From Verrucomicrobiota bacterium (GTDB lineage Bacteria; Verrucomicrobiota; Verrucomicrobiia; JADLBR01): a stretch of 35,683 nucleotides of DNA. The notes beneath the pieces are model-generated. The model was not told where the DNA came from. It worked only from the letters and a program-made list of their open reading frames with translations, and searched no databases. The DNA is taken from NCBI GenBank assembly GCA_029560585.1, contig JAKQKQ010000108.1, positions 1-35,683 of the forward strand, read 5' to 3'. How positions within the stretch are numbered: the stretch's first letter is position 1; each line of letters starts with the position of its first letter. Both the position numbers and the translations under genes were made by a program. Below are positions 1-35,683 of this stretch, piece after piece.

Positions 1-147
1 CCCAACAATCAATGCCCATCTGATGATAGAGGGGACTTCCAATGGTGTGCGGCGCGCGACAATGCACGGCATCTCACAGAGATGCCCTACAAAATTTGTA
101 GGCCGCCTGTGCCAGGCGGCTCGGCTCAGAGGTTTTGAGACACGCTC
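1..147 (+). repeat. Family B triple-hairpin repeat, copy 1
   Basis: This 147-bp unit recurs at 8623-8769 with only three differences that I can count, and its last 105 bp recur inverted at 35537-35641 with no difference. It contains three back-to-back perfect hairpins: GGCATCTC/GAGATGCC (68-86), CTACAAA/TTTGTAG (87-101) and GCCGCCTG/CAGGCGGC (102-120). The motif GTTTTGAGACA follows at 132-142. It lies downstream of the minus-strand methyltransferase and starts at or before the window edge. No protein-coding role is likely. Confidence 0.9.
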
Positions 148-191
148 AGGCCGCGGGCCCTCCCGGCGGAATCGGACCACGTGCGCCTTCA
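148..191 (-). repeat. Fragment of composite intergenic repeat at a stop codon
   Basis: The segment CCCGGCGGAATCGG with CACGTGCGCC matches the distal part of the composite repeats at 8838-8868 and 14258-14290. The stretch AGGCCGCGGGCCCTC is the reverse complement of a module at 8572-8587. The TGA stop of the neighbouring methyltransferase (189-191) lies inside this repeat, at the same place as the stop of the methyltransferase at 8866. The GGACGCC hairpin of the other copies is missing here. Confidence 0.7.
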
Positions 192-797
192 GGCGGAATC
201 GTGGGCACTGCCCGCGATCACGACATAGTCCACAAAACCGCTCCGCCTCCGCGATGATCGCGCGATGCGAAATCGTGGGCCGATCAGTCTCCCGTACTCC
301 TCGGGCGACCGGATGAAGCCGCCCTTGTCAAAATGGTTCACGAAACGCCCGATGGGATTGGTCCATGGCGAATGGGTCTGCTCCATGATGAGCATGCGCC
401 CGCCCGGCTTGACCACGCGCCGCAACTCGTCCAAGACTGCCGCGGCCGTCGCGTCATCAAGATGGTGCAAGACCCCGACCACGAGGCCCCCGTCGAATGA
501 TCCCGCCGGGAAATCCGTGCTCGTGGCGTCCATCTGGTGAAACGTGTGGCCGGGGGCCCTCCGCCGAGCCCCGCCCACGTACACCGCATCGAGGTCGATC
601 CCCACATATCTGTCCGGATCGAATAGTCTCGCAAAGGTGGCCGTGCCGCATCCCACGTCGATCACCCGCCCGCACTCGGGCAGCCCCTCTCCGGCGATCA
701 CCTCGGCCTGCATCCGGAAATCCCCCTCCAGCCAGTTCCTCAGGCGGTCGTATATCGCCGTCCGGCCCGCACAGAAATCAACGAGTCGCCGCAGCAT
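189..797 (-). CDS. Class I SAM-dependent methyltransferase
   Basis: The protein has 202 residues and a Rossmann methyltransferase fold. Motif I is VIDVGCGTATF (about 45-55), the acidic loop GIDLD (66-70) would bind the ribose of S-adenosylmethionine, and motif IV is FDGGLVVGVLHHL (about 101-113). A basic C-terminal region follows. The ATG start lies 11 bp after the stop of the preceding family 2 glycosyltransferase, so the two are probably co-transcribed at the end of the polysaccharide operon. In this context it probably methylates a sugar or a lipid-linked intermediate, but the substrate cannot be read from the sequence. Its last codons and TGA overlap an intergenic repeat, so the C-terminus may have been altered by that insertion. 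Confidence 0.85.
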   Translation of the reverse strand: MLRRLVDFCAGRTAIYDRLRNWLEGDFRMQAEVIAGEGLPECGRVIDVGCGTATFARLFDPDRYVGIDLDAVYVGGARRRAPGHTFHQMDATSTDFPAGSFDGGLVVGVLHHLDDATAAAVLDELRRVVKPGGRMLIMEQTHSPWTNPIGRFVNHFDKGGFIRSPEEYGRLIGPRFRIARSSRRRSGFVDYVVIAGSAHDSA

Positions 798-808
798 ACC
801 CTATTGAA

Positions 809-1756
809 TCAGCCGACGCGACCCCGGACCGAGAACGTCGGTTTCCCCGCCACGCGAAAATACATTCGGCCCAGGTATTCGCCGATCATCCCGAGCGCAA
901 AGAGCTGCACGCCGGAGAATATGGAGATCGCCGAAGCGAGGAACGCGAATCCGGGCACCTCCCTGCCCTCAATCAGGAACCTCGCGAGCACGAAGACCAG
1001 CATGATCAGCCCCAGCGCGCACACCGCAAAACCGATCAGGCTGGCGATGCGCAGGGGCAGCACGCTGAAGCCGGTGAACATGTTCATCGCGTGATCAAAC
1101 AGCTTCAACAGCGTGTAGTTCGACCGCCCCCGCTCCCGGCTGCGGTGGTGCGTGGGCACAGCGCCAAACCGCCGGGTCGTCCAGGACAGCAAAACGTCGA
1201 TGGAAACATATGGCCCGTGGAATGCCGCCCAGCCATCCCGCAGATGGGAACGAAAGGCGCGGAAGGAGCTGACGCGCCTCGCGGCCCTTGCCCCCATGAA
1301 CTGCTGCAGGATCAGTTTCGTCAGGGCGGCGGCCGCGCTGCGCAACGGGTCGTGGGCCAGCGTCTCCGTGTATCCGTACACGACATCGAAGTCTTTTTCC
1401 AATTCCGCCAACAGGAGTGGAATCTCGTCGGCGCGGTGCTGGAGGTCGTCATCCATGGTGACGATCGTGTCGTGCCGGGCCTCCCGGATGCCGCAGAGCA
1501 GCGCGTTGTGCTGGCCGTAATTCATGGTCAGGTCGATGCCACGCACCCACGGCCACGCCGCGGCCAACTCACCGATCACCGCCCAGCTCCCGTCCCGGCT
1601 CCCATCGTTGACCAGCACCGCCTCAAATGGGCCGCCGATGGCCCGGAGCACGGGTTCCAATTCTCCGATCAGATCCCGCAACGTCGCCTCGGCATTATAG
1701 ACCGGCACGACCACACTGATGCCGCCGACGATCGGGGATGACGCTTCAGCATTCAT
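809..1756 (-). CDS. Family 2 glycosyltransferase, polyprenyl-phosphate type with two C-terminal TM helices
   Basis: The 315-residue protein begins with a GT-A domain: SVVVPVYNAEATL (about 14-26), VNDGSRDGSW (about 49-58) and the metal-binding DDDLQH (about 101-106). Two hydrophobic helices follow at about 235-257 and 268-292. This architecture is known from GtrB, ArnC and DPM1-like enzymes, which move a sugar from a nucleotide donor to undecaprenyl phosphate on the cytoplasmic face of the membrane. It is preceded by rfbA across a 93-bp gap filled by a family A hairpin. A donor cannot be assigned. It could feed the GT39-like membrane glycosyltransferase at 6885-8441, which would need a lipid-linked donor; that link is inferred. 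Confidence 0.88.
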   Translation of the reverse strand: MNAEASSPIVGGISVVVPVYNAEATLRDLIGELEPVLRAIGGPFEAVLVNDGSRDGSWAVIGELAAAWPWVRGIDLTMNYGQHNALLCGIREARHDTIVTMDDDLQHRADEIPLLLAELEKDFDVVYGYTETLAHDPLRSAAAALTKLILQQFMGARAARRVSSFRAFRSHLRDGWAAFHGPYVSIDVLLSWTTRRFGAVPTHHRSRERGRSNYTLLKLFDHAMNMFTGFSVLPLRIASLIGFAVCALGLIMLVFVLARFLIEGREVPGFAFLASAISIFSGVQLFALGMIGEYLGRMYFRVAGKPTFSVRGRVG

Positions 1757-1772
1757 GGCGCACGGGGATTCT

Positions 1773-1850
1773 AACCACAGAGGGCACGGAGGACACGAAG
1801 AGTTTCAGCCGATGGGAATTTCCTTCGTGATCTTCGTGTCCTTCGTGGTT
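1773..1850. repeat. Family A hairpin repeat, 9-bp period
   Basis: The arms AACCACAGAGGGCACGGAGG... (1773-1802) and CCTTCGTGATCTTCGTGTCC... (1822-1850) are imperfect inverted repeats around a 19-nt loop. The right arm is CTTCGTG repeated three times with a 9-bp period and ends in GTGGTT. It fills the gap between rfbA and the next glycosyltransferase. The TGA stop of rfbA (1850-1852) overlaps the outer end of the right arm. Confidence 0.88.
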
Positions 1851-2743
1851 CAAGTCTTCTCCGCGATCTCGGGGGCGATGCGCCGGAGGTAGTCCGCGTA
1901 CTCGGTCTTGCCCAGTTTGTCGGCCCGCCGCAGAAGCGCCTCGGACCCGATCCACCCCTGGCGGGCGGCGATCTCCTCAAGGCATGCGATCTTGAGACCC
2001 TGCCTCTGCTGGATGGCCTGCACGAACTGGCTGGCCTGGAGCAACGCGTCGTGGCTCCCCGTGTCCAACCACGCCGTGCCGCGCCCGAGCTGCCGCACGA
2101 ACAGCCTGCCCGCATCCATGTACGCCCGGTTGAGGTCGGTGATCTCAAGTTCGCCCCTGGCCGATGGCACCAGCGCCCGGGCGCGCGCCACCACGGCCGC
2201 GTCATAGAAATACAGGCCCGGCACGGCGAAGTGCGACCGGGGCCGCTCCGGCTTCTCCTCGAGCGACGTCGCCCGCCCATCGCGCCCGAACTCCACGACC
2301 CCGTAGGCTTGGGGATCGTTGACGTGGTAGGCGAAAATCGTCGCGCCCTCGATCCGTTCCGATGCCTCGCGCACGATCTGCGAGAACTCGTAACCAAAAA
2401 ACAGATTGTCGCCGAGCACCAGCGCCGCGGGCCCACCGCCCAGGAAATCGTCGCCGATGAGGAACGCGTCGGCCAGGCCCCGCGGCTCGGCCTGCTCCCG
2501 GTATTCGATCCGGATCCCAATTTCCTCGCCCCCGCCAAGCAGCTCCCGGAACCGGGGCAGATCGCGCGGCGTCGATATCACGAGCACCTCCCGGATGCCC
2601 GCGAGCATCAGCACCGACAGGGGGTAATAGACCATCGGCTTGTCGTACACCGGCAGAAGCTGCTTGCACACCGCCCGCGTCAGCGGCAGCAGCCGCGTCC
2701 CGTGGCCCCCCGCCAATATAATGCCTCTGCGATTATTCACCAC
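1850..2743 (-). CDS. rfbA: Glucose-1-phosphate thymidylyltransferase RfbA
   Basis: RfbA makes dTDP-glucose from dTTP and glucose-1-phosphate, the first step towards dTDP-6-deoxysugars such as rhamnose. The 297-residue length is normal for the family. It shows the nucleotide-binding GGHGTRLLPLT (12-22, usually GGSGTRLxPLT), KQLLPVYDKPM (27-37) and LGDNLFFG (about 109-116). The start appears to be GTG at 2743, preceded by GGAG with a 7-nt spacer. Both the ribosome site and the start codon lie inside the left arm of the family A repeat that borders the GxxExxY gene. RfbB is encoded three genes upstream in the same operon, but RfbC and RfbD were not found in this window. Confidence 0.95.
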   Translation of the reverse strand: MVNNRRGIILAGGHGTRLLPLTRAVCKQLLPVYDKPMVYYPLSVLMLAGIREVLVISTPRDLPRFRELLGGGEEIGIRIEYREQAEPRGLADAFLIGDDFLGGGPAALVLGDNLFFGYEFSQIVREASERIEGATIFAYHVNDPQAYGVVEFGRDGRATSLEEKPERPRSHFAVPGLYFYDAAVVARARALVPSARGELEITDLNRAYMDAGRLFVRQLGRGTAWLDTGSHDALLQASQFVQAIQQRQGLKIACLEEIAARQGWIGSEALLRRADKLGKTEYADYLRRIAPEIAEKT

Positions 2744-2770
2744 GGATGAACTCCGATTAACACAGATTGG
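2738..2770. repeat. Family A repeat arm, left border of the GxxExxY unit
   Basis: The arm starts CACCACGGATGAACTCCGAT and continues to CACAGATTGG. It is the inverted partner of the arm at 3236-3265, matching at 24 of 29 positions by my alignment. The same kind of arms close a hairpin with only a 22-nt loop at 11476-11555. Here the space between the arms holds a gene. Confidence 0.8.
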
Positions 2771-2832
2771 TTTCTGATTCCAATGCCCGGATTTTTGGTG
2801 GCCATAACGTGCGCGTCGCCTACTCCTCTGTC

Positions 2833-3216
2833 ATGGATAGGGAATATCAGAGATTAATGTTGGCGGAGTATACGGGCGCAATCATCGGGTCTGCCATGGA
2901 AGTCCTGAACCATCTCGGGAATGGGCTGGCCGAAAAACCCTATGAGAATGCGCTCGTTGTTGAATTTGGGCTCAGGGACATTGCCGTCGATCAGCAGCCC
3001 CGTTTTGATGTTCAATACAAGGGACGGCTCGTGGGTGAGTTCATTCCGGACTTGATTGCGTTCGGGCGAATCGTTGTGGACACAAAGGTCATTGAGCGAA
3101 TCACGGATCAGGAACTAGGCCAGATGATGAACTATCTCCGCATCACACAACTCAATCTTGGTGTGATTCTAAACTTCAAACGCCCTCGTCTGGAGTGGAA
3201 GCGGGTCGTGCTATAG
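2833..3216 (+). CDS. GxxExxY family protein (PD-(D/E)XK nuclease-like fold)
   Basis: From the ATG at 2833 the product has 127 residues, normal for the family. It carries the defining motif as GLAEKPY (31-37), with D73 and D83-T-K85 in the region that matches the core of PD-(D/E)XK nucleases, then QMMNYLR (97-103) and the typical ending VILNFKRPRLEWKRVVL. The usual ExK is DTK here, so activity is uncertain. The frame stays open back to a TTG at 2767, but that part lacks family similarity. The gene lies opposite to the operon around it, has visibly lower GC (about 52% in one 60-base line I counted) and is bracketed by inverted family A repeat arms. This suggests an inserted, possibly mobile unit. 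No biochemical role is established to my knowledge. Confidence 0.85.
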   Translation: MDREYQRLMLAEYTGAIIGSAMEVLNHLGNGLAEKPYENALVVEFGLRDIAVDQQPRFDVQYKGRLVGEFIPDLIAFGRIVVDTKVIERITDQELGQMMNYLRITQLNLGVILNFKRPRLEWKRVVL

Positions 3217-3235
3217 ACCGCGATCCCTCCCGGAT

Positions 3236-3281
3236 ATCCGTGTCCATCCGCGTTCATCCGTGGTTGAAGCAATCCGTGGTT
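3236..3281. repeat. Family A repeat arm, right border of the GxxExxY unit
   Basis: Three 10-bp units ATCCGTGTCC, ATCCGCGTTC and ATCCGTGGTT (3236-3265) are followed by a short extra AATCCGTGGTT (3271-3281). The last base abuts the TGA stop of the minus-strand permease gene (3282-3284). It pairs in inverted orientation with 2738-2770. Confidence 0.8.
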
Positions 3282-4169
3282 TCAGATGACGTCGGCGAAG
3301 GTGCGCTCGGTCCTGCGGAAATACCAGATGCCGAGCCATAGCAGGATGGCGACGAGCGCCAGGGACACCGAGAAACCGGGCCAGTAGATCGTGGATTCGC
3401 CGCCGAGGATCGCCCAGCGAAAACCGTCGATCACGCCCACCATCGGGTTGAGCGAATACAGCATGAAGGCCGTCTCGCCAAACCGCTCGCCGAACTTCTC
3501 GCGGATCAGCGAACTGCTGAAGCCCACCGGCGAGACGTACAGCCCGAACTGCACGATGAAGGGGATCACGTACCGGAAGTCACGGTACTTCACATTGAGC
3601 GCGGTGATCAGCAACCCGGGGCCCATAGCCGCGAAAAACGCGACCACCACGAACAGCGGCAATGTCAGCATCGCCCACCCCGGCGGGAACCGGTAGAAGA
3701 TCATCAGCGCCACCATCATCCCGAACGAGACCAGAAAATCCACAAAACCGGTGATCACGGCGCTGGCCGGGACGATCATCCGCGGAAAGTAGATCTTCGA
3801 TATCAGGTTCGCGTTGTTGACCAGGCTCATGCTCGCGTTCGACAGGGAGTTCGCGAAAAAGTACCAGGGCAGCATGCCCGCAAAGACCATGATCGCGTAG
3901 GGCGCATTGCCCTCCGATGGCAGCCCGGCCACCTTGCCGAAGACGACGGTCATGATGACCATCGACAGCAGCGGCTGGAGAATGGCCCACGCCACTCCGA
4001 TGACCGTCTGCTTGTACCGGACCGCGATGTCGCGCCACGAGAGAACCGCAAACAGTTCCCGGAAACGCCACAGGTCGCGCCAATACTGTCGCTCGGTCTT
4101 GCCGGCCTCGATGACGATCTCGTCCACGTGGGCCGCGGCTGCCGCAGGTGTCGTTGCTGACGCTTCCAT
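3282..4169 (-). CDS. ABC-2 type polysaccharide export permease (Wzm-like)
   Basis: The 295-residue membrane protein has the order of the Wzm/KpsM/TagG family. An amphipathic N-terminus with WRDLWRFRELFAVLSWRDIAVRYKQ leads to the first helix; about six hydrophobic segments follow, with SKIYFPRMIVP (about 124-134) and NVKYRDFRYV (about 193-202) as the cytoplasmic coupling loops. With an ATPase it would export a lipid-linked polysaccharide across the inner membrane. The ATG is preceded by GAGG with a 4-nt spacer. No Wzt-type ATPase was found in the window. The place downstream where it often sits is occupied by the GxxExxY unit, so the partner must be elsewhere or was displaced. Confidence 0.92.
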   Translation of the reverse strand: MEASATTPAAAAAHVDEIVIEAGKTERQYWRDLWRFRELFAVLSWRDIAVRYKQTVIGVAWAILQPLLSMVIMTVVFGKVAGLPSEGNAPYAIMVFAGMLPWYFFANSLSNASMSLVNNANLISKIYFPRMIVPASAVITGFVDFLVSFGMMVALMIFYRFPPGWAMLTLPLFVVVAFFAAMGPGLLITALNVKYRDFRYVIPFIVQFGLYVSPVGFSSSLIREKFGERFGETAFMLYSLNPMVGVIDGFRWAILGGESTIYWPGFSVSLALVAILLWLGIWYFRRTERTFADVI

Positions 4170-4230
4170 GCTACCTCACCTCAAATCATGACGATGGCGC
4201 CGCCGCCTTGCCTGTGCCGGACCAACGGCC

Positions 4231-4309
4231 AAAGCGGCGCGTTTGCGCGCCGCACTCCAAAAATTCCTGGCTCTCGCGCCTTGGAGTGCGGCGGCAAGGC
4301 CGCCGCTTT
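4231..4309. repeat. Family D nested hairpin repeat
   Basis: The left half AAAGCGGCGCG-TTTG-CGCGCCGC is itself a hairpin and continues into ACTCCAA (4231-4260). The right half TTGGAGTGCGGCGG-CAAGG-CCGCCGC continues to TTT (4281-4309) and is its inverted partner. The result is a hairpin of hairpins. A related, more degraded unit lies at 29010-29148. Confidence 0.8.
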
Positions 4310-4313
4310 CCGC

Positions 4314-4333
4314 GGACGGCGGAGCCGGCGTCC
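4314..4333 (-). repeat. Family C GGACGCC hairpin (variant)
   Basis: GGACGGCG/CGGCGTCC around GAGC is a one-mismatch version of the hairpin at 8817, 14239, 29782 and 35468. It is followed on the plus strand by CTCCC as in those copies. Read from the upstream minus-strand glycosyltransferase gene, it has the same orientation as every other copy. The motif GTTTTGAGACA of family B lies nearby at 4379-4389. Confidence 0.65.
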
Positions 4334-4430
4334 CTCCCAAGTGATACTGAGACGCCAGCGTGGAGGCGATGATCTGGCGTTTTGAGACAGGCTCCGGCTT
4401 CGGCATTCGATGACCTTCTTCAACGGCCGA

Positions 4431-5633
4431 CTAGCTCCCTCGGTGGCCTCGCGCGGAATCGGCGATCGCACCGTAGAGGCGCTCTCGCGCCGGGTGGAGA
4501 TCGAACTGCGCGGATGCGGCGCGCGCGGCATCCGCCATCCGGCGGCGCACATCCGCGTCGGCGGCCAACGCATCCACGGCGCGCCGAGCGGCCGCGGGAT
4601 CTTCCGAATCAATGAGCATCGCCGCCTCGCGGTTTTCGCGCGCCCATCGTGCGGCCGATGAATAGGGCGGCGCCCAGACGATGATCGGTAATCCCGCCGC
4701 AGAATAATCCGCCAGCTTGCTTGGAAAATTATAGGCGATGCTGTCGTGGTGGCCCGGCTCGAAGGTTTCCGCGACGAGGAGGGCATCCGCCCGGTCGCGC
4801 AGCGCGGCGACGATGCCATCGGAGGGCACATAGCCGTGGTCATCTATGTTGCCTGCGCGGATCTGGCATCCCACTTTCTTGGCCAAGGCGCACACGGCCG
4901 CCATCCCGCCGGGCACCATGAGGCTCAGCCGATGGCCGCCGCTGGCGATCGCTTCGGCGAACTCCAGCAACAGTTTACCGCGTCCACCGGTTGGGACGGT
5001 GCCCGCATAAGCGATCGTCAGTCGGTCCGGGGCCGCGATGGGACCCGGCTGCGGCGGCCGGGAATCGTCCCGCACGGGCAGCAGCACGCGTCCCCCCACC
5101 CCCCAACGTTCCCGATAGTATTCCTCCATGGACGGACTGATGCACCACCGTTCGGCGGCCTGTGCGTAAAGCCGCCCAAATCTGCGCCCCGCATGGACCG
5201 CGAACCAGGCCGGTAGACGGGAGAAAGCGAGCCAATCGTCATGCAATATCACATGGAGCGGGAGACCGCGCCGCCGCGCGAACGCCGCCGCCGAAAAACA
5301 ACCGAATTCCTGCGCCACGGTTAAGACAACCTCGGGCTCGAACCCGGCCATGGCGCGGGCGATCCACGATGCTCGCATCGGCATGACCAGCGCCAGCCAG
5401 ATTCCCTGAACGCGCACGAGGCGCGAACGGCGCCAGCGGGCGGAGCCACTGTCGAACGACACGTGCCGCACGCCGGGAAGCCTGCCGCCCAGCCGTTGAC
5501 CAAGCCCCAGCGTCCCCTCGCAGATGCAGAGCCGGTCGGCCGGATATCCGCCCAGCAACCGATAGAGCTGCAGCGACCCGGCCACGGTGCCGGTCACAAG
5601 AACATCCGTGACCACCAAGAGGCGCGGAAACAT
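4431..5633 (-). CDS. GT-B fold glycosyltransferase (group 1-like)
   Basis: The product is about 400 residues with two Rossmann-like halves. The N-terminal half has LLVVTDVLVTGTVAGS and a central HDDWLAF; the C-terminal half has LTIAYAGTVPTGGRGKLL (about 214-231), then a donor-site region with DALLVAETFEPG and YNFPSKLADYSAAGLPII, where E and the K-x-x-x-Y pattern resemble group 1 enzymes. It probably adds a sugar to a lipid-linked glycan in the cytoplasm. I chose ATG at 5633, preceded by AGGGG with a 4-nt spacer; a GTG at 5645 is also possible. Gaps on both sides contain hairpin repeats. Donor and acceptor are unknown. Confidence 0.82.
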   Translation of the reverse strand: MFPRLLVVTDVLVTGTVAGSLQLYRLLGGYPADRLCICEGTLGLGQRLGGRLPGVRHVSFDSGSARWRRSRLVRVQGIWLALVMPMRASWIARAMAGFEPEVVLTVAQEFGCFSAAAFARRRGLPLHVILHDDWLAFSRLPAWFAVHAGRRFGRLYAQAAERWCISPSMEEYYRERWGVGGRVLLPVRDDSRPPQPGPIAAPDRLTIAYAGTVPTGGRGKLLLEFAEAIASGGHRLSLMVPGGMAAVCALAKKVGCQIRAGNIDDHGYVPSDGIVAALRDRADALLVAETFEPGHHDSIAYNFPSKLADYSAAGLPIIVWAPPYSSAARWARENREAAMLIDSEDPAAARRAVDALAADADVRRRMADAARAASAQFDLHPARERLYGAIADSARGHRGS

Positions 5634-5662
5634 CGGACCCCTCACTCACGAACCGGACAATC

Positions 5663-5777
5663 AACCACGAAGAACACGAAGGCCACGAAGATCGGCACCC
5701 GCTACGCATTCGTGTTCATCCGTGTCCATTCGTGGTTCTTTCCCACACCCTCCGTGCGCTTCGTGCCCTTCGTGGTT
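5663..5777. repeat. Family A hairpin repeat, chimeric 9-bp/10-bp arms
   Basis: The left arm (5663-5692) has CACGAAG units at a 9-bp period. The right arm (5708-5737) has the 10-bp type, ATTCGTGTTC, ATCCGTGTCC, ATTCGTGGTT, after a 15-nt loop. A further right arm of the 9-bp type follows at 5750-5777. The unit occupies nearly the whole gap between rfbB and the glycosyltransferase gene, and its end is 7 bp from the rfbB stop. Confidence 0.85.
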
Positions 5778-5784
5778 CCATGGT

Positions 5785-6858
5785 TCAATCGGCCGGGCGC
5801 AGCCCAAGCCTCTCGCGGTTGTATCGCCCGCGGGTCACCGCGTCGCACCAATCGTGGTTGGCGAGGTACCAGTCCACGGTTCTCTCCAGGCCCGAATCCA
5901 GCGTCTCGCTTGGCCGCCAGCACAATTCGCGCTCGGCCTTGGCGCAATTGATCGCATATCGGCGGTCGTGGCCCGGACGATCCGCGACAAATGCCTTCAG
6001 GGCAAAGTGGCTTCCGCCCTGCGGCCTCGGCCGCTTCCGGTCGAGTATGGTGCAGAGGGCGTCCACGAGATCCAGGTTCGTCCGCTCACATCGGCCGCCG
6101 AAGTTGTAGGACTCGCCCGGCGCGCCGCGCGCGAGCGCCATCCGCAGCCCCCGGCAGTGATCGGCGACGTAGAGCCAGTCCCGCACGTTGCCGCCGTCCC
6201 CGTAGATGGGAAGGGGTTTCCCCTCGATGGCGTTCAGGATCATGAGCGGGATCAGTTTCTCGGGAAACTGAAACGGGCCGTAGTTGTTCGAGCAGTTCGT
6301 GGTGACCACCGGCAGCCCGTAGGTGTGATGGTACGCCCGCGCGATGTGGTCCGAGGATGCCTTCGATGCCGCGTAAGGGCTGTTGGGCGCGTAGGGGGTC
6401 GATTCCGCAAAGGCGGGATCTCGCGGCCCGAGCGATCCGTAAACCTCGTCGGTCGAAACGTGGAGGAAGCGAAAATCCCGTTGGTCCACCGGCGGCAGAT
6501 CGCGCCAGTATCGCCGCGCCTCGTCCAGCAACCGCAGCGTTCCGACCACATTGGTCTCGACGAATGGCTCGGGCGAATCGATGGAGCGATCGACGTGCGT
6601 TTCGGCGGCAAAGTTCACCACGTGCGTGATCCGGTGCTCGCGCAGGATGCCGGCCACCAGCGCGCGTTCGCCGATGTCGCCCCGGACAAACACGTATCGC
6701 GGGTCGGCGGCAACGGCCGCGAGGTTGGCCGGATTGCCGGCGTACGTGAGCTTGTCGAGGTTCACCAGGCGCTCGGGCGCGCCGTCGCCGTCGCCCAGAA
6801 CGCCCAGGACGAAATTCGTCCCGATGAAGCCGCAACCACCCGTGACGAGGACTCTCAC
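5785..6858 (-). CDS. rfbB: dTDP-glucose 4,6-dehydratase RfbB
   Basis: RfbB converts dTDP-glucose to dTDP-4-keto-6-deoxyglucose, using a bound NAD. It is a 357-residue extended short-chain dehydrogenase with GGCGFIG (7-13), the catalytic STDEVYG (135-141, Asp137-Glu138), YxxxK as Y162-K166, and NCSNNYGPFQFPEKLIP and GDGGNVRDWLYV typical of RfbB. The start appears to be GTG. It follows the membrane glycosyltransferase by 26 bp. RfbA is in the same operon but separated by two genes, whereas most organisms keep rfbA and rfbB adjacent. RfbC and RfbD are absent from the window, so the end product could be rhamnose or another 6-deoxysugar. Confidence 0.96.
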   Translation of the reverse strand: MRVLVTGGCGFIGTNFVLGVLGDGDGAPERLVNLDKLTYAGNPANLAAVAADPRYVFVRGDIGERALVAGILREHRITHVVNFAAETHVDRSIDSPEPFVETNVVGTLRLLDEARRYWRDLPPVDQRDFRFLHVSTDEVYGSLGPRDPAFAESTPYAPNSPYAASKASSDHIARAYHHTYGLPVVTTNCSNNYGPFQFPEKLIPLMILNAIEGKPLPIYGDGGNVRDWLYVADHCRGLRMALARGAPGESYNFGGRCERTNLDLVDALCTILDRKRPRPQGGSHFALKAFVADRPGHDRRYAINCAKAERELCWRPSETLDSGLERTVDWYLANHDWCDAVTRGRYNRERLGLRPAD

Positions 6859-6884
6859 AAAACCGACCGATGGGCATGCGCCGA

Positions 6885-8441
6885 CTATTGCCGGCCCGCG
6901 AAACTCATATTCTCCAACACCATGATGCCGTATGGTTCACGGGCCGCCCAGGGGAGCGCCCGCCAGGGCAGCCGGAATCGCGCCCGCTCCACGACCCATC
7001 CATCCGCGACCCCCTTCTCGAGCGCGGGGCTCGCCTCAAACCTAAATGGGCCATCCCCGGGGCGCTCCCCCACCACGTAGTACCGGAACCGTTTGATGCC
7101 TTCCGCCGTCCGCTGTGCCGTCGAACGGAACGCGTGCGAAAAGTCGAAGCTCCCATTGAGGTGGATCATCTGTCCCGGCCCACGATGTTCCCGCAGGGCC
7201 AGCCAACCCACATTGTCTGTCATCACCGGCGCTTGCTCGCCAACGATTCCCCGCAGCCATTCCGCCGCCTTCGCGTACGTCCTCCCCTCCGCCTGGACGA
7301 ATCCCGTGACCGCCACGAGCACCACGCGGACGAACCCGAAACCCGATAGGCACGCGACAGATCCCAGTGCCCACGCTGACACCTTTGTGGCGCGCGCCCC
7401 AAGCCAAGCCGCAGCCGTCGAGGCGGCCAGCGCCCCCACCGGCGCCATGCGATCCGTCAGCGAGTACACGGCGAACGCGAGCGCCGTGATCGCCGTGGCC
7501 AATCCATAGGTTCGCACGCGGCCGGGGGCCCAAAGAAAGGCGGCGATGCCCAGCAGGAAGGATCCCACTGTCTCGAAGGCCATGATCGATCCGAGCGATC
7601 CCGGATGGCACAGCGCCTGCCAGAGGACCCCCGAATGTCCGATGGGATTGACGTACGAGGCCCCCTCGCCCCCGAGTATCTGGCGGGCAAACAGCGAAAG
7701 ATCTTGCGAGATCCAAACGGCAAAAAGGCACCCGATCAACCCTGCGCCCGAACCAAACGCCACCAGCCTCCCCAAGGATCCGGGATTGCCTCCCCGGAAA
7801 AATGCGAAGAGCGCCGATGCCCCCAACCCGCAGCTCACGAAAGGCGCCAGCGGATAATACGAGAGGGCGGCGACTCCCGCACAGGCACCGGATAGGAAGG
7901 CGGCCCACGCGGCGGCCCGCCCGCCCCGCGCGGATGCATCGTCCAACAGATTGAGGCTCGCGATGGCGAACACCGCGACCCATGGCTCCATCCTCACCTG
8001 CATGAAGCGCCGCTCGACGCCAAACAGGGCAAAGGGCAAGAGACCCAGCACACAGCTCAACGCCAGGCCCGCGCCCTGCCTCCTGGCGCACGCGGCCGTG
8101 AGAAGTATCAGCGCCGTGCACGCCACCGCGCTCGTCGCGCAGAGCGAGAATTCATTCAGCCCCAGCAACCAGAAGAAGCCCGTCTGAAAAAGTGCGACGG
8201 TGGGCGGCCAAAACACGAGCGTTTCCACGCCCTGCGGGTTGGCCATCCAGTCCCAACGGAGCCGCCCTTCTTTCAGCAGCCAATAGGCCCCCTCTCCCCA
8301 CCAGACCTCGTCCCCGCCAGACGGCGCGGGCACATAGGGCACGCGAATCCAGATGGCCAACGTCGCCAGGGCCACCAACACCACCGCCCCAATGACTGTC
8401 GACCGATTGCCCAAGTCAAAGGTCCCTGCCCCAGCCTTCAA
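6885..8441 (-). CDS. Multi-pass membrane glycosyltransferase (GT39/ArnT-like)
   Basis: The protein is about 518 residues, with one hydrophobic helix near the N-terminus, then a periplasmic loop with SGGDEVWWGEGAYWLL whose acidic pair resembles the catalytic loop of GT39/ArnT/PMT-type GT-C enzymes. About ten more hydrophobic segments and a soluble C-terminal region follow. Such enzymes use polyprenyl-phosphate sugars outside the inner membrane. I chose the TTG at 8441 because AGGAGG (8446-8451) lies 4 nt before it. The frame is open back to a GTG at 8522, but that codon lies in the loop of a repeat hairpin (8513-8531). Its donor could come from the family 2 enzymes at 809-1756 or 9542-10348; this is inferred. 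Confidence 0.8.
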   Translation of the reverse strand: MKAGAGTFDLGNRSTVIGAVVLVALATLAIWIRVPYVPAPSGGDEVWWGEGAYWLLKEGRLRWDWMANPQGVETLVFWPPTVALFQTGFFWLLGLNEFSLCATSAVACTALILLTAACARRQGAGLALSCVLGLLPFALFGVERRFMQVRMEPWVAVFAIASLNLLDDASARGGRAAAWAAFLSGACAGVAALSYYPLAPFVSCGLGASALFAFFRGGNPGSLGRLVAFGSGAGLIGCLFAVWISQDLSLFARQILGGEGASYVNPIGHSGVLWQALCHPGSLGSIMAFETVGSFLLGIAAFLWAPGRVRTYGLATAITALAFAVYSLTDRMAPVGALAASTAAAWLGARATKVSAWALGSVACLSGFGFVRVVLVAVTGFVQAEGRTYAKAAEWLRGIVGEQAPVMTDNVGWLALREHRGPGQMIHLNGSFDFSHAFRSTAQRTAEGIKRFRYYVVGERPGDGPFRFEASPALEKGVADGWVVERARFRLPWRALPWAAREPYGIMVLENMSFAGRQ

Positions 8442-8512
8442 GAATCCTCCTGCGGGGGTGGCACCGTCTCCTGACAGCGATGGGGCGGCGCATCGCGTTC
8501 GCCTTCCCCTGT

Positions 8513-8601
8513 GGCGTCTCACGGAGACGCCATCTGCACGATCTCAGACACGCCATGCGAGCATCCTGAGGAGGGCCCGCGGCCTGAGGCTGTCTCAAAA
8601 C
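8513..8601. repeat. Composite repeat modules upstream of the membrane glycosyltransferase
   Basis: The hairpin GGCGTCTC-ACG-GAGACGCC (8513-8531) is a sequence variant of the first hairpin of family B. It continues through a block ending GGAGGGCCCGCGG (8570-8582) that is also present at 14136-14193. Next comes CTGAGGCTGTCTCAAAAC (8584-8601), found again at 14061-14078. At 14.1 kb the two blocks occur in the opposite order. Confidence 0.75.
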
Positions 8602-8622
8602 TCAAACTCCCAACACGGAACA

Positions 8623-8769
8623 CCCAACAATCAATGCCCATCTGATGGTAGAGGGGACGTCCAATGGTGTGCCGCGCGCGACAATGCACGGCATCTCACA
8701 GAGATGCCCTACAAAATTTGTAGGCCGCCTGTGCCAGGCGGCTCGGCTCAGAGGTTTTGAGACACGCTC
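8623..8769 (+). repeat. Family B triple-hairpin repeat, copy 2
   Basis: This copy matches positions 1-147 with three substitutions. All three hairpins and the GTTTTGAGACA motif (8754-8764) are intact. It lies in the 424-bp gap between two genes of the polysaccharide operon, embedded among other repeat modules. Confidence 0.9.
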
Positions 8770-8775
8770 GCCTCG

Positions 8776-8913
8776 CGGGCCGGGTTGGCCCAGATGTCTG
8801 GCGGCTGGTGAGTCGCGGACGCCGGGGCCGGCGTCCCTCCCGGAGGAATCGGGCCACGTGCGCCATCAGGGGGCATCTCTGACGTCTTTTGACGGGCTGC
8901 TAACCCGCGCCAC
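8776..8913 (-). repeat. Composite repeat module with family C hairpin at a gene end
   Basis: The block runs from GGGCCGGGTTGGCCCAG through GGTGAGTCGC, the hairpin GGACGCCGGGGCCGGCGTCC (8817-8836), CCCGGAGGAATCGGGCCACG and GCCATCAGGGGG to GGGCTGCTAA. The same order occurs at 14197-14313. The last part overlaps the coding end of the methyltransferase at 8866, whose final residues and stop codon are therefore repeat-derived. Confidence 0.8.
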
Positions 8914-9549
8914 GATCAAGAACTGTCGCCCGAAAACGCCCCATGCCATCGGGCACCGCAGGTAGGCCCTCAAGAAGAGCACCGGGAATCGCGGTGCCCC
9001 GACCATGGTGTACGGGAGAAATCGGGCGATCCGGCGCTCGACGTCGAAACCGTGAACCCCCAGCCCCTCCGCGAGCGAGAGATCCGATAGCGCGAGGTGA
9101 TGATCCCAGAAATCCCAATACCGGCCGTGAAGGCATCGGATGTTGGGGCCCATGGCGATCAGCCTTCCGCCCGGCGCAAGGCAGCGGCGCGCCTGGTCAA
9201 GGGTTCTGCCCAGCGTGGCCTTGTCGGGCAGGTGCTCGAAAAAATTGCTCGTGAACACGAGGTCGAGGCCGCCGTCTTCCACGGGCCACGGTCGGGAGCA
9301 GTCCTGCTCGATGAACGTGATCCCCGCGTCCAGACGCTCCCGGGCATCCGGGTTGAGATCCATCGCGTAGCGGCGCTCGCAGCGCACGGCGTTGATGAAT
9401 TCACCGTAGCCGCAGCCGAGATCGAGAATGCGGCGCGCACCGCCGGTCCACCGGCTGAAAAAGTCGTCCACCAGCGCCCGCCAGACCGCGCGCCGATACT
9501 CGATGGCCCCCTCGAACCGATGAGAGTAGATCGCTTGAAGCTCACTCAT
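8866..9549 (-). CDS. Class I SAM-dependent methyltransferase
   Basis: The 227-residue protein has motif I ILDLGCGYGEF (about 41-51), the acidic AMDLNPD (about 62-68), DLVFTSNFFEHL (about 95-106) and a post-motif AGGRLIAMGPN. It resembles methyltransferases of polysaccharide clusters that modify sugars or lipid-linked intermediates. Its ATG overlaps the preceding glycosyltransferase gene by 8 bp, which indicates translational coupling. The C-terminal VSSPSKDVRDAP is encoded by the adjacent repeat module, which reads AGCAGCCCG just as it does beyond the stop of the epsI-like gene at 14311. The natural end of the protein has probably been replaced by repeat sequence. The substrate is unknown. 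Confidence 0.86.
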   Translation of the reverse strand: MSELQAIYSHRFEGAIEYRRAVWRALVDDFFSRWTGGARRILDLGCGYGEFINAVRCERRYAMDLNPDARERLDAGITFIEQDCSRPWPVEDGGLDLVFTSNFFEHLPDKATLGRTLDQARRCLAPGGRLIAMGPNIRCLHGRYWDFWDHHLALSDLSLAEGLGVHGFDVERRIARFLPYTMVGAPRFPVLFLRAYLRCPMAWGVFGRQFLIVARVSSPSKDVRDAP

Positions 9550-10348
9550 GGGTCGGCCCTGCCGGTTCCGCCTTTCGATAGTCCCCGCGGGAAAATGATT
9601 TTTCCAGCCAGACGTACGCGACGATGAAGAAGTAGCGGCTGCCCATCTCCTTGATCTTCAGTTTTGGGATACCGGTCCGCCGGTTGCGCCACGTGACGGG
9701 GATGACGGTCCAGGAGTACCCTCGGACGATGGCCTTGAGGGGGAGTTCGACGGTCAGGTTGAAATGCGGCGAAAGGATGGGGCGGCAGCCATCGAGGACT
9801 GACCGGCGATAGGCCTTGAAGGCGTTGGTCGTATCGTTCAGGCGGATGCCGAAGAGGAAGCGAATGAAAGTGTTCGCGAGACGATTGAGTATCCACTTGG
9901 GCCACGGGTAGTCGATGGTGCCTCCCCCCGAGACAAACCGGCTGCCGAAGACACAGTCGAATCCTTCGTTCAGCTTCTGCCAGTACCGAATGACATCCCG
10001 GCAATCATCGGACTCGTCCGCCATCATGATCACGACCGCGTCGCCCCCGGACGCCTCGATCCCCCGCTGGATGGCCCGCCCGAAGCCGTGGGGTCCGTCG
10101 TTCTTCACGGGCTTGATCGCCGGAATGCGCGCGCCCACATCCCGCAGGATCGCCCAGGTCCCGTCGCCGCTTCCGTCATCGACGACCACGATCTCGTGGG
10201 GGATCCCATGCAATCCGAGTTCGAGGTGGAGATGTTCGACGGTCCCCGCCACGCAGCCCTCCTCGTCACGGGCCGGGATGACGACGGATAGAAGCCGGAG
10301 CGGGGCCGAAGCCTCGGACGACTGTGCCTTTTCAGGATATGGGGCCAT
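9542..10348 (-). CDS. Family 2 glycosyltransferase, dolichol-phosphate-mannose-synthase-like
   Basis: The protein has 268 residues and a GT-A domain: LLSVVIPARDEEGCV (about 19-33), VVVDDGSGDGTW (about 54-65) and MMADESDD (about 109-116) at the metal-binding position. NRLANTFIRFLFGIRLNDTTNAFKAYRR is typical of DPM1-like enzymes. Unlike the enzyme at 809-1756 it lacks the C-terminal membrane pair, so it resembles soluble or peripheral DPM1 types. It would transfer a sugar to polyprenyl phosphate or a glycan. The gene lies 9 bp after the second epimerase and overlaps the methyltransferase. Donor and acceptor are not predictable. Confidence 0.87.
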   Translation of the reverse strand: MAPYPEKAQSSEASAPLRLLSVVIPARDEEGCVAGTVEHLHLELGLHGIPHEIVVVDDGSGDGTWAILRDVGARIPAIKPVKNDGPHGFGRAIQRGIEASGGDAVVIMMADESDDCRDVIRYWQKLNEGFDCVFGSRFVSGGGTIDYPWPKWILNRLANTFIRFLFGIRLNDTTNAFKAYRRSVLDGCRPILSPHFNLTVELPLKAIVRGYSWTVIPVTWRNRRTGIPKLKIKEMGSRYFFIVAYVWLEKSFSRGDYRKAEPAGPTHE

Positions 10349-10357
10349 AAACCGCCT

Positions 10358-11431
10358 TCAGGCCGCGACGCCCGAGACCTTCAACCACTCGGGATGCGCC
10401 GCCGCATGATCCGCGACCTCTTCAAAAATCGCCACCGGGGTTCGGGCGGGGCGCCAGCCCCAGGCCCTCTCGGCCAACCGGCAATCCATCACCACCCAGG
10501 GCAGATCGAAGGGTCGCGTCTCCGGTTTACCGGCGAGCTCGCGGGGCCCGAGACGCCCCTCGCACCACTCGGACATCTGCCGCAACGAGACCGCGCCCGA
10601 GAGCCCGCCCCCAAAATTGCAGATGCGCGGCTTCGCGGGGTCGGCCCCAGCCATCTGCCGAACCAGCACCGGCACGATGTCGTCCGGGTGAAGAACGTCC
10701 CGCACCTGAAGCCCCGTCCCGCCAAAGCCGACGTACGCCAGCGGCCAACCCCGCATCCATGCGTTGATCCAGTATGCCACGATGCCCTGGTCCGGTCGCC
10801 CGAATTGGCCGGCGCCAGCCAGGACCCCACAGCGGTTGATCCAGACCGGGAAGCCGAAGCACTCGCCGTATTCCAGCGCGACGATCTCCGATGCGACCTT
10901 GCTCGCACCATAGAGCGAAACGGGCGGTGCCGTGCCGAACGATTCCGAGATGCCCGCCGCCGACAGCCCCGCTGGCCACTCCTGGTCGCGACGCGGCTCG
11001 AATGCGCTCCCGCGCGCCAGCATCGCCATCGATGCGAGAGGCCTGATCGAATAGACCCGGCTGGTGCTTATCAGGATGAAACCGGCCCTGCGGGACTTGC
11101 AGTATTCCAGGACATTCAGGGTGCCGACGAGATTGTGGTCGAAAAGCTCGCGGCTGCCCATCGTCCCTTCGATGCCGGCGACGACGCTCGGGTTCGCCGC
11201 GCAGTCGATCACCCAGTCCGCGTCCGGCAGCACCGCGATGTGCTCGGGCGATCGGATGTCGCCCCTGACGACCCGCACACCCCTCCGCTCAAGGTCCGCG
11301 ACGTTCGTCTCGGAACCCGGGCGACACAGGTTGTCGATGCCAAAAACCTCGAGTCCCTCCCTGCATTCCAGAAGCGCCCTGGCCAGCGCCGAGCCAACAA
11401 ACCCGCAGATGCCGGTGATCAGGAGTCTCAT
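10358..11431 (-). CDS. NAD-dependent sugar epimerase/dehydratase (extended SDR)
   Basis: This 357-residue extended short-chain dehydrogenase has the NAD-binding TGICGFVGSALA (6-17), GIDNLCRPGSETN, the catalytic Ser region STSRVYS and YGASK with the Tyr-Lys pair, then VRDVLHPDDI near the C-terminus. The sequence between the Rossmann motif and the catalytic site is like that of CDP-paratose 2-epimerase-related proteins. It lies next to a second SDR of the same length (11600-12673), separated by a repeat-filled gap, and just before a glycosyltransferase. The pair probably converts one nucleotide sugar in two steps. The exact substrate is inferred only from similarity to the tyvelose/paratose branch. 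Confidence 0.82.
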   Translation of the reverse strand: MRLLITGICGFVGSALARALLECREGLEVFGIDNLCRPGSETNVADLERRGVRVVRGDIRSPEHIAVLPDADWVIDCAANPSVVAGIEGTMGSRELFDHNLVGTLNVLEYCKSRRAGFILISTSRVYSIRPLASMAMLARGSAFEPRRDQEWPAGLSAAGISESFGTAPPVSLYGASKVASEIVALEYGECFGFPVWINRCGVLAGAGQFGRPDQGIVAYWINAWMRGWPLAYVGFGGTGLQVRDVLHPDDIVPVLVRQMAGADPAKPRICNFGGGLSGAVSLRQMSEWCEGRLGPRELAGKPETRPFDLPWVVMDCRLAERAWGWRPARTPVAIFEEVADHAAAHPEWLKVSGVAA

Positions 11432-11475
11432 CTATTCTGAACCACGAATCAGGGTGCCTGTTCGCCGGATTCTTG

Positions 11476-11592
11476 ACCACGGATGGACACGGATCAACAC
11501 GGATCGAGATATCCCACAAAAGCCATATCCGTGTTCATCCGTGTCCATCCGTGGTTGAATCGCTCCCTTCGTGGCCTTCGTGTCTTCGTGGT
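11476..11592. repeat. Family A hairpin repeat, 10-bp period, nearly perfect
   Basis: The left arm ACCACGGATGGACACGGATC... (11476-11504) and the right arm ATCCGTGTTCATCCGTGTCC... (11527-11555) form a 29-bp stem with one mismatch around a 22-nt loop. A third arm of the 9-bp type (CTTCGTG units) follows at 11565-11592. A lone AACCACGAATC lies at 11440-11450 just upstream of the next gene. The set fills the 168-bp gap between the two epimerase genes. Confidence 0.92.
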
Positions 11593-11599
11593 GCCCAAA

Positions 11600-12673
11600 T
11601 CACGCGTTTGATGGCCGCGAGTTGTCATGCCGCGCCGCGATGGCGGCGTGGATCTCGGCGAAGATGTCATCCAGCGACTTCGTGATGTCCCATCCGGGGT
11701 AATGGGCCCGCATCTTCGTGAGATCGCTGATGTAACAGATGTGATCGCCCTCGCGATTCTTATCGACGTACTCCCATTGCATGGGCTTGCCGCTGAGCGC
11801 GCCGATCCGCGCGAACGCCTCGAGGATGGAGCAGCTGTTGGCCCGGCCACCGCCGATGTTGTAGACCTCGCCCGGTCGCGGCGCCCCCACAAAGGCCGCG
11901 ACGAAACGGGCCACGTCAAGCGAGTGGATGTTGTCGCGCACCTGCTTGCCCTTGTAGCCGAAGACGCGGTACAGCCTCCCCTCGAGATTGCATCGGACCA
12001 GATAGCTCAGGAAACCGTGGAGTTCGACACCGCTGTGATTGGGGCCCGTCAGGCACCCGCCGCGAAGACAGCAGGTCGGCATCCCAAAATACCGCCCGTA
12101 TTCCTGCACCATCACGTCGCCGGCGACCTTCGACGCGCCGAACAGGCTGTGCTTGCTCTGATCGATCGGGAAGCTCTCCGCGATGCCCCCCGCGAACTCG
12201 GGATCATCATAGTCCCACCGCGTTTCCAGCTCGCGGAGCCGAATGGTGTTCGGACGATCGCCATAGACCTTGTTGGTGCTCATGTGGACGAATGGCGCCT
12301 CCGGACAGTGCCGCCGGGCCGCCTCGAGCAGGTTCAGCGTGCCGCCCGCATTCACATCGAAATCATCGAAGGGCCGGGAGGCCGCCAGGTCATGGCTCGG
12401 CTGCGCGGCCGTGTGCGCGATCGCATCGGGCCTCAGCGTCTCGAGGCACTCCGCGACCCGGGCGCGGTCCCGTATGTCCAATTCGTGGTGGCGGAATCGC
12501 GAGAGCGTCGCCTCCAGCCGCCGCTGGTTCCAGCGCGTGTCGCCCCCAGGGCCAAAAAAATCGGCCCGCATGTTGTTGTCTGCGCCATGCACCTCCCAGC
12601 CCAACTCGTGGAAGTAGGCGACGACCTCAGAGCCGATCAGGCCGGACGAACCCGTGACCAGTAGCTTTTTCAT
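11600..12673 (-). CDS. rfbE: CDP-paratose/CDP-tyvelose 2-epimerase-like protein
   Basis: The 357-residue SDR has [11 protein letters not shown] (7-17), [12 protein letters not shown] (about 86-97), [12 protein letters not shown] (131-142) and [20 protein letters not shown] (171-190), a set characteristic of proteins called CDP-paratose 2-epimerase. At the usual YxxxK position it has F178 and K182, so the catalytic Tyr is replaced by Phe, as I recall for this subfamily. Known TyvE interconverts CDP-paratose and CDP-tyvelose. No CDP-glucose synthase or dehydratase is in the window, so that substrate is not confirmed. It is the first biosynthetic gene after the regulator pair. Confidence 0.78.
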
Positions 12674-12693
12674 ATTCAGGGTGACCGTACATC

Positions 12694-12774
12694 AACCACG
12701 AAGGGCACGAAGATCACGAAGTCCATTGAGGTTCGTTTTCGGCGTCCTTCGTATGCTTCGTGCCCTTCGTGGTT
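12694..12774. repeat. Family A hairpin repeat, 9-bp period
   Basis: The left arm AACCACGAAGGGCACGAAGA... (12694-12721) and the right arm CCTTCGTATGCTTCGTGCCC... (12746-12774) are inverted partners around a 24-nt loop. Read as codons, the left arm would encode NHEGHEDHE, a common spurious peptide. It lies between the NusG-like gene and the first biosynthetic gene. Confidence 0.9.
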
Positions 12775-12817
12775 TCAATGAGGGCGTCTTTCGTCAGAGC
12801 ACACTCCGTGCCGGTCA

Positions 12818-12841
12818 GTTCGGCGGAGTTTTTCGCCGAAC
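12818..12841 (-). terminator. Hairpin downstream of the NusG-like gene
   Basis: GTTCGGCG and CGCCGAAC form a perfect 8-bp stem around an 8-nt loop, starting 26 bp after the stop of the NusG-like gene. There is no U-tract on the minus strand after it. It could be a pause or attenuation site that the NusG-like protein acts on, or a factor-dependent terminator; this is a guess from position. Confidence 0.4.
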
Positions 12842-12866
12842 CTACTCCGCCCGAGGCCGTTGCGCC

Positions 12867-13451
12867 TCAGTTGGCCACCGCCAGCATCGCGGCGTCCACT
12901 TCCAGCGCCACGGCCCGCTGGAGCATGTCGACCGAAAGGCAGACCCGCGTCCTGTTGCGAAATCGCGCGATGATGCCCTCGATGCCGCGAAAGCGCCCCG
13001 TCGTGATGCGCACGCGCTGTCCCTCGGCAAGAAACGGATGGTCCTCCAAAGGCGCGCCCGCCTCCAGGGCCGACTGGATCGCGCCCATCTGGTGCAGGAA
13101 TAGCGTCTGGTCCACGACTGCGAGGATTCCCGCCGCATAGTCGGAACGAAACACCGCCTGCCGCTCCAGCGGCGCAAACGCCCCAAACGCATAGCCGGGA
13201 AACAGGGGCTTCTCGAACGTCACCCGCTTGCTCTTGTAGATCCGCAGGCTCGGACGCACCGGCAAATGCCTCGGGCACCGCGCGCGCTGAAACCACTCGT
13301 CCATCTTCTTCTCGCACCGCGGCCGCGTGTGAATCACCCACCAGATCGCCGTGCGCTCGGGACTTCCCTCGGCGTACCCACCATCGGACGCGACCGCGGG
13401 CAATACCGCGCCCGCCTGAAAACCCGCGCCCACGTCGAGGATCGCGCTCAT
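12867..13451 (-). CDS. NusG-family specialised antiterminator (RfaH/UpxY/LoaP-like)
   Basis: The 194-residue protein has an NGN domain starting WWVIHTRPRCEKKMDEWF (about 37-54), with PLFPGYAFGAF (about 82-92), and a C-terminal KOW motif GRFRGIEGIIARF (about 152-164). Paralogues of NusG travel with RNA polymerase and suppress termination in long operons; in polysaccharide clusters they are usually encoded at the head of the operon, as here. The ATG overlaps the stop of the GbsR-like gene as ATGA, so translation is coupled. The roughly 30 residues before the NGN domain are unusual and the true start may lie further in. A target such as an ops-like site was not recognised. Confidence 0.87.
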   Translation of the reverse strand: MSAILDVGAGFQAGAVLPAVASDGGYAEGSPERTAIWWVIHTRPRCEKKMDEWFQRARCPRHLPVRPSLRIYKSKRVTFEKPLFPGYAFGAFAPLERQAVFRSDYAAGILAVVDQTLFLHQMGAIQSALEAGAPLEDHPFLAEGQRVRITTGRFRGIEGIIARFRNRTRVCLSVDMLQRAVALEVDAAMLAVAN

Positions 13452-13930
13452 TTCAGCACCCTCTCCACGAACGGTAGAATCTTCGCCAGCTTCCGCTGGA
13501 CGTCCCTCAGCCGCCGCACCCGCTGCTTGAGGAAATCCCCATCCTCAATACCCGCCCCCATCGTCTCCAGCTCCGTCTCGACGTCCTGAATCTGCCTGCC
13601 CGCCGACTCAATCCGCGGCAAAATGAACCCCGCCAGTGTCTGCCGCAACAACGCCCGAAAATCCACGTTCGCCTCGTAGTAATCCCTCCGATCCCCCCGC
13701 TGCCAGATCCGCCGCACCGCGCCCCACGCCTCCAATTGCCGCACGCTCATCGACGCGTTGCCCTTGCTGATACCCAATCGATCCACCAGCTCCTGCAAAC
13801 ACAGCGGCTTCGGACTCAGATAAATCGCTACGTAAACCTGCCCCAGCGATCTCCCAAACCCCAATCGCTGCGCCGAACGCCCACCCAAATCCACCAAGCG
13901 CTCCCAGATCTGTGTATCCGAAGCGTTCAA
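13448..13930 (-). CDS. GbsR/MarR-family transcriptional regulator
   Basis: The 160-residue protein has a winged helix-turn-helix at about 28-85: SLGQVYVAIYLSPKPLCLQELVDRLGISKGNASMSVRQLEAWGAV, close to GbsR-type repressors (FGRSLGQVYVAIYLSP is the family-like N-terminal part). The C-terminal half is helical and probably dimerises. The start appears to be TTG at 13930, because no ATG or GTG fits in frame. That codon lies within a perfect 9-bp inverted repeat (13924-13943), which suggests autorepression. It overlaps the NusG-like gene by 4 bp. Together they probably control the operon running to position 189. Confidence 0.85.
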   Translation of the reverse strand: MNASDTQIWERLVDLGGRSAQRLGFGRSLGQVYVAIYLSPKPLCLQELVDRLGISKGNASMSVRQLEAWGAVRRIWQRGDRRDYYEANVDFRALLRQTLAGFILPRIESAGRQIQDVETELETMGAGIEDGDFLKQRVRRLRDVQRKLAKILPFVERVLK

Positions 13931-13943
13931 TATGTATTGAACG
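13924..13943 (-). promoter_or_regulatory. Palindromic operator over the start of the GbsR-like gene
   Basis: CGTTCAATATGTATTGAACG is a perfect 9-bp inverted repeat with a 2-bp centre. It covers the TTG start codon and lies 18 bp downstream of the TTGACA at 13962-13967 (minus strand), so a dimeric repressor bound here would block the promoter or translation start. The GbsR-like protein itself is the obvious candidate; that is inferred. Confidence 0.65.
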
Positions 13944-13961
13944 TAGAGGAAACGGTCAGAA

Positions 13962-13967
13962 TGTCAA
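13962..13967 (-). promoter_or_regulatory. Candidate -35 element of the polysaccharide operon
   Basis: TTGACA on the minus strand matches the sigma-70 -35 consensus and precedes the GbsR-like gene. The -10 position falls in the palindrome region and has no good TATAAT match at 17 bp. No Shine-Dalgarno sequence precedes the TTG start, so the transcript might be nearly leaderless. Confidence 0.4.
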
Positions 13968-13981
13968 GGGGTTGTGATCGC

Positions 13982-14006
13982 CTGGCACATGTTCGGCATG
14001 TGCCAG
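13982..14006 (-). repeat. Perfect 10-bp hairpin upstream of the regulator promoter
   Basis: CTGGCACATG and CATGTGCCAG flank a 5-nt loop. It lies between the epsI-like gene and the regulator, 14 bp from the TTGACA. It has no counterpart elsewhere in the window that I noticed. It could end transcription from the upstream operon or bind a regulator; no U-tract follows. Confidence 0.5.
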
Positions 14007-14060
14007 AAGGGCCGTTGTCGGAGCGCGGAACAGCCGCGATGGGTATGGAGGGACGTCGGC

Positions 14061-14313
14061 CTGAGGCTGTCTCAAAACAAGAGCGCTCCATGGGCCTGGA
14101 TCCTTCGAGGGACGTGCCGACTTGGTCAACTGACGGAGACGCCCCGCAAGATCTTGGGGATGCCATGCGGGCATCCTGGGGAGGGCCCGCGGCTTCGAGG
14201 GCCGGGTTGGCCCAGGTGTCGTGTGGCTGGTGAATCGCGGACGCCGGGGCCGGCGTCCCTCCCGGCGGAATCGGGCCACGCACGCCATCAGGGGGTTTTT
14301 CCGCGGGCTGCTA
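14061..14313 (-). repeat. Composite repeat with family C hairpin, downstream of the epsI-like gene
   Basis: The block contains CTGAGGCTGTCTCAAAAC (14061-14078), a module with GGAGACGCC...GGAGGGCCCGCGG (14136-14193) and GGGCCGGGTTGGCCCAG. The hairpin GGACGCCGGGGCCGGCGTCC (14239-14258) and the CCCGGCGGAATCGGGCC...GGGCTGCTAA tail follow. The same modules occur at 8513-8913, partly in a different order. The stop codon of the epsI-like gene (14311-14313) sits at the conserved GCTAA edge. The rest of the 380-bp gap holds the hairpin at 13982 and the regulator promoter. Confidence 0.8.
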
Positions 14314-14991
14314 AGGTTTTGCGTCAGGGATAACGCGGAGCCAGCGGGGAATGAAGGCTTGGATGGCGGCGTCGGCGGCCTCTACGGAGGGATGGATCGG
14401 GGTGGTGACGAGGATGTAGCACTGCTCGCGGCGCCGGTCGGTGCGAAGCCTGAAGTTGAGCGCGAGACGGGTGAGGATGCCCCTGCCGACCTCCAGCGTC
14501 GTGGATCCGCCGAGCAGATGCACGAAATAGACAAGCATCTCGGAGCCACCGGTCCGATAGAGGCGCCGGCCGAAAGGGACCTCGCGCTCCCCGACCCGCA
14601 GCGTCTGCTCGCGAATCTCTGTGGGGAGCGGCTCCGCCCCGGACGCCGTGAAACAGACATCGGGGGTGTGGGGCCCATACGACAGGTCGGCGCCCTTGCC
14701 GGTTTCCCATTTTGCGAAAAAGACACCGATGACGCGCCCGTCCGGGGCGATCGCGCTGCCGTTCTGAATCTCGGATTGCCCGTACTGCTGGCGCGCGCCA
14801 TCGGACACAGGCTCGTCGCGCCATTCGTAGCCGCCGATCGCTCGCGAGGCCGACACGTCCCACGTCTCGCCACCCCGGGAAAACAGGTTGAACACCCATA
14901 GCGGCGAGGTCACTGCCGCCACCAGGGCCAACGTCAGCACGAGGGCCACCGCTGCAGGAAAACGCCAAGGCCCATCCCCGCCACCGCTCAT
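14311..14991 (-). CDS. epsI: Exosortase-associated protein, EpsI family
   Basis: The 226-residue protein has one N-terminal membrane helix (about 11-34) and a periplasmic domain with HTPDVCFTASG (about 107-117), matching the HxPxxC signature of EpsI-like proteins that accompany exosortases. Further typical segments are LVYFVHLLGGSTT and a C-terminal amphipathic part. EpsI domains occur free or fused to exosortases and are thought to work in polysaccharide export or sorting, though the precise activity is not established. Its ATG overlaps the exosortase stop as ATGA, so the two are coupled. The stop codon lies at the edge of a composite repeat. Confidence 0.86.
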   Translation of the reverse strand: MSGGGDGPWRFPAAVALVLTLALVAAVTSPLWVFNLFSRGGETWDVSASRAIGGYEWRDEPVSDGARQQYGQSEIQNGSAIAPDGRVIGVFFAKWETGKGADLSYGPHTPDVCFTASGAEPLPTEIREQTLRVGEREVPFGRRLYRTGGSEMLVYFVHLLGGSTTLEVGRGILTRLALNFRLRTDRRREQCYILVTTPIHPSVEAADAAIQAFIPRWLRVIPDAKP

Positions 14992-15905
14992 GGCTTCTCC
15001 CCCGTCGCGGTCCCCGATGGCGGATCCTCCGTCGGCCGCCCCAGGAACTCCTCCACCCTGCGCAGCAACACCACCGCGATGCCAAGGCCCACGAGATTGA
15101 CGGCCAGAATGCTCCAGCCGGCCGTGTCATGCACCTTCTTGAGCTGCGCCAGCCCACCATAATGCGCCGACAGCGAGAGTATCAGCGTGCGGCAGATGTT
15201 TCCCGGGATTGCAATGAGCGGGGCAATCATCACCAGCAGGACGCGTGCCCCGAGGGAGTCGAGCAGTATCTTGCCCATCAGCAGCGCGACCATGATGCTG
15301 GACTGAAGCGAACGGATGCCGCTGCACGCCTCGTCGATGCCCACGGCACAGTCGCGCAGCTGAACGACATTGCCCTTCTGGAGCGCCGCGATGCCCATGA
15401 ATCCCAGCACCTCCACGTTCACCGCGGCCACGAATCGTTGGAGCCCCTGCGAGATCCCGTGAAGCAGCGAACCCGGCAGCGGAACGGCCACCAGCATGAA
15501 CATCAGGGGAAAAAGACACAGCCTCAGGCACCTCGCGCCCCGCGTGGCCAGGATCGTCGCCGCGACACCTCCCAATGTCGCCAAGGCCAGCATCCAGCTG
15601 AAGGACGCCGCCGGACTCACCAGCGACCGGTTCGCTTCCACGAGCGCGAAGATCGGCACCGCCAGCAACCAGGCCCACGGATAGAGGCGGGCGTCTGGCC
15701 TCCCGGGCCTCCGGATCTCATCCCAGTTGTCGTAGACCAGATACCCGGAAAGGAACGGGACCAGCCACCCAAAGTTATAATCCTCGAACTTCAGCCACCA
15801 ATACGACAAGTCCCACAGCAGCCAGCCCACCGCAAAGACAGCCGGCAGCCAAAGCAACGCCTCGGACCGGCGCCAGTAGGGCTTCTGTCCCGACTCCACA
15901 TTCAT
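14988..15905 (-). CDS. Exosortase (XrtA-type family membrane transpeptidase)
   Basis: The 305-residue membrane protein has about eight hydrophobic segments and the complete exosortase catalytic set: Cys194 in GIDEACSGIRSLQSS (189-203), Arg239 in GNICRTLILS (235-244) and His259 in KVHDTAGW (257-264). VPLPGSLLHGIS (141-152) is the usual preceding loop. Exosortases cut and re-attach proteins with a PEP-CTERM-like C-terminal signal, coupled to exopolysaccharide. No PEP-CTERM protein is encoded in the window, so its substrates lie elsewhere. The neighbours fit the known link between exosortases and polysaccharide clusters. The start ATG is 51 bp after the upstream kinase fusion gene. Confidence 0.93.
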   Translation of the reverse strand: MNVESGQKPYWRRSEALLWLPAVFAVGWLLWDLSYWWLKFEDYNFGWLVPFLSGYLVYDNWDEIRRPGRPDARLYPWAWLLAVPIFALVEANRSLVSPAASFSWMLALATLGGVAATILATRGARCLRLCLFPLMFMLVAVPLPGSLLHGISQGLQRFVAAVNVEVLGFMGIAALQKGNVVQLRDCAVGIDEACSGIRSLQSSIMVALLMGKILLDSLGARVLLVMIAPLIAIPGNICRTLILSLSAHYGGLAQLKKVHDTAGWSILAVNLVGLGIAVVLLRRVEEFLGRPTEDPPSGTATGEKP

Positions 15906-15956
15906 CGAACCGCCGAAGATACTGGCGCCAACAGAGAAGACAAAGGCAAATCGCGC

Positions 15957-17096
15957 TCAAACCGCCCGTCGCGCCTTGACCCGCACCGCCCGGGGAATCG
16001 GCTTCGCCGAAACCACCACCAGATAACCCCCCCCACCTGCCCCAGAAACTTTCCACCCCACCGCGTCATCGCGGTACCGCGCGATCAATTCCTGGATCGT
16101 GTCGTTGACCATGTTCGGGAACATCGCGATCTGCGCCCCGAAGCCATCCCGGATCGCGCTCCCGAAGGCACCCAGATCCCGGGCCCGGATCGCCTCCCAG
16201 CATCGATCGGTCGCCTCGGCCAATCGCCGGGCACCCGCCGCATCGATCCGGGTGCCCTCCAGCACGCGAAAATCCGAGTGCCTCGGGCCCAGCGGCACAA
16301 AATTGAGCGCGTCCTCAACGAAACGCAGCGCCCCCTCGTCGAGGTTCCGATCGATCACATCCGGCCAATAGCGCCCCCGATACATGGAACGCGCCAGCCC
16401 CGCGCAGACGATTCCGATCGCGTCCTGGGACCCAGACACCTCCTCGGTGCCCGGCGGGTTGTCCCACGCAAACAGCATCTTGGCGAGCCGCTCCGGATCC
16501 CCGGCGGGCAGGCGCGGGCCCCAGAGGTCGATCGCCGCCCGACGCGTGCTGCTCGCCATGCCGCTGCGCTCGTTGAACTCGATGGTCGGCTCCAGCGAGA
16601 GCGTCACCACCGCCCCGGGATGATGCCGGGACACGAACGGCTGATCCAGCCACCCGCCGCACAGATCGATCCGGTACGGCATCTCATCCATCTTGCGCAG
16701 CGCCGTCGTCGAGCGGGCCGCCATGCCGGCCTCCGGCTGACGCCGCAAAACCACGTACTCCACCCCAAGATCCCGGCACAGCCGCTCCTTTTCCGGCGTG
16801 TTGCCCTCCTCGTTCACGACCAGATAATCGGGCCTCAGCTCCCGCATCTCCGCCTCGAAATCCAGCATGCCCGAACCCCGGGAAATGAAGGCCCTCTTCA
16901 CGGTCGCGATCGATCCCACCATGAAGAGCCTCTCCCGCTCGTTGGTCACCGGGACTCTCCCCTTCAGCTCGTGGATGGTCTGATCCGAACCCAGCGCCAC
17001 GTGCACGTCGCCAAACCGCGACGCCTCTTGAAAGAACGCGATGTGCCCGCTGTGCAGGAGATCGAAACAGCCGCTGACCAGAACCTTCTTCGCCAC
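15957..17096 (-). CDS. Cytidylyltransferase-GHMP kinase fusion
   Basis: The 379-residue protein has two domains. Residues 1-135 form a nucleotidyltransferase of the RfaE/TagD type: GCFDLLHSGHIAFF (9-22, with HSGH as the HxGH site) and RSTTALRK (128-135). Residues 139-379 resemble a sugar kinase of the GHMP family: YRIDLCGGWLD (141-151), SGSQDAIGIVCAGL (221-234) and KVSGAGGGGYLVVV (349-362). This parallels HldE, which joins a PfkB kinase to the same kind of nucleotidyltransferase, but with an unrelated kinase and the domains reversed. It probably phosphorylates a sugar and makes a nucleotide-activated form; the substrate is unknown. The GHMP part is short for that family. GTG start, preceded by GAGGGGG at 7 nt. 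Confidence 0.82.
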   Translation of the reverse strand: MAKKVLVSGCFDLLHSGHIAFFQEASRFGDVHVALGSDQTIHELKGRVPVTNERERLFMVGSIATVKRAFISRGSGMLDFEAEMRELRPDYLVVNEEGNTPEKERLCRDLGVEYVVLRRQPEAGMAARSTTALRKMDEMPYRIDLCGGWLDQPFVSRHHPGAVVTLSLEPTIEFNERSGMASSTRRAAIDLWGPRLPAGDPERLAKMLFAWDNPPGTEEVSGSQDAIGIVCAGLARSMYRGRYWPDVIDRNLDEGALRFVEDALNFVPLGPRHSDFRVLEGTRIDAAGARRLAEATDRCWEAIRARDLGAFGSAIRDGFGAQIAMFPNMVNDTIQELIARYRDDAVGWKVSGAGGGGYLVVVSAKPIPRAVRVKARRAV

Positions 17097-17117
17097 GTCG
17101 CAGCCCCCTCGAACCCA

Positions 17118-18011
17118 CTACTCCGCCAGGCGCTTGCCGATCCAGCGCACCGGATACTGCCCCAGGATGTGCAGGGACGACGTCTGTCGCGCCAGCGCGC
17201 GCCACACGCCCTGCATCGAGGCTCCCGACGACGGGACATCCACCTCTACCAGAAACTGGTATTCGCCAAGCTGACCCTGGACCGGCCGGGACAGCAGCTG
17301 CGTCATGTTGACGCCCTTGTGCTTGAGGACCACGAGGACATCCGCCAGCGCACCCGGCCGGTTTGGAAGCCGGAGATGCGCCATGGCGCGCTGGGGACCC
17401 CGCCCCTGACTGTGCCGCCGGGCGTCATGAAGTCCGATCACGAGAAACCGCGTGACGTTGGTCGAGGGCGGCACGAGATTCCGCGCGACCATCCTGAGCC
17501 CGTACACCCGGGCCGCCGCCGCATTGCCGACCGCCGCCCCCGCCTCGTCCTCGGCCGCCTGCTCCGCCGCGGCCGACGTGCTCCCGACGACAATCTTCTC
17601 GGCGGCCGGATACGCCGCCTCCAGCCACCCGCGCACCACCTGCATCGGCACAAAATGCGAATAGATCCTGCGGATGCGGTCGGACTTTGCCCGGCTCATC
17701 AGGCACAACTCGATCGCGTACACCATCTGCCCGACGATCGCGAACACGCTCTCCCAGTTCTCCAGCAGGATGAGCAGATCCAGGGTGTCGGGAACCGCGC
17801 CCCCTATGGAATTCTCGAATGGCACCACGATCCGGTCCATCTCCGCCGCCCGAAGCTGCTCAAAGCCGGACGCCATCTGATGGAAGGGCATCAGCTCATG
17901 TCTCGCGAAAGAGTGCTGCGCCACCTCATGCGTGAAGCTTCCGGGGAGCCCAAAATAGCCAATCCTGTTCCGTCGAACACGGCGCATGTCCTGACGGTAC
18001 GGGATGCCCAC
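17118..18011 (-). CDS. pheA: Prephenate dehydratase
   Basis: The enzyme converts prephenate to phenylpyruvate in phenylalanine synthesis, in the cytoplasm. The 297-residue protein has the substrate domain with GYFGLPGSFTHEVA (18-31), VPFENSIGGAV (63-73) and NVTRFLVIG (the TRF motif), then an ACT domain with LPNRPGALADVLVVLKHKGVNMTQLLSRP, which binds phenylalanine for feedback control. There is no chorismate mutase domain. I chose GTG at 18011 because GAGG lies 5 nt before it; ATG at 17987 is the alternative. It ends 21 bp before the kinase fusion, so this amino-acid gene seems to be co-transcribed with exosortase genes. Confidence 0.93.
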   Translation of the reverse strand: MGIPYRQDMRRVRRNRIGYFGLPGSFTHEVAQHSFARHELMPFHQMASGFEQLRAAEMDRIVVPFENSIGGAVPDTLDLLILLENWESVFAIVGQMVYAIELCLMSRAKSDRIRRIYSHFVPMQVVRGWLEAAYPAAEKIVVGSTSAAAEQAAEDEAGAAVGNAAAARVYGLRMVARNLVPPSTNVTRFLVIGLHDARRHSQGRGPQRAMAHLRLPNRPGALADVLVVLKHKGVNMTQLLSRPVQGQLGEYQFLVEVDVPSSGASMQGVWRALARQTSSLHILGQYPVRWIGKRLAE

Positions 18012-18108
18012 ACGCCCCTCAACCCGAAAACCGTCGCCTCGGATCCCGCCACGTTTCGCCCTCCCTCAATCGCCCGCCGCGTCGGGCACCACGGGGGTTG
18101 AAAATGCG

Positions 18109-18164
18109 GCGTAGGAGCGCGCTTGCGCGCGATTCGCGCATGGATCGCCCCCAAGCAGGCTCCT
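18109..18164. repeat. REP-like element (GTAGGAGC...GCTCCTAC)
   Basis: The outer arms GTAGGAGC (18109-18116) and GCTCCTAC (18157-18164) enclose an inner hairpin GCGCGC-TT-GCGCGC. The pattern GTAGGAGCGCGCTTGCGCGC strongly resembles the REP elements of Pseudomonas and others. It lies in the 313-bp gap between the divergent pheA and GT4 genes, and no other copy was seen in the window. Confidence 0.75.
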
Positions 18165-18205
18165 ACTGCCCGGCATCTGAATTCTCGAGCAAATGTGACG
18201 GGATT

Positions 18206-18231
18206 GCTCCCACTGGGGTCACAGCGGGAGC
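18206..18231. repeat. Hairpin between divergent operons
   Basis: GCTCCCACTG and CAGCGGGAGC form a 10-bp stem with one mismatch around a 6-nt loop, 94 bp before the GT4 start codon. It could be a second REP-like arm or part of the regulatory region for the divergent operons. No clear promoter was recognised here. Confidence 0.55.
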
Positions 18232-18324
18232 TTCAACTCACCGGACTTTCCTTCGCCCGCTAAACTGGTACCTTTGATCTTGAATGGTCCGCCGGCATTT
18301 CACTTGCCACTCCTCAGCCCCGTC

Positions 18325-19515
18325 ATGCGAATTCTCTTCCTGACGCATCACCGGCGATTCAAGACCTTCGCCCGCTCGACGCCCCTGGCCAGGGAACTGG
18401 CGCGAAAGGGCCATGAGGTGACTCTGGTGTGCATCTCGGAAAAAAATCGCCTGCGGTTTCACACGTATTCCGAAGACGGCGTCAGATACGTGGAAACACC
18501 GGACCTGCTGCCGGGGAGGCTCCGGTCGGGATGGGACGCGCTATCCGTGCTGCGACGGTGCGCCTTCCTCCGGGGCAAGTCCTGGGACCTGATCCACGCG
18601 TTCGAGTCCCGGCCCGCGACGATCTACCCGGCGCTCTATCTCCTCAGGAGGAAACCGGTGCCGCTGGTGATGGACTGGAACGACTGGTGGGGCCGCGGCG
18701 GACTCATCGACCAACAGCGGCCCAAATGGTATCGGGCGCTCTTCGGTCGCCTGGAAACCTACTACGAAGAGCACTTCCGGAGCCGCGCCGACGCCATGAC
18801 GGTCATCAGCCGCGCCCTGGGACGGCGCGCCGAAAGCCTCGGCGTGGACCCCGCGGGCATCTTCTGGATCCCCGGCGGCGCGGCCACCGACGTCTTCGTG
18901 CCCCGTGACCGACTGGAATTTCGCGCGCGCTACCGCATCCGCCCCGACGCATTGGTGCTCGGCTTCTCCGCCCTCGATGTCACCTCGGACGCCGATGTGG
19001 TGCTGGGGGCCGTGGCCCGCGTGGCGCGCCAGAGGCCGGGGGTCTTGCTCGTGATGACGGGCAATCGGCCGCCTGGATTCGACGGGCTGGTCGCCGCACA
19101 CGGCGTGGGCGGAAGCGTCCGCCATCTGGGATTGCTCCCCTATGCCGAATTGCCCGAGGCGCTTTCCACGGTCGATATTTTCCTGATGCCGCTCAGGGAC
19201 ACGGTGTCCAATCGCGCCCGGTGGCCCAACAAGGTCTGCGACTACATGTCCCTGGGCCGCCCAACGATCACCCAGCCGATCGGCGAGATGAAACAGCTGT
19301 TCGCCGAACACCGCATCGGCCTGCTCTCAACAGAAGACCCAGGGGATTTCGCCACCCGCATTCTGGAGCTGGCGGAGGACCCCGTCCGCCAGGCGGAACT
19401 CGGCGCCGAGGCCCGCCGTATGGCCATCGAGTCCCTCGCGTGGCCGGTGTTGGCCCGCCGCCTCGAGGATTGCTACGCGTGGGTGGAAAAACGCACCGCA
19501 GAGGGATGCTTGTAA
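18325..19515 (+). CDS. GT4-family glycosyltransferase
   Basis: The protein is 396 residues and of the GT-B fold. It opens with MRILFLTHHRRFKTFARSTPLARELARKGHEVTLV, typical of group 1 transferases. A central part has AMTVISRALGRRAESLGV and WIPGGAATDVFVPRD. The donor site follows with DIFLMPLRDTVSNRARWPNKVCDYMSLGRPTI, where the usual E-x7-E is replaced by a P-N-K-V-x-D-Y-M-x-x-G-x-P pattern seen in several such enzymes. I chose the ATG at 18325 because similarity starts there; the frame is open to a TTG at 18274. It is the first gene of a plus-strand polysaccharide unit. Donor and linkage are unknown. Confidence 0.88.
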   Translation: MRILFLTHHRRFKTFARSTPLARELARKGHEVTLVCISEKNRLRFHTYSEDGVRYVETPDLLPGRLRSGWDALSVLRRCAFLRGKSWDLIHAFESRPATIYPALYLLRRKPVPLVMDWNDWWGRGGLIDQQRPKWYRALFGRLETYYEEHFRSRADAMTVISRALGRRAESLGVDPAGIFWIPGGAATDVFVPRDRLEFRARYRIRPDALVLGFSALDVTSDADVVLGAVARVARQRPGVLLVMTGNRPPGFDGLVAAHGVGGSVRHLGLLPYAELPEALSTVDIFLMPLRDTVSNRARWPNKVCDYMSLGRPTITQPIGEMKQLFAEHRIGLLSTEDPGDFATRILELAEDPVRQAELGAEARRMAIESLAWPVLARRLEDCYAWVEKRTAEGCL

Positions 19516-19666
19516 CATGCGGTTTTCTGGGCCAAAATTATGTTTCTGGCGTGGAAGGATGGCCCTTTGCCTCGAAAACATCGGACACAGATGACCTCAT
19601 CGCGCAGGGGCGCGAGCCCATTCCGCATGGGCTTGACCCAAGCCGACAAGGGCCGGATGAACCGCC

Positions 19667-21190
19667 GTGAACCCTGACACCGAACGATCAGGCGAGCCGC
19701 CAAATGGGCGGGCCGGGACCCTCCGCGCGATTCTTGATGGGGCGACCCTGTACAAGCTGCTGCTCGGCACCTGCGACGTGCTCGCGGTCACCACGGCGTT
19801 CTACCTGTCCTACATCCTGCGCAACGCCCTCTTCAGCTGGCGCGGTGGCGTCTATGTGGCGACGGGAAAGCACCTGCTGCTTCTGCTCGGCCTGAACGTC
19901 TTCATCCTCACCTTTTTCCGCCTGCGCTACCTCTACCGGAGCCACGCGTTCAGCGCCTCCATCGAGCACCTCGAACAGCTCACCCGCGCGTGGATCGTCT
20001 TTGTCGCCACATTCATCAGCATCTCATTCTGTTTCCGGGTCCAGCTCTTCACCGAGCATCGCATAACCGTCATGATCTTTGCCGCAATGGGCTGGGGCCT
20101 TCTGTACTTTGGGCGGTTCATGGCGGTGCCCTGGCTGGCCCGCCGATTTGCCGCCGGCCAAGGGATCGCCAGTCGCGCCGTGGTGGTCGGCGGGAAGGAA
20201 GACGCGATCAACGTTGCCAGATTCCTTCAGGAGACCTCCGGCCGCAGCGCCATCCTGATGGGCTACGTTTCGCCGGAGCCGACGCCAGCGCCCGCCCCCG
20301 GGAGCGACATGCCGCCGCTGCTCGGCGGCATCGCCGATCTGCCCGACCTGCTCCGCGCCCATCGCGTCCGCGAGGTCTTCATCTCGCTTCCCGATGGCGA
20401 CTGGAACCAGCTCACGTCCCTGCTCGAAGTCCTCTGGCCGTTCAATCTGCGGCTGCGCGTTTCGCTCGCCCACTTCGGGGCCCTTCAGGAGAAGGCCTCG
20501 TACCTGCCCGACATCCACCACGGCTACGTCTACCTCAACGACAGCGTGCTTCGCTCGCTGGAGCAACGCCTCAAGCGGCTCATGGATGTCGCCGGCGCCC
20601 TGGCCGGCCTGGTCCTGCTCTCGCCCCTGATGCTGTGCCTGGCCGCCGCCATCAAGCTCGAATCCCGCGGCCCCGTCTTCTTCCGGCAGAAGCGCGGCGG
20701 CTCCGGCGACCGCACGTTCGATATCTTCAAGTTCCGCTCGATGCGCCAGAATACCGAGGAGCACCACAGGGAAGCAGTGCGCCGCCTCATGGCGGGCGAC
20801 GAGGGCTTTTTCCGCGAGCAATCCAACCGGGAGGATCCATTCAAGCTCACCGATGCGCGGCAGGTCACCAGGGTGGGCTCCTTCCTGCGCTGGACCAGCC
20901 TCGACGAGCTGCCCCAGCTCATCAACGTCCTGCGCGGCGAAATGAGCCTCGTCGGCCCGCGCCCCGAACCACTCTATCAGACCGAACTCTACAAACCTTG
21001 GCACCACTACCGCCAGCACCTGCGCCCCGGCATCACCGGTTTCTGGCAGGTGTTCGGCCGGTCCGCAGTCTCGCACGACGACATGGTCCTCATGGACATC
21101 TTTTACATTCTCAACTGGTCACTGGCGCTCGACTTGCGCATACTTCTCCGGACGGTGTTGGTCATCCTGACCGGAAAAGGCGCGATGTGA
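19667..21190 (+). CDS. Polyprenyl-phosphate sugar-1-phosphate transferase (WbaP/WcaJ type)
   Basis: This enzyme starts glycan synthesis by moving a sugar-1-phosphate from a nucleotide sugar onto undecaprenyl phosphate. The 507-residue protein has four N-terminal hydrophobic helices (about 28-160), a CoA-binding-like Rossmann domain (about 165-290, SRAVVVGGKEDAINVARFL), one more hydrophobic segment after LKRLMDVAGALAGL, and the catalytic domain. The last shows FFRQKRGGSGDRTFDIFKFRSM and DELPQLINVLRGEMSLVGPRPEPLYQ. The GTG start at 19667 follows 151 bp in which I see no gene or clear repeat. It overlaps the next gene by 3 bp. It probably primes the polysaccharide made by both clusters. Confidence 0.95.
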   Translation: MNPDTERSGEPPNGRAGTLRAILDGATLYKLLLGTCDVLAVTTAFYLSYILRNALFSWRGGVYVATGKHLLLLLGLNVFILTFFRLRYLYRSHAFSASIEHLEQLTRAWIVFVATFISISFCFRVQLFTEHRITVMIFAAMGWGLLYFGRFMAVPWLARRFAAGQGIASRAVVVGGKEDAINVARFLQETSGRSAILMGYVSPEPTPAPAPGSDMPPLLGGIADLPDLLRAHRVREVFISLPDGDWNQLTSLLEVLWPFNLRLRVSLAHFGALQEKASYLPDIHHGYVYLNDSVLRSLEQRLKRLMDVAGALAGLVLLSPLMLCLAAAIKLESRGPVFFRQKRGGSGDRTFDIFKFRSMRQNTEEHHREAVRRLMAGDEGFFREQSNREDPFKLTDARQVTRVGSFLRWTSLDELPQLINVLRGEMSLVGPRPEPLYQTELYKPWHHYRQHLRPGITGFWQVFGRSAVSHDDMVLMDIFYILNWSLALDLRILLRTVLVILTGKGAM

Positions 21191-22203
21191 GCAAGGGTGA
21201 TTCTCTGCGTGTGGGCGTGCTGGGTTGTGGCCACTGGGGCCACAACTACGTGCGCGTTTTCTCCAATTTCCCGGAGGTCACCCTGGCCGGAGTCGCGGAG
21301 CCAATACCGGCGCGCCTGGCGGTCGCCTCGCGCACGGCGCCAGGGGCGTTCACCACCACCGATTACCGCGAGCTGCTCCGCGGTGGTCGCTGCGACGCCG
21401 TGGTCATCAGCACCCACGCCGCCACCCATCACCAATTGGCCCGCGAGGCCATCGAGGCGGGCCTCGACGTCTTGGTGGAGAAACCCCTGACCCTGTCAGA
21501 GGCCGACGCGGCTGACCTCGTGCAACGCTCCAAACAGGCGGGGCGCCTCCTCATGGTCGCCCACACGTTCCTGTACAACCCCAGCGTGTGGAAACTCAAA
21601 CAGCTCCTGCGGGAGGGAGTCCTGGGCGATGTCTATTACCTCAAGGCCCGGCGCACCCACCTCGGCATGATTCGGGAGGACGTCAACGCCGTGTGGGACC
21701 TGGCCCCGCACGACATCTCGATGTTCATCTACCTCCTCGACGAAGAGCCCACCCTCGTGCAGGCGCAGGCGCGCTGCATGCTCCGGAAGGGCCGCGAGGA
21801 CGTGGCATTCATCAACCTCCAGTTCCCCAGCGGCGTCATCGGCAACATCGTGGTCAGCTGGGCCGACTCGAACAAGGAGCGCTGGCTCGACATCGTGGGC
21901 AGCCGCGCCCGCGCCTCCTTCGACGACCTCAACACGGCAGAACCCATCCGCATCTTCTACAAGGGCGTCGCCGTCCCCGAACCCGGAGACGAGAACTTCG
22001 GCGAATTCAAGCACCTCGTGCGCGACGGCGAGATAGTCAGCCCAAAGATCGCCATGCAGGAACCCCTCAAGGTGCTCTGCGAGGATTTTGTCGCCTCGAT
22101 CCGCGAGCGGCGAGCGCCGGTCTCCGACGGCGAACTCGGGCGCAAGGTCGTGTCGGTGCTGGAGCGCATCGACCGGACCCTCGGCAAGGCAACCCCACCC
22201 TGA
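21187..22203 (+). CDS. wbpB: Gfo/Idh/MocA sugar oxidoreductase (WbpB/WlbA-like)
   Basis: The 338-residue dehydrogenase has the Rossmann GVLGCGHWGHNYVRVF (10-25), the family EKP (98-100) and DLAPHDIS with H175-D176 in the active-site region. WbpB-type enzymes oxidise position 3 of UDP-GlcNAcA with NAD, giving the 3-keto sugar for a WbpE aminotransferase. The start is GTG at 21187, overlapping the previous stop. The next two genes are an acetyltransferase of WbpD type and an aminotransferase of WbpE type, which together suggest UDP-2,3-diacetamido-2,3-dideoxyglucuronate synthesis. WbpA, which would make UDP-GlcNAcA, is not in the window. The assignment rests mainly on the neighbourhood. Confidence 0.85.
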   Translation: MSKGDSLRVGVLGCGHWGHNYVRVFSNFPEVTLAGVAEPIPARLAVASRTAPGAFTTTDYRELLRGGRCDAVVISTHAATHHQLAREAIEAGLDVLVEKPLTLSEADAADLVQRSKQAGRLLMVAHTFLYNPSVWKLKQLLREGVLGDVYYLKARRTHLGMIREDVNAVWDLAPHDISMFIYLLDEEPTLVQAQARCMLRKGREDVAFINLQFPSGVIGNIVVSWADSNKERWLDIVGSRARASFDDLNTAEPIRIFYKGVAVPEPGDENFGEFKHLVRDGEIVSPKIAMQEPLKVLCEDFVASIRERRAPVSDGELGRKVVSVLERIDRTLGKATPP

Positions 22204-22213
22204 TCCCCGCACC

Positions 22214-22810
22214 ATGCCCAAATTTTTCGCACACCCGAGCGCGCTCGTGGAAGCGGCGACCATCGGCGCAGGCACCCGCATCTGGGCCTTCGCCCACGTC
22301 ATGCGGGGCGCCGTCGTCGGCCCGGACTGCAACATCGGGGATCACGCGTTCATCGAGGGGGGCACCGTCATCGGTCGGGGCGTTACGGTGAAGAATGGGG
22401 TGTGCCTGTGGGAGGGCGTCACGATCGAAGACCATGCATTCCTCGGCCCCTGCTCGGTGTTCACCAACGACCTCCTGCCGCGCAGCCCGCGGGCACCATC
22501 CGCCGCGGATCGATACGCGGGCAAGGCGTGGCTTGTGAAGACAAGGGTCTGCGAGGGCGCTTCGGTCGGCGCAAACGCCACCATCCGCTGCGGCGTGACG
22601 CTCGGCCGCTACTGCATGGTCGGCGCCGGAAGCGTCGTCACCAGGGACGTTGCGCCTTTCACGCTCGTCTCGGGCAATCCCGCCAGGGTCATGGGCCGCG
22701 TCAGCATGGAGGGGCGACGGCTGCGCCGGGCCGGTGGCAAGTGGGTCGATCCCGACAGCGGCCGACTGTACCGCTTTCGCGGCGACGAGATTCTGGAGTG
22801 CCCGAAATGA
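22214..22810 (+). CDS. wbpD: Left-handed beta-helix N-acetyltransferase (WbpD-like)
   Basis: The 198-residue protein is built of hexapeptide repeats from about residue 5 to 155: HPSALVEAATIGAGTRIWAFAHVMRG, NIGDHAFIEGGTVIGRGVTVKNG and NATIRCGVTLGRYCMVGAGSVVTRDV. In the WbpD/WlbB subfamily it acetylates the 3-amino group formed by WbpE, using acetyl-CoA, and works as a trimer. A short C-terminal extension carries KWVDPDSGRLYRF, common in this subfamily. The ATG at 22214 comes 10 bp after the oxidoreductase, and its stop overlaps the start of the aminotransferase as ATGA. Confidence 0.9.
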   Translation: MPKFFAHPSALVEAATIGAGTRIWAFAHVMRGAVVGPDCNIGDHAFIEGGTVIGRGVTVKNGVCLWEGVTIEDHAFLGPCSVFTNDLLPRSPRAPSAADRYAGKAWLVKTRVCEGASVGANATIRCGVTLGRYCMVGAGSVVTRDVAPFTLVSGNPARVMGRVSMEGRRLRRAGGKWVDPDSGRLYRFRGDEILECPK

Positions 22811-23910
22811 AGGTCCCATTCTTCGATTTATCGCGCCAGCACCGCGCCCTGGCGTCGGAACTTGAGGCGGCCGTGCGGCCCGTCATCGAGAGCGGTGCCT
22901 TCATCCTGGGCCCCGAGGTCGCCGCCTTCGAGACGGATTTCGCCGCATTCTGCGGATGCCGACATGCCGTGGGCGTCGCCTGCGGGCTGGACGGCATCAA
23001 GCTGGCACTCCGCGCGCTGGATATAGGTCCCGGTGACGAGGTCATCACGGCCGCGAACACCTTCATCGCCACGGCGTTCGCCATCTCGTCGGCCGGCGCC
23101 ACGCCCGTCCTCGTCGATATCGATCCCGATACCTTCAACCTGGATCCCGCCAAGGCCGCCGCCGCCGTCACGCCCCGCACGCGCGCCCTCATGCCCGTGC
23201 ACCTCTATGGCCAACCCGCCGAAATGAAACCCCTGCTCGCCCTGGCGCGCAAAAAAGGTCTCCATGTGATCGAGGACGCCTCGCAGGCGCATGGGGCGCG
23301 CTATCGCGGCACCCGCGCGGGCTCGCTCGGGGCAATCGGCGTGTTCAGCTTCTACCCCGCAAAGAATCTCGGCGCATTTGGCGATGGCGGACTCGCCACG
23401 ACGAGCGACGAAACCCTCGCCCGCAAGATCGCGACGCTCCGCAATTACGGTTCGATCGTGAAGTATCATCACGATCTCATGGGCGAAAACAGTCGCCTCG
23501 ACACGGTCCAGGCCGCCATCCTGCGCGCCAAACTCCGGCACCTCGACGCCTGGAACGCCGCCCGTCGCCGCCTCGCCGCCCGCTACGAGGAACTCCTCCG
23601 CGGCGCGGGCGACCTCGTCCTTCCAAAACCACCACCCCACCTCGAGCACGTCTATCACCTCTACGTCGTGCGCACCCGGAGGCGCGACGCGCTCCAGAAA
23701 TTCCTGACGGAACAGGGCATCGGCTGCATGATCCACTATCCCGTTCCCATCCACCTGCAGAAGGCCTACCAAGGCCATCCGTGGAAACCCGGCCAGTTCC
23801 CCATCACCGAACAGTTCGCCGGCGAAATCCTCTCGCTCCCCCTGTTTCCAGAACTGACCGATTCGGAACAAGAATGCGTCGCGGAAACCGTCGGCCGCTT
23901 TTTCCGGTGA
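22807..23910 (+). CDS. wbpE: DegT/DnrJ/EryC1/StrS sugar aminotransferase (WbpE-like)
   Basis: This PLP enzyme of 367 residues begins MKVPFFDLSRQH and shows GLDGIKLALRALDIGPGDEV (60-79), EDASQAHGA (156-164) with D157 and Q160 for PLP, and SFYPAKNLGAFGDGG (181-195) with K186 as the Schiff-base lysine. NYGS and DTVQAAIL are further family marks. WbpE aminates the 3-keto sugar made by WbpB, using glutamate. The translational overlap with the WbpD-like gene supports a shared pathway. The order here is B-D-E. Other keto-sugars cannot be excluded. Confidence 0.93.
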   Translation: MKVPFFDLSRQHRALASELEAAVRPVIESGAFILGPEVAAFETDFAAFCGCRHAVGVACGLDGIKLALRALDIGPGDEVITAANTFIATAFAISSAGATPVLVDIDPDTFNLDPAKAAAAVTPRTRALMPVHLYGQPAEMKPLLALARKKGLHVIEDASQAHGARYRGTRAGSLGAIGVFSFYPAKNLGAFGDGGLATTSDETLARKIATLRNYGSIVKYHHDLMGENSRLDTVQAAILRAKLRHLDAWNAARRRLAARYEELLRGAGDLVLPKPPPHLEHVYHLYVVRTRRRDALQKFLTEQGIGCMIHYPVPIHLQKAYQGHPWKPGQFPITEQFAGEILSLPLFPELTDSEQECVAETVGRFFR

Positions 23911-23917
23911 CGACGCC

Positions 23918-25015
23918 ATGACCCACGCCCCGAGGCCATTGGCACCATCCGCCACCAAGGCCCTCTTCCTCGACCTCCTGCCCGACGAGTATCCGCTCAC
24001 GGACGCGCCCCCCTTCCGCAAGCGCCAGATCGCCGAGTGGGTCTTCAAGAAACGTGCGGCCTCCTTTACGGACATGAGCAGCCTCCCGGCCGCATGGCGC
24101 GCCGATCTCGACATCCGCTTCACGCTCCGGGCCCTCGAACTCGCGCGCTCTCAGGGCGCGACGGACGCCACCCGGAAGTTCCTGTGGCGCCTAAACGACG
24201 GCGCCCTCGTGGAATCGGTCCTCATCCCCGCCTCGCCCGCCCTCTATGGCGAGACATCCGATCGCCTCACGCTCTGCATTTCCACCCAGGTCGGCTGCGC
24301 GTACGGCTGCCGGTTTTGCGCCAGCGGGCTCGATGGCTTCAGGCGCAACCTCTCGCCCGGCGAGATCGTCGCGCAGATCATGGCCGCAGAAACCGCCTCC
24401 GCTTCGCGCGTGAACAACCTCGTGTTCATGGGGATGGGAGAACCCCTCGCCAACTACGACAACCTCATGCGCGCCATCGACATCATCAATGCCCCATGGG
24501 GCCTTGGCATCGGCGCGCGCCACATCACCGTCTCCACCAGCGGTCTGGTGCCCGCGATCCTCCGCCTCGCTGACGACCCCCGGCAGATACGCCTCGCCAT
24601 CTCCCTCCACGGCGCGACCGATGAGGTCCGCGATCGCATCATGCCCATCAACCGGAAATACCCCGTCGCCGATCTCATGGAAGCCTGCGCACAATATCGT
24701 GCGAAAAAGCACCGCGTCCTCACCTTCGAGTACATCCTCATCGATGGCATCAATGACGATCCCGCCCAGGCCCGCCTCCTCGCCGAACACGCCCGCCGCC
24801 TCCGCGCCAAGGTCAACCTCATCCCCTATAACCCCGTCCACGGCCTCCGCTTCCGCACGCCATCGGATGCGCGCATGGCCGCCTTCGCGGGCGTCCTCGA
24901 GGCCCGCCGCGTTCCCGCCACCGTCCGCCGCGAGAAGGGCACCGGCATCGACGCCGCCTGCGGCCAACTCCGCCTCAAGACGATCCGCGCCGAGGAACCC
25001 AAGAGACGTTCGTAG
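23918..25015 (+). CDS. rlmN: 23S rRNA/tRNA adenine-C2 methyltransferase RlmN
   Basis: RlmN is a radical SAM enzyme that methylates C2 of A2503 in 23S rRNA and A37 in some tRNAs. The 365-residue protein has an N-terminal helical domain (about 1-100) and the iron-sulfur motif C127-AYG-C131-RF-C134. It also shows NNLVFMGMGEPLANYDN and a C-terminal GIDAACGQLR carrying the conserved second-site cysteine. The ATG lies 7 bp after the aminotransferase stop, so this housekeeping gene is apparently read from the polysaccharide operon. Nothing is truncated. Confidence 0.96.
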   Translation: MTHAPRPLAPSATKALFLDLLPDEYPLTDAPPFRKRQIAEWVFKKRAASFTDMSSLPAAWRADLDIRFTLRALELARSQGATDATRKFLWRLNDGALVESVLIPASPALYGETSDRLTLCISTQVGCAYGCRFCASGLDGFRRNLSPGEIVAQIMAAETASASRVNNLVFMGMGEPLANYDNLMRAIDIINAPWGLGIGARHITVSTSGLVPAILRLADDPRQIRLAISLHGATDEVRDRIMPINRKYPVADLMEACAQYRAKKHRVLTFEYILIDGINDDPAQARLLAEHARRLRAKVNLIPYNPVHGLRFRTPSDARMAAFAGVLEARRVPATVRREKGTGIDAACGQLRLKTIRAEEPKRRS

Positions 25016-25057
25016 CCGAACACGTCAGCGCTTGGACAGGCCGTCAGCCCGCACCCG

Positions 25058-25076
25058 CGATCGCCCCAGGCGATCG
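25058..25076. terminator. Hairpin between convergent genes
   Basis: CGATCGCC and GGCGATCG form a perfect 8-bp stem with a 3-nt loop, 42 bp after the rlmN stop and 11 bp before the stop of the converging gene. Its place suggests bidirectional termination, although no T-run follows on either strand. Confidence 0.5.
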
Positions 25077-25087
25077 ATCACTCCCCA

Positions 25088-25564
25088 TTACTTTCCGTCG
25101 CGGCGCTGTCGCGCCTCGCCCACCTTGGCCGCATAGGCCGCCAACAGATCCCGTTCTTGGGTCGTCATCTGAATGCCCGGCGACGTGAGAAAGGTCGCGC
25201 ACGTCGCCTGGATCTGCGCCAGCGCGGCGTTGCGTTGCCCGCCATTGCCGGCGTTGGCGACCATCGTGTCGGCGCCCTGGAGCACCCCGATGACGTTGAG
25301 GGCCGCATTGCGATTGGCGCGGAACATCCGGTCACGCAGCACGGGGGAGAACTGGCCCCAGAGCGCCAGCGCGCCCTCGGCAGTCGATGCCGAACCGAGC
25401 GACTCCTGCGGCGGGAAACGCACGGATGATGGTCGGGCGCCGCCCCCCTTCTGCACCTCCGCGGCCTTCCGTCGCGCCTTCTCCAGTGCGTCCGCCCGGC
25501 TGTCCCCACCGATGGCCGACGCCGCCCAACCCAAGAACACCGCGACCGTCACACATCGCCTCAT
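25088..25564 (-). CDS. Small secreted protein of unknown function
   Basis: From the ATG at 25564 the product has 158 residues and begins MRRCVTVAVFLGWAASAIGG, a probable signal peptide cut near AIGG or shortly after. The mature part is Ala- and Arg-rich, without recognised motifs, and contains ANRNAALNVIGVLQGADTMV. It is probably helical and periplasmic or secreted. GGGGGAG lies 3 nt before this start; earlier ATGs at 25588 and 25600 are in frame, and the one at 25588 overlaps the zwf stop. The gene directly follows zwf, so the two are probably co-transcribed. I do not recognise the family. Confidence 0.6.
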   Translation of the reverse strand: MRRCVTVAVFLGWAASAIGGDSRADALEKARRKAAEVQKGGGARPSSVRFPPQESLGSASTAEGALALWGQFSPVLRDRMFRANRNAALNVIGVLQGADTMVANAGNGGQRNAALAQIQATCATFLTSPGIQMTTQERDLLAAYAAKVGEARQRRDGK

Positions 25565-25584
25565 GATCTCCCCCGCACTCCTCA

Positions 25585-27075
25585 TCATTCCGTCACCCAT
25601 CGATAGTCCCTCTCGCCCGGCAGATCATCCGCCGCGGCCGGCCCCCAACTCCGCCGCGGGTACTCGTGCACCGGCAGCCCGCCCCACTGGCCCTGAATCG
25701 AGTCAACCAACCGCCATGCCTCCCGGACCTCGTCATCGCGGGTGAAGAGCGTGCTGTCCCCGTTAAGCGCGTCGGACAGCAGCCGCTCGTAGGCCTCGGG
25801 TGTGTAGGAACCGAATCGGCTCGCGTAGCTGAAATCCATGTCCACCGGCTGGATCACGCCCTGCCCTGGTTTCTTGGTGTTGAATCGGAGGAGGATTCCC
25901 TCGTCGGGCTGCAGCCGCAGCGTCAGCGCATTGCGCGCGAGCGCCGGCCCGCACCGCGCCTGGAAGAGCACGCTCGGCGGACGCCGGAACACCACCGCGA
26001 TCTCGCTCGTGCGGCGCTGCAGCATCTTGCCCGTCCTCAGCAGAAATGGCACCTCCGACCACCGCCAGTTGTCGATCATCAGGCGCACCCCGACGTACGT
26101 TTCCGTGCCCGACGCGGGATCGACCCTCGGCTCGTTGCAATAACCCTCGTACTGCCCCCGCACCACGTTCCGCGACAAGTCCCCGGCGCGGAAGGAGGGG
26201 ATCGAGCGCAGCACCTTCACTTTCTCGTCCCGCAGCGATTCCGCATCCAGCGATGCGGGCGGCTCCATCGCCGTCAGGGTCAGCAGTTGCAGCAGGTGGT
26301 TCTGCAGCATGTCGCGCAGCGCCCCGGCCCCATCGTAATAGCCGCCGCGTGTGCCCACGCCCTCGGTCTCCGCCACCGTGATCTGCACGTGATCCACGTA
26401 CCTCCGGTTCCACAGGGGCTCATACACCGAATTGGCAAAACGGAAGTACAGCAGGTTTTGGACCGTCTCCTTGCCCAGGTAGTGGTCGATGCGATACACC
26501 GCCCGCTCGTCCGTGGCCGCGTGCAGCGCCTCGCTCAACCGGGCCGCGCTCCGCCCGTCCACGCCGAATGGTTTCTCGACCACGATCTTCTGCCGCGCCC
26601 GATCGCCCACCAGGCCGACCGCCGCCAGCCGCCTCGGCACCTCGCCGAAATACTCCGGCGAGGTCGCCAGATAGAATAGAAAGTGTCCGCCGATGGCCCC
26701 GGCTCCCGGCAGGCCGCGCAGCCGCGACGCGAGGCCCTCGTAGGCCGCCGGATCATCGAACGCGCCGACGTGGTATGACAGGCGCGCCTCAAAAACGGCC
26801 CACTCGGCGGGGTTGATCGGTCTTGATCGAGAGAACCTCTCCACCCCCTCGCGCATCTCCGCCCGGAACTCGGCGTCGCTCTTGGGACGCCTCGCGAAAC
26901 CGACAACAGCAAAATCCCCCGGCAGCCGTTTCTCGCGAAACAGATTGAACAGCGCCGGCACCAGTTTCCGCGACGTCAGATCGCCCGACGCCCCGAAAAT
27001 CACCAGCGCGAACGGGGGGGGCACCCTCGCCGATACATCGATCTCGCACACCTCGGGCTGCACCAGATCCGCCAT
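25585..27075 (-). CDS. zwf: Glucose-6-phosphate 1-dehydrogenase
   Basis: Zwf oxidises glucose-6-phosphate to 6-phosphogluconolactone with NADP, opening the oxidative pentose phosphate or Entner-Doudoroff route. From the ATG at 27075, preceded by AAGG at 5 nt, the protein has 496 residues, normal for the family. It shows the coenzyme loop [11 protein letters not shown] (28-38), VVEKPFG (166-172) and the active-site RIDHYLGKE (195-203). The frame is open a little further upstream (27111) without support. No pgl or gnd gene is next to it; a spermidine-synthase-like gene precedes it by 87 bp. Confidence 0.96.
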
Positions 27076-27162
27076 CAGACCTTTCTTAAACCAAGCGCAA
27101 CGGATGTCCATCCGGCGATGGGAATCGATGGTCCGCCGGACTCTGAAGGGCGGTCGCCAGAG

Positions 27163-27885
27163 CTATCGCCGGCGCAGGCGCTCGACCCGGATCCCCTCCC
27201 AGAATCGCCGGTCCTTCTCTTCCTGGATCCGCCCGCCAAAATGACGGAGGGTGCCCCCGGGAAGCACGCAATCGCCCCCCACCAGCACCTCGTTCATCCC
27301 CTCCGCAGACCGGACCGAGCGCACTTCCGAGAAGGCCTGCCCCATCTCGCGCCTGACCGTCGATTGCACCCGGCGGTGCCCCGGCCCGATGATCATGTTC
27401 ACGACCACCAGCCCGCCCGGGGACAGGCGCCGCCGGTATAGCGCCAGCAAATCGCCGTCGGGCGGCCGGGGCCGCCACACGTCTTCCCTTCCGGTCACAT
27501 AGAGGTCATCGATCAGCACATCGTAGCGCCTCCGGTCCCGCAGCACGAAGTCGTACGCGTCCGCGATCACGGCCTCGACGCCCAGCCCATCCAACCCCAT
27601 GTGCTCCCGGGCCATGGCCACGACCCCCGCGTCCAGCTCCACCGCCGTTACCCGGGTCTCTGGTGAAACGGCGCGCAGTTGCCTCGCCACCGTCCCGCCA
27701 CCGAGCCCCAGCATCAGCACCGTGGCAGGGGGGCCCGCGGGCCGCAGCAGGCACGCCGCGGTGATCGCGTCCCACGCCAGCCCGGTCATCAGGAGCCGCG
27801 GGTGCCACGAGCTGAAGCTTGCCCCCGCCACCTCGAGGTCCACCCGCCCCGCCCGACGACGCAATCTCACCTTGTTCTTCAACAT
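27163..27885 (-). CDS. Spermidine-synthase-like SAM-binding protein
   Basis: From the ATG at 27885 the product is 240 residues. It has VLMLGLGGGTVARQLRAVSP (about 56-75), VTAVELDAGVVAMAREHMGL and YDVLIDDLYVTGRED, the order seen in the spermidine synthase superfamily. It lacks a clear N-terminal tetramerisation domain and several polyamine-binding residues, so it may be a related methyltransferase or aminopropyltransferase-like protein with another substrate. The long upstream extension of the frame to 28008 looks non-coding. It lies head to head with the epimerase at 28011 across 125 bp and is followed by zwf. The function is not certain. Confidence 0.72.
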   Translation of the reverse strand: MLKNKVRLRRRAGRVDLEVAGASFSSWHPRLLMTGLAWDAITAACLLRPAGPPATVLMLGLGGGTVARQLRAVSPETRVTAVELDAGVVAMAREHMGLDGLGVEAVIADAYDFVLRDRRRYDVLIDDLYVTGREDVWRPRPPDGDLLALYRRRLSPGGLVVVNMIIGPGHRRVQSTVRREMGQAFSEVRSVRSAEGMNEVLVGGDCVLPGGTLRHFGGRIQEEKDRRFWEGIRVERLRRR

Positions 27886-28010
27886 CCCGTCTCTTCCCTC
27901 GTTTTGCCCATCTCGACCTGCGGCTTTGACTTTTGATCCGGATTCGCGGACGATAGTTTCATGTGCGGCGCCACGATGGCGCGTACGCGAAAATCCCCGG
28001 AGAAGCAAAC

Positions 28011-28985
28011 TTGAAGATCCTGGTCACCGGAGCCGCCGGATTCATCGGCAGCACCCTCGCGGGGGCCCTGCTCGGCCGCGGCGACGAGGTCGTGGGCCTC
28101 GACAACTTCAACGACTACTACAGCCCCGCGCGCAAGCGCGCCAACATCGCCCCGCTCCTCCGGAACCCGCGCTTCCGCCTCATCGAGGGCGATTTCTCCG
28201 ACCCCGCCATCGCCCGCGATGCGGTCGCATGGAAACCCGCCGCCATCGCCCACATCGGCGCCATGGGGAGCGTCCGCTATTCGGTCAAGAATCCCGCGCT
28301 CTTCGTCCAGGTCAACATCGTCGGCACCGCGAACCTCCTCGAGGCCGCGCGCCTGGCGGGCGTGCCGCACTTCGTGTTCGCCTCCACCTCCTCCGTCTAC
28401 GGGCAGACCGACAAGATCCCCTTTGTCGAAGGCGACCCCACCGACCGACCGCTCGCGCCCTACCCCGCATCGAAGAAGGCCGGCGAGATCATGGGGTACG
28501 CCTACCACAACATGCACGGCATGTCCTTCACCGCCCTGCGCTTCTTCAACGTGTACGGCCCCAAGGGCCGACCCGACATGATGCCCTACATCGTCACCGA
28601 CAGCCTCGTTCACGGCAAGGAGATCACCCTCTTCGACGCCGGCGCCATGCGCCGCGACTGGACCTTCGTCGGCGATATCCTCGAGGGCGTCATCGCCGCC
28701 ATCGATAAACCCCTCGGCTACGAGATCATCAACCTCGGTCGCGGCGAACCCATCGACATGAATGCGTTCGTCCACATCGCCGAGGAGATCGCCGACAAGA
28801 AGGCCATCATCCGCGTCGCGCCCGCCCCCGCCAGCGAGCCGAAGGTCACTTTCGCCAACGTCGACAAGGCACGCCGCCTCCTCGCTTATAACCCCCGCGT
28901 CTCCGTGCGTGAGGGCCTCGCCCGCTTCTGGGAATGGTATACGAAAGAGGCGATGGCACCGCCCGCGACCGCATCGACGGACTAG
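28011..28985 (+). CDS. UDP-glucuronate 4-epimerase-like SDR
   Basis: The 324-residue extended SDR has TGAAGFIGSTLAGALL (6-21) and GLDNFNDYYSPARKRANIAPLL, a mark of UDP-glucuronate/UDP-glucose epimerases of the LpsL/CapI type. GSVRYSVKNP, STSSVYG, YPASKKAGE (Tyr-Lys pair) and RFFNVYGPKGRPDM follow, with the ending FWEWYTKE. It would convert UDP-glucuronate to UDP-galacturonate for surface polysaccharide. The start is TTG at 28011, preceded by GGAG at 8 nt, and the frame is open back to 27963. It is followed by a repeat-rich gap rather than by other sugar genes. Confidence 0.87.
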   Translation: MKILVTGAAGFIGSTLAGALLGRGDEVVGLDNFNDYYSPARKRANIAPLLRNPRFRLIEGDFSDPAIARDAVAWKPAAIAHIGAMGSVRYSVKNPALFVQVNIVGTANLLEAARLAGVPHFVFASTSSVYGQTDKIPFVEGDPTDRPLAPYPASKKAGEIMGYAYHNMHGMSFTALRFFNVYGPKGRPDMMPYIVTDSLVHGKEITLFDAGAMRRDWTFVGDILEGVIAAIDKPLGYEIINLGRGEPIDMNAFVHIAEEIADKKAIIRVAPAPASEPKVTFANVDKARRLLAYNPRVSVREGLARFWEWYTKEAMAPPATASTD

Positions 28986-29246
28986 CTCGGAAATTCCGTT
29001 TGCTCGCAAAAAGCGGCCCGTGGACGGTCCGCACTCCAAGGACCTTCGGCCGAAATCCGGCGGCATCTTGGGACGATGTCGGCACCCCGTGACAATGCCC
29101 CGTTTCGCGCGCAGCGCCGTGGACTGCGGTGCGTCCTCGCACCGCTTTGCACCGCAAGAGGACCAGGCATTTTCAGCCCCGGTGGTGCCCCGCCGCGCGC
29201 CGGCGGCGGGGCTAACTCGAGAATTCCGTTTGCTCGCCAAAGCGGC
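28983..29246. repeat. Direct repeats and family D nested hairpins in a 398-bp gap
   Basis: A 34-35 nt direct repeat containing AATTCCGTTTGCTCGC occurs at 28983-29017 and 29213-29246, differing at a few positions. Between them lie GCGGCCCG-TGGA-CGGTCCGC followed by ACTCCAAG (29013-29040) and GGACT followed by GCGGTGCG-TCCT-CGCACCGC (29121-29145). These are inverted versions of the family D unit at 4231-4309. The stop codon of the epimerase (28983-28985) overlaps the first direct repeat. Nothing gene-like was seen in the gap up to 29383. Confidence 0.7.
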
Positions 29247-29383
29247 GCGGTCGTGAGACGGCAATCCTGCCCGCGACTCGCGCCCACGCTTCGGCGCGCG
29301 CGGGTCTGCCCAACCCAATAAACTATCGCGACTGCTGGCAACCGATGAATGCTGTGGAAGGGTTTCGCACCAGAATCTCTCCT

Positions 29384-29776
29384 ATGTCAAAAGACCCCTT
29401 CTCCGATGCCTACCGACGTGGCATCGAGCTATTCAATCGCGGCGAGTACTTTGACGCCCACGAGGTCTGGGAGGACCCTTGGCGCGGCACCCAGGGGGAT
29501 GATCGCCTGTTCTATCAGGGCCTCATCCAGGCGGCCGTGGCGCTGGAACATCTCTGTCGCGGCAATCGGCGGAGCGCCGCAACCGTCTGGCGCAACTGTC
29601 GCCCCAAGCTCGTCGCGCTGCCCGTCCATTTCATGGGCATGGATCTCCGGAGCTTCGTCGCCGCCATGGAGGTCGCGCTCCAGCCGGCGCTCGCGCCCGG
29701 AGCCGGGGCCGCCGCGTTCGACCGATCATCGGCGCCCATCATCCGCATCGATTCGTCGCATCAGGGCCCACAGTGA
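29384..29776 (+). CDS. DUF309 family protein
   Basis: From the ATG at 29384 the protein has 130 residues and the DUF309 signature: YRRGIELFNRGEYFDAHEVWEDPWRG (about 9-34), DRLFYQGLIQAAVALEHLCRGNRRSA (about 39-64). The conserved His-Glu and Trp residues suggest a small helical, possibly metal-binding protein. The biochemical function of DUF309 is unknown to me. The frame stays open to 29345 without support. Its TGA lies within the family C hairpin repeat shared with the converging methyltransferase. Confidence 0.85.
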   Translation: MSKDPFSDAYRRGIELFNRGEYFDAHEVWEDPWRGTQGDDRLFYQGLIQAAVALEHLCRGNRRSAATVWRNCRPKLVALPVHFMGMDLRSFVAAMEVALQPALAPGAGAAAFDRSSAPIIRIDSSHQGPQ

Positions 29777-29806
29777 ATCGCGGACGCCGGGGACGGCGTC
29801 CCTCAC
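29774..29806 (-). repeat. Minimal family C hairpin between two convergent stop codons
   Basis: TGAATCGC and the hairpin GGACGCCGGGGACGGCGTCC (29782-29801) with CTCAC occupy the whole space between DUF309 (stop 29774-29776) and the methyltransferase (stop 29803-29805). Both stop codons are part of the repeat; GTGAATCGCGGACGCC is identical at 14230-14244. It may also act as a bidirectional terminator, although no T-run is present. Confidence 0.85.
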
Positions 29807-30867
29807 GCTCTCCCGTAGTGAATGGTGAAAAGCTCCACGTAGTCCTCCGCGAGGTTCGTCGTGTCGCAGAGGCAGGTGAATTCTGGGCCCAGCCCATTCC
29901 TGAACAGATCGTGCCACTGCCCGCGCAGGGCGTGATAATCGGTCCGCTTGCCGCGCGGCAGCGTCAGCATGGAGACTGCCTCGGCCATGAGGAAATTATC
30001 GACGGCGGCTATCGCGAGTTCCACGGGCGCATCATGGCTGAAGACCCAGTCGATCACCCGCCCGTAGATCTGATACACCGAAAGTGCAAGCTCGGGCGAA
30101 TTCAGTTCCGGCAGGTCATTATTGCTGTCGAGCTCGAAGAGGACGAAATGGTCTATCCAGGGACCGAGCTTGCGCAGGTTGAACATCTTCGCCTCATAGG
30201 GGATGTGGTGGTAGGCGAAGGAACTCACGGCGACATCGTAATGTTCCCCGAGAGTATCGCTCAGGTCCTGGATCGGGCTGTTGATGCCTCTGATGACCGA
30301 TGGCGGAAATGTCTCGCCGACGGTTTTCACCGCAAGCTCCACCATCGCGGGGGAAGGATCGACGAGCAGGATCTGGCCGACGTCGCTGACTTTGCCGATC
30401 TCCTGCAGGCGCCTAACGAACTGTGCGGTAAGGGCGCCGTTCCCACACCCGATATCCATGATCCGCAAGGGTCCGTCGAATCGGGGCAGGGACTCGCAGG
30501 CCTGCCGCACGAATCCCTCCCGGCTTCTCTGGAGCAGCGGGACGCTCGCGAAATGCACGAACGGCCGCGGATCGACAAATGGCTTCTCGGGCATGACGAA
30601 TCTGCCCTTCTGCCGCTCGAGGAAGCTGTTCACGAAACCGTTGAAGAAGAGGCCGTGTTCCTCCTCCAGCACGCCCTCGCGAAACCACTTTGCCCCCAGT
30701 GCTTCCTGGCCGTGTGACATGAGCATCCCGCCCGCGTAGCAGCGGAAACAGGGGATGAGTTTATCCCGAACTTTTCCCCCCAGGCCGAAAGGCTCACATT
30801 CCTTGGCCAAGATCTCCCGGCCCAGACTCGCCCACCTGGCGCTCTCCGTTCGCGTGAGGAAGATCAT
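29803..30867 (-). CDS. SAM-dependent methyltransferase with N-terminal domain
   Basis: The protein has 354 residues. An N-terminal part of about 130 residues includes IPCFRCYAGGMLMSHGQEALGAKWF. It is followed by a class I methyltransferase domain with LRIMDIGCGNGALTAQFV (about 134-151), ILLVDPSPAMVELA (about 166-179) and YDVAVSSFAYHHIPYEAK (about 210-227). The C-terminal part has ELALSVYQIYGRVIDWVF. The substrate is unknown; methylation of a small molecule or lipid is possible. The ATG lies 49 bp after the Tat-exported protein gene, so they may be co-transcribed. Its stop lies in a family C hairpin. Confidence 0.83.
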   Translation of the reverse strand: MIFLTRTESARWASLGREILAKECEPFGLGGKVRDKLIPCFRCYAGGMLMSHGQEALGAKWFREGVLEEEHGLFFNGFVNSFLERQKGRFVMPEKPFVDPRPFVHFASVPLLQRSREGFVRQACESLPRFDGPLRIMDIGCGNGALTAQFVRRLQEIGKVSDVGQILLVDPSPAMVELAVKTVGETFPPSVIRGINSPIQDLSDTLGEHYDVAVSSFAYHHIPYEAKMFNLRKLGPWIDHFVLFELDSNNDLPELNSPELALSVYQIYGRVIDWVFSHDAPVELAIAAVDNFLMAEAVSMLTLPRGKRTDYHALRGQWHDLFRNGLGPEFTCLCDTTNLAEDYVELFTIHYGRA

Positions 30868-30916
30868 GCGGTGCCCTCCAATTACGATTGTCCTTTATGG
30901 AACACAGGCCCGGAGC

Positions 30917-32080
30917 CTACAGCGCTCCCTTGGCCACCAATCTCTCCAGAGTCCAGTTGGTCACCCACGAGCCAAACCAGCCATCGTAGATGTCGCGGAT
31001 GCCGCCATCGCGAAGCGCCACGTAATCGGGGAGATGTCGTGCGCGCATCTCCTCGGGACTGGGGATCCCGGTGTTGGTCCACGTGACCCGCTCGGCCCCG
31101 AAACGCGCGACCGCCTCTTTCACCAGCGCGAAATTCGCGTCCCGGTACGAGTCGCCCGGATAGGGGCTCGGGAGCCACGGGTCCGCGCGCGATGGCGCCT
31201 CCGGCCGATTCCTTGGAGCCGCATTGCCGTGCAGCCACCCGGACTTGCCACCCAGGCCAACATTCACGAGGCCCAGTTCTTTGTTGATCATCGCATAGCG
31301 ATCCAAAAAGTATTTCCGACACTGGCTGATGCGCAGGTCGGGCATGATCGTGTACTGCTCCGCCCTCTTGGACTTTGGATCGACTCGGAGCCACCCCGTC
31401 GGCCACCCCCGGCTTTTTACCTTCTCTATGACAAGCTCGACCGAGGGCGTCGGCGACCAAGTGTGCCCGGCGTCGATCCACGCCCGGCGGCGGGCGTCCG
31501 CAACCTTGTGCGGAACCGTCATCACCCAACCCCAGTCAAATCCGGGTGGCACCGTGACCTCGCCGTTGGGCAAGTCGAAACTCGTCGTGTGAAATTGGAG
31601 CCCCGTGCCCAGCATCTCTCGCACCGCGTGGTCGGTATCCGCGTCCAGCAGCCGAGCGATGCCCTTCTTGATCGCCATCGCCTTGACGTAGGTGTTCGGC
31701 GTCGAGATCGACATCTCGCTGGCATGGATCCGCTTCCCATATCCCTCCAACCGCCTCTCGGTTCCCGGTTTGTCGGGATGACGCGGATCAAATGGCGGTT
31801 TGCCGCTGTTCGTCTGTGGGACAAACTCCTTCGCGAATCGGATGACGCGCGCGATGTCCTCGTCACGCACCATATCCTCGGGATTCAGGTCAAGGCACTG
31901 ATAAGGCGCCCAGCGCACCGGCCGCTGCGCCGCCGCAAACAATGAAACCGGAAGGAGTCCAGCCCCAGCCGCCGCGAGGCCCCCTTTCAAGAAATCACGC
32001 CGCGCAATGGCTCTCGCCCCCAAGTGAAATCTCCTCGTTTTGGGCCGGACGCCGGCCGTGCTCCGTGGGCTTGCCTGCAT
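30917..32080 (-). CDS. Tat-exported protein of unknown function
   Basis: From the ATG at 32080 the product has 387 residues. It begins with a twin-arginine signal: RRDFLKG (27-33) followed by the hydrophobic GLAAAGAGLLPVSLFAAA. The mature part is rich in Trp, Pro and charged residues: RWAPYQCLDLNPEDMVRDED, HTTSFDLPNGEVTVPPGFDW and KSGWLHGNAAPRNRPEAPSR. It ends DIYDGWFGSWVTNWTLERLV. Tat export means it folds in the cytoplasm, often with a cofactor. I do not recognise the family. The neighbouring methyltransferase (49 bp downstream) and the divergent amino-acid symporter give no clear hint. Confidence 0.75.
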   Translation of the reverse strand: MQASPRSTAGVRPKTRRFHLGARAIARRDFLKGGLAAAGAGLLPVSLFAAAQRPVRWAPYQCLDLNPEDMVRDEDIARVIRFAKEFVPQTNSGKPPFDPRHPDKPGTERRLEGYGKRIHASEMSISTPNTYVKAMAIKKGIARLLDADTDHAVREMLGTGLQFHTTSFDLPNGEVTVPPGFDWGWVMTVPHKVADARRRAWIDAGHTWSPTPSVELVIEKVKSRGWPTGWLRVDPKSKRAEQYTIMPDLRISQCRKYFLDRYAMINKELGLVNVGLGGKSGWLHGNAAPRNRPEAPSRADPWLPSPYPGDSYRDANFALVKEAVARFGAERVTWTNTGIPSPEEMRARHLPDYVALRDGGIRDIYDGWFGSWVTNWTLERLVAKGAL

Positions 32081-32273
32081 GATCGGTCTCCCAGCTTCAA
32101 TGACCAACAGAAGCTTGATCCGCCACCGTGCGCCGGGCAAGGGCCTTTTGAACATGGGGCCTCTCGGCGCGCGGCTTTCCCGCTCGCGCATGCCCGCGGC
32201 CACGGGCGATTGAGATCTCGCTCCGGATAACGGGCCACTTGACCCCGCATGGATACGCTTCACATTGCGGACC

Positions 32274-33653
32274 ATGCAACCTCCGCCCCCATCGCAGGTC
32301 GAGGCCTTCCTCAATACTATCAGCGGCTGGGTCTGGGGCCCGCCGCTCCTGATCCTCTTGTGCGGGACCCACCTGTTCCTGACATTCCGGCTCGGGATCA
32401 TCCAGCGGCTGTTGCCGCGCGGCATCCGCCTCTCGCTGGCGACCAAGCGCGAGGGCGAAGGCGACATCAGCCACTACGGCGCGCTGTCCACCGCGCTCGC
32501 CGCCACGATCGGCACGGGGAACATCATCGGGGTGGCCACCGCCATCACCCTGGGCGGCCCGGGGGCGGTCTTCTGGATGTGGCTCACCGGCGTCTTCGGC
32601 ATCGCGACCAAGTACTCCGAGGCCCTGCTCTCCGTGAAGTACCGGGTGCGGAAACCCGATGGGACGATGGCCGGCGGCCCCATGTACGTTCTGGAGCGCG
32701 CGATGAACGCCAAATGGCTCGCGGTCCTTTTCGCGGGCTTCACCGCGGTCGCGGCCTTCGGCATCGGCAACATGGTCCAGGCCAATTCGATCACCGCCAA
32801 CATCGGACACTTGCTGAAGGATAACTTCGGCGCAAACGATTCGGCGATCATGGCCTCGAATATCGCGTGCGGCTTGATCATGGCGACCTTGACGGGGGCG
32901 GTGATCCTGGGCGGCATCCGAAAAATCGCGCATGTGTGCGCGTGGCTGGTGCCGTTCATGGCGGTCGCCTACGTCGTCGGGTGCCTGATCATCCTCACCC
33001 GAAACGCCGCGCACATCCCGGACGCGATCCGGGTGATCCTGTCGAGCGCCTTCTCCGGCCACGCCGCCGTCGGCGCGTTCGTCGGCGTCACGATGAGAGA
33101 GGCGCTCCGCTTTGGCGTGGCGCGCGGCCTTTTCTCCAACGAGTCGGGCCTCGGAAGCGCGCCGATCGTCGCGGCGGCCGCTCAGACGACCCACCCCGTC
33201 CGCCAGGCCCTGGTCGCCTCCACCGGCACGTTCTGGGACACAGTCATCATCTGCGCGATGACGGGCCTGACACTGGTGACCTCGGGCTATTGGAAGCAGG
33301 GCACAGAAAGCACGAAGCTGACGCAGGCCGCATTCGGCGACGTGCCGGGCGGCCAGTACCTGCTTCTTTTCGGCCTGTTGACGTTCATCTTTTCTACAAT
33401 CCTCGGGTGGGCCTACTATGGCGAGAAGGCGGCGGAGTACCTCTTCGGGCCACGCGCGACCGTGCCCTATCGCTGGCTCTGGGTCGTCGCCGTCTTTCTC
33501 GGATCGATATTCTCTCTCAACGCGGTCTGGACATTCGCGGACATCGCGAACGGCCTCATGGCCATCCCCAACCTCATCTCCCTGATCGCCCTGAGCGGGG
33601 TCATCGTCGTCGAGACGCGCGAGTACTTGCGGTCCCACCCCAAGGAAGACTAG
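32274..33653 (+). CDS. Sodium:alanine/glycine symporter (AGCS family)
   Basis: AGCS proteins import alanine or glycine with sodium. The 459-residue protein has about eleven hydrophobic segments and the family marks GDISHYGALSTALAATIGTGNIIGVATAI (about 66-94), GPGAVFWMWLTGVFGIATKYSEALL, RGLFSNESGLGSAPI and FTFSTILGWAYYGEKAAEYLFG-like near the end (LTFIFSTILGWAYYGEKA). The ATG at 32274 was preferred over a TTG at 32265. It is divergent from the Tat-exported protein across 193 bp. The exact amino acid cannot be assigned. Confidence 0.93.
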   Translation: MQPPPPSQVEAFLNTISGWVWGPPLLILLCGTHLFLTFRLGIIQRLLPRGIRLSLATKREGEGDISHYGALSTALAATIGTGNIIGVATAITLGGPGAVFWMWLTGVFGIATKYSEALLSVKYRVRKPDGTMAGGPMYVLERAMNAKWLAVLFAGFTAVAAFGIGNMVQANSITANIGHLLKDNFGANDSAIMASNIACGLIMATLTGAVILGGIRKIAHVCAWLVPFMAVAYVVGCLIILTRNAAHIPDAIRVILSSAFSGHAAVGAFVGVTMREALRFGVARGLFSNESGLGSAPIVAAAAQTTHPVRQALVASTGTFWDTVIICAMTGLTLVTSGYWKQGTESTKLTQAAFGDVPGGQYLLLFGLLTFIFSTILGWAYYGEKAAEYLFGPRATVPYRWLWVVAVFLGSIFSLNAVWTFADIANGLMAIPNLISLIALSGVIVVETREYLRSHPKED

Positions 33654-33730
33654 GATGGGACTCGCCACGGCGCCGGGGGCGCGGTCGCCGAACCAACGGC
33701 GCAACCCCTGATAGCCTGGCACGATCTCTT

Positions 33731-34459
33731 ATGGATACGCGCTCACATTCCCTGGATGGCGTCCTGATGGTCGACAAACCATCCGGATGCACCTCTCACG
33801 ACCTGGTGGACCTTGTCCGCAGCCGCTTCCGCTTCAAGAAGGTCGGGCACTGCGGTACCCTCGACCCCCTCGCCACGGGCCTCGTCATCCTGACCCTTGA
33901 GCGAGGCACCAAGATCCAGGATCTCCTCATGAGCGAGGACAAGGTCTACGAGGGCACGCTCCGCCTCGGCACCGCCACCGATTCTCAGGACGCCGATGGC
34001 AAAGTGATCGAGGAAAAACCGGTGCCCCCGTTGACGGCGGATCAGATCGACGCCGCGTTCGCAAAATTCGACGGGGATTTCAAACAGACCCCCCCCATGG
34101 TCTCGGCCCTCAAGAAAGGCGGCGTCCCGCTCTATAAGCTGGCGCGCAAAGGTCAGGTCGTTGAGCGCGAGGCGCGCCCCGTCCACGTCTACCGGCACGA
34201 GGTGAGGGCGGTCCGCCTCCCCGACGTTGATTTTCTCGTCGAATGCAGCAAGGGTTTCTACGTGCGGACCTACTGCCATGACATCGGCGCGGCCCTGGGC
34301 TGCGGCGGACACCTGGCCGCCCTGCGCCGCACCCGCTCCGGCAACTTCGACGTGGCCGATGCCCTCACCGTCGAGAGGATACGGGCGATCGAATCCATCG
34401 AGGAACTGCGGCCCTACGTCATAGATCTTCCCGAGGTGAGCCGCCGGCGGAGACGCTAG
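33731..34459 (+). CDS. truB: tRNA pseudouridine(55) synthase TruB
   Basis: TruB isomerises U55 of tRNA to pseudouridine. The 242-residue protein has GVLMVDKPSGCTSHDLV (10-26) and the catalytic GHCGTLDPLATGLVIL with its Asp in LDPLATG. YEGTLRLGTATDSQDADG, QTPPMVSALKKGGVPLYKLARKG and FYVRTYCHDIGAALGCGGHLAALRRTRSG follow. It is slightly short at the C-terminus compared with Escherichia coli, lacking the full PUA domain, as in many bacteria. The ATG at 33731 lacks a clear ribosome site. It precedes ribF by 28 bp, a widespread truB-ribF pairing. Confidence 0.96.
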   Translation: MDTRSHSLDGVLMVDKPSGCTSHDLVDLVRSRFRFKKVGHCGTLDPLATGLVILTLERGTKIQDLLMSEDKVYEGTLRLGTATDSQDADGKVIEEKPVPPLTADQIDAAFAKFDGDFKQTPPMVSALKKGGVPLYKLARKGQVVEREARPVHVYRHEVRAVRLPDVDFLVECSKGFYVRTYCHDIGAALGCGGHLAALRRTRSGNFDVADALTVERIRAIESIEELRPYVIDLPEVSRRRRR

Positions 34460-34487
34460 CGCGAGGCGCGTCCCGGCACCCAGGGCG

Positions 34488-35411
34488 ATGAACATCCTGT
34501 ATGACATCGGTGATCTGGCGGGCATCGGCGGGCCGGCCTGCCTCGCGATCGGCGTCTTCGACGGCGTCCACCGTGGCCACCAGGCCCTCATTCGTGCGGT
34601 CCAAGACGCGGCGCGCCAGCGCTCGGCGCTGCCCGTGGTCGTCACCTTTGAACCCCATCCCCTCAAGGTCCTCCGTCCCGACAACGCCCCGGCGATCCTC
34701 ACCTCCCTCGACCACAAACTCGTCCTGCTCGGGCGCCTCGGCGCGAAACATGTCCTCGTGATCCGATTCGATGAGGCATTCTCCCGCACCCCGCCCGAAG
34801 ACTTTATCCGGAGCCTGGTCGCCGCCTGCCAACCGCTGCGCCTGATCGGCGTCGGTTTCCGGTGGGAATTCGGCCATCGCCGCGCCGGGAATGTCTCGCT
34901 CATCGAGCACCTCGGCACCGAATGCGACTTCGACGTGCTGGAACTGCCGCCCGTCACAGAAGATCACGACCACATCAGCAGCACCCGCGTCCGCCAGGCC
35001 ATCACCGACGGCAACCTCGAGCAGGCCGCGCGCCTCCTAGGCCGCCCCTTCTCTATCTTCGGCGCCGTGGTCCACGGCGAACACCTCGGCCACCAGCTCG
35101 GTTTCCCCACCGCCAACCTCGACGTCGAGGGAGAAAAACTCCCCCCGGACGGCGTCTACGCAGGCACCTGCGACATCGGCGGACAGACCCACCCCGTCGC
35201 CATCAATATCGGCACGCGCCCCACCCTCGGCGGCACCGAGCGCCGCGTCGAGGCGCATATAATCGGTTTCGACGGCGACCTCTACGGCCAGCGCATCGAG
35301 GTCCCCCTCCTCAAATTCCTGCGCCCAGAGACCCGGTTCGACAACCTGGATGCCCTCCGCGCCCAAATCGCCCGCGACGTCGAGGCCACCAAGACCGCGG
35401 CCAAAGGATAG
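34488..35411 (+). CDS. ribF: Riboflavin kinase/FAD synthetase
   Basis: RibF phosphorylates riboflavin to FMN and adenylates FMN to FAD. The 307-residue protein has the nucleotidyltransferase domain with AIGVFDGVHRGHQALI (about 20-35), VVTFEPHPLKVLRP and ISSTRVRQAI (about 164-173). The riboflavin kinase domain follows with GFPTANLDV (about 205-213), LPPDGVYAGT and NIGTRPTLGG. The length is normal. Downstream, CCGAACGCG-CCCG-CGTTTGGCC (35412-35433) could form a stem, followed by family C and B repeats. Confidence 0.96.
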   Translation: MNILYDIGDLAGIGGPACLAIGVFDGVHRGHQALIRAVQDAARQRSALPVVVTFEPHPLKVLRPDNAPAILTSLDHKLVLLGRLGAKHVLVIRFDEAFSRTPPEDFIRSLVAACQPLRLIGVGFRWEFGHRRAGNVSLIEHLGTECDFDVLELPPVTEDHDHISSTRVRQAITDGNLEQAARLLGRPFSIFGAVVHGEHLGHQLGFPTANLDVEGEKLPPDGVYAGTCDIGGQTHPVAINIGTRPTLGGTERRVEAHIIGFDGDLYGQRIEVPLLKFLRPETRFDNLDALRAQIARDVEATKTAAKG

Positions 35412-35433
35412 CCGAACGCGCCCGCGTTTGGCC
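35412..35433 (+). terminator. Possible hairpin after ribF
   Basis: CCGAACGCG and CGCGTTTGG pair with one G-T wobble around a 3-4 nt loop immediately after the ribF stop codon. There is no T-run, so termination would need Rho or the position is incidental. Confidence 0.4.
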
Positions 35434-35467
35434 CACCGCCCCACACCATCCGCGCTGGGCATGGGAG

Positions 35468-35487
35468 GGACGCCGGCCCCGGCGTCC
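35468..35487 (+). repeat. Family C GGACGCC hairpin downstream of ribF
   Basis: GGACGCCGGCCCCGGCGTCC is preceded by GGGA and followed by GCG, the reverse of the copies at 8817 and 14239. Here the upstream gene is on the plus strand, so relative to its gene the orientation is the same as all other copies. Confidence 0.8.
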
Positions 35488-35523
35488 GCGTCCCACCGGG
35501 TAGCGAAAGGCACCTGTCATGCG

Positions 35524-35641
35524 CGGCCCGCGAGGCGAGCGTGTCTCAAAACCTCTGAGCCGAGCCGCCTGGCACAGGCGGCCTACAAATTTTGTAGGGC
35601 ATCTCTGTGAGATGCCGTGCATTGTCGCGCGCCGCACACCA
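35524..35641 (-). repeat. Family B triple-hairpin repeat, copy 3 (inverted)
   Basis: Positions 35537-35641 are the reverse complement of the last 105 bp of copy 1 with no difference that I see. The flank CGAGGCGAGC also matches copy 2 beyond the shared 147 bp. All three hairpins are intact, and the TGTCTCAAAAC motif lies at 35542-35552. The right-hand remainder to 35683 has GGACTGCGGTGGCAGAGTCC, a short inverted repeat similar to family D. Confidence 0.88.
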
Positions 35642-35683
35642 GGCCGGGAGGGTTTCGGACTGCGGTGGCAGAGTCCGGCAACG

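Follow-up and report, generated by a model that had tools for sequence, protein, structure and literature searches.

We describe a 184-bp non-coding element, here called MITE-A, whose 16-bp terminal inverted repeats (GAGNNTGTCTCAAAAC; general form GAG(GC|CG)TGTCTCAAAAC) abut, at nearly every site read in the genome of a Verrucomicrobiota bacterium, the loop of one of two short G+C-rich hairpins. The loop is duplicated at the insertion and both arms of the stem are kept. With its inverted termini, target duplications, short length, many copies and lack of a transposase gene, the repeat is a miniature inverted-repeat transposable element (MITE). It is probably a non-autonomous transposon that is moved in trans by an IS1182-type transposase and inserts at the tips of hairpin loops carried by sibling MITEs.

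The window analyzed is an entire contig (C247, 35,683 nucleotides) from a 7.06-Mb draft genome of 336 contigs. A sequence-only reading of it had reported three copies of a triple-hairpin block of 105 or 147 bp, differing from one another at no more than three positions, and direct alignment bears out both their coordinates and their similarity: there are three mismatches between 1-147 and 8623-8769, none between 43-147 and the reverse complement of 35537-35641, and one between 8665-8769 and the latter. The boundaries of the block were drawn too narrow, as alignment with copies from other contigs extends the unit to 184 bp, complete only in the second copy of the window (table 1). The three local copies are real, but the total is far above three. 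The triple-hairpin core occurs 63 times in the genome at up to three mismatches (control, 0) and the exact terminus GAGNNTGTCTCAAAAC 116 times (reversed-pattern control, 0), while a genome search scored at least 40 near-identical matches to the repeat out of 164 candidates; the assembly breaks at these repeats, so all such counts are minimum values, and the assembly could lack a full autonomous partner. Full copies are approximately 93–99% identical to the consensus, suggesting a fairly recent spread, as the sequence-only reading had supposed; the gene conversion that it offered as an alternative is not needed to account for their similarity.

Table 1. Features related to MITE-A in the window
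Feature	Position	Strand	Details
MITE-A copy 1	1-147	+	Element positions 38-184 (the contig start cuts off the 5' part); 100% to consensus; terminal repeat 132-147
Triple-hairpin core of copy 1	68-120	+	
AGGC-CGCGGGCC (H1 loop and arm) after copy 1	148-159	+	
Right end of sibling MITE-B	4311-4394	+	Matches MITE-B 128-211 at 94%; inverted terminus 4379-4394
H1 left arm and loop copy, left duplicate at copy 2	8574-8585	+	Arm GGCCCGCG 8574-8581; loop copy GCCT 8582-8585
MITE-A copy 2, full 184 bp	8586-8769	+	Termini 8586-8601 and 8754-8769 intact; 98% to consensus
Triple-hairpin core of copy 2	8690-8742	+	DNA fold -20.1 kcal/mol, z -7.0
H1 loop copy and right arm, right duplicate at copy 2	8770-8781	+	Loop copy GCCT 8770-8773; arm CGCGGGCC
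H2, GGACGCCG-GGGC-CGGCGTCC, unoccupied	8817-8836	+	
Terminus of another sibling MITE carrying the H1/H2 pair	14063-14078	+	
Empty site, paralogue of 8536-8873 without MITE-A	14146-14295	+	H1 14184-14203; H2 14239-14258
Isolated H2-type hairpin fragment	29773-29804	+	MITE-B 122-153, 97%
H1/H2 palindrome unit beside copy 3	35462-35536	-	H1 arm and loop GGCCCGCG-AGGC at 35525-35536
MITE-A copy 3, truncated	35537-35641	-	Element positions 80-184; 100% identity; terminus 35537-35552; core 35564-35616

Flanks were read from sequence stretches picked around the termini, which are therefore not a random sample of the genome. Identical 4-bp target duplications enclose 28 of the 42 full MITE-A copies with both flanks read, the duplicated sequence being AGGC/GCCT in 26 of them, GCCC in one and AGAC/GTCT in another, and the two variants match on both sides of their inserts. 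Nineteen of these 28 insertions are in one orientation and nine in the other. The other 14 full copies are without identical duplications; several look recombinant and some have mixed flanks, with H1 on one side and H2 on the other. These few copies with mismatched flanks suggest that some recombination has taken place.

The main target, H1 (GGCCCGCG-GCCT-CGCGGGCC), is a hairpin with an 8-bp stem and a 4-nt loop, and H2 (GGACGCCG-GGGC-CGGCGTCC) is a second G+C-rich hairpin. The 4-nt loop of one or the other is abutted by 91 of 95 MITE-A termini (85 at H1, six at H2 and four at neither) and by 134 of the 155 termini found when those of any sibling are included. Where the flanks of an insert are the two arms of H1, pairing between them stands at 93–100% over the eight positions counted from the loop and falls to 4% at the ninth, so that the duplicated 4 bp are the loop itself.

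Sites that have remained empty tell the same story. The filled site at 8536-8873 and its paralogue at 14146-14295 differ in length by 188 bp, that is, by 184 plus 4, and after removal of the 184 bp and one 4-bp duplicate they are identical at 132 of 150 positions. Beyond the H1/H2 unit, both loci (8842-8903 and 14264-14315) have a module that ends in a different IS1182-like terminus (..TTTTGACGGGCTGCTAA / ..TTTTTCCGCGGGCTGCTAA). A total of 1.34 Mb of DNA, sampled around termini and hence non-randomly, yielded 29 uninterrupted H1/H2 units, and every H1 with perfect arms in this sample has a loop of exactly 4 nt, loop lengths of 0-12 having been allowed. Perfect H1 hairpins number 70 in the genome itself (control, 0) and 38 in a sister species, G001 (control, 2). 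In the latter the pair was uninterrupted in all 20 loci read, either by itself or as part of an element whose ends (AGCAGCCTGTTGAA...) differ from those of MITE-A yet are IS1182-like too, and the exact terminus GAGNCTGTCTCAAAAC is absent from that species. Since H1 and H2 are intact there, these hairpins probably predate the expansion of MITE-A. The empty H1/H2 unit was also folded as a single DNA strand; the best fold does not contain two separate hairpins, and for this reason we argue for hairpin formation from the exactness of the palindromes.

The target hairpins are themselves part of mobile elements. MITE-B (GAGTCTGTCTCAAAACGTTATTGTCCCG...GTTTTGAGACAGGCTC), a second element that shares the MITE-A termini, carries the H1/H2 pair, which is also found within further siblings with the same termini and other interiors; consequently, the copies are nested. 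At two loci MITE-A sits in the H1 loop of an otherwise complete MITE-B, and a copy of the loop stands on either side of it (L093, 9877-10315; L101, 12670-13065), and two triple stacks (L188 and L069) consist of a MITE-B within the H2 loop of another MITE-B and a variant of MITE-A inside that.

As had been noticed from the sequence, each copy of MITE-A contains three adjacent perfect hairpins, GGCATCTC-ACA-GAGATGCC, CTACAAAATTTGTAG and GCCGCCTG-TGC-CAGGCGGC in the core of copy 2, and folding predicts precisely this structure. The 53-bp cassette also occurs outside MITE-A ends, for example just after genes (L097, 4594-4647; L091, 7748-7800), and once in G001. The triple hairpin is most simply seen as a REP-like passenger, with a role in transcription ends or in the folding of the transposon ends being possible.

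Several unrelated repeats share the window and the genome. A separate family (CCTTCGTG..CTTCGTG..TTCGTGGTTC) has imperfect inverted copies at 1770-1855, 3226-3275, 5660-5780, 11525-11595 and 12689-12777, one of which adjoins a PDDEXK_3 gene (2767-3216). Fragments of further dispersed palindromic families lie at 4220-4310 (TTGGAGTGCGGCGGCAAGGCCGCCGC) and 35645-35683 (GGACTGCGGTGGCAGAGTCCGG), the second being frequent in the sampled genome, and two 33-bp direct repeats (GGACTAGCTCGGAAATTCCGTTTGCTCGCAAAA) occupy 28979-29241 with a start-to-start spacing of 230 bp. In 1.07 Mb sampled from the same genome we also found a hairpin family resembling Pseudomonas REPs (TAGGAGCCTGCTTGCAGGCGATTCG) and a CTAGCC(T/C)G(C/G)ATATTTCAC hairpin element. 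The six genes for REP-associated tyrosine transposases (RAYT; Y1_Tnp) of this genome (L134-L139) are mostly flanked by inverted repeats of the GGGGTCA.. type.

The open reading frames of the window and a scan of 10 of its proteins agree with the earlier statement that no transposase is encoded there, and the proposal that a factor encoded elsewhere disperses the repeat gains support from the genome-wide copies, inverted termini, 4-bp duplications and empty sites. A search of 141 genomes of the class located exact GAGNCTGTCTCAAAAC only in the genome studied here and in two others, G015 and G039. In these, an IS1182-type ORF begins 55 bp inward of GAGACTGTCTCAAAAC at five of five sites in G039 and at two of seven in G015; only the starts of the ORFs are seen, as the contigs end inside the insertion sequences (IS). 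Compared with a full-length IS1182 transposase (L140), such an ORF start has approximately 58% identity (437 bits). Short elements without an ORF between termini of this kind are also present in G015 (L248, L256).

The outer flanks of the insertions in G039 and G015, mostly read at one end per insertion, again consist of an arm plus 4 nt: CCCGGCGT-TGAA, CCCGGCGT-TAAA, CCCCGGGC-GCAA and CCCACGGC-TTGC. Intact hairpins of the CCCGGCGT, CCCCGGGC and CCCACGGC types are present in these genomes, and in the DNA read from them none was found for the flanks CCCACGGT-GTAA, CCCGCCAG-TTCA, ACCGCGGT-TGCA and GGAGGGAC-GAAA. That the arms differ while the geometry stays the same is our main reason for favoring shape over sequence in target choice, and is no more than suggestive.

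The IS1182-type elements of the genome itself end in GAG(T/A)CTGTCGAAAAAC, with a best match to the MITE-A terminus of 14 of 16 positions, and no IS1182 gene with exactly the MITE-A terminus was found in the draft assembly. Draft bins often lose elements that are present in many copies, and this absence is accordingly weak evidence. The DDE_Tnp_1 genes of the genome were considered as movers; they are IS1634-, IS5- and IS1182-like, and none has exactly the MITE-A terminus. Relatives in other genomes (56 loci) of the IS1182 element on contig C233 were likewise rejected as direct movers, having related termini, GAGNCTGT(C/A)GAAAAAC, and mostly a GTT duplication. The target duplications of the better-matched IS1182 elements of the genome, and of elements related to them, seem to be 3 bp long and to lie at other sites, which indicates that target choice varies within the family. 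Many of the C233 relatives in unrelated bacteria (L190-L231) have the termini GAGNCTGT(C/A)GAAAAACC and have duplicated GTT at sites of the type ...CGTT|GTTAGGC, which resemble the core site of integron attC hairpins.

The full sequence of MITE-A was sought in genomes of the same genus and class, where the only match was to part of the hairpins, in G001. The exact core had no match in a collection of 84,980 genomes (from which the genome studied may have been left out), a 160-bp block had none in a plasmid collection, and the left end had none among viral contigs.

The scheme that best accounts for these observations is as follows. MITE-A is one of several sibling MITEs with the common terminus GAGNNTGTCTCAAAAC, and an IS1182-type DDE transposase acting in trans would excise it and insert it at the tip of a G+C-rich hairpin whose stem is short (8 bp in H1) and whose loop measures 4 nt. 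Were joining staggered between the two edges of the loop, nothing but the loop would be copied, and this would account for the 4-bp target duplication. As H1 and H2 sit on sibling MITEs, the elements nest in one another and seldom land in genes, a habit from which they may benefit. The three internal hairpins may represent a REP/BIME-like cassette captured by a MITE.

With regard to the recognition step alone, the transposase might read H1 and H2 as DNA sequence, the palindrome being incidental as it is for many site-selective insertion sequences. The targets in the genome are indeed nearly all one hairpin sequence, H1 accounting for 85 of the 95 MITE-A termini, but H2 loops are used as well, and elements with the same terminus in G039 and G015 abut other arms with the same geometry of arm plus 4 nt. 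We regard sequence recognition as a possibility to be taken seriously, although a doubtful one. Recognition by shape is, for us, plausible if still short of probable: IS1182-type transposases with the MITE-A terminus would pick short G+C-rich stems that end in 4-nt loops, with joining on either side of the loop, and MITEs that carry such hairpins would supply new landing sites, forming a self-supplying nest that largely spares genes.

Alternatively, copies could be moved and homogenized, with no active transposition, by recombination between homologous mosaic repeats of the kind known from neisserial genomes (intergenic mosaic elements). Such recombination would suit the modular layout, in which different interiors share the same termini, and the mixed H1/H2 flanks of some full copies. 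It does not, however, make insertion footprints such as matched loop duplications (GCCC/GCCC, GTCT/GTCT) and precise empty sites, and the 28 copies flanked by duplications already contradict it, which renders it quite unlikely as a general account. The repeat is also palindromic, intergenic and multicopy, its cassette is found without MITE ends, and the genome has six Y1_Tnp genes, all of which could point to a REP/BIME element moved by a RAYT. Nevertheless, 16-bp inverted termini and 4-bp duplications are features of DDE transposition, and none of the six RAYT loci has MITE-A hairpins or termini in the flanks read, bar one H2-like match at the edge of L139; for MITE-A this origin is very unlikely, though it may apply to the free cassette. 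Finally, local duplication, to which absence of the repeat outside this locus would have pointed, is refuted by copies on dozens of contigs revealed by the whole-genome search that the earlier reading had called for. A structured RNA gene family kept by selection could be seen in the pairing retained at a few positions, as in the A-T to G-C change compensated at one pair in nine of 32 distinct cassettes. Even so, covariation is weak, since pairs changed on both sides (three) are no more frequent than in shuffles (246/500), and the window has no Rfam match at gathering scores. We consider local duplication or an RNA family highly improbable.

The proposed transposition of MITE-A into hairpin tips is best compared with that of IS1272, a member of the IS1182 family that uses inverted repeats as targets and replaces them on insertion (PMC5678879). 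As a possible pathway, the model proposed for IS1272 further depicts joining at the loop 5' ends, which would duplicate nothing but the loop (PMC5678879), and the MITE-A data match this pathway. Both elements have terminal inverted repeats of approximately 16 bp, and IS1272, with its DDE transposase, is directed to stem-loops; but whereas IS1272 replaces the stem-loop and makes no duplication, MITE-A keeps the stem, duplicates the 4-nt loop and has no transposase of its own. ISPsy8, ISRm22, IS1397 and ISPpu9/10, which target REPs, have a fixed insertion point in a palindromic repeat, at the symmetry axis in the first two, and some copies of REP-targeting elements have unequal duplications, explained by recombination (PMC1525189). 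MITE-A resembles them in inserting at a fixed point of a repeated palindrome (91/95 termini). They are, however, autonomous elements of the IS3, IS110, IS4, IS256 and IS5 families, and MITE-A is a MITE with IS1182-type ends whose target lies on its siblings. It is similar to bacterial MITEs in being short, non-coding and numerous, with terminal inverted repeats and target duplications, and unlike others in its REP-like triple-hairpin cassette and in landing on its siblings. Neisserial intergenic mosaic elements and BIMEs are mosaic intergenic units with common short borders and variable interiors; here, by contrast, what the units have in common are the ends of a transposon, with target duplications beside them. 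MITEs are already known, as are insertion sequences that target REPs and the preference of IS1182 elements for palindromes. The duplication of the loop alone, together with siblings that carry the landing hairpin, seems to represent a new variant.

MITE-A offers a natural data set for loop-only duplication, which had been drawn as possible for IS1272 and has no documented case in the literature searched. Whether the shape of a DNA hairpin guides a DDE transposase thereby becomes a directly testable question. For the bacterium itself, our data portray a genome whose non-coding mobile elements act as landing sites for one another, which would explain dense mosaics of intergenic palindromes and the breaks that these cause in draft assemblies.

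Follow-up and report, generated by a model that had tools for sequence, protein, structure and literature searches.

What kind of enzyme results when a nucleotidyltransferase (NTase) is fused to a GHMP-type sugar kinase, and which sugar would such a protein activate? The question is raised by a gene in a stretch of 35,683 nucleotides (the window; contig JAKQKQ010000108.1 of assembly GCA_029560585.1) from a Verrucomicrobiota bacterium. The features discussed here are listed below; FKP is the Bacteroides enzyme used for comparison, and the rows are those of an alignment of the 80 best relatives.

15957 to 17096, minus strand: whole NTase-GHMP kinase fusion gene, an open reading frame of 379 aa with a GTG start
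16692 to 17096, minus strand: NTase domain (residues 1-135) of TagD/RfaE (HxGH) fold, from PF01467, TIGR00125 and model matches
17043 to 17054, minus strand: HSGH catalytic motif (residues 15-18), invariant in 80 of 80 rows
16704 to 16715, minus strand: RSTT motif (residues 128-131), with R in 79, S in 79, T in 77 and T in 76 of 80 rows
15960 to 16691, minus strand: predicted shortened GHMP kinase domain (residues 136-379), from fold matches to WcbL and FKP and a weak PF08544 match
16644 to 16673, minus strand: kinase motif 1, RIDLCGGWLD (residues 142-151), from an ungapped alignment to FKP 589-619
16569 to 16589, minus strand: residues 170-176, the apparent site of about 86 missing FKP residues, from the GGWLD-to-loop spacing
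16542 to 16568, minus strand: putative phosphate loop, RSGMASSTR (residues 177-185), likened to FKP 712-720 by motif
16422 to 16436, minus strand: SGSQD (residues 221-225), from a profile alignment to FKP, with G, Q and D invariant in 80 of 80 rows
16023 to 16046, minus strand: kinase motif 3, SGAGGGGY (residues 351-358), from alignment to FKP, with G352 to Y358 invariant in 80 of 80 rows

The open reading frame is a real gene and is under purifying selection. Its orthologue in a genome of the same genus is 85% identical and adjoins the same prephenate dehydratase, and comparison of the two gave a dN/dS of 0.11 overall (0.07 for the NTase and 0.13 for the kinase). The fusion family spans several phyla and has no dedicated model in the libraries scanned, where no full-length NCBIfam match to the fusion was found and the only matches above cut-off were at the domain level. 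A species-genome collection yielded at least 594 matching stretches, at least 525 of them encoding relatives, and the best 80 were analysed. The complete fusion of about 380 aa is present in 79 of these, mainly from Chloroflexota, Bacteroidota and Ignavibacteriota; the remaining one is truncated where its contig stops. Relatives from isolates include those of Pedobacter sp. SYSU D00535 (L065) and Desertivirga (L095). Among 93 genomes searched, the bacterium's own included, 90 gave some match, mostly to single NTase domains, and the full-length fusions among the matches listed belonged to its own genome and the same-genus genome. An even draw of 247 Bacteroidota genomes contained four with a match, the centre genome included, and no record in the plasmid and phage collections covered 80% of the fusion protein. 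A tree built from 80 proteins places the window gene and its same-genus orthologue within a group of largely chloroflexotal members (31 rows, support 99/97), a placement that suggests, without proving, transfer.

The N-terminal half is a HIGH-type nucleotidyltransferase of the TagD/RfaE superfamily, on the evidence of its profile matches, its HxGH and (R)STT motifs and its fold. It matched PF01467 with 40.1 bits (cut-off 21; E 5e-10) and TIGR00125 with 52.9 bits (cut-off 27.7). In an AlphaFold2 model built from 80 sequences (mean pLDDT 89.7, pTM 0.68), this domain resembled TagD (1coz; Z 17.2, rmsd 2.1, 125 residues aligned), the Fom1 CyTase (5x3d; Z 16.7) and HldC (5xf2; Z 15.2). Loss of HxGH in orthologues was looked for, and the motif was kept in all 80. 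HldE likewise joins an NTase of this superfamily to a sugar kinase, but the HldE kinase is PfkB-type and N-terminal, whereas the kinase here is C-terminal and of GHMP fold. The fusion protein had no PfkB match, and the HldE-type models scored far below their cut-offs (NF008454, 40 versus 521 bits; TIGR02199, 50 versus 181.5 bits), in agreement with the initial annotation, which had set the protein apart from HldE.

The C-terminal half is predicted from the model to be a GHMP kinase fold, although by sequence it is a weak one: PF08544 gave 18.2 bits, under its 21-bit cut-off, and PF00288 (GHMP N) had no match on the fusion protein. The top structural match of model residues 135-378 was WcbL (4usk; Z 21.8, rmsd 2.9, 238 aligned), and the kinase domain also matched FKP (9iip; Z 20.1, rmsd 2.8, 227 aligned) and the WcbL/HddA-type structure 3k85 (Z 18.1). 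A structure without a kinase fold was thus looked for by prediction, and a GHMP kinase was found; open reading frame, profiles and structural matches together bear out the domain arrangement first proposed. The Z scores of WcbL and FKP lie less than 2 apart, too close for the fold to indicate the sugar. In a sequence search of the PDB, the best matches of the kinase half were to FKP. The WcbL/HddA heptokinases share the GHMP kinase fold, but they are separate proteins, have 306-345 residues in structures against about 243 here and partner with a different NTase.

Motif 1, the phosphate loop and motif 3 of GHMP kinases are all present in the kinase domain. Besides HSGH, the residues R142, W149, D151, N213, G222, Q224, D225, G352 and A353 to Y358 are invariant in 80 of 80 rows, as is each of the loop positions R177, S178, G179, M180, S183 and R185, and residue 212 is acidic throughout (D in 40 rows, E in 40). 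In FKP, D601, T602, Q761 and D762 touch the fucose hydroxyls, with W599 stacked against the ring; D762 has been proposed as general base, R592 serves to stabilise the transition, and phosphate and metal are bound by a loop (712-720) that includes Ser719 (PMC11982464). An ungapped alignment equates R142, W149 and D151 with FKP R592, W599 and D601, a profile alignment equates G222, Q224 and D225 with G759, Q761 and the general base D762, and A353 aligns with A900. Five of the six FKP fucose-site residues (R592, W599, D601, Q761 and D762) are therefore kept in 80 of 80 rows, and the sixth, T602, is Q152 in all 80. The acidic residue 212 was likened to FKP E751 by eye. A global hhalign run of the kinase against FKP placed a large gap poorly and a local run covered the second half only; since the gap was not sensibly placed, the phosphate loops are equated from their motif and from the subsequent helix of the model.

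The gene neighbourhoods of the relatives carry a fucose signal. They were drawn from 80 loci with a mean length of about 11.5 kb, those at contig ends counted in, with neighbour representatives named by NCBIfam/Pfam and score thresholds of our own. The fucose permease FucP was found in 16 loci, GH29 alpha-L-fucosidase in 13, FucI in seven, FucU in eight, a RhaM-type mutarotase in 23, and L-fuculokinase FucK and L-fucose dehydrogenase in one each. At least one of these seven is present in 35 of the 80 loci, or in 41 once GDP-sugar epimerases and dehydratases are added; 45 of the 80 have none of the counted fucose genes within the DNA examined. Of 46 loci, 10 had a GH29 gene, where chance would give 0.48 on the basis of GH29 gene number and genome size. 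In six Bacteroidota loci (L077, L081, L086, L094, L104 and L110), a RhaM mutarotase is itself fused to the N-terminus, giving three-domain proteins of about 595 aa; in L077, the one scanned, the domain matched PF05336 with an E of 1e-20. Unfused RhaM-type genes adjoin the fusion in other relatives. As mutarotases act on free reducing sugars, the first step of the fusion enzyme is expected to take place on a free sugar.

The window gene itself has a prephenate dehydratase and an exosortase gene as neighbours, with no adjoining fucose gene. Next to the exosortase (14988-15905) are genes for a DUF3485/EpsI-like protein (14311-14991), a MarR-type regulator (13448-13930) and an UpxY/RfaH-like antiterminator (12867-13451), and the whole of 12867-15905 sits within a cluster of glycosyltransferase and sugar-nucleotide genes. 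Farther along (21211-23910), genes for a Gfo/Idh/MocA dehydrogenase, a hexapeptide transferase and a DegT aminotransferase lie in a row, an arrangement that we take to resemble diamino-sugar (Wlb-type) pathways.

From the combination of domains, the initial annotation had suggested a route to an activated sugar, perhaps a heptose or another polysaccharide precursor, and had pointed to the exosortase genes next to it. Activation of a heptose, or of an unrelated sugar for polysaccharides, in connection with the exosortase system is consistent with the exosortase/EPS cluster in the window, with HldC among the structural matches of the NTase and with the heptokinase WcbL as the top match of the kinase, its Z score within 2 of that of FKP. 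Such a role appears very improbable, however, when the family is considered. A survey of co-occurrence detected relatives of the exosortase at 14988-15905 in none of the 80 loci (E 1e-5, among gene calls); these loci hold fucose genes instead, and the full-length HldE model NF008454 fails by the margin given above. A heptose is not supported; context, domain fusions and binding residues point towards L-fucose or another L-galacto sugar. In the open-licence PMC literature, no description was found of a GHMP kinase-nucleotidyltransferase fusion for heptose or of a bifunctional GHMP kinase/cytidylyltransferase for a nucleotide sugar.

That the protein activates a sugar, as first proposed, is most likely correct. 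We consider it probable that the fusion is a bifunctional L-fucose-activating salvage enzyme, parallel to FKP and built on a different NTase. The GHMP domain would phosphorylate the anomeric hydroxyl of free L-fucose, or of a close L-galacto sugar, and the TagD-fold domain would then move a nucleotidyl group onto the sugar-1-phosphate; both the substrate and the order of these steps are inferred. The product would be an NDP-L-fucose for cell-surface glycans. The proposed overall reaction, the kinase fold and the fucose-contact residues are shared with Bacteroides FKP, but FKP is a protein of 949 aa that keeps its adenine pocket and carries a PF07959-type NTase, which is absent here; the full-length FKP model NF009948 gave the fusion 43.2 against 721 bits. 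The bacterium's own genome had no match to PF07959 (the FKP pyrophosphorylase), and GDP-fucose synthase was not over its cut-off there (best score 285 versus 500 bits, which may represent a divergent one). PF07959 was over cut-off in none of 48 fusion genomes. An avoidance of FKP by fusion genomes was considered and dropped: only two of the 247 drawn Bacteroidota genomes carry PF07959, and this rarity makes its absence from fusion genomes uninformative.

A precedent for the two-domain plan exists in Amuc_1591 of Akkermansia. Inhibition of Akkermansia by D-arabinose is relieved by L-fucose or mucin, and 12 D-arabinose-resistant mutants all had lesions in Amuc_1591 (V176G, G326E or a frameshift); on these genetic grounds the protein, whose gene is followed by a MurJ gene, was proposed in 2026 as a fucose-nucleotidyltransferase (PMC13313206). 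The section of that study devoted to the gene mentions neither the missing adenine segment discussed below nor homologues in other phyla (PMC13313206). Amuc_1591 resembles the window protein in having a TagD/RfaE-type NTase followed by a GHMP domain, a shortened kinase and a link to fucose. It differs in its length (363 aa), in its loop (SGLGGSG versus SGMASST) and in its MurJ-like neighbour, and the identity of about 37% seen in Akkermansia-like genomes is confined to the NTase and motif 1. In phmmer comparisons, residues 2-185 were aligned (to 194 in two rows), together with weak C-terminal scraps. Judged by these alignments, Amuc_1591-type proteins appear to be distant relatives of the window fusion. 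Six loci (L025-L030) encode 363-aa proteins and a seventh (L024) has a 410-aa open frame holding the same 363 aa; V176 and G326 are present in all four proteins checked (L024, L025, L028 and L030), and in the L024 genome the Amuc_1591 homologue is followed by a gene that was identified by eye as MurJ-like (L119).

Which nucleotide the NTase would use is suggested by neighbouring genes. Relatives of GDP-mannose 3,5-epimerase lie beside the fusion in nine of the 80 loci (L040, L041, L042, L043, L052, L055, L060, L071 and L108; match to 2c59, E 2e-77), Fcl-like genes in three and Gmd in two. GDP is most likely the nucleotide, as can be inferred from these GDP-sugar enzymes adjoining several relatives and from an epimerase of this type at the start of the unfused system described below. 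Known TagD-fold enzymes use CTP or ATP, and we know of no TagD-fold guanylyltransferase; no mention of CDP-fucose or ADP-fucose was found in the open-licence PMC literature. If the epimerases act on GDP-L-fucose, their putative product, from stereochemistry, would be GDP-D-rhamnose.

The bacterium's own genome also holds a second, unfused system: on contig C272 (L036, 6917-10089), genes for an epimerase, a short kinase 39% identical to the fusion kinase, a tandem NTase and an RbsD/FucU-like protein lie in a row, and a further example is found in L038 (3386-6497). In 12 of 12 tandem NTase proteins examined, the first domain lacks HxGH and the second has HSGH. The epimerase accompanies the unfused kinase/NTase operon in nine of 12 Verrucomicrobia loci; of the other three, L124 is cut off where its contig stops, and no epimerase was seen in L127 or L132. 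Plant GDP-mannose 3,5-epimerase makes GDP-L-galactose, and the presence of its homologues at both the fused and the unfused loci could mean that L-galactose, or some other L-galacto sugar, is the natural substrate in place of L-fucose. We regard this as distinctly unlikely, given that FucP, GH29, FucI and FucU are commoner beside the fusion. By analogy with FKP W599, W149 would be stacked against the C4-C5-C6 face, which does not in itself exclude L-galactose.

The kinase domain raises a further question, that of the phosphate donor. In FKP, the ATP base is modelled against D644, M645, P666, I669 and L722, the first four of which (pocket 644-669) sit between motif 1 and the phosphate loop (PMC11982464). 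The spacing from GGWLD to the phosphate loop is 25 residues in all 80 fusion rows, against 111 in two FKP sequences, in keeping with the initial remark on a short GHMP part. Eleven kinase domains of a further alignment, A1 (two from fusions and nine unfused), have a spacing of 25 or 28, and seven Akkermansia-type sequences one of 29-30. By this measure, about 86 residues including FKP's adenine pocket are absent in 80 of 80 rows. As for the ATP-binding residues, whose loss in orthologues had been looked for, the phosphate loop is kept and the adenine-pocket segment is missing from all. Read from the alignments, the kinase retains its sugar site and the positions for phosphate chemistry without an adenine pocket, and ordinary ATP-dependent kinase activity is doubtful because the adenine-binding segment is missing.

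One consequence could be a GHMP domain that has ceased to act as a kinase and instead holds a sugar-1-phosphate made elsewhere, presenting it to the NTase. Such a holder would explain a domain that lacks the adenine-holding segment of FKP in all 80 rows and retains the contacts to the anomeric phosphate (the loop and A353). It is nevertheless rather unlikely: D225, R142, Ser183 and the acidic residue 212 are kept in 80 of 80 rows, which is more than a holder seems to need, and the mutarotase fusion implies a free sugar as substrate. Further, all 12 Akkermansia suppressors fell in one gene, whereas with a holder some of them might have been expected in a separate kinase; from this we consider both steps to be favoured in the Amuc_1591-type protein.

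If the domain is a kinase acting on L-fucose, as we favour, the donor may be other than ATP. R177 and R185 flank the phosphate loop and are invariant also in the eleven A1 kinase domains, whereas four canonical phosphate loops compared have no basic residue at these places. Akkermansia-type sequences keep R177 in part and R185 not at all, so the sign of paired arginines does not extend to them. In TM0415 of the ribokinase family, the use of pyrophosphate as donor goes together with added basic residues and partial occlusion of the ATP pocket (PMC5931981). TM0415 is thus a precedent for a sugar-kinase-family enzyme with a pyrophosphate donor, but its fold is that of ribokinases and not the GHMP fold, for which such a donor is hypothetical here; no report of a pyrophosphate-dependent GHMP kinase was found in the open-licence PMC literature. 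We tentatively raise the possibility that the GHMP domain no longer uses ATP, and that its donor for the phosphorylation of L-fucose is pyrophosphate, or some other phosphate without a nucleotide, the pyrophosphate coming from the fused NTase. The NTase step would yield pyrophosphate, which the kinase would reuse, such that a single NTP would suffice to activate the sugar (fucose + NTP -> NDP-fucose + phosphate). Pyrophosphate would be bound by R177 and R185 where the phosphates of ATP sat, and the adenine lobe would have been lost as being of no further use.

The retention of catalytic positions together with the loss of the adenine segment makes the identity of the phosphate-donating molecule a pointed biochemical question. 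The Akkermansia candidate of 2026 gains a wide family with genomic context, for which L-fucose is the predicted substrate. In the bacterium's own genome, one FucP was over cut-off and 21 GH29 matches were counted, with 28 in genome G001, numbers that suggest fucose-rich glycans as food. Bacteria are known to activate L-fucose by way of FKP and by the Gmd/Fcl route; if the proposed reading is true, the fusion would represent a second, unrelated route to its salvage.
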